Origin: Candidatus Mediterraneibacter pullistercoris
GTDB taxonomy: Bacteria; Bacillota; Clostridia; Lachnospirales; Lachnospiraceae
Direction of reading: 5' to 3'
DNA: 64,000 bases
NCBI GenBank assembly: GCA_019116885.1
Contig: DXAU01000017.1
Coordinates: 1 to 64,000, forward strand
Made by a program: the position numbers and the translations under genes. This document shows, piece after piece, positions 1-64,000 of this stretch (position 1 is its first letter; each line of letters begins with the position of its first letter). The notes beneath the pieces were generated by a model that was given only the letters and a program-made list of their open reading frames with translations, was not told the DNA's origin and did not search any database.

Positions 1-58
1 TGATATTTACCCTTTCATACATTCATGATATATTTGTTTCTCCGTCTGACAGAAGTAG

Positions 59-390
59 ATGGTGGACATACATATGAGCAAATATATTCCTGGTAATCAG
101 AAACACCTGACACTTGAAGACTGTATCTACATCAAGAATTCTCTGAACATAGGTCTCACCATTAAAGACATTGCCCGCTATCTTTATAAGGATCCTGCCA
201 CCATCTTCAAAGAGATCCGCGCACATCGTCTCCCTGACTGGTACCATAAAGCTCCCTTTCATAATGTGAAAAACTTTTTCATCCATCGCTACCACTGCAG
301 AAAGACCAATGCCTACGGAAAGATTATTGTATGCGGCGTTAAATACGCTTCCTGTCCTACATGCAACCAGACCTGTTCTGACTTTCTGAT
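59..390 (+). pseudogene. IS30-family transposase, 5' fragment
   Basis: The first ~110 residues read like the N-terminus of an IS30-type transposase: a helix-turn-helix region (HLTLEDCIYIKNSLN, then IKDIARYLYKDPATIFKEI) followed by a cysteine cluster with the spacing C-x-T-C-N-Q-T-C. After the sequence TCSDF the frame drifts into unrelated codons, and the DDE catalytic core, which would need about 300 more residues, is absent. The start is either ATG 59 or the better ATG at 74 (MSKYIPG). It sits tail to tail with leuS, just beyond its terminator. It is a relic of an insertion and cannot move by itself. Family assignment is from recognition of the N-terminal pattern. Confidence 0.75.
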
Positions 391-506
391 AACTTTTCAA
401 TATTCCCAAACACTTTATTTTATTGCGAGATTTTCTCTCAGGTCTGTAAGCCATATGCACAGCCCCACTGACTTTATCTTCTCAGCTGCCGGGCGGCGCC
501 CTATAA

Positions 507-566
507 ATAAAATAAGAGACAGTTCTCCTTTTATACAAGCATAAGGAGTCCTGCCTCTTATTTTAT
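507..566 (-). terminator. leuS terminator hairpin
   Basis: A long imperfect inverted repeat: AAAATAAGAG (509-518) pairs with CTCTTATTTT (555-564), and CTCCTTTTAT pairs with ATAAGGAG around a short loop. It lies 10 bases past the leuS stop codon. The A/T-rich ends would give U-rich tails on either strand. Confidence 0.7.
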
Positions 567-575
567 CTGCACAGC

Positions 576-3008
576 TTACTTCATTACAATATTCACGATC
601 TTCTTCGGCACATAGATCTCTTTGATCACATTGCCTGTCAGCTTATCGGCAACAGCTTCTTTACCTGCCGCGATCGCCTCGTCCTTTGTGGCCTCGGCGG
701 AAATGCTGATGACAGCTTTTGTCTTGCCGTTGATCTGTACCGGAATCTCGATCTCGTCGTCTTTCATCGCATTTTCATCATAGCTCGGCCATCCCGCCTT
801 GAAGACAGTCTCTGTATGTCCAAGCTGCTCCCACATTTCCTCTGCAAAATGCGGTGCAAACGGGGAGATGAGGACTGCAATCGTCTCCAGAGTCTCTTTA
901 TCAATGCCGCCCTCTTTCTTGGCAGCTTCGATAAACTTGTTGTTGTACTCCATGAAACCGGAGATAACCGTATTCAGGCTGAAGCTCTCCAGACGGCCTG
1001 TGATGTCATAAACCATCTTGTGACGGAGCTTGGTCATCTCTTTCGTCGCTTTGATATCCTGATCCTTGCTGTCCATGAGCAGGTTCCAGAGACGTTTCAG
1101 GAAACGGTTGACGCCGTCGATCCCGCGGTCATCCCACTCAGCATCCAGTTCCGGGGGGCCTACAAAGAGCTCATACATTCTCAGGGAGTCACATCCATAG
1201 TCGCGCACGAGATCATCCGGCGCAACAACATTTCCCTTGGACTTACTCATCTTGATTCCGTTCTTTCCTGTAATCATTCCCTGGTTGAACAGCTTATGGA
1301 ACGGCTCGTCGAAGTCGATCACTCCGATATCACACAGGAACTTCGTATAGAATCTGGAATACAGAAGGTGGAGAACCGCGTGCTCAACACCGCCGATGTA
1401 CATATCTACCGGCAGCATCTCGTCCGCCTTTTCTCTGGATACCAGTTCTTTGTCATTGTGGTTATCTACATAGCGCAGGAAATACCATGATGATCCCGCC
1501 CACTGCGGCATGGTGTTTGTCTCTCTCTTAGCCGGTTTTCCACATACCGGGCATGTGCAGTTTACCCACTCGTCAATCGCTGCAAGCGGTGATTCTCCGG
1601 TTCCCGTCGGTTCGTAGGACTCTACGTCCGGAAGTGTAAGCGGAAGTTCTTCTTCAGGTACCGGCACGCATCCGCAGTCCGGACAGTGGATGATCGGGAT
1701 CGGCTCACCCCAGTAACGCTGACGGGAGAATACCCAGTCGCGGAGCTTATAGTTCACTGTCGCGCGTCCCAGTCCTCTCTCCTCGATGATGTGCGGAGCT
1801 TCTTTTTTCAGCACAGCAGATTCCATGCCGTTCCATTCGCCGGAGTTAATCATTGTTCCTGCTGCCTCTGTATATGCCTCTGTCATATTCTCGATCTCTT
1901 TGCCGTCTTTTGCGATGACCTGCACGATCGGAATGTCAAACTTCTTCGCAAACTCAAAGTCACGGTCGTCATGAGCCGGCACGCACATGATAGCTCCCGT
2001 ACCGTAATCAGCCAGTACGTAATCGGACAGCCAGATCGGCGTCTTCGCACCGTTTAACGGGTTGATCGCATAGCTTCCCGTAAATACACCTGTCTTCTCT
2101 TTATCCTGCATACGGTCCACATTGGACTTCATGGAAGCCTCGTAGATGTATTTTTCTACAGCATCCTTTGTCTCCGGTGTTGCGAGAGATTTCGCAAGCG
2201 CGTGCTCCGGAGCAAGCACCATGAATGTAGCGCCGTAAAGTGTATCCGGTCTTGTCGTATACACCGTGATCTTCTCATCTCTTCCGTCTACCGGGAAATC
2301 AACCTCTGCGCCGTAAGATTTTCCGATCCAGTCTGTCTGCATCTTCTTTACTTTCTCAGGCCAGTCCAGTTTATCAAGGTCATTTAAGAGACGGTCTGCG
2401 TATTTCGTGATGCGCAGCATCCACTGACGGAGATTCTTCTTCGTCACTTCCGCACCGCAGCGCTCGCATTTGCCGTTTACGACTTCCTCATTTGCCAGAC
2501 CTGTCTTACAGGACGGGCACCAGTTGATCGGGAACTCTTTCTCGTACGCAAGCCCTTCCTTGAACATTTTTACAAAGATCCACTGTGTCCATTTGTAGAA
2601 GTTCGGATCTGTTGTGTTTACTTCCATATCCCAGTCATAGAGGGCTGCGATATCATTAATCTGCTTCTTGATGTTTGCCACGTTCTCTGCCGTGGATTTT
2701 GCCGGGTGGACGCCCATCTTGATGGCATAGTTCTCAGCCGGAAGTCCGAACGCATCCCATCCCATCGGGTGTACGATATAGTATCCCTGCTGCAGTTTAT
2801 AGCGGCTCCATACGTCGGAGATCACATAGCCTCTCCAGTGTCCTACGTGAAGTCCGTTTCCTGACGGGTAAGGGAACATATCGAGGCAGTAGTATTTCTG
2901 CTTCTTATTTCCATTATCGTCAACCCTCGGATTGACCGGCTTCTCTTCCCATCTCTCACGCCATTTTTTCTCGATTGCTCTGTGGTTGTACACGATCTTT
3001 GTACCCAT
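576..3008 (-). CDS. leuS: leucyl-tRNA synthetase
   Basis: Class Ia synthetase that charges tRNA-Leu in the cytoplasm. The protein is 810 residues, normal for bacterial LeuRS. Visible marks are the HIGH-type motif HVGH (residues 54-57) in the Rossmann fold, a zinc-type CPSC...CERC pair around residues 163-185, the CP1 editing domain (T-rich TTRPDTLYG near residue 250), KMSKS at residues 586-590, and the C-terminal VQINGKTK region. The ATG start follows a GAGAGGAA ribosome binding site. It is a single-gene unit under its own promoter and T-box leader, so expression should rise when tRNA-Leu is uncharged. Confidence 0.98.
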   Translation of the reverse strand: MGTKIVYNHRAIEKKWRERWEEKPVNPRVDDNGNKKQKYYCLDMFPYPSGNGLHVGHWRGYVISDVWSRYKLQQGYYIVHPMGWDAFGLPAENYAIKMGVHPAKSTAENVANIKKQINDIAALYDWDMEVNTTDPNFYKWTQWIFVKMFKEGLAYEKEFPINWCPSCKTGLANEEVVNGKCERCGAEVTKKNLRQWMLRITKYADRLLNDLDKLDWPEKVKKMQTDWIGKSYGAEVDFPVDGRDEKITVYTTRPDTLYGATFMVLAPEHALAKSLATPETKDAVEKYIYEASMKSNVDRMQDKEKTGVFTGSYAINPLNGAKTPIWLSDYVLADYGTGAIMCVPAHDDRDFEFAKKFDIPIVQVIAKDGKEIENMTEAYTEAAGTMINSGEWNGMESAVLKKEAPHIIEERGLGRATVNYKLRDWVFSRQRYWGEPIPIIHCPDCGCVPVPEEELPLTLPDVESYEPTGTGESPLAAIDEWVNCTCPVCGKPAKRETNTMPQWAGSSWYFLRYVDNHNDKELVSREKADEMLPVDMYIGGVEHAVLHLLYSRFYTKFLCDIGVIDFDEPFHKLFNQGMITGKNGIKMSKSKGNVVAPDDLVRDYGCDSLRMYELFVGPPELDAEWDDRGIDGVNRFLKRLWNLLMDSKDQDIKATKEMTKLRHKMVYDITGRLESFSLNTVISGFMEYNNKFIEAAKKEGGIDKETLETIAVLISPFAPHFAEEMWEQLGHTETVFKAGWPSYDENAMKDDEIEIPVQINGKTKAVISISAEATKDEAIAAGKEAVADKLTGNVIKEIYVPKKIVNIVMK

Positions 3009-3078
3009 CTGATGATTCCTCTCTTTCTTCTCTCACTGAGCGTCCGCCTGAAGACTGTTCTGATCTTTCATTTCAACC

Positions 3079-3431
3079 GGATGCATAAAGAAAGCCTTTT
3101 CTTCTCATATCAAGAGACGAAAAGGCTTATTTTCCGTGGTACCACTCTCATTCATCTGTCTGCGGACAGATGCGCTCATTGATTCTGTAACGGGAACTCC
3201 CGCTTCTGCCTGCCTGTGTCACTTGACGAGGTCTTTACAAGTCTAGTGACAAGGTACAACCCGTTGGCTTGGCGAGGTCTTTTCAAGCCTGGCAACGTGG
3301 TTGTTTCCTTACAGATTCAACAGAAGAACTCCAAGGCCAGTTCAGAGTTTACGCTGCTGCCTCGCACCACCCGGCAGCTCTCTTAAAACGATACGCTCCT
3401 ACTATTCCTCTTCTTTGTCTTTTCAATATAC
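3079..3431 (-). promoter_or_regulatory. T-box leader of leuS (Leu, specifier CUG)
   Basis: Read on the minus strand, the leader has the stem I distal-loop signature GGUGGUGCGAG, then GAA-CUG-G (specifier CUG at 3340-3338, a leucine codon followed by a purine). It ends with the T-box core GUGGUACCAC at 3145-3136, and then a terminator hairpin AAGCCUUUUC (3128-3119) / GAAAAGGCUU (3101-3092) followed by UCUUU. Uncharged tRNA-Leu should favour the antiterminator. Known family: T-box riboswitches. The specifier position is my reading of stem I and was not folded computationally. Confidence 0.93.
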
Positions 3432-3437
3432 TCAATT

Positions 3438-3466
3438 ATTATATGAAGAAGCTTAAAATAAGTCAA
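3438..3466 (-). promoter_or_regulatory. leuS promoter
   Basis: TTGACT (3466-3461), a 17-base spacer, and TATAAT (3443-3438), placing the transcript start near 3431 at the head of the T-box leader. It lies directly behind the nrdG stop region. Confidence 0.8.
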
Positions 3467-3473
3467 GGAAAAT

Positions 3474-4013
3474 TTATATTCCTCTCTTAACTTTCGGCTC
3501 CCACAGTACGATATCACCGCTCTCCAGGCTCTTTTTCACGTCGATCAGGCGCTGGTTCGATGATCCACGGAACACGAGCCGGATATCCTTTAATTTTTCT
3601 ACAAACCGCCCGTCCACCAGTATATCGATCATGGAGAGCATTTCATCCGTATAACTGCATCGCGCTCTGCTTTCATTCAGAAGTTCTTTGTCAAACAGAT
3701 AGCCGGTGTAGCACCAGACTGTCTTCTGCGGATACTGCTCTCTTACTCTCCTGATAAGCTGTACCAGAACTTCCTGATTCTGCGGTTCAAACGGCTCTCC
3801 GCCGAGCAGTGTCAGCCCGTTTATATACCCCGGTGAAAGCGCATCTAAAATTTCCTGCTCTGTCTCTTCCGTATATTCTTTCCCATAGGCAAAATCCCAT
3901 GTATCCTGATTAAAACACCCCGGGCAGTGATGGGTACAGCCGGAAACAAAGAGGGAGACTCTGACTCCCTCGCCGTTTGCGATATCGCATTTTTTAATTT
4001 CTCCGTAGTGCAT
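3474..4013 (-). CDS. nrdG: anaerobic ribonucleotide reductase activating enzyme
   Basis: Radical-SAM activase that uses S-adenosylmethionine and a 4Fe-4S cluster to install the glycyl radical on NrdD. The cluster motif C-x3-C-x2-C is at residues 26, 30 and 33 (CTHHCPGC), followed by LGGEPF. The length is 179 residues, usual for the family. I chose the ATG at 4013 because it follows an AGGAGA site and gives the standard NrdG N-terminus. An upstream extension would run inside nrdD. It lies 44 bases after nrdD and is probably co-transcribed. Confidence 0.95.
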   Translation of the reverse strand: MHYGEIKKCDIANGEGVRVSLFVSGCTHHCPGCFNQDTWDFAYGKEYTEETEQEILDALSPGYINGLTLLGGEPFEPQNQEVLVQLIRRVREQYPQKTVWCYTGYLFDKELLNESRARCSYTDEMLSMIDILVDGRFVEKLKDIRLVFRGSSNQRLIDVKKSLESGDIVLWEPKVKRGI

Positions 4014-4057
4014 ATTCTCTCCTGCTAATCTCACATATTCAATATGCTCATTCTTTT

Positions 4058-6217
4058 CTAGAGATGCAGCACTCTTTCCTTGATTTCCTGTGTCCTTCCC
4101 TGATTCCAGAACTGTGTTCCGATATATCCGCAGGTACGTCTCGCCACGTTCAGTTTGTCCTGATCTCTGTTGCCGCAGTGCGGGCACTCCCACTCGAGCT
4201 TGCCATCCTCTGTCGTCACGATCTGGATCTCTCCATCGTAACCGCACACCTGGCAGTAATCACTCTTCGTATTCAGCTCCGCATACATAATATTGTCATA
4301 GATAAATCTCATCACCTGCAGTACGGCCGGTATGTTGTCCTGCATGTCCGGTACTTCCACGTAGCTGATCGCTCCGCCTGTGGAGAGCGCCTGGAACTGG
4401 GACTCGAATTTCAGTTTGGAGAAAGCGTCGATCTCCTCGCCTACATGAACATGATAACTGTTCGTGATATAGCTCTTGTCGGTCACGCCCGGCACAATGC
4501 CAAATCTCTTCTGAAGACATTTTGCAAACTTGTATGTCGTGCTCTCAATTGGTGATCCATAAATGCTGAAACCGATATTTGTCTCTTCTTTCCACTTATT
4601 GCATGAATCATTCATATGCTTCATGACGTCAAGCGCAAACGGAGTCGCGTCGCAATCTGTATGAGATTTTCCGGTCATGTATCTTACGCACTCGTACAAC
4701 CCTGCATATCCCAGAGAGATCGTAGAGTATCCGCCATAGAGCAGCTTGTCAATCGTCTCACCCTTTTCCAAACGCGCGAGAGCGCCGAACTGCCACAAGA
4801 TCGGAGCCGCATCGGAGAGCGTGCCTTTCAGTCTGTTGTGTCTGCACATCAGAGCACGGTAGCACAGATCCAGCCTCTCGTCAAATATTTTCCAGAACTT
4901 CTCCATATCTCCGCCGGAGGACAGAGCCACATCTACAAGGTTGATCGTCACAACTCCCTGATTGAAGCGTCCATAGAATTTATAATTTCCATTCTCATCT
5001 TTCCACGGACTTAATGCGCTTCTGCATCCCATCACCGGAAAGCAGTTTCCTTCTTTGAGTTCTTTCATTTTCTTCTCGGAAATATAATCTGGCACAAGAC
5101 GCTTTGACGTACACTTTGCCGCCAGCTCAGTCAGATAATAGTAGGGAGTTCCCTCCTCTACGTTATCCTCCTCCAGTACATAGATAAGTTTCGGGAACGC
5201 CGGAGTCACCCAGACTCCCTCCTCGTTCTTCACGCCCTGATAGCGCTGTTTGAGCGTCTCCTCGATGATCATTGCAAGGTCCTTTTTCTCCGCCTCACTC
5301 TTCGCTTCATTCAAATACATGAACACCGTAAGAAATGGCGCCTGTCCGTTTGTCGTCATCAGGGTGATGACCTGATATTCGATAGTCTGGACTCCCTTTG
5401 TGATCTCCTTTTTCAGACGTCCTTCCACGATCTCATCAAGCTGGTCTGCCGGGCAGTCAAATCCGATCGTCCGCATCTCTCCCTCGACTTCTGCACGGAT
5501 CTTATCTCTTGACACCTGTACAAAAGGAGCAAGGTGTGCAAGGGAGATGCTCTGTCCGCCGTACTGGTTGCTGGCAACCTGCGCGATGATCTGCGTCGCG
5601 ATATTACATGCAGTCGAGAAGCTGTGCGGCTTCTCGATCATAGTGCCGCTGATAACCGTACCGTTCTGCAGCATATCCTCAAGGTTCACCAGGTCGCAGT
5701 TGTGCATATGCTGCGCATAGTAATCAGAATCATGGAAATGAATGATTCCCTGCTTATCCGCCTCCACGATATCCTCCGGGAGGAGCATCCTCTGCGTCAG
5801 GTCACGGCTCACCTCTCCTGCCATGTAATCCCTCTGTACACTGTTGACTGCGGGGTTTTTATTGGAATTTTCCTGCTTTACGTCCTCATTATTACATTCG
5901 ATCAGAGAAAGAATCCTGTTGTCTGTCGTGTTCGCCTTGCGCACAAGGGAGCGTTTATACCGATAACGCACATACCGTCTTGCAAGCTCAAACGCGCCGG
6001 TCGCCATGATCTGATTCTCCACCATATCCTGTATCTCCTCGACAGACACCGCGCGGTTCAGCTTATTGCATTTGAACTCAACAAACTCTGCAATGTCTTC
6101 AATCTGAGCGTCTGTCAGACTCCTGGCCTCCGTTGACCGGTCCGCCTTGGTCACAGCAACCACGATCTTTTTGATATCAAATATTTCTTCTGCTCCATTT
6201 CTTTTGATGATCTTCAT
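4058..6217 (-). CDS. nrdD: anaerobic ribonucleoside-triphosphate reductase, class III
   Basis: Reduces ribonucleoside triphosphates to deoxy forms without oxygen. The 719-residue protein begins with an ATP-cone regulatory domain (about residues 1-95), then the ten-stranded barrel core. It ends with a zinc site (CQVC and CPHC) and the glycyl-radical loop RRTCGYIG, in which the radical glycine is residue 697. It is activated by the NrdG encoded immediately downstream. Upstream NrdR boxes indicate repression when dATP is plentiful. This gene pair points to an anaerobe. Confidence 0.98.
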   Translation of the reverse strand: MKIIKRNGAEEIFDIKKIVVAVTKADRSTEARSLTDAQIEDIAEFVEFKCNKLNRAVSVEEIQDMVENQIMATGAFELARRYVRYRYKRSLVRKANTTDNRILSLIECNNEDVKQENSNKNPAVNSVQRDYMAGEVSRDLTQRMLLPEDIVEADKQGIIHFHDSDYYAQHMHNCDLVNLEDMLQNGTVISGTMIEKPHSFSTACNIATQIIAQVASNQYGGQSISLAHLAPFVQVSRDKIRAEVEGEMRTIGFDCPADQLDEIVEGRLKKEITKGVQTIEYQVITLMTTNGQAPFLTVFMYLNEAKSEAEKKDLAMIIEETLKQRYQGVKNEEGVWVTPAFPKLIYVLEEDNVEEGTPYYYLTELAAKCTSKRLVPDYISEKKMKELKEGNCFPVMGCRSALSPWKDENGNYKFYGRFNQGVVTINLVDVALSSGGDMEKFWKIFDERLDLCYRALMCRHNRLKGTLSDAAPILWQFGALARLEKGETIDKLLYGGYSTISLGYAGLYECVRYMTGKSHTDCDATPFALDVMKHMNDSCNKWKEETNIGFSIYGSPIESTTYKFAKCLQKRFGIVPGVTDKSYITNSYHVHVGEEIDAFSKLKFESQFQALSTGGAISYVEVPDMQDNIPAVLQVMRFIYDNIMYAELNTKSDYCQVCGYDGEIQIVTTEDGKLEWECPHCGNRDQDKLNVARRTCGYIGTQFWNQGRTQEIKERVLHL

Positions 6218-6331
6218 CCTGTTTTCTCCTCATTCTCACTATTTGGATTCTTTGTATATTTGAACGCATCCTGCCTGTCAGCCCGGAAGAAAGAACTCCG
6301 CCGGCAGGATCTATATATCCATCCGAAATCC

Positions 6332-6360
6332 ATTCTAATACAAAATATAGTATAATGCAA
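6332..6360 (-). promoter_or_regulatory. nrdDG promoter
   Basis: TTGCAT (6360-6355), a 17-base spacer, and TAGAAT (6337-6332). The spacer is almost exactly filled by the first NrdR-like box. The remaining DNA between nrdD and the alsT terminator shows no gene. Confidence 0.65.
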
Positions 6361-6384
6361 TCCCAAAAACACATTATCATGTAT
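6338..6384. promoter_or_regulatory. paired NrdR boxes
   Basis: Box 1 is ATACAAAATATAGTAT (6338-6353), 12 of 16 matches to the NrdR consensus ACACTATATATAGTGT. Box 2 is ACACATTATCATGTAT (6369-6384), 10 of 16. Their centres are 31 bp apart, the three-turn spacing typical of NrdR operators. Box 1 sits between the -35 and -10 elements. Confidence 0.75.
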
Positions 6385-6496
6385 TTTCTGAACAACATCC
6401 TGTAATCTTATGATTATTGTTTAAAGCGAAATCTTTTCATGTTTTGTTACACAAATCCGGAGAGAAAATATAATTATCTGTTATTTTCAGAGACAT

Positions 6497-6538
6497 ATAA
6501 AAACAGCCTGTAATCATCTTTACTGAATACAGACTGTT
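6497..6538 (-). terminator. terminator after the alanine/glycine symporter gene
   Basis: On the minus strand, AACAGTCTGTA (6538-6528) pairs with TACAGGCTGTT (6512-6502), followed by TTTTTAT. Confidence 0.8.
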
Positions 6539-6570
6539 CTTACCGATTTTAGAAATATTCTTTTGTACTT

Positions 6571-7983
6571 CTATCTCATCGTTTTTAATCTTGTAAAGTA
6601 ATCCCTGGATTCTCTGACGACCACCCCGTTAAGCGCCAGCAAAGCGATCAGATTGGGGAATGCCATCAGCGCATTGAACACATCCGCGATATTCCATACT
6701 GCTGCAACCGTCATATAAGGTCCGATAAAGACCGCAGCGATATACAGCCATCTGTATCCTGTCACCACAGATCTGTTCCTGTTGAAAAGATACTCCACAC
6801 AGCGTTCTCCATAGTAATTCCACCCAAGAATCGTTGTAAATGCAAAGAACACAAGACAGATCATCAGTGCGAACGATGCCGCTTCCGGCGGGAACGGCAG
6901 CCCTTTCTGAAATGCATCCATCGTGATCTCCACTCCTTCAAGCTCCGGGTTCATCCATGAGCCTGCGATCACAACGGAGATTCCTGTCATCGTACAGATC
7001 ACGATCGTATCAATAAATGTTCCTGTCATAGACACCAGTCCCTGACGTGCCGGTTCCTTTGTCACCGCTGCCGCCGCTGCGATCGGTGCGCTTCCAAGTC
7101 CGGACTCGTTGGAGAAGATTCCTCTCGCAATTCCCTGCTGCATGGCGACAACCATGCTTCCCATAGCTCCGCCTGCCAGCGCGCTTCCGGTAAACGCAGA
7201 TTTAACGATAGAAACGACTGCAGCCGGTACCTCCGTAATGTTCGTAACTATAATAATCAGTCCCAGCGCCACATACAGGATCGCCATAAACGGCACAACA
7301 ATCTCTGATACTTTCGCAATCCTCCGGATACCGCCGATCACGACCATTCCTACGCACAGCGTCAGAATAATGCAGGTGATAACGGTACTCCACGAATACG
7401 TCCTGCCGAACAGTGATACTACATTTTCCGTATTCGGATCAAAGAAATTCGTCACTGCGGATGATATGCTGTTCACCTGGGTAAATGTCCCGATTCCGAA
7501 TAATCCTACGCACGCACCGAAAAATGCGAATATCTTCGCAAGCCATTTCCAGTTTTTGCCCATCCCGTTCTCAATATAATAGAATGGTCCGCCCAGGACA
7601 TGTCCGTCTTTATCAACCGTACGGTACTTGATCGCCAGAAGCCCCTCTGCATATTTTGTCGCCATACCGAGAAATGCGGCAACAATCATCCAGAACAGCG
7701 CTCCCGGCCCGCCTGCCGCAAGCGCGGTCGCCACACCGGCAATATTCCCGGTTCCGATCGTCGCAGACAATGCAGTGCAAAGCGCCCCAAAACTGGTCAC
7801 TTCCCCGTGTCCCTCTTCTTCATTTTTCACCATGAACCTGAATGCTTTGCCGAGATGCCTTACCTGTAAAAGCCCCAGCCTGACTGTGAGTAGAAATCCT
7901 GTAAACAGGATGAGAATGATCAGCGGCAGCCCCCACACAGCGCCCTGAACAGCAGTGATTATCTTGTTGATCTGCTCCAACAT
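6571..7983 (-). CDS. alanine/glycine:cation symporter (AGCS family, AlsT-like)
   Basis: Membrane carrier of 470 residues with about 11 hydrophobic segments. It imports alanine or glycine with sodium. Family marks include GTGNIAGVATALAAGGPGA (near residue 75), QQGIARGIFSNESGLGSAP (near residue 285) and the conserved WNYYGERC late in the protein. The start ATG is preceded by GGAGG, which overlaps the 3' edge of a glycine riboswitch. Glycine is therefore the likely substrate or signal, with glycine availability setting expression. It is a single-gene unit closed by a terminator. Substrate is inferred from the riboswitch. Confidence 0.95.
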   Translation of the reverse strand: MLEQINKIITAVQGAVWGLPLIILILFTGFLLTVRLGLLQVRHLGKAFRFMVKNEEEGHGEVTSFGALCTALSATIGTGNIAGVATALAAGGPGALFWMIVAAFLGMATKYAEGLLAIKYRTVDKDGHVLGGPFYYIENGMGKNWKWLAKIFAFFGACVGLFGIGTFTQVNSISSAVTNFFDPNTENVVSLFGRTYSWSTVITCIILTLCVGMVVIGGIRRIAKVSEIVVPFMAILYVALGLIIIVTNITEVPAAVVSIVKSAFTGSALAGGAMGSMVVAMQQGIARGIFSNESGLGSAPIAAAAAVTKEPARQGLVSMTGTFIDTIVICTMTGISVVIAGSWMNPELEGVEITMDAFQKGLPFPPEAASFALMICLVFFAFTTILGWNYYGERCVEYLFNRNRSVVTGYRWLYIAAVFIGPYMTVAAVWNIADVFNALMAFPNLIALLALNGVVVRESRDYFTRLKTMR

Positions 7984-7994
7984 TCCTTTATACC

Positions 7995-8130
7995 TCCATC
8001 CTTTTGCCTGAGAGACTCACGGTATCTCTGGCGGATCTCTCCGCCAAATACCGCTTACACCTTCGGCGCCCTCCAGCAGATGCCCGCAGCCGTCTGTCCG
8101 GTGCGTTTCTGCAGGAGAGACTCTCCTGAG
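7995..8130 (-). promoter_or_regulatory. glycine riboswitch (single aptamer)
   Basis: The minus strand shows the two conserved blocks of the gcvT motif: GCGCCGAAGGUGUAAGCGG (8069-8051) and CUCUCAGGCAAAAGGAUGG (8014-7996), preceded by GGAGAGUCUCUCC. I see one aptamer, not the common tandem pair. Its 3' end nearly touches the GGAGG ribosome binding site, so control could be translational. I see no separate intrinsic terminator before the gene. Confidence 0.93.
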
Positions 8131-8164
8131 TATTTTTCTGTTATGCTTTAACACAACAAAGTAA

Positions 8165-8193
8165 AGGATATCACTTCTGAATCATGATTGCAA
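8165..8193 (-). promoter_or_regulatory. promoter for the glycine-riboswitch transcript
   Basis: TTGCAA (8193-8188), a 17-base spacer and TATCCT (8170-8165), which would start RNA near 8158, just before the aptamer. Confidence 0.55.
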
Positions 8194-8237
8194 CTGTTTT
8201 CGGACCGATCATCAATATTTCTGCGGCAGATCCTCTT

Positions 8238-9764
8238 CTACTCCTGCAGCGAGCGTTTCCTGGATATCATCACTTTTTCATCATAACAGGAAAAAATCTC
8301 CTCCACTTTTTCCTTGTCCTGTTTCGGAGTTATGAGACTCACCACCGGAACAACAACCAGCCCTGCCGCCATGGCAGCAGCTCCGGCATTGATGGGAGAT
8401 TCGATAAAACCAAGGAACATATTTGCAGTCGTGATTCCTACCCCTGCAATGAACCCGGCCCATACTCCTGCCCTTGTAACGCCTTTCCAGTAAAGTCCGT
8501 ACATAAAAGGAGCCAGGAACGCCCCTGCAAGCGCGCCCCAGGATATCCCCATAAGCTGAGCGATAAACGCAGGCGGATCAAGTGCGATAACAACTGATAC
8601 AGCCAGGAAAAATACAATCAGAAACTGCATAGTAACGATCTGTTTCTTCTCGCTCATATTCTTTACCACATTCTCCTTGATCAGATCCAGCGTCATCGTC
8701 GAACTGGAGGTCAGTACGAGAGAGGACAGCGTGGACATAGAAGCCGAAAGCACGAGCACTACCACGATTCCCACAAGGATATCCGGCAGGGCGGAGAGCA
8801 TGTGCGGAATGATGCTGTCGTACACGACTTTTCCCTCTGTATCATAGATTGCGGGACTGTCAAAGAGCCGGCTGAAGCCGCCGAGAAAATAGCATCCGCC
8901 TGAGACAACGACCGCGAACAGCGTGGATATCACAGTCCCTGTATTTATCGATTTCTCATCCTTTATCGCATAGAATTTTCCGATCATCTGGGGCAGTCCC
9001 CATGTTCCCAGAGAAGTCAGTATCACGACTCCGAGCAGGTTCAGGGGATCCGGCCCGAAAAATGAGGTGAACGCTCCTGGCTGTCCCTGTGTCAGAGCCA
9101 CGTCACTGGGTATCTGCGCCATCTCTGATACCGCGTTCATAAATCCGCCCCGGCCGCTCAGAACTGCCGCTATCACAGCTACAATTCCTGCCAGCATGAT
9201 GATCCCCTGGATGAAGTCGTTGATCGCCGTCGCCATATATCCGCCCAGTATCACATAAACTGCAGTAAACGCAGCCATTGCAATAACGCACCAGGAATAA
9301 GGGATATGGAACGCCATCTCAAAAAGTCTGGACAGCCCGTTATAGACAGAAGCTGTATAAGGAATAAGAAAGACAAAAACGATCACAGAAGCTGCAATCT
9401 TCAAAGTTTTACTGTCATACCTCTGGCCAAAGAAATCCGGCATTGTCTTTGATCCCAGATGCTGGGTCATGACCTTTGTCCTGCGCCCTAATACAACCCA
9501 TGCAAGAAGGCTTCCTATCACAGCGTTTCCTATCCCGATCCATGTACTCGCAATCCCGTATTTCCATCCGAACTGCCCGGCATATCCGACAAATACAACG
9601 GCAGAAAAATAGGAGGTTCCATAAGCAAATGCCGTCAGCCACGGCCCGACGGATCTGCCGCCCAGCACGAACCCGTCAACACTCGTGGCGTGTCTCCTTG
9701 AATAGATTCCCACACCTGCCATGACTGCAAAAAATATTACGAGCAGTATGATCTTAATCGCCAT
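8238..9764 (-). CDS. sodium:solute symporter (SSS family)
   Basis: Integral membrane carrier of 508 residues with about 13 hydrophobic segments. It belongs to the SSS superfamily that includes PutP and PanF: FVLGGRSVGPWLTAFAYGTSYFSA near residue 32 and the GGYMATAINDFIQGIIM helix near residue 175 are typical. The sequence alone does not fix the solute. The ATG follows GAGGAA. Transcription should start from its own promoter in the short gap after mgsA, where palindromes suggest a specific regulator. Confidence 0.9.
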   Translation of the reverse strand: MAIKIILLVIFFAVMAGVGIYSRRHATSVDGFVLGGRSVGPWLTAFAYGTSYFSAVVFVGYAGQFGWKYGIASTWIGIGNAVIGSLLAWVVLGRRTKVMTQHLGSKTMPDFFGQRYDSKTLKIAASVIVFVFLIPYTASVYNGLSRLFEMAFHIPYSWCVIAMAAFTAVYVILGGYMATAINDFIQGIIMLAGIVAVIAAVLSGRGGFMNAVSEMAQIPSDVALTQGQPGAFTSFFGPDPLNLLGVVILTSLGTWGLPQMIGKFYAIKDEKSINTGTVISTLFAVVVSGGCYFLGGFSRLFDSPAIYDTEGKVVYDSIIPHMLSALPDILVGIVVVLVLSASMSTLSSLVLTSSSTMTLDLIKENVVKNMSEKKQIVTMQFLIVFFLAVSVVIALDPPAFIAQLMGISWGALAGAFLAPFMYGLYWKGVTRAGVWAGFIAGVGITTANMFLGFIESPINAGAAAMAAGLVVVPVVSLITPKQDKEKVEEIFSCYDEKVMISRKRSLQE

Positions 9765-9811
9765 CTCTCATTCCTCATCTTTCCTGTTCTTTTTAATATT
9801 TATCACTCACA

Positions 9812-9896
9812 TTAAAGCGTTGCGCTTTAAAGTTCTACACATTAACGCAATAAAGTACTCTGGTATAGAATAACACGGGCACTCAGCCCGTGTCAA
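9812..9896 (-). promoter_or_regulatory. symporter promoter with palindromic operator-like sites
   Basis: TTGACA (9896-9891), an 18-base spacer, and TATTCT (9872-9867). The spacer holds a perfect inverted repeat, ACACGGGC-n5-GCCCGTGT (9873-9893), overlapping the -35. A second perfect inverted repeat, TTAAAGCG-TTG-CGCTTTAA (9812-9830), is in the 5' leader. An 11-base near-repeat, GCGTTAATGTG/GCTTTAATGTG, also occurs there. The cognate regulator is not in the window. Confidence 0.6.
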
Positions 9897-9915
9897 TCCT
9901 GAAGTTTAGAACGAA

Positions 9916-10395
9916 CTATTTCATCTGTTCCACACGATCCTGTATCGTTTTGTTAAAGTTCTCAATCTTTCTGCTGTAAGTCTCTTCCATGTATCTGGAA
10001 TGAAGCATGAAATCCGCCGTGGCAAGATTATTGGCGATCGGAATATCATATACTACTGCAATGCGCAGAAGTGCCTTTACATCAGGGTCATGGGGCTGTG
10101 CCTCGAGCGGATCCCACAGAAAGATCATAAAATCAATCTGTCCTTCTACGATCTTCGCCCCGATCTGCTGGTCTCCTCCAAGCGGACCGCTGCAGTATCC
10201 CTTTACCGGCAGTCCTGTCCGCTCCGCTATCAGGCGCGCCGTCGTCCCGGTGCCGCAGAGAAAATGTCCCTTTAGTATCTCTTTATTTCTGTCGCACCAA
10301 TCTACGAGCTCTTTTTTCTTTCCGTCATGAGCTACCAGCGCAATATGCTTTGTTTTGTCGATCTCCACTGTCACATAATTATCATTGAGCATCAT
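9916..10395 (-). CDS. mgsA: methylglyoxal synthase
   Basis: Converts dihydroxyacetone phosphate to methylglyoxal and phosphate, a bypass of lower glycolysis used when phosphate is scarce or sugar phosphates accumulate. The protein is 159 residues, the normal size. Diagnostic stretches are HDGKKKELVDW (residues 23-33), the phosphate-binding GTGTTA (48-53) and SGPLGGDQQIGA (69-80) with the catalytic Asp75. The start ATG at 10395 has an AGGAGG seven bases upstream. It lies 52 bases behind the ABC permease gene and could be read through from it. Confidence 0.96.
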   Translation of the reverse strand: MMLNDNYVTVEIDKTKHIALVAHDGKKKELVDWCDRNKEILKGHFLCGTGTTARLIAERTGLPVKGYCSGPLGGDQQIGAKIVEGQIDFMIFLWDPLEAQPHDPDVKALLRIAVVYDIPIANNLATADFMLHSRYMEETYSRKIENFNKTIQDRVEQMK

Positions 10396-10447
10396 TCATT
10401 ACCTCCTGTAAGTCATATCTGCCTTTATACAGAAATACCGGACATTG

Positions 10448-12025
10448 TCAGACCATCTGCTCCATAGTGTCAAACCTCAGAGACGCCAGGACTGCCATTG
10501 CCGCTGTAACCATGATACTATAGATCAGCACGATTGGGAAGATGAAATCCACATTCACAAATATGCCTGCAAGGACAGCCGCCGCTGCTCCCAGTCCGAG
10601 CAGCGCCATCTGAATGAACATTCTGATTACATTCTGCCCGGTCTTTCCAAACACTTCGCCCACCAGGCACTGAGCAATGACCGCAGTGTACAGCCGGTCT
10701 GCCTGGATTACTGTATAGATGAGAATACAGTATATGATCTCCACAGGACTCACATGCAGGAAAATACCGGTCGGAATACATATAATGCTGCCATTCACAA
10801 ATGCCTTGATGTGTTCCATAAGCGTCGCATACCACATCTTCCGGATCGGGCTGTCCGGCAGGAGAAAGAGATAGGGGCTCTTAAGCTCTTTCTCCCACTT
10901 TCCAAGATATCCGCTCATCACAAGGGAGATATACGCCACAACGCCCATTAGGAGAAAACCGCCCGCCGCCGGATCCGCTATCTCATCGCTGAGTCCGTAG
11001 GAAAATGCGACTGCGAGAACAATACAGATAACCGTCATCTTGTCAAAGAAGAAGAATCTCTCTTTCTTATACTCGAGCAGTTGCCTGTAGAAGATGGCTC
11101 TGGCCCCTTTGCCGCCGATCGTATGGCTGACGCGGCGGAACTTCCGTTTTTTTCCGCCGACGCCAAAAACCATCTCACCGTTTTTCTGACGCTTTTTCAG
11201 CTCTGCATAATCATCTGCAAACTTTGCAGCTTCCTCATAATATCCGCCGTCGCACTTCATGCGCGCTGCTCCTGCAACGGAAAGGAGAACCATAAGCAGA
11301 TACAGTACAGTGCAGATGATATTAAGCGTCGTCGGTCCAAGGACGATCAGCCGGTACGCCGCGATCTGCCATCCGATCACCGGGATCATCTGAAGCGCCG
11401 GAGCATCTATGAGTGCCCGGGCGCTCTCCAGAGACAGTCCGTTGTTTCGGAAATACAGTATCACTCCCAAAGTAAATGCAATGAGAAATATTTTGATAAA
11501 GAGACGAATCCCGTTCATCAGCTTCTGCGGAAGATGGTCGTTTGTGTAAAGGAATAGAATAACCGCCGCCTCAAAAGCAATCTCAACCACGCATCCCGTC
11601 AGAAAGAGCAGGACGACCTTTGCAAATGAGATCTGAAAGACCGTGAATCCGCCGATCGCCAGAACAATCCAGATAACTGCGGATATCAGGTAGTTCATCC
11701 ACGCGCTGTTGAGCAGTACTGCTTTCGGGCTTAACGGCGCCGGAAAAACAAAATGGGCATGGGCCGGCCTGAAAATGATCCCTTTCCTTGAGGAATAACT
11801 CATAAAATTTCCAAGCGTCATATAGATGCTCCAGAGCGTCAATATGACAATGAGCCCGTACGCTGAATCAAACTTCACAGTGACCGCGAGAGACCCGAGC
11901 GTGACGATAATAAAGATCCCGTAGACAATGCCGAAAATAAGCGCTATGAGTGTGGACGGCTTTTTCACCGCCCGCTTCATGTTGTTGATAAAACTCCGTT
12001 TCGTAAGATAGATCAGCGCCTTCAT
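10448..12025 (-). CDS. ABC exporter permease
   Basis: Membrane subunit of 525 residues with about 12 hydrophobic segments in two groups, split by a charged stretch near residues 265-310. It resembles the large single-gene permeases annotated as putative ABC exporters in Clostridia. It overlaps the ATPase gene by four bases (ATGA), so the two are translationally coupled and probably form one exporter. No substrate can be named. Confidence 0.85.
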   Translation of the reverse strand: MKALIYLTKRSFINNMKRAVKKPSTLIALIFGIVYGIFIIVTLGSLAVTVKFDSAYGLIVILTLWSIYMTLGNFMSYSSRKGIIFRPAHAHFVFPAPLSPKAVLLNSAWMNYLISAVIWIVLAIGGFTVFQISFAKVVLLFLTGCVVEIAFEAAVILFLYTNDHLPQKLMNGIRLFIKIFLIAFTLGVILYFRNNGLSLESARALIDAPALQMIPVIGWQIAAYRLIVLGPTTLNIICTVLYLLMVLLSVAGAARMKCDGGYYEEAAKFADDYAELKKRQKNGEMVFGVGGKKRKFRRVSHTIGGKGARAIFYRQLLEYKKERFFFFDKMTVICIVLAVAFSYGLSDEIADPAAGGFLLMGVVAYISLVMSGYLGKWEKELKSPYLFLLPDSPIRKMWYATLMEHIKAFVNGSIICIPTGIFLHVSPVEIIYCILIYTVIQADRLYTAVIAQCLVGEVFGKTGQNVIRMFIQMALLGLGAAAAVLAGIFVNVDFIFPIVLIYSIMVTAAMAVLASLRFDTMEQMV

Positions 12026-12720
12026 TCTTCTTCACCGCCTGTCATCGCAAAGAACAGATCGTCAAGATCCCGTCCTCTGGCATCTTCTCTTGTATATGAG
12101 CCTTTGATATGTCCTTTTTCCATCACGAACATGATATCCCACAGGTCTTCTACCATCTCGAGCATATGCGTGCTTATAAGGACGGTGACGCCCTGGTTTC
12201 TCAGCTTCTGCACAACTTCCTTCAGTGTCTTGATTGCCGCCGGATCAAGCCCCACCATGGGCTCATCCAGGAGTATGACTTTTGGTTTCACTGACAGGGC
12301 GCAGCAGATGCTCACTTTCTGCATCATTCCCTTCGAGAGCTCATTGCCAAGCTTATCCTGCTTGTCTTCCATCTCGAACTCTTTTAAGATCTCCTCCACT
12401 TCGTCGTCTGTGATATCACTGTTGTATGCCATGCGGATATAGTCTACATGCTCCCGCACCGTCAGGGCGTCGAACATAGTCGGTATCTCAGGCACATAGG
12501 CGAAGACTCTCTTCGCCTCAGTCGTACGCGCCGGAAGCCCCTGGATGCGTATCATCCCTTTATATCTCAGAAGCCCGGCAATGCTCTTGATGATCGTAGA
12601 CTTTCCGGCTCCGTTTGGTCCAAGGAGTATTCCTGCCTGCCCGTCCGGAACAGTAAAACTTACATTATCCACCGCAAGATTATTGCCATAGGATTTGCTC
12701 AGCCCTTCTATCTCTAACAT
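12022..12720 (-). CDS. ABC exporter ATPase
   Basis: Nucleotide-binding subunit of 232 residues. Walker A is GPNGAGKST (34-42), the signature is LSKGMMQKV and Walker B is VILLDEPMVGLDP, with the H-loop histidine in LISTHMLE. I set the start at ATG 12720, which has AGGAGG close upstream and gives a standard N-terminus. The open frame to 12852 adds 44 residues with no ABC character. It forms a unit with the downstream permease. Confidence 0.94.
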   Translation of the reverse strand: MLEIEGLSKSYGNNLAVDNVSFTVPDGQAGILLGPNGAGKSTIIKSIAGLLRYKGMIRIQGLPARTTEAKRVFAYVPEIPTMFDALTVREHVDYIRMAYNSDITDDEVEEILKEFEMEDKQDKLGNELSKGMMQKVSICCALSVKPKVILLDEPMVGLDPAAIKTLKEVVQKLRNQGVTVLISTHMLEMVEDLWDIMFVMEKGHIKGSYTREDARGRDLDDLFFAMTGGEEE

Positions 12721-12849
12721 AACGCCTCCTGTCCGCGGTACTTTTTCCGTCCCCTGTCCATGGCTGAAAGCGAGATACGCTGTGTACACAGCGTCAGATC
12801 TGTATTTCATACATGCCATGCCGGAGAATGATCGCAAAAAATCCCGCAT

Positions 12850-12901
12850 CATTGTATTAGTAATTTAATACAATGATACGAGACTTGCAGGTGATTGTCA
12901 A
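12850..12901 (-). promoter_or_regulatory. ABC exporter promoter overlapped by a palindrome
   Basis: TTGACA (12901-12896), a 17-base spacer, and TATCAT (12878-12873) make a near-perfect sigma-A promoter. A 10-6-10 inverted repeat, CATTGTATTA-GTAATT-TAATACAATG (12850-12875), begins inside the -10 and covers the start point, the position of a repressor operator. GntR-family YtrA-type regulators often control such exporters, but no regulator gene is adjacent. Confidence 0.75.
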
Positions 12902-12912
12902 TGCAATTCTTG

Positions 12913-13776
12913 TTAAATATCGTAAAATTTCATGAGCGCCTGCGTGCCGAGATCTCCGCATCCTTCCGCTTCCAGCTCCTCGCAGTTTGCCAGCACCTGG
13001 CTGAGCACGACCAGGTCCAGACCGCTCCTGTTCGCCTCTATGAGCGCCAGTTTCATATCTTTTATGAAGTGCTTCATAAAAAATCCCGGAGCGTAATCGT
13101 CCGCGATGATCTTGGGCGCAAAAGTGTCAAACTGTCTGCTTCCTGCCGCCCCCGAAGCCACCGACTGGATAAAGGTATCCATATCGAGCCCTTTTTTCTT
13201 TGCATAGGCAAGAGCCTCGCACACCCCGGAAAGAGCTCCGGCGATCATGATCTGGTTCGCCATCTTGCAGTGCTGTCCGCACCCTGCCTTTCCCTCATAG
13301 TTGATATTCTCTCCCATTGCCTCAAACAATTCATGACAGGCGTCATAATCTTCCCTGTCTCCTCCGACGAGAATAGAAAGGGTCCCTGCCTTTGCCCCTG
13401 CATCTCCGCCTGTGACAGGAGCGTCCAGAACGTGAAAACCTCTCTTTCGCCCTTCTGTGTACAGCTTTTCCGCAATCTGGGGACTTGTCGTCGTCATATC
13501 GATGAGATATGCACCCTTTTCTGCGCTGTCCAGTATATTCCCGCTGTCAAAATACACTTCCTCTACATCTTTCGGGAAACCGACAATCGTGATAACAGCG
13601 CCACATCCTTTCACACATTCCCCGATGGACCCGTGGAAAATGGCGCCTTCACTTATTACATCCCCGGCTTTTTCCTTTGTGCGGGCATAGATGTGAACCT
13701 CATATCCTGCTTTCATGAGATTGCGCACCATGGACTTGCCCATGATGCCGACTCCTATAAATCCGATCTTCTTCAT
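12913..13776 (-). CDS. NAD(P)-dependent beta-hydroxyacid dehydrogenase (GarR/HIBADH type)
   Basis: 287-residue member of the 3-hydroxyisobutyrate / tartronate-semialdehyde reductase family. The Rossmann motif GFIGVGIMG is at residues 5-13, the substrate-site motif DAPVTGGDAGA at 118-128, and the catalytic lysine is Lys171 in CGQHCKMANQ. The natural substrate cannot be read from sequence. The start has CAGGAGAG upstream. It follows the hexapeptide-protein gene by 14 bases and is likely the last gene of a run with topB and galM. Confidence 0.88.
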   Translation of the reverse strand: MKKIGFIGVGIMGKSMVRNLMKAGYEVHIYARTKEKAGDVISEGAIFHGSIGECVKGCGAVITIVGFPKDVEEVYFDSGNILDSAEKGAYLIDMTTTSPQIAEKLYTEGRKRGFHVLDAPVTGGDAGAKAGTLSILVGGDREDYDACHELFEAMGENINYEGKAGCGQHCKMANQIMIAGALSGVCEALAYAKKKGLDMDTFIQSVASGAAGSRQFDTFAPKIIADDYAPGFFMKHFIKDMKLALIEANRSGLDLVVLSQVLANCEELEAEGCGDLGTQALMKFYDI

Positions 13777-13790
13777 GGTATCTCTCCTGT

Positions 13791-14462
13791 TTACCCTTCT
13801 CTCTTCTCCACTACTTCGCCCTGCTTCTTATAGATGCTGTTCCCCGGCACATACCCTCTCACAGAAGACAGAGGATAGATATTGCTGTGGCTGCCTATGA
13901 CAGTGCCCGGATTGAGCACGCTTCCGCAGCCAACCTCTACCTCGTCTCCAAGCATGGCTCCAAACTTCTTCATGCCAGTCTCGATATTTCCGTCAGGCGT
14001 CTTTACAACGACCAGCTTTTTGTCTGATTTTACATTGGATGTAATAGAACCCGCTCCCATGTGGGACTTGAATCCAAGGATGGAGTCTCCGACATAATTA
14101 TAGTGCGGAACCTGTACTTTATTGAACAATATGACGTTTTTAAGCTCTGTAGAGTTCCCCACAACAGCGCCTTCGCCCACAATGGCGTTTCCTCTGATGA
14201 ACGCGCAGTGGCGCACCTCAGCGTCTTTTCCAATGATGGCAGGGCCGTTAATAAAAGCAGTCGGAGCCACCTTTGCCGATTTTGCAACCCAGACATTTTC
14301 TCCCCGTCTCTCATACTCTTCCTCGTCAAGCGTATTTCCCAGTTCCACGATAAACGCGCTGATCTTCGGCAGCACTTCCCACGGATAGGTCACTCCTTCA
14401 AAAATATCTCCTGCAATCGTCTCCTCAAGTGTATAGAGTTCTTTTACCGTCAATGCTTCCAT
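13791..14462 (-). CDS. left-handed beta-helix (hexapeptide) transferase, GlmU C-domain-like
   Basis: 223 residues. After an ~55-residue N-terminal helical part, imperfect hexapeptide repeats (I/V-G-x-x-A type: AFINGPAIIGKDAEV, GNAIVGEGAVVGNST, GSVLNPGTVIGSHSN) build a left-handed beta-helix. The section NYVGDSILGFKSHMGAGSITSN resembles the acetyltransferase half of GlmU, but no uridylyltransferase half is present. It probably acts on a sugar nucleotide or similar small molecule. The exact reaction is unknown. Confidence 0.8.
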   Translation of the reverse strand: MEALTVKELYTLEETIAGDIFEGVTYPWEVLPKISAFIVELGNTLDEEEYERRGENVWVAKSAKVAPTAFINGPAIIGKDAEVRHCAFIRGNAIVGEGAVVGNSTELKNVILFNKVQVPHYNYVGDSILGFKSHMGAGSITSNVKSDKKLVVVKTPDGNIETGMKKFGAMLGDEVEVGCGSVLNPGTVIGSHSNIYPLSSVRGYVPGNSIYKKQGEVVEKREG

Positions 14463-14485
14463 TTATAGTTCTCCCTTTCCGCCGG

Positions 14486-16510
14486 TCACCGGCTCTTTTT
14501 ATAAAAACCTGCCGCTTTGTCATAGCAGGCCCTTAACTGATATTCATTGTTCAGTCCTTTAACGCCGACTGTCCTTTTTGTGATGAAGTCATCCAGCTTC
14601 TTCATGTATTCATCCGGAGTAATGCTTCCCTCCGCCACATAGGTGAGTCCTTTTTCCCAGCTCGCTGTAAGCTCAGGATTCAGAAGGGAGCGGATGGAGT
14701 TATCCACCACATCATATACCATCTCCCCCTGGAGCGCCGGGGTGATGATCTGTGTCTTTTTATTCAGCCTGAGATATTTTATGTGGATGAGCTTCTTTAA
14801 TATCTCGGCTCTCGTAGCGCTCGTGCCGATACCGCTGCCTTTTATCTGGGCGCGCAGTTCCTCGTCCTCGATAAGCTGTCCTGCGTTCTCCATCGCAAGG
14901 ATGATGGAACCTGAGTTATACCTCTTCGGCGGTGATGTCTCGCCCTCTTTGATTTCCAGAGATTTTACCGGCAGCACTGTGCCTTTTTTCATCGTATTTA
15001 TTACCTCGAACAGCTCCGTATCAAGGGACTGGTCTTCAGACTGCCCCTTTTCCAGCCGTTTTGCCTGGGGGATTCCCGCCACTTTCAGATACCCCTCTTC
15101 CGCCAGTACCTTAAAGTTTGAGAAAAAGCTCTCTTTGCGCATCCTGGACACGACGGATACTTTCTGATATACGGCCGGAGGATAGAAAATGCTTAAGAAT
15201 CTTCTCACGATTAAATCATATACTTTCCGGGAAGTCTCCGAAACCAATCTCAGGGCGGAAAGCCCCTGCCCTGTCGGTATGACCGCATAGTGGTCCGTGA
15301 TCTGCTTATCGTTGACATATCTCGTCTTCGCCAGATTCTTGTAACTTCCGAATTCCTGGATATCCTTAAGGTACGGAAGAGCCGCCTCATATTTTGACAG
15401 GCCTTTAAGGTTGCGGCCAATCTCTTTTGCAACCGCACCTGAGAGGACTCTGGCATCCGTTCTTGGATAAGTTACAAGTTTTTTCTCGTATAATTCCTGG
15501 ACGATGCGCAGCGTCTCATCAGGGCTGATCTTAAACCGTTTCGAGCAGTCGTTCTGGAGCTCTGCAAGGTTGTACAGAAGCGGCGGATTCTTCTTCTCTT
15601 TCTTCTTCTGAACCGACTCCACGACACAGGACAGAGGTTCTTCCTCCGACAGGTAAGCGATCAGTTCCTGCGCCTTCTCTCTCTCTTTAAATCCGTTCTC
15701 TTTATAAAGGTCTCTGGAGAAGATGAGTTCGCCGTTCTCTTTGACTTCTGCATACCGGGAGCCTTTTGCCGCTCTCCACTCACCCTCAAATGTCCTGCCC
15801 GACGCATCCACAGTACTCACTACACGGTAGAACGGAGTCTTGACAAACTCCCGGATCTCACGCTCCCGCCTGACTACCATGCCGAGCACGCACGTCATGA
15901 CGCGTCCGACAGAGATGACGGCATATTTCGTCTTCAGATATCCGGAAATACTGTTTCCATATTTCAGAGTGAGCAGACGGGAAAAGTTGATCCCCATAAG
16001 ATAATCTTCCTTGGCACGCAGGTACGCAGAGGCGCTTAAATTGTCATACTCTGAGAGGTCTTTTGCCTCGCGTATCCCGCGCAGTATCTCCTCCTCTGTC
16101 TGAGAATCAATCCATACCCTGCGCCGCTTCTTTCCGGTCACATGAGCCTCCTGCTCCACAAGGCGGTAGATATACTCTCCCTCACGTCCGGAGTCCGTAC
16201 ACACATAGATCGTGTCCACATCTTTCCTGTTCAGGATGCCGCTCACGATGCCAAACTGTTTCGACGCTGACGGTATGATTTCATATTTGAATTCATCCGG
16301 TATAAACGGAAGCGTCTGAAGGCTCCACTTTTTAAGGGCGGGGTCATATTCCTCCGGATAGCTCATTGTCACGAGATGGCCGACGCACCATGTAATGATC
16401 GCCTCGTCCGATTCGAGATATCCGTCTCCCCGCCGTGTCTGTAATTTTAATGCTTTCGCGAATTCCTGCGCCACGCTCGGCTTCTCCGCGATATAAACTG
16501 TTTTTCCCAT
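14486..16510 (-). CDS. topB: DNA topoisomerase III (type IA)
   Basis: Relaxes and decatenates DNA by single-strand passage. The 674-residue protein opens with a Toprim domain (KTVYIAEKPSVAQEFAKAL, with an acidic D-S-GREGE site near residue 105) and carries the catalytic tyrosine Tyr348 in LVTYPRTDA. It stops soon after the core, without C-terminal CxxC zinc fingers, so this is the short TopB form. It is sandwiched between carbohydrate genes, an uncommon setting. Plasmid-type TopB paralogues also exist, but no conjugation genes are nearby. Confidence 0.93.
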   Translation of the reverse strand: MGKTVYIAEKPSVAQEFAKALKLQTRRGDGYLESDEAIITWCVGHLVTMSYPEEYDPALKKWSLQTLPFIPDEFKYEIIPSASKQFGIVSGILNRKDVDTIYVCTDSGREGEYIYRLVEQEAHVTGKKRRRVWIDSQTEEEILRGIREAKDLSEYDNLSASAYLRAKEDYLMGINFSRLLTLKYGNSISGYLKTKYAVISVGRVMTCVLGMVVRREREIREFVKTPFYRVVSTVDASGRTFEGEWRAAKGSRYAEVKENGELIFSRDLYKENGFKEREKAQELIAYLSEEEPLSCVVESVQKKKEKKNPPLLYNLAELQNDCSKRFKISPDETLRIVQELYEKKLVTYPRTDARVLSGAVAKEIGRNLKGLSKYEAALPYLKDIQEFGSYKNLAKTRYVNDKQITDHYAVIPTGQGLSALRLVSETSRKVYDLIVRRFLSIFYPPAVYQKVSVVSRMRKESFFSNFKVLAEEGYLKVAGIPQAKRLEKGQSEDQSLDTELFEVINTMKKGTVLPVKSLEIKEGETSPPKRYNSGSIILAMENAGQLIEDEELRAQIKGSGIGTSATRAEILKKLIHIKYLRLNKKTQIITPALQGEMVYDVVDNSIRSLLNPELTASWEKGLTYVAEGSITPDEYMKKLDDFITKRTVGVKGLNNEYQLRACYDKAAGFYKKSR

Positions 16511-16540
16511 AGAAGTCTGGTCTGTTCCTGCCTGCTGTCT

Positions 16541-17590
16541 TTATTTATCTGTCAGAAAACGATATGCAGTCCTTGTGTCATATTTCTCACCTTTTCTGCA
16601 GACCGGTCCCGGGAAATTATCATGATGGACAGCGTCCGGGTAATACTGTGTCTCAAAGCACACAGCGCTTCTCTTTATGTAAGATGCCCCGTCCTTTCCC
16701 GGCTCATTGTCGAGGAAATTAGCGGTGTACATCTGTATGCCCGGCAGGTCTGTATACACTTCCATCTTTATCCCGCTCTTATCTGACTCTGCTTCTGCCA
16801 CTTTATCAAATCTGCCGCCATTTTTCAATACCCAGTTGTGGTCGTACCCGCCCCCGAACTGAAGCGGCTCATAGTCGGCATCGATCTCCTCGCCCAGCAG
16901 TTTTCCGGCACGGAAATCCATCGGAGTCCCCTCAACGCTTCTGATCTCTCCAGTCGGGATGGACTGTTCATCCGCGGGGGTAAACTCTTCCGCATAAAGC
17001 GTTACTTTGTGGCCGAGCACTGTCCCGCTGTCATGCCCGTTTAAGTTAAAGTAACTGTGATTCGTCATGTTGATGATGGTATCCTGGTCCGGGACTGCCT
17101 CATAGTGAATGTTCAGCGTATTCTCATCGTCCAGTTCATAAGTCACATGCATGTCGAGAGCTCCCGGATATCCCTGGTCTCCGTCCGGACTGTGGAGCAG
17201 GAAAGTGATCTTATCTTCCGAGCGGTTCTCCACTTCCCATATCCTTTTCTGATAGTAGTTGTATCCGCTGTGGAGATTGTTCCCATTGTCGTTTTTGTCC
17301 AGGTCGTACTTCACACCGCTGATCTCTATCTGGGCTCCGCCGATGCGGTTTGCGTTCCGCCCTACTGTAGCTCCGAATCCGCCGTCTCCGCGCTCATATC
17401 CTGCAGCGTCGTCATAACCGTGCACCACATCGATGAGTTTCCCGTTCCTGTCCGGAACGAACAGACGGACCAGCGTCGCGCCAAAGTCTGAGATGTATGC
17501 TTTCATTCCGTTTTTGTTCTCCAGCATATACAGATGTGCCTCTCTGCCGTCTTTTGCCTTTCCAAATCCTGTTACTGTCTCACCTTTCAT
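16541..17590 (-). CDS. galM: aldose 1-epimerase (galactose mutarotase)
   Basis: Interconverts alpha and beta anomers of hexoses, feeding the Leloir pathway. 349 residues, standard length. The motif GRNANRIGGA lies near residue 78, the catalytic His in TNHSYFNLNGHDSG near residue 178, and the general-base Glu in CFETQYYPDAVHH near the C-terminus. The ATG has GGAGG upstream, and a promoter lies 40 bases further. It is the first gene of the galM-topB-hexapeptide-dehydrogenase run (gaps 30, 23 and 14 bases). Confidence 0.95.
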   Translation of the reverse strand: MKGETVTGFGKAKDGREAHLYMLENKNGMKAYISDFGATLVRLFVPDRNGKLIDVVHGYDDAAGYERGDGGFGATVGRNANRIGGAQIEISGVKYDLDKNDNGNNLHSGYNYYQKRIWEVENRSEDKITFLLHSPDGDQGYPGALDMHVTYELDDENTLNIHYEAVPDQDTIINMTNHSYFNLNGHDSGTVLGHKVTLYAEEFTPADEQSIPTGEIRSVEGTPMDFRAGKLLGEEIDADYEPLQFGGGYDHNWVLKNGGRFDKVAEAESDKSGIKMEVYTDLPGIQMYTANFLDNEPGKDGASYIKRSAVCFETQYYPDAVHHDNFPGPVCRKGEKYDTRTAYRFLTDK

Positions 17591-17621
17591 CTTAATATCC
17601 TCCTGTCTGATAACTTCTTTT

Positions 17622-17650
17622 ATTTTAAGACATAACTGCTGCTCTGTCTA
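17622..17650 (-). promoter_or_regulatory. galM promoter
   Basis: TAGACA (17650-17645), 17-base spacer, TAAAAT (17627-17622). Confidence 0.55.
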
Positions 17651-17664
17651 TGATTTTTATGTAT

Positions 17665-17700
17665 ACAAAGAGTGGAAACAGCGCCCTGCCGTTTCCACTC
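17665..17700 (-). terminator. terminator after aldo/keto reductase gene
   Basis: Minus strand GAGTGGAAAC (17700-17691) pairs with GTTTCCACTC (17679-17670), with a GC-rich loop and then TTTGTAT. Confidence 0.7.
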
Positions 17701-17713
17701 CCATCCATTTTTC

Positions 17714-18751
17714 TTAGTCTTCCCAGCCTTTGATATGTCCGTCAAGATCCCAGAGATCTTTCCAGCTTTTGGCTCCCGGCCACAGGAATACCTGGCCTTT
17801 TACAAGGCGGCATCCTTTGTCCGCTTTTCTGATCTTCTCCATCTCTTCCTCTGTCAGCGGGTCTTCTGTCACGCACTTGAGGTTGTCAAGATACTGCTTT
17901 GGCTTCACGGAGAACGGGATCGGTATCTGCCCGTTCTGCACCGCCCATTTCAGGCATATGACAGCCGGATGCACATTGTGGGCTTTCGCCGCTTCGGCAA
18001 TCTCCGGCATCTCCATATCTGATACGTCCTCCGCCGTCCGGTCTCTTTCCGGGCGTGAAGGCGAACCGAGCGGACAATATCCGATCGGAACGATGTCATG
18101 TTCCTGAACATACTGGAACAGTTCCGGCTGCTGAAAGCCGGGATGAAGTTCCATCTCAATAGCCGCCGGCTGAATCCTGCACTGGGGCAGGACAAGTTCC
18201 AGTTTCGGTATCGTCATGTTGGACATACCGATATGACGCACTTTGCCATCTGAGACAAGCTGTTCACACTGTCTCCACACTGCCATGAACTCGTCTGCAA
18301 AGAACGGCCGCGAATCCGGGTTTCTTGAATCTCCGCCGCAGCCCGGCGCATGATAGTTCGGAAACGGCCAGTGCACGAGGTACAGATCGAGATAGTCCAG
18401 TCCAAGGTCTTCAAGGCTCTGCTCGCAGGATCGGATGACCTCTCCGTCTCCGTGCATGTCATTCCAGACTTTTCCTGTGATAAAAAGTTCTTCTCTTGTC
18501 ACAACCTTATCGTCGAACAGTTTCCTGAGCGTTGCGCCGATCTCTTTCTCATTCTGGTACACGCTCGCACAGTCGATGAGACGGTATCCGCCGCACACCG
18601 CTCCGTACACTGCCTCTGAGATCTCCTGTGCGCCATATTTATCAGATCCAAATGTACCGATGCCAAGCGCCGGTATCTCGCATCCCGTGTACAGGACTTT
18701 CTTCGGCACCGATGCAGGATCCACATAACCTGTGATTTCTTTGATATCCAT
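17714..18751 (-). CDS. aldo/keto reductase
   Basis: NADPH-dependent carbonyl reductase of the AKR superfamily, 345 residues with a TIM-barrel fold. The catalytic tetrad is visible as Asp60, Tyr65 (SVYQNE), Lys94 (ITGKVW) and His127 (YLVHWPF). The conserved GIGTFGSDKYG is at residues 31-41. It is the second gene of a pair with the zinc dehydrogenase (42-base gap), so both may handle the same polyol or sugar. The substrate is not evident. Confidence 0.92.
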   Translation of the reverse strand: MDIKEITGYVDPASVPKKVLYTGCEIPALGIGTFGSDKYGAQEISEAVYGAVCGGYRLIDCASVYQNEKEIGATLRKLFDDKVVTREELFITGKVWNDMHGDGEVIRSCEQSLEDLGLDYLDLYLVHWPFPNYHAPGCGGDSRNPDSRPFFADEFMAVWRQCEQLVSDGKVRHIGMSNMTIPKLELVLPQCRIQPAAIEMELHPGFQQPELFQYVQEHDIVPIGYCPLGSPSRPERDRTAEDVSDMEMPEIAEAAKAHNVHPAVICLKWAVQNGQIPIPFSVKPKQYLDNLKCVTEDPLTEEEMEKIRKADKGCRLVKGQVFLWPGAKSWKDLWDLDGHIKGWED

Positions 18752-18793
18752 ATGTCTATCCAGCCTCTTTCTTATGATCTGTCTCTCTGCCGC

Positions 18794-19873
18794 CTACTCG
18801 TTCTGGTTTCCAAAGATGACTGCCACCTTGCCGCAGTCGCCTTTTGCCATGAGCTGATAAGCCTCGCCCGCTTTCTCAATCGGAAATTCATGTGTGATAA
18901 GATCCTCGGGATGGATGCCCCATCTCACAAGACGCTCCACAAGCTCTTCCATTCTCCACAGGCTTGTGACCCATGATCCGTAGATCGTTTTCTGTCCATG
19001 GATGATGTCCGGGCTTGGGTTAAACGTACATGTCCCGCCTTCTCCGACAAATGCGATTCTGCCTCTGTCTCTTGTTGCACGGATCGCGAGCTGGCGTGCA
19101 GAATCATTTGCACTCGCATCAATCGCACGCTCTACACCGTTGCCCCCGGTCACTTCGAGGATCTTCTCCAGTGTGTCGCTGCCCGGAGCGAACACTTCGT
19201 CCACAAGATTTAATTTCTTTGCAAGTTCTATCCTGTATGGATTCATCTCCACACCAATCAGATGATTTGCGCCCATTGCTTTCGCAAGCATAAGTGCAGC
19301 CAGCCCGACCGGTCCAAGGCCTGTCACGAGCACAGCGTCATTTCCGCTGATCCCGATCTTCTCGATCGCCTCATAGACGGTACCGAACCCGCATGCCACC
19401 TGCGCGCCGTCCTTGTATGTAAGTTCATCCGGCAGTGCAATCAGGTCTTTCTCCTCTGCCAGAATATAAGGAGCCATACCGCCGTTTCTCTGCCAGCCGT
19501 ATGCGCGGCGGAACGGGCTCTTACAGGAAATGTAGTAACCTCTCCGGCAGTCGTTGCACACACCGCATCCTGAGATGTGGTAGACGATCACGCGGTCACC
19601 TTTCTTAAATCTGCGCAGGCCCTCTCCCTCTTCAACAATCACGCCGCAGGGTTCATGTCCGGCTACCATTCCGGGAATATAACCTTCCGCGCCCTTTCCG
19701 GTGTGCTCTCTGTAAATGCAGCGGATATCACTGCCGCAGATCGTTGTTGCCTTTGTCTGAATCAGCACCTCTCCGTGTCCTGGTTTCGGGATCTCAAACT
19801 CCTTCATCTCCACGGAACTGTTGCCGGGAAGAGTCGCGCCCACCATTGTCTTCGGGATCATTTTTACACCCAT
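18794..19873 (-). CDS. zinc-dependent medium-chain alcohol (polyol) dehydrogenase
   Basis: 359 residues. Catalytic zinc ligands are Cys46 (CGSD), His73 and Glu74 (GHEP); structural-zinc cysteines are 103, 106, 109 and 117. The nucleotide-binding GLGPVG is near residue 186. The family includes sorbitol and threonine dehydrogenases, so a sugar alcohol is a plausible substrate. GAGGAGG precedes the ATG at 19873. The gene is divergent from an AraC-type regulator. Its promoter has a perfect -10 but a poor -35, which fits activation. Confidence 0.93.
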   Translation of the reverse strand: MGVKMIPKTMVGATLPGNSSVEMKEFEIPKPGHGEVLIQTKATTICGSDIRCIYREHTGKGAEGYIPGMVAGHEPCGVIVEEGEGLRRFKKGDRVIVYHISGCGVCNDCRRGYYISCKSPFRRAYGWQRNGGMAPYILAEEKDLIALPDELTYKDGAQVACGFGTVYEAIEKIGISGNDAVLVTGLGPVGLAALMLAKAMGANHLIGVEMNPYRIELAKKLNLVDEVFAPGSDTLEKILEVTGGNGVERAIDASANDSARQLAIRATRDRGRIAFVGEGGTCTFNPSPDIIHGQKTIYGSWVTSLWRMEELVERLVRWGIHPEDLITHEFPIEKAGEAYQLMAKGDCGKVAVIFGNQNE

Positions 19874-19918
19874 TGTTTTACCTCCTCTGTTCTTACTGAA
19901 GTTCGTTTCTATGCTTTC

Positions 19919-20049
19919 ATTATATCAGGGCGCTGGAAAAGTATAAGAGAATACAGCGACAAAAGAAAAGGATTGATGTCGCATCAGCGAATATTTTCGT
20001 CTGTTGTCCGAAGATATCTGTTGTCCTGACAAAGAAACGGGATTATAAT
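19919..20049. promoter_or_regulatory. divergent dehydrogenase / AraC regulator promoter region
   Basis: Minus strand: a perfect TATAAT at 19924-19919 without a recognisable -35, suggesting activator dependence of the dehydrogenase-reductase pair. Plus strand: TTGTCC (20021-20026), 17-base spacer, TATAAT (20044-20049) for the regulator gene. A direct repeat CTGTTGTCC at 20001-20009 and 20018-20026 (17-bp period) overlaps the regulator's -35 and is a candidate AraC-type binding site. Confidence 0.6.
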
Positions 20050-20121
20050 CACAGTATACACAGATACGGATCCGCATACCGGTTTCCCGTTTCATGCGGT
20101 GAGAAAGAAAGGAGTTCTGAT

Positions 20122-21006
20122 ATGGTGCAGAGAACGGAAAACAGAATCGGAAAATTTTATGACAAGGTCGATCTCTCTTTTCCGATCGGAAATATACGCT
20201 GTTACGCTCTTAAGTTCTCCTTTGAGCATCTTGGGCGCTCCTTCCCCAGCCACAGCCACAGCAACAACAGTTGGGAAATACACTATATCCCCTACGGAAA
20301 AGGGACGATCACACTTGACCATGAAATTCATCGGGTGGGACCCGGTTCTTTCTTTATCAACGGCCCCCATATGGAGCACTCTCAGACGCCGGATCCCAAA
20401 GATCCCATGACGGAATACTGTATCTACCTGAAGTTCGATCCGAAAAGCCGGCCTCTTATTCAGAAACAGAATCCGGATTTTCTCAATCACTTTCTGGGAA
20501 CGGATAGATACGCAGGCGCTGACAAACAGAATCTGCATCCTCTGATGCAGTCACTCTTCAGGGAACTTGAGAACAAGGACGTCGGTTACCACTCTCTGCT
20601 CGCATCTTTGCTGACACAGCTTATTGTGCTCAGCGTGCGCAATCTGGACCTGCCGGGAAGCAAAGAGCCGGCGGCAGAATCCTCTGTCGCTGACCGGAGT
20701 TACCTTATTATTGAAGAATCTTTCCTGTATGAATATCAGGATCTGACACTGGAAAAGCTCTCCTCCCGTCTGGGACTGAGCCACCGCCAGACCGAGCGGC
20801 TGCTGCAGAAGCACTACGGGAAGACTTTTCTCCAGAAGAAGTTCGAGGCCAAGATGTCTGCTGCCCTGCCCCTTTTGGAAGATCTCTCCAACAGTATCAC
20901 GGATATCTCCGTCCTGCTCGGATACTCGTCTGTAGAGCACTTCTCAGCAGCTTTCCGCCAGTATTACGGCATGTCTGCAAGGGAATGGCGCAGACAGTGC
21001 CTGTGA
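20122..21006 (+). CDS. AraC-family transcriptional regulator
   Basis: 294 residues. The N-terminal half is a cupin sensing domain (PSHSHSNNSWEIHYIPYGKGTITLD, residues 42-66). The C-terminal ~100 residues are the double helix-turn-helix of AraC/XylS proteins (LTLEKLSSRLGLSHRQTERLLQ and the ISVLLGYSSVEHFSAAFRQYYGMS signature). AAAGGAG precedes the ATG. It is divergent from the dehydrogenase/reductase pair and most likely switches it on in response to a sugar or related ligand. Confidence 0.93.
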   Translation: MVQRTENRIGKFYDKVDLSFPIGNIRCYALKFSFEHLGRSFPSHSHSNNSWEIHYIPYGKGTITLDHEIHRVGPGSFFINGPHMEHSQTPDPKDPMTEYCIYLKFDPKSRPLIQKQNPDFLNHFLGTDRYAGADKQNLHPLMQSLFRELENKDVGYHSLLASLLTQLIVLSVRNLDLPGSKEPAAESSVADRSYLIIEESFLYEYQDLTLEKLSSRLGLSHRQTERLLQKHYGKTFLQKKFEAKMSAALPLLEDLSNSITDISVLLGYSSVEHFSAAFRQYYGMSAREWRRQCL

Positions 21007-21030
21007 GTCTCACACTGCCGGAACAGGAGG

Positions 21031-23148
21031 TTATCTTCTTCCAAACAGTCTGAAAAACCGGCGGATAAGAGACGTTTTCTCCGTTTTATGTACCTGAGCC
21101 GCCGGCCGTCTGGCGTTGAGCGCTTCCTTCATAAACGTTTCCTGGGCATTGACGCGCCCGTCCCCTGCTTTCTTTCTGTAAGTACCGTCGCTGAGCATCT
21201 CTCTTGCTTTCACATTGTCCGAAATCATGACATGCAGGTCATGGATGAGACGTTTCTTTATCCTCTCATCGAAGATCGGACAGGCTGCCTCCACTCGCTT
21301 CTCTGTATTCCTTGTCATCATATCCGCCGAGCCGATATACACTTTCGCATCTGCGCCGGAACCAAACACAAACACCCGTGGGTGCTCCAGATACCGACCG
21401 ACGATGCTCGTCACTCTGAGATTGTCCGTCTTTCCCGGGATTCCCGGAAGTATGCAGCAGATGCCCCGCACGATCAGGTCAATCTTCACTCCTGCCGCTG
21501 ATGCCTCAGATATCTTGTGAATGAAGTCCACATCTGTCAGTGAGTTCATCTTCATTACGATCCTGCCCCGCTCCCCTTTTCTGATCTCATCATCGATGAG
21601 GGAGAGCACTCTGCTTTTGAGTCCTTTCGGAGAGACGAGGAGGTGATGGTATGCTCCGTCAAGATTTCCGATAGACATATTTTTGAAAAAGACAGCCGCA
21701 TCCTCACCGATCTCCTGGTCTGAGGTCATGAGGGAATAATCGGTGTACATTTTTGCCGTCTTTTCATTATAATTGCCTGTTCCCACCTGGGTGATATACT
21801 TTATTGCTCCCTTTTCCCTGTATGTGATCAGACAGATCTTGGAGTGGACCTTGTATTCCTCAAATCCATACAGTACGCGGCAGCCCGCCTCTTCGAGACG
21901 CTCCGACCAGTCAATGTTGTTCTGCTCGTCAAATCTGGCGCGCAGCTCAATCAGGACAGTTACTTCTTTGCCATTCTCAGCAGCGGCGCACAGGTACTCC
22001 ACGAGTCTCGCTTTCTTTGCCAGGCGGTAGATCGTGATCTTAATCGTCATCACGCCGGGATCGGCCGCCGCTTCTTTGATAAGCTGAAGGAACGGCTCCA
22101 TGCTCTCATACGGATAGGAGAGCAGCACATCTTTCTTCTTTACCTGCTCCATCACACTTCCGTCTGCCAGAGATGCAGACGGCTGCGGGGTAAATGGCGG
22201 GTCTATAAGAGCGCGTTTCTTTGACTCCGGTATCCTTTCTGCGATCTTAAAAATATAGCCCAGTTTCATCGGCATCTTTGTACGGAAGATACATGCAGGC
22301 GTGATCCCGAACCGGCTGCAGAAATATTTCTCCATCTCTTTGCCAAGGGGAAATGCCGTCTCCAGCCGCACCACTGCCATCCTTCTCCTCTTATTGAGCG
22401 TCTCTTTCATAATACAGCGGAAATCCCCGCTGTCAGCGTACGCCTCATCATCAGGGGAGATATCGGCGTTTCTCGTCACACAGATATAGTTTTTATCTGA
22501 CACCTCATACTTATCGAATACCAGCTCCAGGTGCTCCATGATGACTTTCTCCATACGGACATAGCGGATATCATTTCCCGGCAGGCAGAGAATATCCGAA
22601 ATATACTGCGGCACCGGGACAATCCCCATCATGCTCTTGCTCCCCTTTTTCAGATCCGCGACTACATAGATCTCCTTGTTGAGAAGATGAGGGAAAGGAT
22701 GGTTGGCATCTACAATCTGAGGCGACAGCACAGGGAGCACCTGTTCTTTGAAATACTTCCTGACATACTTCTTCTCCTGCTGTTCCAGTTCTTTAAAATC
22801 GAGTCCGCAGACGCCGTACGGTCTGAGCTGTTTCTTAATCTCCGCATAGGTCTTGTCTCGTTCTTTATACAGCGGCGCCACAGCCTGATAGATGGCGTCA
22901 AGCTGCTCTCCCGGCGTCATTCCGGATCTGCTGTCGCACTTCTTATTGTCTGCTTCTGTCATGTCATAGAGGCTGCCTGCGCGGATCATGAAAAATTCAT
23001 CCAGATTACTTGTAAAGATCGCAACGAACTTCATCCGCTCCATAAGCGGGACCGTCTCATCCCTTGCCTCTTCGAGCACTCTCTGGTTAAATCTAAGCCA
23101 TGAGAGTTCTCTGTTCTGAGTATATCCGGGCGTTCCTGCCACTCCCAT
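21031..23148 (-). CDS. ppk: polyphosphate kinase 1
   Basis: Makes inorganic polyphosphate from ATP. The 705-residue protein shows the N domain (YTQNRELSWLRFNQRVLEEA, residues 10-29), the head domain and two phospholipase-D-like catalytic domains. The phosphorylated histidine lies in EYKVHSKICLI, followed by QVGTGNYNEKTAKMYTD. The C-terminal GSADMMTRN stretch is intact. The start has AAGGAGAGG upstream. It lies 41 bases after the patatin-like gene and is probably co-transcribed with it. No exopolyphosphatase gene is adjacent. Confidence 0.96.
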   Translation of the reverse strand: MGVAGTPGYTQNRELSWLRFNQRVLEEARDETVPLMERMKFVAIFTSNLDEFFMIRAGSLYDMTEADNKKCDSRSGMTPGEQLDAIYQAVAPLYKERDKTYAEIKKQLRPYGVCGLDFKELEQQEKKYVRKYFKEQVLPVLSPQIVDANHPFPHLLNKEIYVVADLKKGSKSMMGIVPVPQYISDILCLPGNDIRYVRMEKVIMEHLELVFDKYEVSDKNYICVTRNADISPDDEAYADSGDFRCIMKETLNKRRRMAVVRLETAFPLGKEMEKYFCSRFGITPACIFRTKMPMKLGYIFKIAERIPESKKRALIDPPFTPQPSASLADGSVMEQVKKKDVLLSYPYESMEPFLQLIKEAAADPGVMTIKITIYRLAKKARLVEYLCAAAENGKEVTVLIELRARFDEQNNIDWSERLEEAGCRVLYGFEEYKVHSKICLITYREKGAIKYITQVGTGNYNEKTAKMYTDYSLMTSDQEIGEDAAVFFKNMSIGNLDGAYHHLLVSPKGLKSRVLSLIDDEIRKGERGRIVMKMNSLTDVDFIHKISEASAAGVKIDLIVRGICCILPGIPGKTDNLRVTSIVGRYLEHPRVFVFGSGADAKVYIGSADMMTRNTEKRVEAACPIFDERIKKRLIHDLHVMISDNVKAREMLSDGTYRKKAGDGRVNAQETFMKEALNARRPAAQVHKTEKTSLIRRFFRLFGRR

Positions 23149-23189
23149 TCTGACCTCTCCTTGTTCCTTTCCTCTCTGTCATTTCCCCG

Positions 23190-24053
23190 TCACTTTTCCA
23201 GATATGCCATCAGATCCTCAAGCCTGCGCTCCATGTAGTGATATCCGTGCTCATAAAATGCCTGAAGAGTCTCCCGGTTGCGTTCCAGCCTGGACACAGG
23301 TCTGACCTGGGGTCTTAAAATGAAGATCTCTCCGCTCTTCTCGAGCTGGTCCAGATAGTTCATCGTTTTATTATATTCAAAACTCCGCCGGAATATTGTA
23401 CGGATCAGATTTGGATAAGACTTGTACGCTCTCCTGTACACTCTCTGCATGGCAGGGGATACTACTTTCTTGCGATACCCCTGATTCTTTGTCAGAATCA
23501 CCACGATTTTCTCATTGTCGAGCTTCTGCGCACGCCGGATAGGCACAGAATCTGCCAGGCCGCCATCCAGGTAAGGAACATCATCTACATTGACAATCGG
23601 CGTCAGGAGCGGCATACTGCAGGAGGCACGGCAGATTTTCATCAGTCTGTTCCGGTCATGATCCTCCGTCATATATTCTGCCTTTCCGGTAAGACAGTTG
23701 GTCGTCACAATCTCACAGGTAATCTCGGAATTAAAATAAGTGTCATAATCAAACGGCAGCGTCTCATTCGGAAATTGATCAAAGATCAGATCCATGTTCA
23801 TCACGCTCTTCTCTTTTACAAAATCCCGGATGCCATAATAATAATTTCCGCTCCTGTCCATCGGTATCATACAGTCTCTCGTCCTGCCCGGCTGTTTCGA
23901 CACATAATCCACAGCATTGCAGGATCCTGCTGAAACTCCGATCACATGTGACATATAAATATCTTTCTCCATCAGAAAATCCAGAGCCCCGGAGGTGAAA
24001 ACGCCCCTTGTGGCGCCTCCTTCCAGGACGAGTGTTGCTTTTTTAACCGTCAT
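23190..24053 (-). CDS. patatin-like phospholipase family protein
   Basis: Predicted lipid acyl hydrolase of 287 residues with a Ser-Asp dyad. The oxyanion stretch EGGATRG is at residues 11-17, the nucleophile is Ser41 in GVSAG, and the Asp is in DGGLADS near residue 161. It resembles the RssA/YlbK group of Firmicutes. I prefer ATG 24053 with GAGGG upstream over a GTG at 24062. A -10 TATAAT at 24138-24133 could serve it. The true substrate is unknown. Confidence 0.88.
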   Translation of the reverse strand: MTVKKATLVLEGGATRGVFTSGALDFLMEKDIYMSHVIGVSAGSCNAVDYVSKQPGRTRDCMIPMDRSGNYYYGIRDFVKEKSVMNMDLIFDQFPNETLPFDYDTYFNSEITCEIVTTNCLTGKAEYMTEDHDRNRLMKICRASCSMPLLTPIVNVDDVPYLDGGLADSVPIRRAQKLDNEKIVVILTKNQGYRKKVVSPAMQRVYRRAYKSYPNLIRTIFRRSFEYNKTMNYLDQLEKSGEIFILRPQVRPVSRLERNRETLQAFYEHGYHYMERRLEDLMAYLEK

Positions 24054-24132
24054 ATTATTCACCCTCTTTTCCTGTCATCTAATTCAGATCAGCGTTCAAT
24101 CCATGCGGTATATAACCGGACTGCTGCTATCT

Positions 24133-24195
24133 ATTATATACTGTTTTTCCTTGTTCGGAAACCCCTTGCCTTTTCATGGGAATCCATGGTAATAT
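24133..24195. promoter_or_regulatory. divergent promoters: patatin-like gene (-) and ABC-F gene (+)
   Basis: Minus: TATAAT (24138-24133) with a weak TTTCCG 17 bases upstream. Plus: TTGCCT (24166-24171), 18-base spacer, TAATAT (24190-24195). Confidence 0.5.
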
Positions 24196-24242
24196 AAGCG
24201 TTGATGCAAAATCAGTTTCAGTTCAATTAAGGAGATATTGTA

Positions 24243-25877
24243 ATGATCAGTGCAAACAATGTGACACTGCGCGTAGGCAAAAAAGCGCTTTTTGAAGACG
24301 TCAACATCAAGTTCACCGAAGGAAACTGTTACGGTCTTATCGGCGCCAACGGAGCCGGGAAATCTACTTTCCTTAAGATCCTCTCGGGACAGCTCGAACC
24401 TACAAAAGGAGAAGTTGCCATCACTCCCGGCGAAAGACTGTCTTTCCTGCAGCAGGACCATTTTAAATATGACGAATATCCGGTACTCGACACAGTCATC
24501 ATGGGCAACGCCCGTCTGTATGAGATTATGAAAGAAAAAGAAGTCATCTATGCAAAAGAAGACTTCACCGACGAGGACGGCATCAGGGCAAGCGAGCTGG
24601 AGGCAGAATTTGCCACCATGAACGGGTGGGAAGCAGAGTCTGACGCAGCTTCTCTGCTGAACGGACTTGGAATTGACACAGAGCTTCACTATAAACTCAT
24701 GAAAGACCTGACCGGTCCGGAAAAAGTAAAGGTTCTTCTCGCCCAGGCATTGTTCGGCAATCCGGACATCCTGCTCCTAGACGAGCCGACCAACCACCTT
24801 GACCTGGATGCCATTGCATGGCTGGAAGAGTTTCTGATAAACTTCGACAATACTGTCATCGTAGTCTCTCATGACCGTTATTTCTTAAATAAAGTATGTA
24901 CTCAGATCGCGGACATCGACTACGGAAAGATACAGCTCTATGCCGGAAACTACGACTTCTGGTATGAGTCCAGCCAGCTTCTCATCCGCCAGATGAAAGA
25001 GGCGAACAAAAAGAAAGAAGAAAAGATAAAGGAACTGCAGGAATTCATCTCCCGTTTCAGCGCCAACGCTTCAAAGTCAAAGCAGGCGACTTCAAGAAAG
25101 CGCGCGCTGGAGAAGATCCAGTTAGATGAGATCAAACCTTCAAGCAGGAAGTATCCTTATATTGATTTCCGCCCCAGCCGCGAGATCGGCAACGAAGTCC
25201 TCACAGTAGAAGGGCTGTCAAAGACCATTGACGGAGAGAAAATACTCGATAACATCAGCTTCACCCTGGGACATGACGACAAAGTTGCCTTTGTCGGAGG
25301 CAACGAGCTCGCCAAGACCGTCCTGTTCAAGATCCTGATCGGAGAGATGGAACCTGATGAGGGAACCTATAAATGGGGTGTAACTACCTCACAGGCATAT
25401 TTTCCCAAGGATTTCGGCGGTGAATTTGACAGTGACTATACTATCACGGAATGGCTCACGCAGTATTCGGAAGAAAAGGATGTCACCTATGTCCGCGGTT
25501 TCCTTGGACGGATGCTCTTCTCGGGCGAGGACGGCGTCAAGAAGCTGAAAGTATTATCCGGTGGTGAGAAAGTCCGCTGCCTGATCTCAAAAATGATGAT
25601 CTCCGGCGCTAATGTGCTGCTCCTCGACGAACCGACCAACCACCTTGATATGGAGGCCATCACAGCTCTCAACAACGGACTTATCAAGTTCCCCGGTGTG
25701 CTTCTCTTCACATCAAGAGACCATCAGATCGTCCAGACAACGGCGAATCGTATCATGGAGATCGTACCGGGCGGACACCTCATCGATAAGATCACGACTT
25801 ATGACGAATATCTCGAAAGCGACGAGATGGCAAGAAAGAGACAGACTTACTCGGTACAGACAGAGGAAGATGATTAA
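24243..25877 (+). CDS. ABC-F family ATPase (YkpA/YbiT-like)
   Basis: 544 residues, two ATP-binding domains joined by a charged linker (about residues 250-300), no membrane segments. ABC-F proteins act on ribosomes. Site 1 has Walker A GANGAGKST (34-42) but a degenerate signature, LTGPEKVKVLL. Site 2 has a degenerate Walker A (GGNELAKTVLF) but a good signature, LSGGEKVR. This asymmetry is, from memory, shared by Bacillus YkpA. The second H-loop reads SRDH where His is expected in place of Arg. Overall similarity to YkpA is strong, so a housekeeping ribosome role is likelier than drug resistance. Confidence 0.92.
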   Translation: MISANNVTLRVGKKALFEDVNIKFTEGNCYGLIGANGAGKSTFLKILSGQLEPTKGEVAITPGERLSFLQQDHFKYDEYPVLDTVIMGNARLYEIMKEKEVIYAKEDFTDEDGIRASELEAEFATMNGWEAESDAASLLNGLGIDTELHYKLMKDLTGPEKVKVLLAQALFGNPDILLLDEPTNHLDLDAIAWLEEFLINFDNTVIVVSHDRYFLNKVCTQIADIDYGKIQLYAGNYDFWYESSQLLIRQMKEANKKKEEKIKELQEFISRFSANASKSKQATSRKRALEKIQLDEIKPSSRKYPYIDFRPSREIGNEVLTVEGLSKTIDGEKILDNISFTLGHDDKVAFVGGNELAKTVLFKILIGEMEPDEGTYKWGVTTSQAYFPKDFGGEFDSDYTITEWLTQYSEEKDVTYVRGFLGRMLFSGEDGVKKLKVLSGGEKVRCLISKMMISGANVLLLDEPTNHLDMEAITALNNGLIKFPGVLLFTSRDHQIVQTTANRIMEIVPGGHLIDKITTYDEYLESDEMARKRQTYSVQTEEDD

Positions 25878-25975
25878 TTACTGATTAATTTGATTTTCAG
25901 GCTTTCCTTTTGGCCGGGATTCTGATATAATGTAAAAGCTGTGGCATCATAATCAGTCCACGGCACATATGAGAT

Positions 25976-26064
25976 GGAGACGTATCGAAGTGGTCATAAC
26001 GGGGCGCACTCGAAATGCGTTTGTCCTTCGGGGCACGAGGGTTCGAATCCCTCCGTCTCCGCCA
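25976..26064 (+). tRNA. tRNA-Ser (anticodon CGA)
   Basis: The acceptor stem GGAGACG pairs with CGTCTCC. The anticodon stem GCGCA/TGCGT closes the loop CTCGAAA, giving anticodon CGA, which reads UCG. There is a long variable arm, as in tRNA-Ser, and a T arm with GTTCGAATC. The discriminator is G26061, and CCA is encoded at 26062-26064. Confidence 0.97.
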
Positions 26065-26075
26065 GAGAATCCAGT

Positions 26076-26107
26076 CCTCAAGCGGGTTTCCGTTTGAGGG
26101 CTTTTTT
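26076..26107 (+). terminator. terminator after tRNA-Ser
   Basis: CCTCAAGCGG (26076-26085) pairs with CCGTTTGAGG (26090-26099), followed by GC and six T (26102-26107). Confidence 0.9.
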
Positions 26108-26319
26108 GTTCCCACAATCCTGTCCTCCTCAACCGCAAGCAGTTCCTCACGGAGTTTCAGCATCTTCTCCCTGTGGTTGTAGGTTTCAATATCCATAACG
26201 ACTAAATCTCCCTCGCCATTCTTGGTAAGGAAAACTGGCTCTGCGGTCTTTCTGCACATTTCAGCAATCTCGCTGTAATTCTGACGGATTGCTGCGGATG
26301 GACGAATATTCATATCCAC
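26105..26319 (-). pseudogene. Phd/YefM-type antitoxin, truncated at the tRNA-Ser terminator
   Basis: About 70 residues match the N-terminal DNA-binding part of Phd/YefM antitoxins: MNIRPSAAIRQNYSEI, then PVFLTKNGEGDLVVMDIETY, then LREELLAVEEDRI. At about residue 72 the frame enters the terminator and then the antisense of the tRNA, so the C-terminal toxin-binding tail is missing. The remaining open frame to 25897 is tRNA antisense. No RelE/Doc toxin gene is next to it. This looks like one end of a mobile element that integrated at, or was deleted up to, the tRNA gene. Confidence 0.75.
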
Positions 26320-26649
26320 ACCTCCCGTTTGTATTTGGTAGTAGTATTCTAATCATATTACATTTATTTCATGATACCAAGTCAATATGCGCAGAAAAAT
26401 ATATGATGTTGAACAGCAAAAAGAACCTCTTTTTTTCGCCTCGTTTTCTGCTGCAATTCTGATATATGACCATAAATCGTTCAATGCTAAGAGGTACATT
26501 TTTCATGACTGGGAAGCCGCCCTCTCATCTTTTCGCCCTTTCTGGTCGAAATTGGTCGAATTTTTTATCTTGTCTGTCATAATATTACATTTTACGATAT
26601 TATAGGTGTTCCAGAGAACAGGCTGCTCAAATGAGAGGGGCACAAAAAG
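26320..26649. other. intergenic stretch with tandem Spo0A-box-like repeats
   Basis: A/T-rich and without a convincing gene. It holds two direct repeats of GGTCGAA at 26544-26550 and 26554-26560, 10 bp apart; the Spo0A box is TGTCGAA. A possible -10 TATTAT lies at 26598-26603, with no good -35. It leads into the orphan Spo0A-domain gene. Confidence 0.6.
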
Positions 26650-27096
26650 ATGAATTATGAAAAAGTTATAATCAGCACTCTGGATTCTTTCGGCGTGAGC
26701 CGTTCCTATACCGGATATGGATATGTGGTATATGGAATCCAGCTCATTATCGAAGACAAGGAGCGTATCGAATGTATCACAAAATCCCTGTACCATGATA
26801 TTGCTGAACATTATCACACAACCTGGAACTGCGTTGAGAAAAATATGCGCACGGTCATAAATTCCGTCTGGAAATCTCACAATGACAGACTGCTTGAAAT
26901 CATCTTCAACAAATCAAACCGGAACAAGAAGCCCACAAACAAAGAATTTTTAAAATACATGTATGATTATGTCATACAGACTGGAAACGAAATCCGGATC
27001 GCAGACAGACTTGTCCCCATCATATGTCCAATCTCAAATAGTTACTGCGAAGCGCTGAGCGTGTTCTATGTCAATCTTTCAAGAATGATGAAGTAA
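26650..27096 (+). CDS. orphan Spo0A C-terminal (DNA-binding) domain protein
   Basis: 148 residues with no receiver domain. Residues ~5-105 follow the Spo0A effector domain: a GYGYVVYGIQLIIED helix, then ITKSLYHDIAEHYHTTWNCVEKNMRTVIN, which parallels the Spo0A recognition region (TKxLYPxIAxxxNTTxxRVERAIRHAI), then KPTNKEFLKYMYD, which parallels its KPTNSEFI tail. About 40 further residues form a unique C-terminus with three cysteines. The ATG has AGAGGGG nine bases upstream. Without a phosphorylation domain it may be a constitutive DNA binder or a competitor of Spo0A. It lies in the tRNA-adjacent accessory patch. Confidence 0.8.
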   Translation: MNYEKVIISTLDSFGVSRSYTGYGYVVYGIQLIIEDKERIECITKSLYHDIAEHYHTTWNCVEKNMRTVINSVWKSHNDRLLEIIFNKSNRNKKPTNKEFLKYMYDYVIQTGNEIRIADRLVPIICPISNSYCEALSVFYVNLSRMMK

Positions 27097-27151
27097 GGAT
27101 GGCGTATGCCGGGATCACCGGTCAGAGTCTTTTAAACTCATGGGGATGCCT

Positions 27152-27191
27152 CAAAAGAGACAGTGCCGGATCATGATCCCGGACTGTCTCT
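27152..27191 (-). terminator. terminator of the 27210-27689 gene
   Basis: Minus strand AGAGACAGTCCGG (27191-27179) pairs with CCGGCACTGTCTCT (27169-27156, one bulged base), followed by TTTT. Confidence 0.6.
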
Positions 27192-27209
27192 CCTGTCTCT
27201 GCCCTATAG

Positions 27210-27689
27210 CTAATACTGGCACATCACGATGACCCTCTGCGGCGTAGTCTGCGCCGGAATACTGAACGTAGTCGCTGTATAATAGACGAGAAGCTCTGTA
27301 TTCTCCGGGCTGCACGTATAACGCTGCCCGTTTAGAGTCTCTACATTTGTCATAGGGCCTATATTCAGTTTTAATGAACCGTCCGCAGATGCAAGACTGT
27401 CGTCAAAATAGTCCAGCATCACCTGCTGGCCCCGCCTTACTGTAGTGACCAGCTCCGCACGGTACTGTGGAGGATATACCGCAGGTGTCGGCAGATTCGT
27501 ATCATAGAACGCTGCGATACGCATCCCCGGACGCAGACGTACATTATCGACGACCGTCGTATCCCCCGACACTACCACATTCACGATATTTCCGTCACTT
27601 ATGAGTGAGACCGTCATGGAACAGCAGTCATCTCCTCTGTTGATCCCCTGTATGATCCCCTCTACTTTTTCAAACGTCTCATATGCCAT
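27210..27689 (-). CDS. hypothetical protein, beta-rich
   Basis: 159 residues, no signal peptide or membrane segment. The spacing of hydrophobic residues suggests an all-beta domain: CSMTVSLISDGNIVNVVVSGDTTVVDNVRLRPGMRIAAFYD, an OB-like pattern, then PTPAVYPPQYRAELVT and a C-terminal RVIVMCQY. AAGGAG lies ten bases before the ATG, and a terminator follows. I do not recognise a named family. It lies between the orphan Spo0A-domain gene and the phosphatase and is transcribed alone. Confidence 0.7.
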   Translation of the reverse strand: MAYETFEKVEGIIQGINRGDDCCSMTVSLISDGNIVNVVVSGDTTVVDNVRLRPGMRIAAFYDTNLPTPAVYPPQYRAELVTTVRRGQQVMLDYFDDSLASADGSLKLNIGPMTNVETLNGQRYTCSPENTELLVYYTATTFSIPAQTTPQRVIVMCQY

Positions 27690-27785
27690 AACAGAAAGAA
27701 CTCCTTATCACTCTTTCTATCATAGTATGCATTGTTTGCCTTTCGTGTCTCTGTATGGCCGTCTTCTGCTGTCCCAATCCAGGCT

Positions 27786-28556
27786 TCAGTGCCTGTCCTC
27801 ATCACTGTATACTTCACAGAATCTTGCGGCTTTTGATACCGCTTCCCGTCCTAAAACGAGATGAGATACATCACCGATCTTCAATCCTCGGAAACACGCG
27901 ATGCCCTGCTGCCGCTCCTCAGTCACCACTTCAGTCACTGATGTCGGAGCCAGAGCCAGGCTGTGCCACATAAGAAACGGAGAAAGCCCCCACAAATGTG
28001 ACAGAAATACACAGGTAATGCCAAAATGGCAGAAAAATGTCAGCGTTTCCTTACTCTCTTTCTCCACCCGGTAGCATCTCCCATCCCGTACGTATCCGTG
28101 TGCGGCAAGCAGCCGGTCAAATTCTCCCGTCACATGGTCATATACCGCTGCAGTATCCGAGCTGCGGCATATATCACAGTCTCTCCATCCGTCAGCTTCC
28201 ATACATTTTTCATGTTCTGACCAGTAGGATGGAACTACATCCCATACAATGCGGGGAACATATCTTCCATTCTCGACCCTGGCATTTGGATATGCACGAC
28301 GAAACTCCGGCCTCTCGTTCAGATCGATCTGGGCCGGGAACTCTTTCAGCCATTCAAGCGTCCTGGCTGTGAGCCCGAGTTTATCCATACTGTACGCCGC
28401 TGTATCCTGCGCTCTTCCAAGCGGCGAGACATAACAGGAGCCAAGACCAAGATCAGCCGCCCGTTCTGCCAGGAGAGCCGCCTCCCGGCGCCCCTTTTCT
28501 GTCAGTGTATCATTCGCATAGTCCGGATCTCCGTGCCGGATAAATAACAGTCTCAT
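27786..28556 (-). CDS. histidine phosphatase family protein
   Basis: 256 residues. The phosphoglycerate-mutase-like signature is at the N-terminus (LLFIRHGDPDY, catalytic His8), followed by TEKGRREAALLAERA and a second catalytic His in the FFCHFGIT stretch near residue 175. The start at ATG 28556 overlaps the stop of the upstream hydrolase gene (ATGA) and has GAGGAA before it. Members dephosphorylate sugars, nucleotides or cofactors, and the sequence does not decide which. It probably forms an operon with the esterase. Confidence 0.88.
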   Translation of the reverse strand: MRLLFIRHGDPDYANDTLTEKGRREAALLAERAADLGLGSCYVSPLGRAQDTAAYSMDKLGLTARTLEWLKEFPAQIDLNERPEFRRAYPNARVENGRYVPRIVWDVVPSYWSEHEKCMEADGWRDCDICRSSDTAAVYDHVTGEFDRLLAAHGYVRDGRCYRVEKESKETLTFFCHFGITCVFLSHLWGLSPFLMWHSLALAPTSVTEVVTEERQQGIACFRGLKIGDVSHLVLGREAVSKAARFCEVYSDEDRH

Positions 28557-29563
28557 TTCCTCTTCTCCTCTTCCCGCCATATCTTTGCGAGCCATTCTTC
28601 AGCAAGACGGGGCCATATCCCGACTTCTCCAAGTGTCTGCCTGATCTGTTCTTTCATCTCAGGCTCCCATTTTTCATTCTTCTGCCCGTCCAGTCCGAAA
28701 TCCTCTAATATCTGCCGCCCCTGCTCCGGAGGGTATTTCAACGCGCCGGATATGATGGTATCTGCGAGCAGCCTGATCTGTTCCAGAGTGTACGGCACTC
28801 CGAAGTCACGGGCAAGCCAGGTCTCTGTTGCAATAGACATGCCGTGTATTCCCCCGGAAAAGACATGATGTGCAAATACCGTCCCCGCTTTTCTGCATGC
28901 CTTTGCAAAAGCATAGCTGTTCTCCACCGGAACCGTAGCATCTGTCACCGTCTGCCAGATAAAACAGGGAGGAGTATCTGCCGTCACATGATGCTCAAGG
29001 GACATATATGCAAGCTCATCTTCTCCCGGATTTTCGCCGAGAAGTGCGGTGACAGAATCTCTGTGCGCATATTCTCCTGTCGTAATCACCGGATATGCAA
29101 GGATTGCCGCATCCGGTCTTGCCGGTACCATTCGATACTCATGCCGTCCATCCGGGATGTCACCGTAGTGTACGCACAGACTTGCCGCAAGATGTCCTCC
29201 CGCCGAGAACCCGCACAGGGCGATCTTTGACGGATCGATGGAGTACCGCTCCGCATGCGCCCTCAGCATCCGCACCGCCCGGGCAATATCATTGAGCGGC
29301 TGGAATCTCAGCGGCTCCCCACCGAGAAGATTCACTGTGTATGCCAGGACAAACACGTTATAGCCTGCGCGGTAAAACTCTTCTGCCGGGAGGTGTCCCT
29401 CAGACGGAGAGACATTCCTGTAAGCGCCGCCCGGCACGACGATCATCGCCGGACGCTCCTCCTTGCCTTCATGAATGTAACTGGTCATAAACGGCACAAA
29501 ACCATATGCGGCCGGATAGCTATATTCCCCTTCCTGCCACAGCAGGATCTTCTCACCTGTCAA
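28553..29563 (-). CDS. alpha/beta hydrolase (acetylesterase-like)
   Basis: 336 residues. An oxyanion-type GGAY (VVPGGAYRNVSP) near residue 45, the nucleophile serine in CGFSAGGHLAASL near residue 118, and a C-terminal His in FSGGIHGMS. This is the BD-FAE/acetylxylan esterase-like group common in gut Clostridia. The likely start is TTG 29563, behind GAGGAGA. It is translationally coupled to the phosphatase. There is no signal peptide, so it acts in the cytoplasm, perhaps on imported acetylated sugars. Confidence 0.87.
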   Translation of the reverse strand: MTGEKILLWQEGEYSYPAAYGFVPFMTSYIHEGKEERPAMIVVPGGAYRNVSPSEGHLPAEEFYRAGYNVFVLAYTVNLLGGEPLRFQPLNDIARAVRMLRAHAERYSIDPSKIALCGFSAGGHLAASLCVHYGDIPDGRHEYRMVPARPDAAILAYPVITTGEYAHRDSVTALLGENPGEDELAYMSLEHHVTADTPPCFIWQTVTDATVPVENSYAFAKACRKAGTVFAHHVFSGGIHGMSIATETWLARDFGVPYTLEQIRLLADTIISGALKYPPEQGRQILEDFGLDGQKNEKWEPEMKEQIRQTLGEVGIWPRLAEEWLAKIWREEEKRK

Positions 29564-29580
29564 ACCAATCTCCTCTCATC

Positions 29581-30411
29581 TTACAGCTCAGTGTCATTGA
29601 TATAAGGATTCGTAACTTCATAAAAACGCTCTTGCTCGACCGCCTGCGCCAGTTCCATGTCGATCGGCATCTTTCCAAGCACCGGGACGCCCATCTCTGA
29701 CGCCGCCTGTTCGATATTGCTCTCGCCGAACACTTTGATCTCTCTGCCGCAGTCCGGGCATTTCACATAACTGTAGTTCTCCACGATGCCGAGCACCGGA
29801 ATATTCATCTGTTCCGCCATGTTTGCAGCTTTCTTTACGATCATCTGCACCAGGTCCTGCGGTGAGGTGACAATGACGACGCCGTCCACCGGAAGAGACT
29901 GGAACACTGTCAGCGGCACGTCGCCTGTTCCCGGAGGCATGTCCACGAAAAGATAGTCCAGATCTCCCCACATAACATCTGTCCAGAACTGTTTCACAAC
30001 GCCCGCGATAATCGGCCCTCTCCAGATTACCGGAGCGGACTCATCCTCCAGAAGCAGATTGACGGACATGATCTTTGTGCCGTCTTTTGCCGTACAGGGA
30101 ATGATATTTTCCTCTGTCGCTCCCGCCTTCGTATGAACGCCGTACATCTTCGGGATAGACGGGCCTGTAATATCGGCGTCCAGGATACCGACTGTGCAGC
30201 CTTTCTCCCTCATCATTCTGGCAAGTGAAGCAGTCACAAGAGACTTTCCGACTCCGCCCTTTCCGCTGACAACTCCGATCACCTTTTTAATCGAAGAGTA
30301 CATGTTCTCTGGTTCGCGGAAATCTGTCTTCTTGCTGCTGCAGGAATCTGCATGTGCGCAGCCCGCACAGGATTCCTCTGTACATCCGTTTGTATTCTGT
30401 TCTTCTGCCAT
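29581..30411 (-). CDS. Mrp/NBP35-type iron-sulfur cluster carrier ATPase
   Basis: 276 residues. A deviant Walker A, GKGGVGKS, sits near residue 50, with a P-loop partner motif DADITGPSIPKMYG. The N-terminus carries cysteines at 10, 15, 18 and 24 (C-x2-C-x5-C at the end), as in NBP35-type scaffolds, and KCPDCG is in the C-terminal half. It binds and transfers Fe-S clusters to apoproteins. This suits an anaerobe rich in radical-SAM enzymes. Start at ATG 30411 (MAEEQ). Confidence 0.93.
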   Translation of the reverse strand: MAEEQNTNGCTEESCAGCAHADSCSSKKTDFREPENMYSSIKKVIGVVSGKGGVGKSLVTASLARMMREKGCTVGILDADITGPSIPKMYGVHTKAGATEENIIPCTAKDGTKIMSVNLLLEDESAPVIWRGPIIAGVVKQFWTDVMWGDLDYLFVDMPPGTGDVPLTVFQSLPVDGVVIVTSPQDLVQMIVKKAANMAEQMNIPVLGIVENYSYVKCPDCGREIKVFGESNIEQAASEMGVPVLGKMPIDMELAQAVEQERFYEVTNPYINDTEL

Positions 30412-30564
30412 GATAAACAACCTTCTTTCCTGATCTGTTTAATGTTCATACATTCCCACGGCATGGGGAAAGCGTCATATGCTTTTCATGCCGCAGCTCA
30501 ATCATTATACCATATTTCTGAGTATCTTGCACACGGCTTTTCATTCAGGAATACCGATGCCGTT

Positions 30565-31941
30565 CTATGCCTCTGCCCTCGTCACGTCTTTCAGCCATCT
30601 GAAGCTCCTGTATCTCCACAGTGTGATCGGAATTTTGATAATCTCGTCACTCATAAGGATCACATATACGACAGGCACGCTCAGATGAAAGACAAATGCA
30701 GCGATGAAGCCCAGCAGTATCGAGCATCCCCACATCGTGCCCACATCCAGTATCAGGCCGAAGCGGGTGTCTCCGCCGGACCGGAATATCCCAACCACCA
30801 TGGTTGTGTTGAACGCCTGCCCTACCACAAAGTAAGACATGACATAGAACATGATACGCAGATAACCTTTCGCTGTTCCGGAGAGGGAGAGCGCCGCTGC
30901 TGCCGGACCGGATGCCGCCAGTATGACCAGTCCCCCGGCCGCCCCCATAACAATGCTCAGCAGCACAAACCGCTTCGCATAGGCGCGGGCGTGTTCCAGC
31001 TTATGCTCCCCGATCGTTTTGCCCAGGTAGATCGCTGCTGCGCTGGACAGGCCGAACGACACCACCGTCGCAAGCTGCCTTGCCACCTGCGCCACTGAGT
31101 TCGCCGCAACGGCGGCGCTCCCGAGATGTCCGAGGATAGCGGTATTCGCTGCAGTTCCCATTCCCCACATGATCTCGTTTGCAACAACCGGGAGGGCATA
31201 CTTCATAAAGTCGCGGAACAGTACTTTGTCCGTGTGCAGAATATACTTCGGGCGGAGTTTGATCTCTTTATTAAACAGTCTTGCATATCCCGCTGTCAGG
31301 ATAACCTCAAGGATGCGGGCACAGAGCGTCCCCAGCGCAGCACCGGAAACACCCATGGCAGGCAGGCCGAACAGGCCGAAGATGAAGATAGAGTTCATCA
31401 CGATGTTGCAGAGCAGGGAACAGAGGTATACCACTGTCGCCACAACCACCCGTTCGACACTGCGCATGACATAGAGGTATGCCTGCGTCACACCGATCAT
31501 GATATAAGTAAACGCAACAATGCGGAGATATTTCACGCCTTCTGCAATCACAGCCGGATCTGCGGTAAATATCTTCATCAGAAGATCCGGAACTGCCAGC
31601 GCCGCCACCGTAAACAAGGCGGTCACAATGACCGCCGCTTTCACTGTCATGCCAAGAATCTTCTCGATCGTCTTTCTGTCGCCTTTTCCCCAGTACTGGG
31701 CCGTCAGCACTGTAGCTCCCGAAGTAAGCCCGAACAGGAAGAGCGTCATAATATACTGCACCTGTCCTGCAAGGGACGCCCCGGAGAGGGCCGTCTCCCC
31801 GACCGCCCCCAGCATGACTACGTCCGCGGCTGTCACACCTACATTGATCAGATTCTGGAGCGCCATAGGAACTACAAGACCTATGACTGTTTTATAAAAT
31901 ATTCTCCAATCGATCCCGAGAGAATTTTCTTTTTGTCTCAT
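30565..31941 (-). CDS. MATE family efflux transporter
   Basis: 458 residues and about 12 hydrophobic helices in two homologous halves. The N-terminal half has the MATE pattern VVPMALQNLINVGVTAADVVMLG, and FLFGLTSGATVLTAQYWGKGD follows near residue 72. It exports cationic compounds against sodium or protons. It begins 8 bases after the stop of the PurF-like gene, so the two are probably made from one transcript. The exported compound is unknown. Confidence 0.92.
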   Translation of the reverse strand: MRQKENSLGIDWRIFYKTVIGLVVPMALQNLINVGVTAADVVMLGAVGETALSGASLAGQVQYIMTLFLFGLTSGATVLTAQYWGKGDRKTIEKILGMTVKAAVIVTALFTVAALAVPDLLMKIFTADPAVIAEGVKYLRIVAFTYIMIGVTQAYLYVMRSVERVVVATVVYLCSLLCNIVMNSIFIFGLFGLPAMGVSGAALGTLCARILEVILTAGYARLFNKEIKLRPKYILHTDKVLFRDFMKYALPVVANEIMWGMGTAANTAILGHLGSAAVAANSVAQVARQLATVVSFGLSSAAAIYLGKTIGEHKLEHARAYAKRFVLLSIVMGAAGGLVILAASGPAAAALSLSGTAKGYLRIMFYVMSYFVVGQAFNTTMVVGIFRSGGDTRFGLILDVGTMWGCSILLGFIAAFVFHLSVPVVYVILMSDEIIKIPITLWRYRSFRWLKDVTRAEA

Positions 31942-31948
31942 AAACCTT

Positions 31949-33361
31949 TTATTCCTTTCCGCTGAAGCAGTAGGTACACACCTTGCATGGTTCCAGACCT
32001 ATAGAATCAATCAGATCATCCAGCCTGTGAAATCTCAGAGTCGTAAAGTTCTGGATTCTCCGGATTTCCTCGATCATCTTAGCATATCGGTCCGAATCCG
32101 GATCTGCATACTCTTTGAGCACTTCTGCCGGACAGCCGTCCCCCTCCTGATCCCGGATTATTCTTCTTGTGATCAGATCCATATCTGACTTGGACCGTGA
32201 GAAATTCAAATATTTACAGCCAAATACAAGGGGCGGACACGCCGGGCGCACATGGACTTCCTTTGCCCCGCTCCGGTAGAGAAACTCCGTTGTCTCCCGA
32301 AGCTGAGTGCCCCGCACAATAGAATCATCAATGAGAAGAAGCCGCTTGCCCTCGATGAGCGCCTGTACCGGTATCAGCTTCATCCGGGCGATCAGATCTC
32401 TCTGACTCTGATTGGTCGGCATGAACGATCTGGGCCATGTAGGCGTATATTTGATAAACGGTCTTGCATAAGGGATGCCCGACTCATTCGAGTATCCGAT
32501 AGCGTGCGCCACACCGGAGTCCGGCACTCCGGCTACGATGTCGGGATGAACCAGGCCCCCGTCTCTTTTGGCCAGCATGCTTCCGCACTGATAGCGCATT
32601 GCCTCCACATTGACGCCCTCGTAGGAGGAAGTCGGGTATCCGTAATAGACCCACAGGAAAGAGCAGATCTTCATCTCCTCCTGAGGCTGTACGAGAGTCT
32701 CCACGCTCTCCGGCGTGACATATACGATTTCACCTGGTCCAAGTTCCCGGTCATGTGCGTACCCCAGATTCAGATAGGCAAAGTTCTCAAAGGACACACA
32801 GTAGGCGTCCTCTTTCTTTCCGATAACAGCCGGAGTCCTTCCATGCAGATCCCTCGCCGCATATATCCCGTCCTTTGTCATGATCAGCAGACTCAGGGAA
32901 CCGTCCACTACCTCCTGTGCATACCGGATCCCTTCCACGATAGAGCTCTTCCTGCAGATCAGCGAACCGATCAGCTCCGTCGCATTGATCTGTCCGCCGC
33001 TCATCTCAAGGAAATGCGACCTGCCGTCCTTATATGCTTTCTCCAGAATCTCCTCCTGGTTGTTGATCTTTCCGATTGTCGTGATGGCAAAGCTGCCAAG
33101 ATGCGACTGTAAAAGGAGCGGCTGCGGTTCATAGTCCGAGATACAGCCAATTCCCAGATTTCCTTTAAGCTCTTCCACATCCCGCTCGAACTTCGTGCGG
33201 AATGGAGAATTCTCTATATTGTGGATCGCCCGGTTAAAGCCTTCTTTGCCATAGACTGCCATCCCGCCTCTTCTCGTTCCGAGATGAGAGTGATAATCTA
33301 CTCCGTAGAAAAGCTCCAGTACACAATCATGCTTTGATGCAACGCCAAAAAAACCGCCCAT
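31949..33361 (-). CDS. PurF-like protein lacking the catalytic N-terminal cysteine
   Basis: 470 residues with the two-domain layout of glutamine PRPP amidotransferase. True PurF matures to an N-terminal Cys (CGIFG); here the start reads MGGFFGVAS, so the glutaminase nucleophile is Gly. The phosphoribosyltransferase PRPP loop LLLIDDSIVRGTQ is intact. Cysteines matching the four Fe-S ligands of Bacillus PurF are present: KICSF, FGCKY and the C-terminal C-TY-C. The ATG has AAGGAGG close by, so the start is secure. It may use free ammonia or have a new role. No purine genes are near, and the MATE gene follows. Confidence 0.88.
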   Translation of the reverse strand: MGGFFGVASKHDCVLELFYGVDYHSHLGTRRGGMAVYGKEGFNRAIHNIENSPFRTKFERDVEELKGNLGIGCISDYEPQPLLLQSHLGSFAITTIGKINNQEEILEKAYKDGRSHFLEMSGGQINATELIGSLICRKSSIVEGIRYAQEVVDGSLSLLIMTKDGIYAARDLHGRTPAVIGKKEDAYCVSFENFAYLNLGYAHDRELGPGEIVYVTPESVETLVQPQEEMKICSFLWVYYGYPTSSYEGVNVEAMRYQCGSMLAKRDGGLVHPDIVAGVPDSGVAHAIGYSNESGIPYARPFIKYTPTWPRSFMPTNQSQRDLIARMKLIPVQALIEGKRLLLIDDSIVRGTQLRETTEFLYRSGAKEVHVRPACPPLVFGCKYLNFSRSKSDMDLITRRIIRDQEGDGCPAEVLKEYADPDSDRYAKMIEEIRRIQNFTTLRFHRLDDLIDSIGLEPCKVCTYCFSGKE

Positions 33362-33502
33362 TTAGATGTCCTCCTTAGAAACGCACGCGTGACACAGGCT
33401 CACGCTCAACAACGACAGGACAGCTCCCTGCTGCCCTGCCGTATTCTTTATGTTTGTATTTACCTAGTACAGAATAAAGGAAAAATATATTATAAGTCAA
33501 GT

Positions 33503-34639
33503 CTATCTTTTCTTTGCCACGGCAAATGTAATACACACAAACGCTGCCGCAAACACCATCTGTATCCCGATCGCCCCGAGAAGCTGGCTCCTGACGCTTC
33601 CGGCGATCACTGCATAATCCGACAATATCTCGTTGGCAGTCTCATACCAGTAGACCGGCAGAAACTGGGCCGCTTTTCTTAACGTGCTGCTCAAAAGATC
33701 CATATCCACGAATACGCCGCAGGTAAAGCACATCACAAGCGACAGCGTATTTACAATCCCGCTCAGCGCATCGGACGACTTTACCAGGCTGCCCACAAGA
33801 TATGCAAGCGCCAGAGAGGACATAAGAAGGACAAATGTATTAAGGAGATACCATGCCGCTTTGCCGCTTTCCAGAAAATCCCTGCTGTAAAAAATCAGAC
33901 TGATGAGGATGCATACCGCCCATAGAAGAAAGGCTATGACACATGACGCCAGCAGCCCTTCTGCGCTCTGCCTTCTCGCTGGTACTGCCGATGCTTTCAT
34001 TCTGTCTGGAAGACTGCCTCTGGAACTCCCCATAAGAAGATATCCCATGACATAACACAGAACGCACAGGAACAGATAGGGCAGATAGCGGTAATAAAAC
34101 GTATAGGAAAGATCTCTCACCGCATTTCCGTTCACCTCTGTGAGGTTTACTTCTGGCGCAGTCCGCCGTTCCATGGCCGAGCTGATCTCACGTTCCGTAA
34201 ATCCCGCCGCACCGTAACTTCGGGCAGAATTCATAAAATTGCTGATCTGCTGTTCTACATAGCTGCCCGAATATGTACCCGGCACCGTCGTCACTTTCAG
34301 TTTTTCATCGCCCAGGATGCACCGGTCCATAAAATTCTGCGGGATTCTCACGATATATTCCACATTGCGATAGAACAGGTCTTCCTGAAGCGCCTCCATG
34401 TTATCTTCAAGCAGATGCACTTCGTTCGTGCGCTCTATATAACTTATGAGGCTTTTTGCCGCCTCTTGTCCGTCTTCGTCAATGACTCCCACTGACACGC
34501 TCTGCGCCGCATAATCTGCTTCCTGCTCTTCAGTGAATGTTTGAAACATTACTGTGATCGCTATAAAAATCCCAAGATACATAAGGATCATCCAGACATT
34601 TTTCTTGGCGATCTTCATATACGCTTTAAATACTGGCAT
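33503..34639 (-). CDS. ABC-2 type permease (LnrN-like)
   Basis: 378 residues: one N-terminal membrane helix (MILMYLGIFIAITVMF), a large extracellular domain of about 150 residues, and five C-terminal helices. This is the ABC-2 exporter fold. AAGGAGGG lies seven bases before the ATG. It overlaps the preceding permease gene by 14 bases. With that permease and the ATPase it forms a three-gene exporter laid out like Bacillus LnrLMN (linearmycin resistance). The substrate is inferred to be a membrane-active compound. Confidence 0.87.
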   Translation of the reverse strand: MPVFKAYMKIAKKNVWMILMYLGIFIAITVMFQTFTEEQEADYAAQSVSVGVIDEDGQEAAKSLISYIERTNEVHLLEDNMEALQEDLFYRNVEYIVRIPQNFMDRCILGDEKLKVTTVPGTYSGSYVEQQISNFMNSARSYGAAGFTEREISSAMERRTAPEVNLTEVNGNAVRDLSYTFYYRYLPYLFLCVLCYVMGYLLMGSSRGSLPDRMKASAVPARRQSAEGLLASCVIAFLLWAVCILISLIFYSRDFLESGKAAWYLLNTFVLLMSSLALAYLVGSLVKSSDALSGIVNTLSLVMCFTCGVFVDMDLLSSTLRKAAQFLPVYWYETANEILSDYAVIAGSVRSQLLGAIGIQMVFAAAFVCITFAVAKKR

Positions 34640-35750
34640 AACATTCCCTCCTTACAATCAGAAATGTCCCTGTGAGCAGAAGCACACACAGCACTGCGAG
34701 GGCTGTAAGATCCTGTGCGTATCTCTCCGGCGCGTCATAGACATTCAGGCAGTACAGCGCATCTGATATGAGCGCTGCCGGATTGACGCGGTTTAACAGA
34801 GGCACATTTTTATCGATCACATTTTTAATACCTGTACTCATAAGTCCTGCCAGAAAACTCAGAGTCATTGAGACACCGATCATAATGCCAATCTTAACAC
34901 CCTCGCCCATTTTTCCGATACTTGTAATGAACATCCCCATCGTCACTCCGATCATGCTCCCTAAGAATATGACAGGAAGCATTGCCGCATAAGAGCCTGC
35001 AAATTCCAGACGGAGAATGTATTTCATATATGCCAGCAGTGCCAGCATGTTGATCAAGTGAAGGCCGAAAGAGACTACTGTCTCGGAAAGAATCCACCGC
35101 AGCCTGTGTACCGGACTCACGCACCGTCTTGCCGCCAGCGCCGACAGATTCGCCTGAAGTTCCATGGATGACCGGCAGCCGATAAAGCAGCCGTACAGAC
35201 ATGCCATCCCGATCAGGGCGTAGAAAAACTGCGCCGTCCCGTCAGTTGTCTTCCCGCCAAGGGAAACTTCTTCTGTCACAGAGCCATAGGCCGCCATTTC
35301 TGCGGCAGCGGCTTCCAGCCCTTCCGGATGCAGCTCTTCCACATCCTTAAGTGTCTGTCTGCTTTCTGTGTAACTCTCCAGCAGCATCTGAAGTATGCTC
35401 TCAGGAAACCCGCTTCCACTAACTGTCAGAGAGGGGACTTCCCCACTGTAAAATATCCCGTCGATCTCCCCATTATGGAGCGCAGTTTCCGCCTCTTCTT
35501 CTGACATTACCTGCAAGTCTGTCATTCCAGTGCTTTCTTCTGCCGCTTCCATATATGTCAGGAAAGGGTCACCGGCTCTGTCCGCCCGGGATACGACTGC
35601 TGCCGGTATTGTCTCAAAATCTGCTTCCTCCATCTGCCCGATCGAAAAATACATAGCAGTTGCCAGTGCCAGCGGAAATAGAAAGGGCCAGAAGATGAGG
35701 CTTAAATCTCTTACCTTTGTCAGAAAGCTGTATCTTATCAGTTCCCACAT
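34626..35750 (-). CDS. ABC-2 type permease (LnrM-like)
   Basis: 374 residues, same fold as its partner: an N-terminal helix (FWPFLFPLALATAMYF), an extracellular domain to about residue 165, then five helices with the ABC-2 stretch VIFLGSMIGVTMGMFITSIGKMG. GAGGAGAGG precedes the ATG. It lies 18 bases after the ATPase gene. The two permeases probably form a heterodimer. Confidence 0.87.
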   Translation of the reverse strand: MWELIRYSFLTKVRDLSLIFWPFLFPLALATAMYFSIGQMEEADFETIPAAVVSRADRAGDPFLTYMEAAEESTGMTDLQVMSEEEAETALHNGEIDGIFYSGEVPSLTVSGSGFPESILQMLLESYTESRQTLKDVEELHPEGLEAAAAEMAAYGSVTEEVSLGGKTTDGTAQFFYALIGMACLYGCFIGCRSSMELQANLSALAARRCVSPVHRLRWILSETVVSFGLHLINMLALLAYMKYILRLEFAGSYAAMLPVIFLGSMIGVTMGMFITSIGKMGEGVKIGIMIGVSMTLSFLAGLMSTGIKNVIDKNVPLLNRVNPAALISDALYCLNVYDAPERYAQDLTALAVLCVLLLTGTFLIVRRECYASI

Positions 35751-35768
35751 ATCTTCCTCTCCTCTCTG

Positions 35769-36704
35769 TTAATCTCTCAACTGCTTTCCAGTTATCTCAA
35801 GGAACACGTCATTGAGCGTCGGAAGTTCTGAAAACACTCTGCCGAAAGGAATATCCTTTTCCTGCAGGAAACCAAGGATATGTATCAGGTTATGCTTCGC
35901 ACGGGTACACCGCACTGTGAGGCACTGATCCTCGTATCTCACATCGAAGACATGAGGGAGTTCCCGAATATCCGCCAGGTCCTCTCTGTCGAGCAGAACC
36001 GCTTCAATGGTCACAGTCTCTCCGGTCTTTATCATGCTCTTCAGTTCCTCTTTCGTTCCCACAGCAATGCTCCTGCCGTGATCCATAATAGCGATTCTCG
36101 TACAGATCTGCTCTATTTCCTCCATATAGTGTGAAGTGTAGATGACTGTGGATCCCTGGCGGTTAAGCTCACAGATCCCCTCCAATATTCTGTTCCTGCT
36201 CTGAGGATCCACTGCCACGGTAGGCTCATCCAGTATAATGAGTCTTGGCTTATGAGCGATTCCACAGGCTATGTTGAGCCGCCGGAGCAGACCGCCGGAA
36301 AGTTTCTTCGGATAGGATCTTCTGTAATCTGAAAGCCCGGCAAAACGGATTGCCTCTTCTGTCAGTTCCCTCCGCCTTTTCTTGTCTTTTACATACAGAC
36401 TGCAGAAATAGTCGATATTGTCATAGACATTCAGTTCCTCGAACACCGCCACATCCTGCATGACAATACCGATCTGGCGTTTTATGTCATATTCATCCGG
36501 CGCCATCTCTTTTCCCAGAACCTGCACACTGCCCCTGTCATATTTCAGAAGTGCAAGCATACAGTTGATGGCTGTCGTCTTTCCGGATCCGTTCGGGCCG
36601 AGCAGTCCGAATATCTCACCTTCCCTGACCTCAAGTTCAAAATGATCGAGCGCTGTTGTGTCCCCGTAACGCTTCACCAGATTTTCTATCTTTACAATAT
36701 TCAT
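35769..36704 (-). CDS. ABC transporter ATPase (LnrL-like)
   Basis: 311 residues. Walker A GPNGSGKTT near residue 36, signature LSGGLLRRL, Walker B LIILDEPTVAVDP and a switch histidine in YTSHYME. The C-terminal ~90 residues are the extension typical of drug-exporter ATPases (DrrA type). It is the first gene of the exporter operon, divergent from the sensor kinase. AGGAGA precedes the ATG. Confidence 0.95.
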   Translation of the reverse strand: MNIVKIENLVKRYGDTTALDHFELEVREGEIFGLLGPNGSGKTTAINCMLALLKYDRGSVQVLGKEMAPDEYDIKRQIGIVMQDVAVFEELNVYDNIDYFCSLYVKDKKRRRELTEEAIRFAGLSDYRRSYPKKLSGGLLRRLNIACGIAHKPRLIILDEPTVAVDPQSRNRILEGICELNRQGSTVIYTSHYMEEIEQICTRIAIMDHGRSIAVGTKEELKSMIKTGETVTIEAVLLDREDLADIRELPHVFDVRYEDQCLTVRCTRAKHNLIHILGFLQEKDIPFGRVFSELPTLNDVFLEITGKQLRD

Positions 36705-36739
36705 ATACGGTTCTCCTCTCTTTGGTCTTTCCGTTCCTG

Positions 36740-36910
36740 TAACATAAGTATATTATGTTCCGCTGTCTTTCTGTAGTGAAAAGCGTCACACTCCGGCATG
36801 ACATATGTCACATGCTCACGCTTTCCCTTTGCTTTCCCGTCTTTTTCGTCTATAATGATTACAAGCCGCTGCGTCAGCATATACTGACGTTACCGGTATA
36901 CTGACGAAAG
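36740..36910. promoter_or_regulatory. divergent exporter / two-component promoter region
   Basis: Plus: TTGCTT (36829-36834), 16-base spacer, TATAAT (36851-36856). Minus: TTCACT, 17 bases, CATAAT, placing the exporter start near 36740. Between them is a perfect palindrome TGACATATGTCA (36799-36810). Downstream of the plus start are GTCAG-CATATA-CTGAC and a repeated TATACTGACG. These are candidate sites for the NarL-type regulator. Confidence 0.55.
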
Positions 36911-36926
36911 GAGCAGCACAGACGCT

Positions 36927-38114
36927 ATGAAAAACATCATCTATTCCGGAAGCCTCCTGCTCATGTGCATGCTTTCCCTTTTCTTTATAGATCCTGATAT
37001 CGTGTATATACTTGTATTTCTGTGCGCCCTGATCCTGTGCTGCGCAGACTTCGTTCTGGAAAATGAGCGGACGTATGTCCTGATGGCCATATGCTATTTC
37101 GCAGCCGGCTTCTTCGTACATGCGGCTGTATGCTTCTATCCGGTTCCGTGCTATGGGCTGTTCCGCCGCAGACAGTATATTCCGGCAGCCGCCGGGTGCA
37201 TCCTCTTCTGTGTGTGCGGCATCTGGATCTGCCGTTTCAGCCCTCTTCTTATATGTCTTGAACTGTCCCTGCTCTTTACATCCTTTCTCCTGGCGTCCGA
37301 GACAAGAGAAAATACAGCGCTTAAGGAGGCGTTAAAAAGGACAAAAGATGACAGCACAGAGAGGGATATCCTCCTGACCGAGAAGAACCGCTCTCTCCTC
37401 GAAAAGCAGGATTATGAAATATACACGGCGACTCTTAAGGAGCGGAACCGTATCGCCAGAGAAATCCACGACAATGTGGGACATCTCCTCTCCCGGTCGA
37501 TCCTGCTCTCAGGCGCCGTCCGGACGTCCAACCGGGATGAAAACCTCTCGCCGATGCTGGATTCCCTGGACGCCACACTAAACTCTGCTATGGATAATAT
37601 CCGTTCCAGCGTCCACGACCTCCGTGATGAAGCTGTCAATCTCGATGAAACTGTCCGCTCACTGATCAAGGATTTCACTTTCTGTCCTGTATACTACTGT
37701 TACGATGCAGGGCGGTCAGTCCCAAGAGATGTAAAGTACAGTTTTATCAGCATCACAAAAGAAGCGCTCTCCAATATCATGAGACACAGCAATGCCCGGA
37801 AAGCATCTGTCACAATCCGGGAGCACCCTGCCCTCTATCAGCTCTGCATTGAGGATGACGGTACCCTGGACGCCGCAGGCGGATGTGCTGCGGGCCAAGC
37901 CGTCGGGATCACAGACGGAAATGGCGGCATGGGGATTTCAAATATGAGAGAGCGGATCTCCATTTTAAATGGAACGATCCACATATCTTCCGAAAACGGA
38001 TTCCGGATCCTGGTCACGATACCAAAAACATCTCAGGAAGACATCTCTGTGCATCAAAAACCCGGCACAGCATCGGAAAGGAGACTGTATGATAAAACTG
38101 ATACTAATCGATGA
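36927..38114 (+). CDS. sensor histidine kinase (DesK/LiaS type)
   Basis: 395 residues. The first ~125 hold about six short membrane helices with little extracellular sequence, as in membrane-sensing kinases. Then come a coiled linker, the HisKA_3 phosphorylation site (RNRIAREIHDNVGHLL) and a HATPase domain with ISITKEALSNIMRHS (N-box) and GNGGMGISNMRERI (G-box). It overlaps the regulator gene by 26 bases and is divergent from the exporter. It probably senses the exporter's substrate or the damage it causes. Confidence 0.93.
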   Translation: MKNIIYSGSLLLMCMLSLFFIDPDIVYILVFLCALILCCADFVLENERTYVLMAICYFAAGFFVHAAVCFYPVPCYGLFRRRQYIPAAAGCILFCVCGIWICRFSPLLICLELSLLFTSFLLASETRENTALKEALKRTKDDSTERDILLTEKNRSLLEKQDYEIYTATLKERNRIAREIHDNVGHLLSRSILLSGAVRTSNRDENLSPMLDSLDATLNSAMDNIRSSVHDLRDEAVNLDETVRSLIKDFTFCPVYYCYDAGRSVPRDVKYSFISITKEALSNIMRHSNARKASVTIREHPALYQLCIEDDGTLDAAGGCAAGQAVGITDGNGGMGISNMRERISILNGTIHISSENGFRILVTIPKTSQEDISVHQKPGTASERRLYDKTDTNR

Positions 38115-38712
38115 CGACTTGCTCGTCGTGAGCGCCCTCAAAATGATCCTGGAAAACCAGGGTTTTGAGATCGCGGCCTGCGCTGACGATGGGAGCAGGG
38201 CGCTGGCCCTGTACGAAGAACATCATCCTGACGTGCTTCTTATGGACATCAGGATGAAAGACAAAGACGGACTGACAGCCGCCAGGGAGATCCTGGAAAT
38301 ACACCCTGATGCCCGCATCCTGCTCCTCACCACCTTTTCTGACGACGAATACATTATAAAGGCATTAAAACTCGGAGCCGCCGGTTATCTGCTCAAGCAG
38401 GATTACCAGAACATTGCTCCAGCCATCCGGGCCGCGGCTCTGGGGCAGTCTGTGTTCGGAACAGAGATCATGAACCGCCTTCCCCAGTTCATGAAACAGA
38501 CGCCGGATCCGTTTGATCCTGCTCTGTACGGACTCAGTGAGAGAGAAATGGACGTGATCCGTCTGATCGCCGACGGTCTGAGCAACAAAGAGATCGCCGG
38601 ACGGCTGTTCCTCAGTGAGGGGACTGTGAGAAACTATCTTACATCCATTCTTGACAAACTGGAGCTTCGCGACCGCACTCAGGTCGCAGTATTCTATCTC
38701 GGAAAACGATAA
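38089..38712 (+). CDS. NarL/LuxR-family response regulator
   Basis: 207 residues: a receiver domain (LILIDDDLLVVSALKMIL, phospho-Asp in DVLLMDIRMKDKDG) and a LuxR-type helix-turn-helix (LSEREMDVIRLIADGLSNKEIA). The ATG at 38089 lies inside the kinase gene and has AAGGAGA before it. Longer upstream frames are kinase sequence. It is the partner of the kinase and the likely regulator of the divergent ABC exporter. Confidence 0.95.
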   Translation: MIKLILIDDDLLVVSALKMILENQGFEIAACADDGSRALALYEEHHPDVLLMDIRMKDKDGLTAAREILEIHPDARILLLTTFSDDEYIIKALKLGAAGYLLKQDYQNIAPAIRAAALGQSVFGTEIMNRLPQFMKQTPDPFDPALYGLSEREMDVIRLIADGLSNKEIAGRLFLSEGTVRNYLTSILDKLELRDRTQVAVFYLGKR

Positions 38713-38728
38713 AAAGGAGATGACTTCT

Positions 38729-40849
38729 ATGTCACTGCACACATCAGATATGGTGCTCGTACCAGGGCGCCAGTTAGAACCTCTTGACACGATCTCCGGA
38801 TTTCAGGTGCGGCCTGGATTCTTCCGTTTCTTCGGCGCCACAGTCATACCTGGCGGCGTAAACTTTACGATCCAGTCCCACGGAGCCGTTTCCTGCGAAC
38901 TCCTCCTCTTCCACCGCAAGGCTGAGGAGCCTTTTGCCGTGCTGAAATTTCCGGATAATTACAAGATCGGTTTTGTCTATTCCATGATCGTGTTTGGACT
39001 CGATGTCGAAGAATTTGAATATGCGTACCGCCTGGACGGACCATATGATGAGAAAAAAGGGCTGCGCTTTGACCGGACAAAGATCCTGCTCGATCCTTAC
39101 GCCCGCGCTGTTACCGGACAGAGCCAGTGGGGATGCAGAAATGATCCCCGGCACAGCTACCGCGCCCGCGTTGTACAGAACAACTTTGACTGGGGGCTTG
39201 AGAGGAGCGTTCCAATCCCCATGGAAGATCTGGTCATCTACGAGCTCCATGTCCGCGGCTTCACAAGATCACCCTCATCACAGGTCTCTTGTCCCGGCAC
39301 TTTTAAGGGGCTGGAGGAGAAGATCCCCTATCTGAAAAAGCTGGGAATCAACGCAGTCGAACTGATGCCCGTCTTTGAATTCGATGAAACACGTGACGTC
39401 CGGCTGATCGATGACAATGAACTTCTGGATTACTGGGGATATAACCCTGTCTCTTTCTTTGCGCCAAACACCAGCTACTCCTCAGAAATTGAATACAACC
39501 GAGAGGGAATGGAACTCAAAAAGATGATAAAGGCGCTCCATGACAACGGCATTGACGTAATACTTGACGTCGTGTTCAATCACACAGCCGAAGGGAACGA
39601 ACTTGGCCCCTCTTTCTGTTTCAAAGGGTTTGACAATAACATCTACTATATGCTGACACCCGATGGATCGTATTATAATTTCAGCGGCTGCGGAAATACT
39701 CTGAACTGCAATCACCCGGTCGTCCAGGAACTGATACTGGACTGTCTGAGGTACTGGGTCACTGACTACCGCGTGGACGGCTTCCGCTTTGACCTGGCCT
39801 CCATACTCGGACGCAGTGAAAACGGCACTCCCCTAAACCAGCCGCCGCTTTTAAGAAGCCTTGCCTTTGATCCGATCCTTGGAAATGTCAAGCTCATTGC
39901 CGAAGCATGGGATGCAGGCGGTCTCTACCAGGTAGGCTCTTTCCCCTCATGGAAACGATGGGCGGAATGGAACGGACGCTACCGCGATGATATGCGCCGT
40001 TTCCTAAAAGGGGATGCAGGGATGGCTGCAACAGCGGTTCAGAGGATGACCGGTTCTCCCGATCTGTACGATCCCGTCTCCCGGGGTGGAAATGCTTCTG
40101 TCAATTTCCTGACCTGCCACGACGGATTCACCTTGTATGACCTGTACAGTTACAATGAGAAACACAATGAGGCGAACGGATGGGGCAATACGGACGGCAG
40201 TGACGACAACAATAGCTGGAACTGTGGCGCCGAGGGGGAAACAGACGATAAATCGGTACTCTCTCTCCGCTTCAGAATGATGAAAAACGCCTGCGCAGTC
40301 CTTATGTGCAGCCGCGGCACCCCCATGTTTCTCTCCGGAGATGAATTCGGTGACACCAGATACGGCAATAACAATCCTTACTGCCAGGACAATGAGATCT
40401 CATGGCTGGACTGGAGCCTGCTGGAGAAGAACAAAGATCTGTTTGAGTTCTTCCGGTATATGATCCAGTTCCGTCTGGAACATCCGTCTGTCAGGAAAGA
40501 TCTGGAGCCCAGCTACTTCGGTTTCCCCGCCATGAGCATACACGGGCTTACCCCCGGGGAGTCTGGCAGCTCTGGGGATTCCCACACAGCATGTGTTCTT
40601 TTCTCTGGATATGACGAGACTCTTTCAAAAGAAGATCTTGTCTTTATCTCGGTCAATGCGTACTGGTATCCTGCCGATCTGACACTTCCCGCCCTGCCGG
40701 ACGGATGTCACTGGAAGATCGCTGTAAATACCGGGGATGAGAGACAACAGACCTTTGATAAGGGAGAGATGCCGACGGCGGAACAGACCGTGCTGCTTGG
40801 CGAACGGTCCGTGATCGTCTTCGTGGGAGAAATCCCGGAACAACTCTAA
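38729..40849 (+). CDS. glgX: glycogen debranching enzyme / isoamylase-type GH13 protein
   Basis: 706 residues. An N-terminal CBM48-like domain is followed by the GH13 barrel: DVVFNHTAEG (region I), DGFRFDLAS with the nucleophile Asp (II), LIAEAWDAGG with the acid Glu (III) and FLTCHDGFTL (IV). It hydrolyses alpha-1,6 branches of glycogen or related glucans. I chose ATG 38729 because AAGGAG sits nine bases upstream. It follows the regulator gene by 16 bases but is functionally separate. Confidence 0.93.
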   Translation: MSLHTSDMVLVPGRQLEPLDTISGFQVRPGFFRFFGATVIPGGVNFTIQSHGAVSCELLLFHRKAEEPFAVLKFPDNYKIGFVYSMIVFGLDVEEFEYAYRLDGPYDEKKGLRFDRTKILLDPYARAVTGQSQWGCRNDPRHSYRARVVQNNFDWGLERSVPIPMEDLVIYELHVRGFTRSPSSQVSCPGTFKGLEEKIPYLKKLGINAVELMPVFEFDETRDVRLIDDNELLDYWGYNPVSFFAPNTSYSSEIEYNREGMELKKMIKALHDNGIDVILDVVFNHTAEGNELGPSFCFKGFDNNIYYMLTPDGSYYNFSGCGNTLNCNHPVVQELILDCLRYWVTDYRVDGFRFDLASILGRSENGTPLNQPPLLRSLAFDPILGNVKLIAEAWDAGGLYQVGSFPSWKRWAEWNGRYRDDMRRFLKGDAGMAATAVQRMTGSPDLYDPVSRGGNASVNFLTCHDGFTLYDLYSYNEKHNEANGWGNTDGSDDNNSWNCGAEGETDDKSVLSLRFRMMKNACAVLMCSRGTPMFLSGDEFGDTRYGNNNPYCQDNEISWLDWSLLEKNKDLFEFFRYMIQFRLEHPSVRKDLEPSYFGFPAMSIHGLTPGESGSSGDSHTACVLFSGYDETLSKEDLVFISVNAYWYPADLTLPALPDGCHWKIAVNTGDERQQTFDKGEMPTAEQTVLLGERSVIVFVGEIPEQL

Positions 40850-40865
40850 AACTGCAGGCAAAGTT

Positions 40866-40910
40866 AAAGTCTGGGATATGGCGGCTGCTTTTAACCATAT
40901 CCCAGACTTT
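40866..40910. terminator. bidirectional terminator between glgX and dnaJ
   Basis: A perfect 16-bp stem, AAAGTCTGGGATATGG (40866-40881) with CCATATCCCAGACTTT (40895-40910). It serves the two convergent genes. Confidence 0.85.
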
Positions 40911-40929
40911 CTGCTTTGTCTTCAAAGGT

Positions 40930-42126
40930 TTAATCTTCAAAGACCTCTTTCATTTTATCCATGAAGCCTTTTTTCTTCTTTTTATCTCCTTTTTCATTCT
41001 TATCGCCAGTTCCGTCATTCTGATGCAGGGTGTTCCCCGTCAGTTCGTCAAACTTTCTAAGGGCTTCTTTCGCCTCTGCGCTCAAACGCTCCGGCGTCTG
41101 GATCACGAGCGTGACATAGTGGTCGCCTCTCACCTGTGAGTTGCGCAGTGAGGGCACACCTTTTCCCTTCAGACGGACTTTTGTATCTGTCTTTGTCCCC
41201 GGCTTTACCGTATAGATAACGTCGCCGTCCACTGTCTTGATGCGGATATCTCCGCCCAGAGCAGCAACTGCGAATGAAATCGGAACGGTCGAGAAAATGT
41301 GCACATCCTGTCTCTGGAATACCGGGTGATGCGACACATTCACTTCCACGAGCAGATCTCCTCTCGGGCCGCCGTTTACACCAGGTTCTCCCTTATCGCG
41401 GATACGGACGCTCTGTCCGTTGTCAATTCCTGCGGGAATGGTCACTTTGATCTTCTTTCTGCTCGATGTGTAGCCTGTACCTGTACATTTCGGGCATTTT
41501 TCCTTGATGACTTTGCCTGAGCCGCCGCAGTTCGGACATGTCTGGACATTCTGCACTGTACCGAAAAAGGACTGTGAGGTATAGACCACCTGTCCCCGTC
41601 CTCCGCACTTCGGACAAGTCTCAGGAGAGGTTCCGGGTTTCGCTCCGGTTCCATGACAGTCCTCGCACGGATCTTTTAAGATCAGGTCAAGCTCTTTCTC
41701 GCATCCAAATACTGCCTCTTCAAATGTGATTCGGATGCTTTTTCGGATATTCGCACCTTTCATCGGTCCGTTCCCGCCGCGGCCGCCCCTGCGGCCGCTC
41801 CCGAACAGATCGCCGAATATATCGCCGAATATGTCGCTGAAGTCAGCGCCGCTAAAGTCAAAACCGCCAAATCCGCCAGCACCGCCGGCGCCGCCCTCAA
41901 ACGCAGCATGACCGAACTGGTCATACTGACGGCGTTTGTCAGGATCGCTTAAGACAGCATATGCTTCTGAAGCCTCTTTAAACTTCTTCTCAGCTTCCTT
42001 ATCTCCCGGATTCATATCGGGATGATATTTTTTCGCAAGCGCGCGGTAAGCTTTCTTAATTGCCGCGTCGTCTGCATCCCTGCTTATTCCGAGCACCTCG
42101 TAATAATCTCTTTTTGCCTCTGCCAT
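40930..42126 (-). CDS. dnaJ: chaperone DnaJ (Hsp40)
   Basis: Co-chaperone that stimulates DnaK ATPase. 398 residues: a J domain with the HPD motif ([11 protein letters not shown], residues 34-44), a Gly/Phe-rich linker, four CxxCxGxG zinc repeats (about residues 150-215), a C-terminal substrate-binding part and a short lysine-rich tail. It is separated from dnaK by a strong terminator, so it has partly independent expression. Confidence 0.97.
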
Positions 42127-42149
42127 ACCTCGAATACTCTACCTTTCAC

Positions 42150-42185
42150 GAAAAAATCTACGAAACCACCCAGTGGTTCCGTAGA
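42150..42185 (-). terminator. terminator between dnaK and dnaJ
   Basis: Minus strand TCTACGGAACCAC (42185-42173) pairs with GTGGTTTCGTAGA (42169-42157), followed by a run of six T. Confidence 0.9.
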
Positions 42186-42251
42186 ATTTTTCTTATTCTT
42201 ATCATGAAACAATTGGGAAGGTCATCCCTGCGCTCTATTCAGCTTTGGTGT

Positions 42252-44156
<1,905 letters not shown>

Positions 44157-44192
44157 TTATATTCTTTGTTTATTCTAAATATTGTTAAAAGC

Positions 44193-44891
44193 CTAATTTG
44201 CTACTTTCACCATGCTGTGCCTCACGACGCTGTCGCGGTACATATAGCCTTTCTGGAATTCCTCCGAGATAATGTTCTCGCCGAACTCCTCATCTTCCAC
44301 GTGCATCACTGCATTGTGAAAGTCCGGATCGAACTCCTGTCCGACCGCTTCGATCGGCCTGACTCCGATCTCTTCCAGTGTAGTCATAAGCTGCTTGTAG
44401 ATCTTTTCCATCCCTTCCGCAAAAGGAGTCGCTTTCTCGTCCTCACTCATCGAGGACAGGCCTCTCTCGAAGTTGTCAACGACAGGAAGGATCTTCTCTA
44501 TGATATCTTTTGCTCCGATCTCGTACATCTGGGATTTTTCCTTTTCCGTACGTTTGCGGAAGTTATCAAACTCTGCCATCTGACGGGTAAGACGATCTGT
44601 AAGCTCGTCGATCCTCTCATCCTTTTTATCTTTCTTGTTTTTCTTGCCGAACAGCTTCTTTTTTTCCGTCTTTGCATCCTGCTCTTCCGGCTCGCCGTCC
44701 GGATCAGCTCCTGTCTCGCCGTCCGCCATGTCAGCCTCTTTTTCCGGCTGAGCTTCCGGTTCGTTCTGAGCTTTGGCATGATCGGCATCTGACTGTTCTT
44801 CCGTTTCTTCCTGATCTGCCCCGGCAGCCTTTGCTTTCGCTTCTTCCACAGCTTCCTTTACCATATCTTCTTTGCTCATCTTGTCACTCAC
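44193..44891 (-). CDS. grpE: nucleotide exchange factor GrpE
   Basis: 232 residues. The N-terminal ~95 are highly charged and low in complexity. Then come the coiled-coil dimer helix (about 100-150, including the AEFDNFRKRTEKEK core) and the C-terminal beta domain (NPDFHNAVMHVEDEEF-like). It releases ADP from DnaK. The start may be GTG 44891 behind GGTGG, or ATG 44879. It is cotranscribed with hrcA and dnaK. Confidence 0.96.
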   Translation of the reverse strand: MSDKMSKEDMVKEAVEEAKAKAAGADQEETEEQSDADHAKAQNEPEAQPEKEADMADGETGADPDGEPEEQDAKTEKKKLFGKKNKKDKKDERIDELTDRLTRQMAEFDNFRKRTEKEKSQMYEIGAKDIIEKILPVVDNFERGLSSMSEDEKATPFAEGMEKIYKQLMTTLEEIGVRPIEAVGQEFDPDFHNAVMHVEDEEFGENIISEEFQKGYMYRDSVVRHSMVKVAN

Positions 44892-44906
44892 CAGCTTTCC
44901 ACCTTC

Positions 44907-45956
44907 CTATTCTTCCGGATTTTTATTGTAAATCGCATCCAACTCACCCTGAAGAGTCTTCAGCGTCTTCATGACGTGTTCGTAATCCATTCTTTTCGGA
45001 CCGATGATACCTATGGTACCTTTCATGCCCTCGCCCAGCTCATACGTTGCAGTCACCACACTGCAGTCTTTCATGTTCTTCATTGGCGCTTCGTCGCCAA
45101 TGTAGACCTGGATCGCATGTTCGTTCTCACTTGCAAGAGTCTCTGTGACCAGATCTTCGAGCTGCTGCTTTTCCTCAAACGCGCTGATGATCTCCTGAGC
45201 GCTCTGTTTATCGCTCAGCTCAGGGTATTTGAAAATGTTCGTCGTGCCGCTCGTGTAGATCTTCATGTCATCTTCCACATGAATGATCTCAGCCACTGCG
45301 TCCAGCACATGTCCGATTACCTCGCTGTGAATACCTGCCTGCTCCTTGAGCCTGGCGATCAGTCCGAGTGTGATCTGATCGATCGACATTCCGTTGAGGG
45401 TTGTGTTCAGAAGCATGTTCAGCTTCAGCAGTGTCTCATTGCTTAGTGTTTCACCAACCTCGATGATCTTATTCTTGATCACATTGCCGCCGAGCACGAT
45501 GACCGCCACGATCTGCTCTTCATCCACCTGGGAGAGCTGGATGAACTTCAGTGTATTGCGGCTGTTCACCGGGGCAGATACCATGGTCGCATAATTCGTA
45601 TTGGAAGCCAGCACCTTTGCCGCCTGCTGCAGTACTTTCTCGACCTTGTCAGCCCTCTCAAGCATCGCGTCTTCCCGCTCTGTGATCTCCTCTTCCCGCT
45701 CCGCCATGAGCATATCGACATAAAGCCGATAGCCTTTATCCGAAGGGATCCTTCCTGCTGATGTATGCGGCTGGAAAATATAGCCAAGATCTTCCAGGTC
45801 CGCCATCTCATTCCGGATCGTTGCGGAACTTAAATTCAGCTCCGTATATTTTGAAAGAGTACGCGAGCCGACCGGTTCACCAGTCTCGAGGTAGTTCTGT
45901 ATAATGGCTTTCAATATGATAAGTTTTCTTTCACTTAACGTTGTATCGACTGCCAC
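44907..45956 (-). CDS. hrcA: heat-inducible transcription repressor HrcA
   Basis: 349 residues. It binds CIRCE and represses the heat-shock operon. A winged helix lies at the N-terminus (LIILKAIIQNYLETGEPVGSRTLSKY, then SSATIRNEMADLEDLGY), followed by a GAF-like middle domain. I place the start at GTG 45956, which has AAGGAGG seven bases upstream. A longer frame to 45986 would begin inside CIRCE and is unlikely. First gene of the operon, so it controls its own expression. Confidence 0.96.
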   Translation of the reverse strand: MAVDTTLSERKLIILKAIIQNYLETGEPVGSRTLSKYTELNLSSATIRNEMADLEDLGYIFQPHTSAGRIPSDKGYRLYVDMLMAEREEEITEREDAMLERADKVEKVLQQAAKVLASNTNYATMVSAPVNSRNTLKFIQLSQVDEEQIVAVIVLGGNVIKNKIIEVGETLSNETLLKLNMLLNTTLNGMSIDQITLGLIARLKEQAGIHSEVIGHVLDAVAEIIHVEDDMKIYTSGTTNIFKYPELSDKQSAQEIISAFEEKQQLEDLVTETLASENEHAIQVYIGDEAPMKNMKDCSVVTATYELGEGMKGTIGIIGPKRMDYEHVMKTLKTLQGELDAIYNKNPEE

Positions 45957-45979
45957 AGCGTTTCCTCCTTCCCTCGCTA

Positions 45980-46006
45980 TTAGCACTCCCTTCTTTTGAG
46001 TGCTAA
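45980..46006. promoter_or_regulatory. CIRCE operator
   Basis: A perfect TTAGCACTC - 9 bases - GAGTGCTAA, the HrcA binding site, 24 bases before the hrcA start codon. Confidence 0.98.
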
Positions 46007-46021
46007 CACCTTTCGTATATT

Positions 46022-46050
46022 AAGATAGCACTCACCTTTGAGTTTGTCAA
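46022..46050 (-). promoter_or_regulatory. hrcA operon promoter
   Basis: TTGACA (46050-46045), 17-base spacer, TATCTT (46027-46022). The start point would fall just before CIRCE. Confidence 0.85.
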
Positions 46051-46118
46051 CCATGTTTATGGATTTTTTATACAATCACCGGAAGCGCCAAAAGTCACAT
46101 TTCCGGATGGCCCTGTCT

Positions 46119-47300
46119 CTAAAATAAAAATTCACTGAATACATAATTGCTGATGTCAATCCCGCGGTCTGTCAGCCTGATCCTTTGGTCTGATATTTTA
46201 AGCAGGCCCTGGTCTGACAGATTCCCAAGCTGTTCTCCATACACTTCAAAGATTCCTCTGCCAAATGCAGACTGGAACGCTTCGCAGGAGATACCTGCCG
46301 TCTTGCGCAGGCCAAGGAACATAAATTCCTCCATCTGCTCCTCTTCGGACAGATCTTCCACTTCTTCGGCTGTACTCCCGCAAAGTTCAAGGTATTTCTC
46401 CATATCAGCAGTATTATGAAATCTGGACTCATCGATCAGTGAACATGCGCCAAGTCCCAGGCCCAGATACTCTTTCCTCTCCCAGTATCCGAGGTTGTGG
46501 CGGCACTCATATCCTGACTTTGCATAATTGGATATTTCGTACCTGTGGTAACCGTACTCTGCGAGTATCTTTTCCGTGGCTTTGTATATCCTGCGCTCTG
46601 TATCTTCATCCGGGAGCGGCAGAAGATGGTTTCTTCCATCTGTGCTGTTTTCCGCTTTCAGACACCTGTCTGCGCATTCGCCGTACTGCTCATAAAAAGG
46701 CGTTCCCTCTTCTATGATCAGACTGTACGCTGAGAGATGCTCCGGTTCCAGTTCTGCCGCTGTCCGCAGCGTTCTCTCCCAGCTCTCCGGCGTCTGTCCG
46801 GGAATGGCTGAGATCAGATCGATATTTACGTTACGGAATCCCGCCCTGCGGACAATCTCCCATGTATCTGAAAATTCCCGGTATGTGTGGATGCGGCCAA
46901 GCATTTTAAGCTCCCTGTCATCCGCCGACTGCAGTCCGATACTCAGCCGGTTGACACCGCATTTTTTCCAGGCCGAAGCCTTTTCTTCCGTCACGGTTCC
47001 CGGATTTACTTCCATGGTAATCTCGGCATCTTCTGCAATGTCAAAGTTCTCGCAAAGTGCGCGGAATATTTTCCGTGTGTCATCCACACCCAGAATGGAC
47101 GGTGTGCCTCCGCCCAGAAATACTGTATTCACGCGGCAGCCGCTGTAATCCTTTTTCTTTGTCCTGATCTCTTTTATCAGGGCATATACATAAGCCGTCC
47201 GCTCCTGCGCGTCTGCAGGGGCGGACAAAAAGTCACAGTATGCACATTTTTTCACGCAGAACGGAATATGCACATACAGTTCCAGATCTTTTTTTTCCAT
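46119..47300 (-). CDS. hemW: radical SAM family heme chaperone HemW
   Basis: 393 residues. The 4Fe-4S motif C-x3-C-x2-C is at residues 15, 19 and 22 (CVKKCAYC), followed by FLGGGTPSIL and a C-terminal HemN-type domain. HemW proteins resemble coproporphyrinogen dehydrogenase but lack its later cysteine and act as heme carriers. Placement between lepA and hrcA is classical for Firmicutes. GGAG precedes the ATG. Confidence 0.92.
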   Translation of the reverse strand: MEKKDLELYVHIPFCVKKCAYCDFLSAPADAQERTAYVYALIKEIRTKKKDYSGCRVNTVFLGGGTPSILGVDDTRKIFRALCENFDIAEDAEITMEVNPGTVTEEKASAWKKCGVNRLSIGLQSADDRELKMLGRIHTYREFSDTWEIVRRAGFRNVNIDLISAIPGQTPESWERTLRTAAELEPEHLSAYSLIIEEGTPFYEQYGECADRCLKAENSTDGRNHLLPLPDEDTERRIYKATEKILAEYGYHRYEISNYAKSGYECRHNLGYWERKEYLGLGLGACSLIDESRFHNTADMEKYLELCGSTAEEVEDLSEEEQMEEFMFLGLRKTAGISCEAFQSAFGRGIFEVYGEQLGNLSDQGLLKISDQRIRLTDRGIDISNYVFSEFLF

Positions 47301-47355
47301 AATACAGCTCCGTCAGCAGACCGGGCTCCTGTGATCCGCTCCGCTGTATCCAGTA

Positions 47356-49170
47356 TCAGTCGTCATCCAGTTTCAGAACGCTCATGAACGCCTTCTGCGG
47401 TATCTCCACATTTCCTACCTGGCGCATGCGCTTCTTCCCTTCTTTCTGTTTCTCCAGAAGTTTCTTCTTACGCGAGATATCGCCGCCGTAACACTTTGCC
47501 AGCACGTCTTTTCTCATGGCCTTGACAGTCTCTCTGGCGATGATCTTGCTCCCGATCGCCGCCTGGATCGGAATCTCAAAGAGCTGTCTGGGAATCTCGG
47601 CTTTCAGCTTCTCGCACATCTTTCTTCCTCTCTCATATGCGCTTCCCGCAAATACGATAAAGGAAAGGGCGTCCACTTCCTCCTTGTTGATAAGGATATC
47701 AAGCTTCACAAGTTCAGATCTCTGGTATCCCATCATCTCATAGTCAAAAGACGCATATCCTCTTGATCTGGATTTGAGCGCGTCAAAGAAATCATAAATG
47801 ATCTCGTTAAGCGGCAGATGATAGTGGAGCACGGCCCGTTTTTCTTCGATATACTCCATGCTCTGGTAGTTTCCCCGCCTCTCCTGGCACAGATCCATAA
47901 TCGCTCCGATATACTCTGATGTGACCATGATCTCTGCTTTTACCATCGGCTCTTCCATATAGTCGATCTCTGCAGGATCCGGCATGTTCGTCGGATTGGT
48001 CAGTTCGATAACTTCGCCGTTTGTCTTATATATCTTATAGATAACGCTGGGCGCTGTTGTCACAAGATCAAGATTATACTCTCTCTCCAGCCTCTCCTGT
48101 ATGATCTCCAGGTGGAGAAGTCCCAGAAATCCGCATCGGAATCCGAATCCAAGGGCAACGGATGTCTCCGCCTCGAACTGGAGGGCCGCATCGTTGAGCT
48201 GGAGCTTCTCGAGCGCATCCCTGAGATCCGGATATTTCGCGCCGTCAGCAGGATAGAGGCCGCAGTAAACCATGGGATTGACTTTCTTATAGCCGGGCAG
48301 AGGTTCCGCGCATGGGTGATCTGCGTTTGTGATCGTATCGCCCACACGGGTCTCTTTTACATTTTTAAGACTCGCCGTGATATAGCCTACCATGCCTGCG
48401 CTCAGCTCGTCGCACGGGATGAACTGCCCGGCTCCGAACGTCCCGACTTCCACCACTTCCGCCTTTGCCCCTGTAGCCATCATAAGCATTGGCGTTCCTT
48501 TCTTCACTGTGCCCTCTTTGATCCGGCAGAACACAATAACGCCTTTATAGGAATCATATTTTGAATCAAAGATCAGCGCCTGGAGAGGAGCGTCCGGGTT
48601 CCCCGACGGCGCCGGGATCTTTGAGACAATCTGCTCTAATACTTCGTGTACGTTCTGTCCGGTTTTTGCGGAGATCAGAGGGGCGTCCGACGCGTCAATG
48701 CCGATGACTTCCTCGATCTCTTCTTTTACTCTCTCCGGATCAGCGCTTGGCAGGTCGATCTTGTTGATGACCGGTATTACATCAAGGTCATGATCCAGCG
48801 CCAGGTACACATTTGCCAGAGTCTGAGCCTCCACCCCCTGGGCCGCGTCCACCACAAGGATAGCCCCGTCGCAGGCCGCAAGGCTTCTGGATACTTCATA
48901 GTTAAAATCCACGTGTCCCGGCGTATCGATCAGATTAAACATGTACTCTTCCCCGTCGTCCGCTTTGTAAATCGTGCGGACCGCCTGAGCCTTGATCGTA
49001 ATGCCTCTCTCCCTCTCCAGTTCCATATTATCAAGCACCTGGGCCTGCATCTCACGGTCTGTCAAAAGACCGGTCATCTCGATGATGCGGTCTGCCAGAG
49101 TGGATTTCCCGTGGTCAATATGTGCGATGATACAAAAATTCCTGATCTTATTCTGGTCTATTACTGCCAA
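47356..49170 (-). CDS. lepA: elongation factor 4 (LepA)
   Basis: Ribosome-bound GTPase that can back-translocate tRNAs. 604 residues. G1 is [10 protein letters not shown]2/G3 includes DTPGHVDF, and G4 is NKIDLP. Domains II, III and V and the LepA-specific C-terminal domain follow. I set the start at TTG 49170, six bases after GGAGGG, which gives the normal length. An in-frame ATG at 49194 lies upstream of that ribosome binding site and is unlikely. Confidence 0.96.
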
Positions 49171-49236
49171 TTTGATCCCTCCAATATATAACATGGCAGC
49201 CCGGATGATACAGTCCGGACCGCTTCTATCTTTTTT

Positions 49237-50241
49237 CTACTGCCTGGCCTGTTCTTTTTCCGCCGCAGAGTGTTTCACAATGAAAAGCTCTACAGCAAGA
49301 TGATCTGTAATAAGTCCGGTCTTGACTCTCTGCTCGAGATCTGCGCTTTCTTCCATTACCTGTCTGAGTTCTCCTGTCTGAAATCTTTTCGACAGGTCCA
49401 TATACTTCCCTGCGACAAACGGATGAAGCCCTGCTCCCGATGCGATTTCTTTTCTCCCATAGCCGCGGGCCGCCATTTCCTTTACATGAAACAGGTCGCG
49501 GTATTCCTTTGACATCAGGGAAAGGATACGCATGGGCGGCTCTTTGAGCGCCAGGAGATCGTAGTACAAATCAAGCGCAAGCCGCTGGTCCTTTGCTGCG
49601 ACTGCATTTACCATGTCAAAGATATGGCTTGTAATCTGAGTGACGCACACTGCGTCCACATCCTCCCGCGTCAGCGCATCACGGCCGAGGCAGTAGCAGC
49701 ACAATTTCTCCAGCTCCTTTGTGATATTTTCCATATCTGTCCCGACTTTACTGATAAAGTACGCCGTGTCAGACATAGACATTTGTTTTCCTTCTTTTTT
49801 CACAAGTCCCTGGACCCATTTCCTGAGCGTATTCTCATCCTGAACGGCAAGCTCCACGATATGTCCTTTCGACCGTACTGTCTTGTACAGTCTGCTGCGC
49901 TTGTCCACTTCACTTTCCACGAAGATAAAATATGTCGTCTCAGGCATGCCGTCGCTGATATAGTCTGCCAGATCGTTTCCGCCGCTCTTGAAAAATCCGG
50001 TATCCTCAAATACGATCAGACGTCTCTCCGCAAAAAAAGGCAGCGTCTCCGCCAGATCGATGACCTCTTTCACATCCGTCTTCTTTCCCTCATAGCAGGA
50101 ATAGTTCATCGTATCCCCCTCGGGAACCATGGCTTTTACGAACCGCTCCCTGTACTGTTTTTTCAGATAGGCTTCCGGACCGTACATGAGATATATCTGT
50201 TTAAATTGTCCCGTTTTCAGATCTTCATTCAGGCTTTTCAT
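49237..50241 (-). CDS. holA: DNA polymerase III delta subunit
   Basis: Clamp-loader subunit that opens the sliding clamp. 334 residues from ATG 50241: an AAA+-like N-terminal domain (QIYLMYGPEAYLKKQYRERF, near residues 14-33), a lid, and a helical collar domain at the C-terminus. The start is uncertain: a TTG at 50280 would add 13 residues, but a promoter-like TTGTCA-18-TATAAT spans that stretch. It follows comEC, the common Firmicutes order. Confidence 0.9.
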   Translation of the reverse strand: MKSLNEDLKTGQFKQIYLMYGPEAYLKKQYRERFVKAMVPEGDTMNYSCYEGKKTDVKEVIDLAETLPFFAERRLIVFEDTGFFKSGGNDLADYISDGMPETTYFIFVESEVDKRSRLYKTVRSKGHIVELAVQDENTLRKWVQGLVKKEGKQMSMSDTAYFISKVGTDMENITKELEKLCCYCLGRDALTREDVDAVCVTQITSHIFDMVNAVAAKDQRLALDLYYDLLALKEPPMRILSLMSKEYRDLFHVKEMAARGYGRKEIASGAGLHPFVAGKYMDLSKRFQTGELRQVMEESADLEQRVKTGLITDHLAVELFIVKHSAAEKEQARQ

Positions 50242-50290
50242 AACTCTTGTATTATATAGGAGATACAGCCGTTTTGACAAGAGGTTTCCT

Positions 50291-52642
50291 TCACTTGTCC
50301 ATAAACCCGGTCATCTCCAGGGCGTCCCCGTCTGTCCATATGGTGAGTGCTCCGTTGTCCTGAGTGGAATACACGGTACATCCGGCTCCGGAAAGTCGTC
50401 TGACCGTTTCCTCATGGGGATGTCCGTAACGATTGTCCACCCCTGCAGAGATAACGGCATAATCCGGCGACACAGCCTTAAGAAACTCCTCCGATCCTGA
50501 GTTCTTTGATCCATGGTGGGCTGCCTTGAGCACGTCATATTTCTGTAACAGCCCGGACGTCATCAGGTTCTTTTCTCCCGCTCCTTCTACATCCCCGGTA
50601 AAAAGCATGCCGCGCCGGCCGCAGGATACCTCAAGGACAAGAGAAGCTGTGTTCCCCTGTTCCAGTCCCTCGTCTCCGGCGGGAGCAAGGCATGAAATCT
50701 TCGCCGCATGCTTTCCCACTCCTCTGTCGATGATCGCATCCCCTGTCTCCATGGTCACGATTCCCACTCCGTTTCCGGCGGCCATGCGGGCCGTCTCGGT
50801 GATCCTGTCGTCATGGTACTGTGCCGGCGGCAGTACCAGTTCATCGATGCGTACACCCAGCGCCTGGCCTTCCAGCAGCTCCTGTATGCCGTTTACATGG
50901 TCTTCGTCCCCATGGGTGACAAAGACATAATCCAGCCTGTCCACAGCGCAGCTTAAAAGAAAAGGTTCGATCCGGTAAGTTCCCACTGAGGATACGTCAC
51001 TGCTGCCGCCGTCGATCAGACAGTGAAGCGACGGCGTCCTGATATAGATACAGTCCCCCTGGCCTACATCGAGCACAGTGACCTGCACGCCCTCCTGCCC
51101 TCGGTACTGCTGGCGGCACGCAGCCGCCATGCCTGCTGCAAACACAAGGAGCACACATCCCGGCATGCGTACAGATGTAATGAGACGTTTCAGCAGACCA
51201 TAACTCTGATCTGCCCGGACGCTTTCCCCACACTCTGACTCCTCTTTTCTCCGGGAAAGAAAGCGGAACAGGAACCATGCAGCTCCAATCCCTGCATAAT
51301 ACAGAAGCAGCCAGGCTGCTCCCGGCTTTCCCGTCACAAAACGGCTGCCCGGTATCATGCTGCCCGCTGTACATACCAGATCATATCCACAGAGCACGGC
51401 CCGGCATACCTGAAGCACAAGACCGCCAAGCGTATCTGAAACAATGCAGAGTATCGAACCTGCTATGCCTGCTCCCATGGCTGCGGGCATGACTGGTATT
51501 ACAATGAGATTGAGCAGCACAGAATATGGCGGCACTTCATAATAAAAGTACAGAAGAGGCCCGAGCAGAAATACATTAACTGCCAGGCTGCTGCTCAGTG
51601 CGCCAAAGATGCGGCCTGTATGTTTCCTGCTTCCCGCACATCCGGACATTTCCTCAAACACTGGTGTGAGCAGGAACAGACCAAGGATCGCTCCATAAGA
51701 AAGAAGGAAACCCGCATCCGTCAGGCAGAGAGGCTGCCAGGCACAGAGGATGGCGGCGGACAGAGACAGACTTGTGGGGAGATCATAATCCCGCCCTGTG
51801 ACCTCGGCGCCGATCCTCACAAGGAACATGATAAGCGCCCTGAGACTTGAGATTCCGGAACCTGTCATCAGGCAGTAGCTTAGAAGGATCACACTCCCCG
51901 TCAGGCCGGCAGAGAGAAAACCGCATCCTGATCTTCTGAAAAGACTGTAGACCCCCATACCGATAAAAGACATATGCAGACCTGAAATAGCCAGAAGATG
52001 GCTGATGCCGTTCTTCTGATACATCTTCTTCGTCTCATCGTCCAGCCCGCTCTTCTCACCCAAAAGGATCGCGTTCATCGTGCCGCCGTAATATTCGCCG
52101 AGATGGCGGACAATAAGGTCTGCCCAGCTCTTTCTCACTTCAGAAAGATACTGTCTGATTTCATCCGTGTCATCTGACAGTATCCTCACCTCATCTGCCC
52201 ACACGAGGGCATGAATTCCCTGTCTCTGATAATAGGCTCTCTGGTCAAAGCTGCCCGGATTGCGCGCAGGCTCAAACCTCTGGGCTTCACCGGATATCTC
52301 CAGACGATTTCCCAGCCGGATCTGCCTGGCTGCACGGCTCAGAGAAAGGACACTTTTCTCTTTACTGTTTTCTGTTTTCGTGTTGGAAACATAAACGAGA
52401 ATCCCAGACTCTTCGACTGTCTGGCCGTTTACAGATATGACATTCTCTTTCAGAAAGAAAGCCGTCACTTTGTCTTTCTCCTCAATCTTGTATACTGTCC
52501 CGGCAAGCCGGACCTGAGGCTCTGTGAGAACTGCCTTTTCCAGCGCAGAGGGCCTTGTATCCTCTGTGCCGAAAAAGAGCACCCTCATCCACTGTAACAT
52601 GAGAAATAAGACGCATATCGCACAAAGCGGACGTTTCTTCAT
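50291..52642 (-). CDS. comEC: ComEC/Rec2 DNA internalisation protein
   Basis: 783 residues. A short N-terminal membrane helix, an OB-like outer domain, about eight helices forming the Competence channel (near residues 220-480), and a metallo-beta-lactamase-type domain with THGDEDHVNG near residue 575. It forms the membrane channel for single-stranded DNA uptake. It overlaps the GerMN gene by four bases (ATGA). With comEA in the same cluster, the DNA uptake core looks intact. Confidence 0.95.
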   Translation of the reverse strand: MKKRPLCAICVLFLMLQWMRVLFFGTEDTRPSALEKAVLTEPQVRLAGTVYKIEEKDKVTAFFLKENVISVNGQTVEESGILVYVSNTKTENSKEKSVLSLSRAARQIRLGNRLEISGEAQRFEPARNPGSFDQRAYYQRQGIHALVWADEVRILSDDTDEIRQYLSEVRKSWADLIVRHLGEYYGGTMNAILLGEKSGLDDETKKMYQKNGISHLLAISGLHMSFIGMGVYSLFRRSGCGFLSAGLTGSVILLSYCLMTGSGISSLRALIMFLVRIGAEVTGRDYDLPTSLSLSAAILCAWQPLCLTDAGFLLSYGAILGLFLLTPVFEEMSGCAGSRKHTGRIFGALSSSLAVNVFLLGPLLYFYYEVPPYSVLLNLIVIPVMPAAMGAGIAGSILCIVSDTLGGLVLQVCRAVLCGYDLVCTAGSMIPGSRFVTGKPGAAWLLLYYAGIGAAWFLFRFLSRRKEESECGESVRADQSYGLLKRLITSVRMPGCVLLVFAAGMAAACRQQYRGQEGVQVTVLDVGQGDCIYIRTPSLHCLIDGGSSDVSSVGTYRIEPFLLSCAVDRLDYVFVTHGDEDHVNGIQELLEGQALGVRIDELVLPPAQYHDDRITETARMAAGNGVGIVTMETGDAIIDRGVGKHAAKISCLAPAGDEGLEQGNTASLVLEVSCGRRGMLFTGDVEGAGEKNLMTSGLLQKYDVLKAAHHGSKNSGSEEFLKAVSPDYAVISAGVDNRYGHPHEETVRRLSGAGCTVYSTQDNGALTIWTDGDALEMTGFMDK

Positions 52643-53571
52643 TCATCTTCCTGATCGGCTGCGACGAGTTCCATGTTCTCGTCAAGAGGCTGTGACAGAT
52701 CTACAGTCTCCATATATTCCGCATTTGACTCTCCGTTGATCGTGATCTGCACCTTCACTGCCTCTGTTCCCTCTACCAGAGAATTCACGATTGAGTATAC
52801 GGTGAGCTCCGGGAGTATGTCATAAGCTCCCGTAAGAAATGTGCTGTCAAAATTGACATAGCATATCCCGTCTTTTGTGGTCACACTCAGAAGCGTTGCA
52901 TCAGGATTTATCGTGGGATATGCTCCGTCTCCGGACGGACCCTGCAGCAGCTTTTCCACAATGAGCTTGTCTTTTGAGACATTGCTGCTGTATCTGACAT
53001 CTACAGTCCGGGCTACCAGCCTGTCCCCGCCCTCATTTGCAAAATAGAGCGTCAGTGTATCCGTCTGATAGGAACTCGGCGATGAAATCCTATTTCCGAC
53101 GAAATCATCTTCGTTCATCAGCCCCACATTCATGCCGTCACTGTTCTTCAAAGGCTCCCCGTCTATCGTAAAAGCGACTCCGTTGATGCCTTCAATCTGC
53201 ACAAGCGACTGAACGACGGCCGCTCTTAAGAGTTTCTCCATGAGCTGTCCTACATCAAGATACTCCCTGCTGAAATCCACTTCAAGGATGCTGCCTGAGA
53301 GGTTACATTCCTGTATCTCCACTTCTTCAGGCAGCGGGCTGATATATCCTATATCATCTGCGGGATTTCTCATATCTTCAAGCATCTGGCGCGCTTTTTC
53401 CAGAGTTTCCCCCTCCGGAAGTTCATATGCTGTTTTCACGATCCCTGTTTTATCTTCGTTGAGGCAGTAGATAAAAGACTCTCCTTCATCCGGCTCGCTG
53501 TTTCTGCCACAGGCGGCCGACATCAGGACAATGACTGCAAGTACTGCCGCCAGGATCCTCCTTATCTTCAT
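52639..53571 (-). CDS. GerMN-domain lipoprotein
   Basis: 310 residues. The signal peptide ends in a lipobox (VLMSAAC, Cys about residue 21), so it should be anchored on the outer membrane face. Two GerMN repeats follow (near 70-170 and 200-300), each with the hydrophobic core VQIEGINGVAFTIDGEPL or a related form. GerM-type proteins bind cell wall or take part in sporulation complexes. The ATG at 53571 follows GAGGAGA. Its place between the kinase and comEC suggests an envelope role in the same operon. Confidence 0.87.
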   Translation of the reverse strand: MKIRRILAAVLAVIVLMSAACGRNSEPDEGESFIYCLNEDKTGIVKTAYELPEGETLEKARQMLEDMRNPADDIGYISPLPEEVEIQECNLSGSILEVDFSREYLDVGQLMEKLLRAAVVQSLVQIEGINGVAFTIDGEPLKNSDGMNVGLMNEDDFVGNRISSPSSYQTDTLTLYFANEGGDRLVARTVDVRYSSNVSKDKLIVEKLLQGPSGDGAYPTINPDATLLSVTTKDGICYVNFDSTFLTGAYDILPELTVYSIVNSLVEGTEAVKVQITINGESNAEYMETVDLSQPLDENMELVAADQEDE

Positions 53572-53602
53572 CTTTCTTCTCCTCTCATCAATCATGCAGA
53601 CG

Positions 53603-55027
53603 TCACGCCGCAACATAAGTCAACGGGATACGTACGGTAAATGTGGTTCCTTCTCCCTCCGTGCTGTACACCTTGATCGCTCCTCTGTGGACGATGACTG
53701 CGCTCCTTGCAATGGCAAGACCCAGGCCAGTGCCTCCTATCTCTCTGGAATGTGACTTATCCACACGATAGAAACGCTCAAATATATGCGCCTGTTCCGC
53801 CTCCGGAATACCAATCCCCGAATCTTCTACCTTGATGTAAAAGTACTTGTAGTCCGCATTAAGCGACACATGCACCCACCCGTTATCATGGTTATACTTG
53901 ATCGCATTTTCCACAAGGTTGGAGATAGCAAGGGTAAACTTCATCTCGTCAATCTCCGCTGTAACCGGACGGAAACTTTCCATAACCATCTCCACATTTT
54001 TCTTCTCGGCAATCGGTCTTAACCGCTTGAGTATCTGTTCCAGCAGATCATTAATATTGACCGTCTCTATATTAAGATTCTGTCCTGTCTTATCCATTTT
54101 GACGAGAGAAAGGAGATCCGTGATAATCTGGTTCTCCCTGTCGATCTCTTTCGCGATATCCTGCATGAATTCCCGATACATCTCCACAGGCACATCTTTC
54201 ATCTCAAGCAGGGAATCAGAGAGTACTTTCATGGACGTCATCGGAGTTTTCAGCTCATGTGAGACATTGGAAACGAACTCATCTCTCGATTCATCCAGGA
54301 CTTTCAGTCTGCCGAGCATCTTGTTGAACGCTTCGCTGAGCTGCCTTGTCTCCGTAAAAGTATCCACATGGAGCACGTCGTCGCTGTAGCCCTCGGAGAC
54401 GTTCTCTATCGCGCCTGTGATCTTGTGAAGCGGGCGCACCATTCTGTCTGCCCAGAAGACACTGAGCACCACAAGAAGGATCGCGATGATTCCTGCGACA
54501 ACTCCGATATGGGTGTACAGTATCTGCCTGGTCACTTCGATAGTGTCTGTCGATACACTGGCGAGCATAACGCCGATGACTTTACTTCCGTCTGTTTCCA
54601 TAATAGGCGCCGTTACTTCGATATAATGATTTTTCTGGTCATAATAGTCTGTATTTTCACCGCGCATGCAGCGGACTACATTCTCCGATACATCTGTTTT
54701 TCCCTCATCCAGGCTGTATGTATCTTTTACTACTTTCAGCTCCTGATTTATAATCATCACGCGCCCGTTATAGATATTCGTAAGCTGATTCAGACTGGAA
54801 TTGATGACTTCTGACGATGGGTCCGTAAGATATCCGTAAGAATTGAGCTGGTTGCAGATGATCGTACACTGATTCTGGATCTCAGCAGTACGAAGCTCCA
54901 CTGCCCGGAGTTCATAGAACTTCACAGACGCAAAAAGCACAATAAGACAGGGCAGCAGCCCTGCCATCATAAACAGCAGTATAAAACGGAACCTCATATT
55001 TTTAAAAATTCTGTCTCTTAATACAAG
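53603..55027 (-). CDS. sensor histidine kinase (WalK/PhoR-like)
   Basis: About 474 residues if started at TTG 55027. Two membrane helices (FILLFMMAGLLPCLIVLF and IGVVAGIIAILLVVLSVFW) flank an extracellular ligand domain of about 125 residues. HAMP (RPLHKITGAIENVSEG), HisKA with His in FVSNVSHELKTPMTSM, and HATPase with N and G boxes follow. The start is unclear: TTG 55027 and ATG 54997 both have poor ribosome binding sites, and the frame also extends into the regulator gene, so translational coupling is likely. Confidence 0.9.
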   Translation of the reverse strand, partial: LVLRDRIFKNMRFRFILLFMMAGLLPCLIVLFASVKFYELRAVELRTAEIQNQCTIICNQLNSYGYLTDPSSEVINSSLNQLTNIYNGRVMIINQELKVVKDTYSLDEGKTDVSENVVRCMRGENTDYYDQKNHYIEVTAPIMETDGSKVIGVMLASVSTDTIEVTRQILYTHIGVVAGIIAILLVVLSVFWADRMVRPLHKITGAIENVSEGYSDDVLHVDTFTETRQLSEAFNKMLGRLKVLDESRDEFVSNVSHELKTPMTSMKVLSDSLLEMKDVPVEMYREFMQDIAKEIDRENQIITDLLSLVKMDKTGQNLNIETVNINDLLEQILKRLRPIAEKKNVEMVMESFRPVTAEIDEMKFTLAISNLVENAIKYNHDNGWVHVSLNADYKYFYIKVEDSGIGIPEAEQAHIFERFYRVDKSHSREIGGTGLGLAIARSAVIVHRGAIKVYSTEGEGTTFTVRIPLTYVAA

Positions 55028-55034
55028 CCGATGC

Positions 55035-55721
55035 CTAGCCCTGGAAATAATAACCCACTCCCCACTTTGTATGTACATATTTCGGCTCGCTTGGATTGAG
55101 CTCTATCTTTTCTCTCAGCCGCCGGATATGCACATCCACTGTCCTCGCGTCTCCGGGATAATCGTATCCCCACACGAGATTCAGAAGATTTTCCCTGCTG
55201 TACACTTTGTTCGGGTTCGTTGCAAGGAGTTCGAGCACATCGAACTCCTTGGCTGTCAGATTGATCTCCCGCTCCCCGATGAACACTCTCCTGCTCTCAC
55301 AGTCTATCTTCAGGTTTCCCTTGACGAGAACCGGACTGCCCGCAGGTTCTTTTCTCTTGGATGTCCGGCGCATGATCGCTTTGATCCTGGCCTTGACTTC
55401 AAGGATATTAAAAGGCTTGGTGATATAATCGTCCGCGCCGTATTCAAGCCCCAGTATCTTATCCATATCCTCGCTCTTTGCCGTCAGCATAACTATAGGC
55501 ATATCTGAAAATTCCCGTATCTGCTGACACACCTGAAATCCGTCCATCCTCGGAAGCATGACATCCAGAAGAACGAGATCGTACTCTGTCTTTCGCGCAC
55601 ACTCCAGCGCCTCTTCGCCGTCATAGGCACAGTCAACTTCCATGCCCTCCTGTTCCAGACTGAACCGGATTCCTTTTACGATCAGTTTTTCATCATCTAC
55701 GACCAATATTTTCTTACTCAT
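55035..55721 (-). CDS. OmpR-family response regulator
   Basis: 228 residues. Receiver domain ILVVDDEKLIVKGIRFSL with phospho-Asp in DLVLLDVMLPRMDG, a Lys in YITKPFN, and a winged-helix output domain (LTAKEFDVLELLATNPNKVYSRENLL, ending in the KWGVGYYF signature). It is close to the WalR/PhoP group. It lies 25 bases after comEA and directly before its kinase. Confidence 0.95.
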   Translation of the reverse strand: MSKKILVVDDEKLIVKGIRFSLEQEGMEVDCAYDGEEALECARKTEYDLVLLDVMLPRMDGFQVCQQIREFSDMPIVMLTAKSEDMDKILGLEYGADDYITKPFNILEVKARIKAIMRRTSKRKEPAGSPVLVKGNLKIDCESRRVFIGEREINLTAKEFDVLELLATNPNKVYSRENLLNLVWGYDYPGDARTVDVHIRRLREKIELNPSEPKYVHTKWGVGYYFQG

Positions 55722-55746
55722 ACTCCTCTTTTCCGACTCCCTGTGT

Positions 55747-56439
55747 TTAAATCGTTATGTCTTCTTTTATCTTGCCAAACACACCTTCCTTGATTCCCTC
55801 GATCTCCATCAGTTCTTCAACGCTCCTGAAACTGCCGTGCTCGTCACGGTACTTCAGGATGCTTTCCGCTTTTGCCTCACCGATGCCTGCAAGTGTCATA
55901 AGTTCCTCTTTGGAAGCTGTATTGATATTGACTTTTTCCTGTTCCGTACCTGTGGCTGTACTTTCTTCTCCAACCCCTTTTTCCTGCGTCCTGGCCTCTT
56001 CCTCTGTGGGCACATAGATCTGTTCTCCGTCTGCGACAGTTCTGGCCAGATTGACTGATTCCGCCGAAGCATCCTGCGCCATGCCGCCTGCTGCCTGAAC
56101 AGCCTCAAACACCCGCGCTTCTCTGCTGAGCTCGTATACTCCCGGAGTATTCACAGCCCCGCATACATATACATAGACGGGATCCGTCTGTATACTTTCT
56201 CTCGTCTCCGCGCCCTCGCCGGGTACGTCCGCTTCTGCTTCTTCTGCGGCAGCTTCGCTCTTAGCGGTGTCTCCGTCTGCCGTACTGCTGTCATTTTCGG
56301 ACTCCTCTAAGAGGGTGAGTTCTTCAAGTCCTTTTTCCTCTGTCTTCCCGCCGCAGCCCACAAGAAAGAAAAACGCTGTCAGAATGAGCGTTCCTTTCAT
56401 CAGTCTTATTATAATAGTTTTTATCTGTCTGTCTCGCAT
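55747..56439 (-). CDS. comEA: ComEA-type DNA-binding lipoprotein
   Basis: 230 residues. A signal or anchor helix ends at LVGCGG, a lipobox-like site. Then come a low-complexity acidic linker (about 35-85), an SLBB domain (VYVYVCGAVNTPGVYEL), a second linker, and tandem helix-hairpin-helix motifs (NINTASKEELMTLAGIGEAKAESIL, then VEELMEIEGI). It captures double-stranded DNA outside the membrane for transport by ComEC. ATG 56439 fits the GGGAG site best. First gene of the long operon. Confidence 0.92.
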   Translation of the reverse strand: MRDRQIKTIIIRLMKGTLILTAFFFLVGCGGKTEEKGLEELTLLEESENDSSTADGDTAKSEAAAEEAEADVPGEGAETRESIQTDPVYVYVCGAVNTPGVYELSREARVFEAVQAAGGMAQDASAESVNLARTVADGEQIYVPTEEEARTQEKGVGEESTATGTEQEKVNINTASKEELMTLAGIGEAKAESILKYRDEHGSFRSVEELMEIEGIKEGVFGKIKEDITI

Positions 56440-56497
56440 TTCCATCTCCCTGGTCTTTTGTACCGGGAGCGATACCCCTGTTATGCCGGACAGTAGT

Positions 56498-56526
56498 ATT
56501 GTAACGAATTTTTACGAAAATTACAA
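56498..56526 (-). promoter_or_regulatory. comEA operon promoter
   Basis: TTGTAA (56526-56521), 17-base spacer, TACAAT (56503-56498). Confidence 0.65.
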
Positions 56527-56602
56527 TAGATAATTAATCGTTTTTAAAGATACTGTTACAGGATTATTACAGTCCGTTCCGGTATTCTGACGCCCCAGAC
56601 TT

Positions 56603-57034
56603 TCATTCCCATTGGAATATGGCTATTCCCACAACTGCCAGAGCCAGTCCACCCAGTTTTCTCCAGGAAAGAGGCTCTCTGTCCATGCCGAACAGACCAA
56701 AGAGCTGAATAACATATGACACTGCCAGCTGGGCTATGACAATGAGGAGAGCTGACTTCGCAGGCCCCAGCGCCTCGATGCTCTTTATGACCGTCCAGGT
56801 AATCCCCGCTCCGATCACTCCGCCAAGCAGCATGTATCTAGGTTCTACTTTTCCGATAGCTGTCACGCTGTCACGCCCGGTAAAAAACCACGCTGCAATA
56901 CAAACTGCAAAGGCAGTGATCTGTACCCAGCCGTTGCTTACCCACACACCGGTCGTTTTCGTAACCTGTGTGTTGAATACCCCCTGTATGCTCATCAGTG
57001 CTCCTGAGAGCAGCGCGATAAAAAAACCAACCAT
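56603..57034 (-). CDS. DMT-superfamily transporter, DUF606/YdcZ type
   Basis: 143 residues, five hydrophobic helices, a half-size drug/metabolite transporter that should act as a dimer. The N-terminus FFIALLSGALMSIQGVFNTQV is typical. GGAGG lies before the ATG. It starts 77 bases after argD on the same strand and may be read through from the arginine operon, which would make an amino-acid-related exporter plausible, but this is only context. Confidence 0.85.
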   Translation of the reverse strand: MVGFFIALLSGALMSIQGVFNTQVTKTTGVWVSNGWVQITAFAVCIAAWFFTGRDSVTAIGKVEPRYMLLGGVIGAGITWTVIKSIEALGPAKSALLIVIAQLAVSYVIQLFGLFGMDREPLSWRKLGGLALAVVGIAIFQWE

Positions 57035-57111
57035 AAGACGATACCTCCATGCAGTTTATGCCTGTTTCCCAGATAGTATGTCCCATAGCTGGTTTCTTAT
57101 GCGCTGCCTGC

Positions 57112-58296
57112 TTACTCAGTCAGCACACGTTTCAGTTTTCCGATCATCTCGTCGATATGCTTCTCCTCCACGATCAGAGGAGGAACAAAGCGGATCACGT
57201 TTCCTTCTGCCTGTATCACAAGAAGCCCTTCCTGGACACATCTTCTGTTTACTTCCGCCACAGGCTTTGTGATCTTGAGCCCCTGCATCAGTCCTTTTCC
57301 TCTGCGCTCTGCCACGCAGCCGAGTCTGTCAACGAGCTCGTCGAGTTTTCTCGTCAGATACGGGGACACCTGATTGACATGTCCGACAATATCCTCTCTC
57401 TCGAAAATCTCGATCACTTTCTTCACTGCCGTACATGCGAGGGGATTGCCGCCGTATGTGGCCCCGTGATCGCCGGGCTTGAGAGAATTCCCGGCCACCT
57501 CTTCTGTCATTGCAAATGCTCCGACCGGAATTCCGTTTCCGATCGCTTTTGCCATCGTAAGGATATCCGGCTTCACCCCGAACCCCTGCCATGCGAACAT
57601 CGTGCCTGTCCTTCCCATACCGCACTGCACTTCGTCACAGATCATGAGGATGCCATTCTCATCGCAGATCTTACGGATGCCTTCCATAAATTCCTGTGTC
57701 GCCAGGTTGATGCCGCCCTCGCCCTGGAGAGGTTCCAGTATGATCGCGCATGTCTTGTCATTCACCAGATTTTTCACACTGTCAAGATCATTAAACTTTG
57801 CGAATCTAACACCCGGGACAAGCGGCTCAAACGGCTCTCTGTAGGAATCATGCCCGGTTACTGACACTGCGCCGAATGTTCTTCCGTGGAAAGAATGTTC
57901 CATGGCAATGAACTCATATCTTCCCGTACCTTTTGTGTATGCATAACGTCTGGCAGATTTCAGCGCTCCTTCTACAGCCTCGCCTCCGCTGTTCGTAAAG
58001 AACACGCGGTCCATGCCGCAGATGCGGTTCAGCTCTCTTGCCGCTTTGCCGCAGTTTTCGTGATAGTAGAGATTCGAGGTGTGATACAGTTTATCGATCT
58101 GATCTTTGAGGGCCTCGTTTAACTCCTTGTTGTCATAGCCAAGTCCTGTCACTGCGAATCCTGCGGCAAAGTCAAGATATTCCCTGCCGTCTGTATCATA
58201 CAAATACATCCCCTCGCCGTGATCCAGCACGACCGGAAAACGGTTGTAGACATGGATCAGATTCTCTTCTGCTGCCTGTATCTTATTATTCACCAT
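57112..58296 (-). CDS. argD: acetylornithine aminotransferase
   Basis: PLP enzyme of arginine synthesis that converts N-acetylglutamate semialdehyde to N-acetylornithine. 394 residues from ATG 58296. The class III aminotransferase pattern includes [18 protein letters not shown], a cofactor Asp in MICDEVQCG, and the PLP lysine in [10 protein letters not shown]. The start overlaps the argB stop by 11 bases, indicating coupling. Last biosynthetic gene of the operon. Confidence 0.96.
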
Positions 58297-59185
58297 GATA
58301 ATACCTGCTTTCTTCACTGTTTAATATCGCTGTACCGATTCCTTTGTTTGTAAATATCTCCAGAAGCAGGCAGTGCGGGATACGTCCGTCCAGGATATGT
58401 ACTCTTGAAACGCCTGCCTTGATGGCGTCGATACAGTTCTGGAGTTTGGGCAGCATCCCGCCGCCGATGTATCCGCTGTCCATCAGCTTCTGAGCCTCGT
58501 CCACCCGCAGCTCGGAAATAAGAGTCGATGAATCTGACGGATCTTTATATACTCCCTCAATATCTGTCAGAAATGCGAGCTTCTCCGCCTTAACTGCCCG
58601 GGCGATGGCGCATGCCGCATCGTCCGCATTGATATTGTATGTATTGAAATCATCGTCAAGTCCGACCGGGCATACAATCGGGAGGAAATCTTTCTCCAGC
58701 AGGTCGTAGAGAATCTGGCCGTTTACTTCTTTGATGTCGCCCACATATCCGATGTCCTGGCCGTCGGAATATTTCTTCTCTACTTTCAGGAGAGCGCCGT
58801 CCTTGCCGCTGATGCCGATGGCGCGCACGCCGAGACTCTCCACAAGCTGTACAAGACTCTTGTTCACGCGGCCCAGGACCATCTCTGCCACTTCCATTGT
58901 GTCCTCGTCGGTGACCCGCAGACCATTGATGAATTTCGGCTCCATGCCGACTTTACCGACCCATTTGCTGATCTCTTTGCCGCCTCCGTGAACGATGATC
59001 GGTTTAAACCCGACAAGTTTTAAAAGCGTGACATCCTCGATCACACGTTTCTTTAATTCTTCGTCCACCATGGCGCTGCCGCCGTACTTGACCACGATGA
59101 TCTTCCGGTTGAACCGCTGGATGTATGGCAGGGCCTCGATAAGCACCTGCGCTTTGTCAAGATATTGCTGCATGTTACTGTTCAT
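58286..59185 (-). CDS. argB: acetylglutamate kinase
   Basis: Phosphorylates N-acetylglutamate, the usual arginine feedback point. 299 residues: the glycine-rich [11 protein letters not shown] near residue 31, VHGGGKEIS near residue 65, and the nucleotide-site [11 protein letters not shown]. The N-terminal helix [22 protein letters not shown] is of the arginine-sensitive hexameric type. GGAGGG lies before the ATG. A REP-like hairpin lies just upstream of that ribosome binding site. Confidence 0.97.
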
Positions 59186-59198
59186 GATACCCTCCTTC

Positions 59199-59260
59199 GG
59201 GGACGTAGTAAAACCCGATTTGACTACGTCCCCAACTGGAGTTTAAGGTGTCCCAAATCG
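59199..59260 (-). repeat. REP-like hairpin repeat, copy 1 (argJ-argB gap)
   Basis: 59199-59233 is an imperfect palindrome GGGGACGTAGTAAAA...TTTGACTACGTCCCC. Next to it is GGTGTCCCAAA (complement TTTGGGACACC), a block shared with copy 2 at 61038-61118 but in opposite orientation. Confidence 0.8.
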
Positions 59261-59320
59261 ATTTTAGCCCTGTCCCTTTATGCATTTTTTCTTTCATCCC
59301 AGTTTTTCAGAGTGCAGATT

Positions 59321-60544
59321 TCAACTCCGGTAGTCTGCATTGATATTGATATATTCGTGCGTCAGGTCGCATCCCCACGCTGCTGCCTCGGCGTCGCCCT
59401 CTTTGATGTCCGCAATCGCCGTCACTTTTGGCTGTGAAAGGATTTCTGTCGCTTTCTCTTCACTGTAATCCAGTGCAACGCCGTTTTCAATGATCTTGAG
59501 TTTTCCTGCCTCGCTTTCAAAATAGAGATCCACTTTCTCCGGTTCAAACGAAGCTCCTGAGTACCCCATCGCGCACAGAATCCTGCCCCAGTTGGCGTCG
59601 TGTCCTGCAATAGCCGCCTTTGTCAGACTGGAACAGACGATAGATTTTGCAAGCGTTTTTGCCTGCTCTTTCGTATCTGCGCCAATGATCTTTGCCTCAA
59701 ACAAGGCCGTCGCGCCCTCGCCATCCCCGGCCATCTCTTTTGCCAGGGTCTCATTCACATAATGCAGGGCATGCTTAAATGCTTCATATTCCCGGGTTCC
59801 ATATCTGATCTTCTTATTCCCAGCCGCGCCATTTGCCAGGAGAAGAACCGTGTCGTTCGTGGATGTGTCTCCGTCCACAGAGATCATATTATACGTATCT
59901 TCAACATCCGCACTCAGGGCAGCCTGCAGTGCTTTTCTGGAAATCTTTGCATCTGTTGTAATAAATGCGAGCATCGTGCACATATTCGGATGAATCATGC
60001 CCGAGCCTTTTGCCATACCGCCGATGGTCACTGTCACATCCCCAATCTCTACTGTGACTGCGGCTTCTTTCTTCTTTGTATCTGTGGTCATGATCGCTTT
60101 CGCCGCGCAGGTGCCGCTCTCAAGATTCCGTTTCTTCTCCTCTGCGAGCCTGCGGATTCCTGCTTTCACCCGATCCATGGGAAGCTGTGTTCCGATCACG
60201 CCCGTAGAGCCCACCAGAACGCTTTCTGCTGACACTCCCAGCGCCTCGGCCGCTTGTTTTGCCGTCTCCATACAGTATCTCATCCCCTCTTCCCCGGTAC
60301 ATGCGTTGGCTATGCCGGAATTCACAACAACTGCCTGGGATTTCAGCCCGTTTTCTACGATCGCTCTGTCCCATTTTACCGGAGCTGCTTTCACTACATT
60401 TGTTGTAAATGTTCCCGCTACTTTACACGGTTTTTTACTGTAAATGAGTGCCATGTCCGTGCGGTCCTGATATTTAATCCCGGCTGCCGCCGCTGCCGCC
60501 TCAAATCCTTTTGCCGCTGTCACTCCGCCTTCGATCTTCTGCAT
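59321..60544 (-). CDS. argJ: bifunctional glutamate N-acetyltransferase / ornithine acetyltransferase
   Basis: 407 residues. It recycles the acetyl group from acetylornithine to glutamate. It self-cleaves before a conserved Thr; here the site reads NMCTMLAFITTD, with Cys before the Thr where Ala is more usual. GSTGVIGTQLPMD and GDTSTNDTVLLLANG are family motifs. It is cotranscribed with argC and argB. If bifunctional, it can also make acetylglutamate from acetyl-CoA. Confidence 0.96.
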   Translation of the reverse strand: MQKIEGGVTAAKGFEAAAAAAGIKYQDRTDMALIYSKKPCKVAGTFTTNVVKAAPVKWDRAIVENGLKSQAVVVNSGIANACTGEEGMRYCMETAKQAAEALGVSAESVLVGSTGVIGTQLPMDRVKAGIRRLAEEKKRNLESGTCAAKAIMTTDTKKKEAAVTVEIGDVTVTIGGMAKGSGMIHPNMCTMLAFITTDAKISRKALQAALSADVEDTYNMISVDGDTSTNDTVLLLANGAAGNKKIRYGTREYEAFKHALHYVNETLAKEMAGDGEGATALFEAKIIGADTKEQAKTLAKSIVCSSLTKAAIAGHDANWGRILCAMGYSGASFEPEKVDLYFESEAGKLKIIENGVALDYSEEKATEILSQPKVTAIADIKEGDAEAAAWGCDLTHEYININADYRS

Positions 60545-60562
60545 TGATTCTCCCTCTCTTTC

Positions 60563-61009
60563 TCACTGCCCGTTAAATGCTGTAATATTTTCTTCATTTA
60601 ATGTAAAGTCGTAGTAATTCAGATCCAGGCGCTCCGTCCAGCCGATCGTATTCCAGAACGCATTTCCAATATCATTTTTGGTAAATGCAATGAGCGAGAC
60701 CTTATTGATACGCTCTGCCTGAAGCGCTTTCATTGCGTGGACAACCATATCCCGCCCGATTCCGTGTCTCCGGTAGGCCTCGTCTACACAAACATGATAG
60801 AGACACCCCCGTCTCCCGTCATGGCCGCAGAGGATGCTGCCGACAATCTTTCCATCTTCCACTGCGACTACACTCGTCGTTGGATTTCTTATCAGAAAAC
60901 GTTCAATTCCCTCTCTGGAATCATCAATGCTTCGTATCCCAAAACCTTTAATCTGTTTCCAGAGAGTATATACTTCCTCGTAGTCATCTATCGTCATAAC
61001 TCTTATCAT
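60563..61009 (-). CDS. GNAT acetyltransferase in the arginine operon (YpeA-like)
   Basis: 148 residues with the GNAT fold. The acetyl-CoA loop reads YRRHGIGRDMV near residue 80, preceded by LYHVCVDEAY and followed by AFWNTIGWTERLDLNYYDF. The layout resembles E. coli YpeA. It sits between argC and argJ, so a role in making N-acetylglutamate is possible (short N-acetylglutamate synthases exist), but this is inference from position. ATG 61009 has AGGA nearby; an ATG at 61030 has no ribosome binding site. Confidence 0.85.
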   Translation of the reverse strand: MIRVMTIDDYEEVYTLWKQIKGFGIRSIDDSREGIERFLIRNPTTSVVAVEDGKIVGSILCGHDGRRGCLYHVCVDEAYRRHGIGRDMVVHAMKALQAERINKVSLIAFTKNDIGNAFWNTIGWTERLDLNYYDFTLNEENITAFNGQ

Positions 61010-61037
61010 TGTCCTGTATACTCCAATCATTTTTCAA

Positions 61038-61118
61038 AAAGGGACACCCCTGCCGACACTTTGGGACACCCTGAACTTTGATTGGGGACGTAGTAAAATC
61101 TGATTTTACTACGTCCCC
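61038..61118 (+). repeat. REP-like hairpin repeat, copy 2 (argC-GNAT gap)
   Basis: 61084-61118 is a perfect 17-1-17 palindrome with arms GGGGACGTAGTAAAATC and GATTTTACTACGTCCCC. It is preceded by GGGACACC blocks (TTTGGGACACC at 61061-61070), as in copy 1 at 59199-59260 but inverted. Confidence 0.85.
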
Positions 61119-61125
61119 GAAAGCG

Positions 61126-62166
61126 TTAAGGAAACATTGGTACCAGTTCAAGCCCTTCACTTTCTTCCAGCCCGAACATCAGATTCATATTCTGGACCGC
61201 CTGTCCTGCCGCGCCTTTCACCAGGTTATCGATCGCACCCATCATGATAATGCGGCCTGTCCGCGAATCGATCTTGAATCCGATATCCACGTAATTGCTG
61301 CCCTCCACCCATTTTGTCTCCGGGCACACATCTTTGTCGAGCACACGCACGAATTTTTCATTCTCATAGTATTTGTCGTAAACCGCCTTTACATCTTCCC
61401 ATCCGACATCTTTTGTCAGTTTCGCATATTCTGTTGCCAGGATGCCTCTGTTCATTGGGACAAGATGCGGAGTAAAGTTGAGCGTCACTTTCCCGCCTGC
61501 CGCATACCCAAGCTGTTCCTCAATCTCCGGTGTATGCCGATGCGTCGCCACTCCGTACGCCTTGATGTTCTCATTCACTTCGCAGAAAAGATTTTGCACT
61601 TTCGCCCCTCTTCCCGCCCCGGACGTACCGGATTTTGCATCGATGATGAGAGTGTTCATGTCAATCAGCCCCTCTTTTGCGAGCGGATATGCTGTCAGGA
61701 TGGAGCATGTCGTATAACATCCCGGATTCGCTACCAGCCTTGCTCCCCTGACTTTCTCACGGTTGATTTCGCACAGTCCGTACACCGCCTCGTTGATAAA
61801 CTGCGGAGCTTTGTGCCCGATCTTGTACCATTCTTCATACACCTTCACATCTTTCAGACGAAAGTCTGCACTCAGATCAATGATCTTCGTCTTTGAGAGA
61901 ATCTCCTCGCCAATGAGTGATGCACAGAAGCCCTGGGGCGTTGCTGTAAAGATGACATCCACCTGGGAGGCAAGTTCTTCCATATTGTCGTCCATGCAGA
62001 CTGCATCCACGATCTGGAACATGTTCCTGTACACATCCGCATATTTCTGATCGATATAGCTCCGTGAGCCATACCATTTGATCTCTGCATCTTTATGCCC
62101 TGATAATATTCTTACAAGTTCCCCGCCTGCATAGCCGGTAGCTCCGATAATTCCCACTCTGATCAT
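61126..62166 (-). CDS. argC: N-acetyl-gamma-glutamyl-phosphate reductase
   Basis: NADPH-dependent third step of arginine synthesis. 346 residues from ATG 62166, nine bases after AAAGGA. The Rossmann motif GIIGATGYAGGELVR is at residues 5-19 and the catalytic Cys is in ANPGCYTT near residue 145. A conserved catalytic His lies in YGVATHRHTPEIE. First gene of the operon argC-GNAT-argJ-argB-argD. ArgR-like boxes lie upstream. Confidence 0.97.
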   Translation of the reverse strand: MIRVGIIGATGYAGGELVRILSGHKDAEIKWYGSRSYIDQKYADVYRNMFQIVDAVCMDDNMEELASQVDVIFTATPQGFCASLIGEEILSKTKIIDLSADFRLKDVKVYEEWYKIGHKAPQFINEAVYGLCEINREKVRGARLVANPGCYTTCSILTAYPLAKEGLIDMNTLIIDAKSGTSGAGRGAKVQNLFCEVNENIKAYGVATHRHTPEIEEQLGYAAGGKVTLNFTPHLVPMNRGILATEYAKLTKDVGWEDVKAVYDKYYENEKFVRVLDKDVCPETKWVEGSNYVDIGFKIDSRTGRIIMMGAIDNLVKGAAGQAVQNMNLMFGLEESEGLELVPMFP

Positions 62167-62245
62167 TTCATCAATTCCTTTCACGTATCTTTCCTGTCAT
62201 TCTATACCCGTCTGCCATATGAATCCCTGTGTATTACAGTTCCCT

Positions 62246-62274
62246 ATAATAAACCTCATCTGATGGGAAGTAAA
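62246..62274 (-). promoter_or_regulatory. argC promoter candidate P1
   Basis: TTTACT (62274-62269), 17-base spacer, TATTAT (62251-62246), downstream of the ArgR-like boxes. Confidence 0.5.
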
Positions 62275-62304
62275 GTATTTCATGAAAATATTTGCTACTA
62301 TACT

Positions 62305-62339
62305 TGCATAATAATACATCTTTTTTGCATATTATGCAA
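62305..62339 (-). promoter_or_regulatory. argC promoter candidate P2 with paired ArgR-like boxes
   Basis: Box 1 TGCATAATAATACA (62305-62318) fits TGnAT-wwww-ATnCA, the core of the ARG box. Box 2 TGCATATTATGCA (62326-62338) is similar. Their centres are about 21 bp apart, as in paired ARG boxes. A promoter TTGCAT (62339-62334), 17 bases, TATTAT (62316-62311) lies under both boxes. Confidence 0.65.
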
Positions 62340-62340
62340 G

Positions 62341-62523
62341 TATTATTTCTATATATCTGATTCTGACCACGGGTTTTTACAGATCAAAAGAAAAGATATT
62401 ATGACAGCAGTCAGGCGGAGCGCCAGAATTTTAAATATCTTCTGATACTCCGCCTGTAAATACAATCATATTTCATTATGTGAAAAACCGAACCTGCATG
62501 CTATGATATCGGACATGGATTTA
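62341..62523. other. gap between the ArgR boxes and proA
   Basis: No gene seen. A large inverted repeat, CAGGCGGAG (62412-62420 region) with CTCCGCCTG (62448-62456 region), has a long A/T-rich loop and follows the proA stop. It may weakly terminate proA but lacks a T run. Confidence 0.4.
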
Positions 62524-63774
62524 TCATTTCCTGATCTGTCCGTTCCCAAAGATAACATACTTTGTCGTTGTCAGCGCCTTAAGCCCCATCGGACCTCTCG
62601 CATGGAGTTTTTGAGTACTGATCCCGATCTCCGCGCCAAAGCCAAATTCAAATCCATCCGTGAATCTTGTGGACGCATTCACATACACTGCCGCTGCATC
62701 GATCTCATCCTGAAACTTAAGCGCATTGTCATAGTCCTTTGTGATAATGGACTCTGAATGTCCGGTATTATATTTGTTAATGTGCGCAATTGCCTCATCG
62801 ATGGAATCCACAATCTTCACAGATATGACGGCATCCAGGTACTCGGTTCCCCAGTCTTCATCCGACGCCGGATATATCTCTCCGCAGACTGCTCTGGCCC
62901 TCTCGTCTCCCCGGATCTCCACATCATGATTCTTTAGCCTCTGCACAATCTGAGGAAGAGCTGCATCAGCAATCCCACTGTGGACTACCAGTGATTCACA
63001 GGCATTGCACACGCCCATACGCTGCGTCTTTGCGTTTTCCACAATATCAGCCGCCATCCTGACGTCTGCGCTCTCGTCCACATACACATGACAATTTCCG
63101 GTTCCTGTCTCGATCACCGGTACGGTACTGTTCTCTACCACATTCGCAATGAGTCCTGCTCCCCCTCTTGGAATCAGAACATCAATACCGCCATGCATTT
63201 TCATCATATCCGCAACAGTCTCCCGGCTCGTATCTTCCACAAGGATAATCAGATCCTGGCAGAGTCTCTCTTTGCGGAGTCCTGCCTTAATCGTGCGGAC
63301 AATCGCCTGATTGGAATGGATTGCATCGCTTCCGCCGCGCAGTATGACCGAATTTCCTGTTTTAAAACACAGCCCGAACGCGTCTGCCGTCACATTCGGA
63401 CGGGATTCATAGATGATCCCCACCACGCCGAGCGGAACTCTCTTCTGTCCGATCCGAAGACCATTAGGCCTTGTCTTCATAGATAAAATCTCGCCGACCG
63501 GATCTTCCAGGGCAGCGATCTGCCGCAGTCCTTCCGCCATATCAGCGATACGTTTCTTTGAGAGAGCCAGTCTGTCAATAAGCGACTGCTTGATCCCTTT
63601 CTCTTTGGCAGCCTCGATATCCTTTACGTTCTCTTCAAGTATCATATCCTGCTGTGAGATCAATTCCTCCGCTACGGACAGAAGCCCTCTGTTTTTCTCA
63701 GAAGTCCCAAGCCTTGCAGCCTCTGTCGCAGCGTTTTTCGCACGTCTTGTGAGCATTTCCATGTATGTTTCCAT
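62524..63774 (-). CDS. proA: gamma-glutamyl phosphate reductase
   Basis: Second step of proline synthesis. 416 residues of the aldehyde dehydrogenase superfamily. The catalytic Cys lies in [13 protein letters not shown] near residue 258; the cofactor region is [20 protein letters not shown] and the C-terminal [19 protein letters not shown] is intact. AGGAGAG precedes the ATG. proB is not directly upstream inside the window: a hairpin terminator and a promoter-like region come first. Confidence 0.97.
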
Positions 63775-63842
63775 TGTGCTCTCCTTTCATATCGTTCACA
63801 CTGTGGACTTTTTCTGCACATGTCCTGCATCTGCTGCTCCCT

Positions 63843-63890
63843 ATTGTACCATCAAATAAATCTTTGCGCCACAATTTCCACTGAGTGGAA
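63843..63890 (-). promoter_or_regulatory. proA promoter region with palindrome
   Basis: A -10 TACAAT lies at 63848-63843, with only a weak -35 TGGCGC (63871-63866). A perfect palindrome TTCCACTGAGTGGAA (63876-63890) adjoins the -35, suggesting a regulator site. Confidence 0.45.
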
Positions 63891-63940
63891 TCTTAAATTT
63901 TTCATAAGATTTCCGCACAAATTTAAAACGCATAAATATG

Positions 63941-63993
63941 AAAACAGACACTGTCCGGTCATTATGCGCTTTTTGCTTTTCGGACAGCATCTG
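63941..63993 (-). terminator. hairpin ending an upstream minus-strand transcript
   Basis: Minus strand CAGATGCTGTCCG (63993-63981) pairs with CGGACAGTGTCTG (63957-63945, two mismatches), followed by TTTT. The gene it ends would lie past the window edge. Confidence 0.5.
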
Positions 63994-64000
63994 CCTTTTT

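Follow-up and report, generated by a model that had tools for sequence, protein, structure and literature searches.

A survey of sporulation initiation sought response regulators with a Spo0A_C domain because this domain 'uniquely distinguishes' Spo0A among them (PMC6136694); proteins carrying the domain without a receiver lie outside such a survey. Two further papers report that G2, C4 and G5 of the TGTCGAA box are Spo0A contacts (PMC3485338), and that the A257V substitution in B. subtilis abolishes sporulation via spoIIA or spoIIG with abrB repression kept, whereas in Paenibacillus polymyxa A257V does not abolish sporulation (PMC9195935), so that residue 257 is not a universal off-switch. 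No description of a receiver-less Spo0A_C protein was found in the titles and abstract openings of the open-licence PMC papers listed.

The stretch of DNA analysed (the window) comprises 64,000 nucleotides of contig DXAU01000017.1 from Candidatus Mediterraneibacter pullistercoris and encodes such a protein, hereafter the orphan, downstream of a promoter with Spo0A-like boxes. The best explanation, held at a rough probability of 0.42, is that the orphan is a receiver-less paralog of Spo0A whose gene is activated by Spo0A~P; the orphan would bind GTCGAA independently of phosphorylation and most likely serve as a feedback brake on Spo0A~P. Beyond the initial annotation of this locus, the analysis adds a promoter layout common to spo0A and kinase genes, a control from genomes lacking the orphan, a position-1 dialect of the boxes, and a wider family of receiver-less proteins. 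The features are, in order:

26532..26537, minus strand: degenerate inverted box TTCGCC (exact form TTCGAC), from the upstream alignment
26544..26550, plus strand: Spo0A-like box 1, GGTCGAA, its GTCGAA core beginning 25 bp before the -35 element
26554..26560, plus strand: Spo0A-like box 2, GGTCGAA, offset from box 1 by 10 bp and separated from the -35 element by 9 bp
26570..26575, plus strand: -35 element TTGTCT (TTGTNT in 38/38 upstreams)
26593..26598, plus strand: -10 element TACGAT after a 17-bp spacer (TACGAT in 32/38, TANNNT in 38/38)
26633..26641, plus strand: probable ribosome-binding site GAGAGGGGC, from conservation of the GAGAGG columns
26650..27096, plus strand: orphan gene, encoding the receiver-less Spo0A_C protein of 148 residues, from the ORF, Pfam match and orthologs
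26671..26970, plus strand: Spo0A_C DNA-binding domain, residues 8-107
27025..27048, plus strand: C126-P-x-S-x3-C133 motif of the C-terminal tail, conserved in 39/39 orthologs

The orphan gene and its protein

Residues 8-107 of the orphan match Spo0A_C (PF08769) at 2.2e-30 with 105.2 bits against a gathering score of 25, and the predicted fold agrees with the Spo0A-DNA complex; by this score and its Spo0A effector fold the protein belongs to the Spo0A_C family, and the same Pfam scan found no receiver family anywhere in the 148 residues. The initial annotation had described exactly this, a 148-residue Spo0A effector protein without a receiver, and had let its proposal stand or fall with a profile match to the effector domain, which proved strong. 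With the Spo0A equivalog model TIGR02875 the orphan scores 60.7 bits, below the cut-off of 200, over model positions 147-253 of 262 only; this is a partial match with no N-terminal phosphorylatable receiver, and the orphan is not a member of the equivalog. One separate, full-length Spo0A is encoded in the same genome (G000:C50).

A search of 37 genus genomes detected orthologs of the orphan in 33, the one in G023 just as two contig-edge fragments, and none was found in G011, G017, G034 or G035; one genome holds a second copy (L197, G033:C12), which also has exact tandem boxes upstream. The coding sequence indicates that the orphan is under purifying selection, the median dN/dS being 0.11 across 16 gapless orthologs (120 pairs, usable dS from 58). 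The gene neighbourhood is mostly common to relatives, with rearrangements. Upstream of the orphan in the window, a Phd/YefM antitoxin-like ORF (3.3e-9) occupies 25897-26319 on the minus strand, its far end overlapping a tRNA gene.

Boxes and promoter layout at the orphan, spo0A and kinase genes

The two GGTCGAA repeats with a 3-base gap and 10-bp period, which the initial annotation had placed about 90 bp upstream of the orphan, end exactly 89 bases before its ATG. Raw counts of such tandems are low. The exact GTCGAA-N4-GTCGAA pattern has a single occurrence in the 2.45-Mb genome, upstream of the orphan, but this rarity alone proves little because roughly 0.3 exact sites are expected from base count alone (an estimate), and tolerating one mismatch gives 7 tandem sites, compared with 27 when the reversed pattern is searched as a control. 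Across the 37 genus genomes there are 24 exact tandems, fewer than the 45 (25 + 20) of the reversed control; of the 24, orphan upstreams account for 14, those of one kinase gene for 5 and other places for 5, 11 loci having been read directly and the other 13 placed by coordinates. The off-register tandem spacing (N3) gave 12 sites, each with one mismatch, against 52 in the control, and the off-register inverted-to-direct spacing (N6) occurs at 4 places in the 37 genomes, on contigs without the orphan.

It is conservation rather than rarity that decides the matter. The promoter sample consisted of 38 upstreams from loci L004-L056, at least 60 bp long and distinct in their last 120 bp, and in a scan that demanded TTG[TC]NT nine bases downstream of box 2, with the -10 left free, every one of them (38/38) reads TTGTNT-17-TANNNT with an exact GTCGAA 25 or 15 bp before the -35. 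As looked for in a Spo0A-box-controlled promoter, a box thus stands in a conserved place ahead of a sigma-A-type promoter in 38/38, and chance repeats are ruled out by this exact core at a fixed promoter distance, which marks the boxes as real. The exact core lies at 25 bp in 29/38, at 15 bp in 29/38 and at both in 20/38. The conservation of the repeats among relatives, on which the initial annotation had also relied, accordingly holds, though box 1 (as GTTGAA, GTAGAA or TACGAA) and box 2 are each degenerate in 9/38. The initial annotation did not include the inverted box, whose exact form TTCGAC, seen in 21/38, stands 7 bp ahead of the GTCGAA in box 1. In the 5' leader, a palindrome TGTTC-N4-GAACA at 26607-26620 is shared by some relatives, while others have a degenerate version, and no Rfam match to it was found at E 0.1.

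The same layout recurs at spo0A and at a gene for a short histidine kinase. Spo0A was present in 23/23 genus genomes searched, and in the 22 of these 23 loci used as the promoter sample (the partial G009 locus being omitted) the start of GTCGAA is in 22/22 precisely 25 bp upstream of the -35, with a spacer of 17-18 bp. The kinase (243 aa; HATPase_c with a sub-threshold HisKA match) is encoded at G000:C15:25844-26572 (L224), beside a gene that is HIT-like by eye, and was found in 29/37 genomes at the cut-off used. Upstream of it, an exact GTCGAA, GTCNNN 10 bp on, then 9 bp, TTG, 17-18 bp and TANNNT occur in 29 of 30 loci, the lone exception being G025, where the kinase match is just 38%. The 25-bp box position is likewise kept in 29/30, among them the loci of all four orphan-less genomes (in one of which, G034, the kinase frame is interrupted by a stop); the orphan is therefore not what maintains the layout there, and Spo0A, found in every genus genome searched, is the natural candidate. 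On this comparative evidence the layout is of Spo0A type and independent of the orphan. With its deeply conserved Spo0A-type promoter, the 243-aa protein is itself a candidate Spo0A kinase.

The box is not seen at two genes expected to be Spo0A targets: GTCGAA was not found within 300 bp upstream of spoIIAA (0/20), and it occurs upstream of spoIIE in 1/18, on the reverse strand at 400 bp ahead of the profile match. For SpoIIE itself, the best frames of the genus (L162 and others; 23 genomes) are 411-523 aa long and match the model only from about position 313, compared with 619-819 aa in order-level relatives, so that this genus seems to lack the N-terminal part.

The boxes of the three promoters differ at position 1. 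The consensus 7-mer TGTCGAA is absent from the orphan promoter of the window, which has GGTCGAA twice, and T stands at position 1 of box 1 in 1/38 and of box 2 in 5/38 orphan upstreams. At spo0A and kinase boxes T precedes GTCGAA in 22/22 and 23/29 respectively (45/51, against 1/38 for orphan box 1; Fisher 3e-17, the promoters being related by descent and the counts thus not independent). Five genomes (G002, G019, G036, G027, G008), all with the orphan, have kinase boxes in the orphan's form. Given the 1/38 against 45/51, a protein other than Spo0A may read the orphan boxes; however, Spo0A binding to GGTCGAA stays plausible because G2, C4 and G5 are retained. The consistent change hints at either a second reader or a setting of affinity. 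The proposal in the initial annotation that Spo0A controls the orphan is consequently plausible, favoured by the layout common to spo0A and the kinase gene and weakened by the near absence of T at position 1 of box 1; its two other proposals, self-regulation and a decoy role, are possible readings of the sequence.

This signature, strongly unlike that of the spo0A and kinase boxes, is one argument for a tentative alternative in which the boxes are the orphan's own operator, the protein recognising RGTCGAA with a specificity unlike that of Spo0A and autoregulating through the inverted and tandem boxes. It agrees with the presence of Cys and Lys at positions 211 and 214 in 39/39 orphans, replacing Arg at both and suggesting that specificity may have shifted, and with the exact TTCGAC seen in 21/38 orphan upstreams, none being visible in 28 kinase upstreams. 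The layout itself speaks against an own operator, being that of spo0A and the kinase gene and maintained by the latter in 4/4 orphan-less genomes, as do the relatives L058 (on the reverse strand) and L060, which carry TGTCGAA.

The wider receiver-less family and the effector-domain residues

Further Spo0A_C matches were found in a search of 299 genomes of the same bacterial family, from which the best-scoring 29 other loci, rather than a random draw, were taken; their open frames of 113-207 aa could not accommodate a receiver in addition to Spo0A_C, and they count as receiver-less. GTCGAA lies within 300 bp upstream, on either strand, in 16 of the 28 with enough upstream sequence, compared with 14 of 209 controls from L034-L056 and L058-L086 without the orphan promoter (Fisher 7e-10), and 11 of the 16 box-bearing genes have TGTCGAA. 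The nearest relatives L059 and L060, from other genera, place a box 15 bp before TTGTNN-17-TANGAT, and they alone account for the orphan's promoter layout in 2/14 of these genes with a forward box (control offsets 2/518). In a tree of 67 domain rows, Spo0A forms one group (96/88) and the orphan joins L058-L060 of other genera; 4/29 other receiver-less rows lie nearer Spo0A, in a tree with many weak forks and several long branches.

A broader and rather doubtful reading would have a whole family of receiver-less Spo0A paralogs in gut bacteria of Lachnospiraceae type, their genes activated via Spo0A boxes and their products reading the Spo0A regulon without regard to phosphorylation, with an RGTCGAA dialect in this genus, the kinase promoter drawn into it in some species, and a cysteine switch able to lift or apply the brake.

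Among the matches listed, a class-wide search returned mostly full-length Spo0A. No relative of the orphan was found in viral contigs scanned with the orphan alignment, and the other receiver-less proteins as queries gave 8 IMG/VR loci (L254-L261). Phage records yielded 9 matches at 29-34% identity; the one inspected, MT835718.1 (L196), is a full-length Spo0A with a receiver. It comes from a fecal record labelled bacteriophage that may be bacterial DNA. Plasmids gave 4 matches, 3 annotated as spo0A and 1 without annotation.

The residues 211, 213, 214 and 217 of the Spo0A recognition helix are taken here to face DNA, and residues 231 and 236 presumably matter for activation. All 39 orphans retain the counterparts of E213 and R217, both are present in 26/26 Spo0A rows, and the other receiver-less rows have E213 in 28/29 and R217 in 29/29. 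On the activation side, F236 is kept in 39/39 orphans, position 258 is Asp in 34 and Glu in 5, and position 231 is Leu or Met in 39/39. Position 257, Ala in 25/26 Spo0A rows, is Tyr in 36, His in 2 and Phe in 1 of the orphans. Because key DNA-contact residues are kept and part of the activation surface is changed, a brake is the most likely role. Residue 257 is variable among the other receiver-less proteins (A 8, T 7, S 5, V 4 and Y 2 of 29), so that a brake role cannot be generalised to them.

The opposite sign of feedback, with the orphan as a phosphorylation-independent co-activator at Spo0A targets, is unlikely. Box placement upstream of the -35 would suit activation, F236 and the acidic position 258 are retained, and A257V is reported to be tolerated in P. 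polymyxa (PMC9195935); against these stand the replacement of A257 by Tyr, His or Phe and the Leu or Met at 231 in all 39 orphans.

The cysteines of the tail, to which the initial annotation had drawn attention, are real features of the family of orthologs: C126, P127, S129 and C133 are found in 39/39, as is C61, and with L059 and L060 added C61 and C126 are still invariant. The CP.S...C tail is a possible, putative sensing part. That C126, C133 and perhaps C61 form a redox or metal sensor reporting cell state at Spo0A boxes would fit this invariance but is improbable, the tail model being weak (pLDDT < 50 for residues 115-117 and 120-134). A decaying Spo0A fragment with chance boxes, conceivable from domain count as the orphan is a partial Spo0A, was already made highly improbable by conservation, with the gene in 33/37 genomes, dN/dS of 0.11, a conserved promoter and its own tree group away from Spo0A.

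Proposed role and comparison with known systems

For the preferred reading of the orphan as a feedback brake, rising Spo0A~P would activate spo0A, the kinase gene and the orphan through the layout that their promoters share. In turn, the orphan protein would bind GTCGAA boxes without phosphorylation and, with its altered activation surface, compete with Spo0A~P; it would probably limit its own promoter as well. If true, a conserved second reader of Spo0A boxes, itself expressed from a Spo0A-type promoter, would represent an added feedback layer in the sporulation control of gut Clostridia and could explain differences between species, and the cell may use the orphan to adjust the spore-forming decision.

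Compared with the Spo0A effector domain (PF08769; structures 1lq1 and 1fc3), the orphan has no receiver and an extra cysteine tail, shares about 30-31% identity with the host Spo0A domain, and differs from it by Cys at 211, Lys at 214 and Asn at 215 in 39/39 and Thr at 218 in 38/39. Its promoter resembles the spo0A promoters of the genus in the GTCGAA 25 bp before the -35 and in the spacer (17-18 bp at spo0A); it differs in having R instead of T before the GTCGAA of box 1, in a further box at a 10-bp offset, exact in 29/38, and in TTGTNT with TACGAT where the spo0A promoters have mostly TTGATT with TATAAT. Like the orphan, the remaining receiver-less Spo0A_C proteins from this bacterial family consist of a single domain of about 110 residues, but they have Arg at 214 in 26/29 and Cys at 211 in just 11/29. 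Among phage families, phrog_24603 of PHROGs, with 111 positions and function unassigned, matches the orphan at 1.1e-19.
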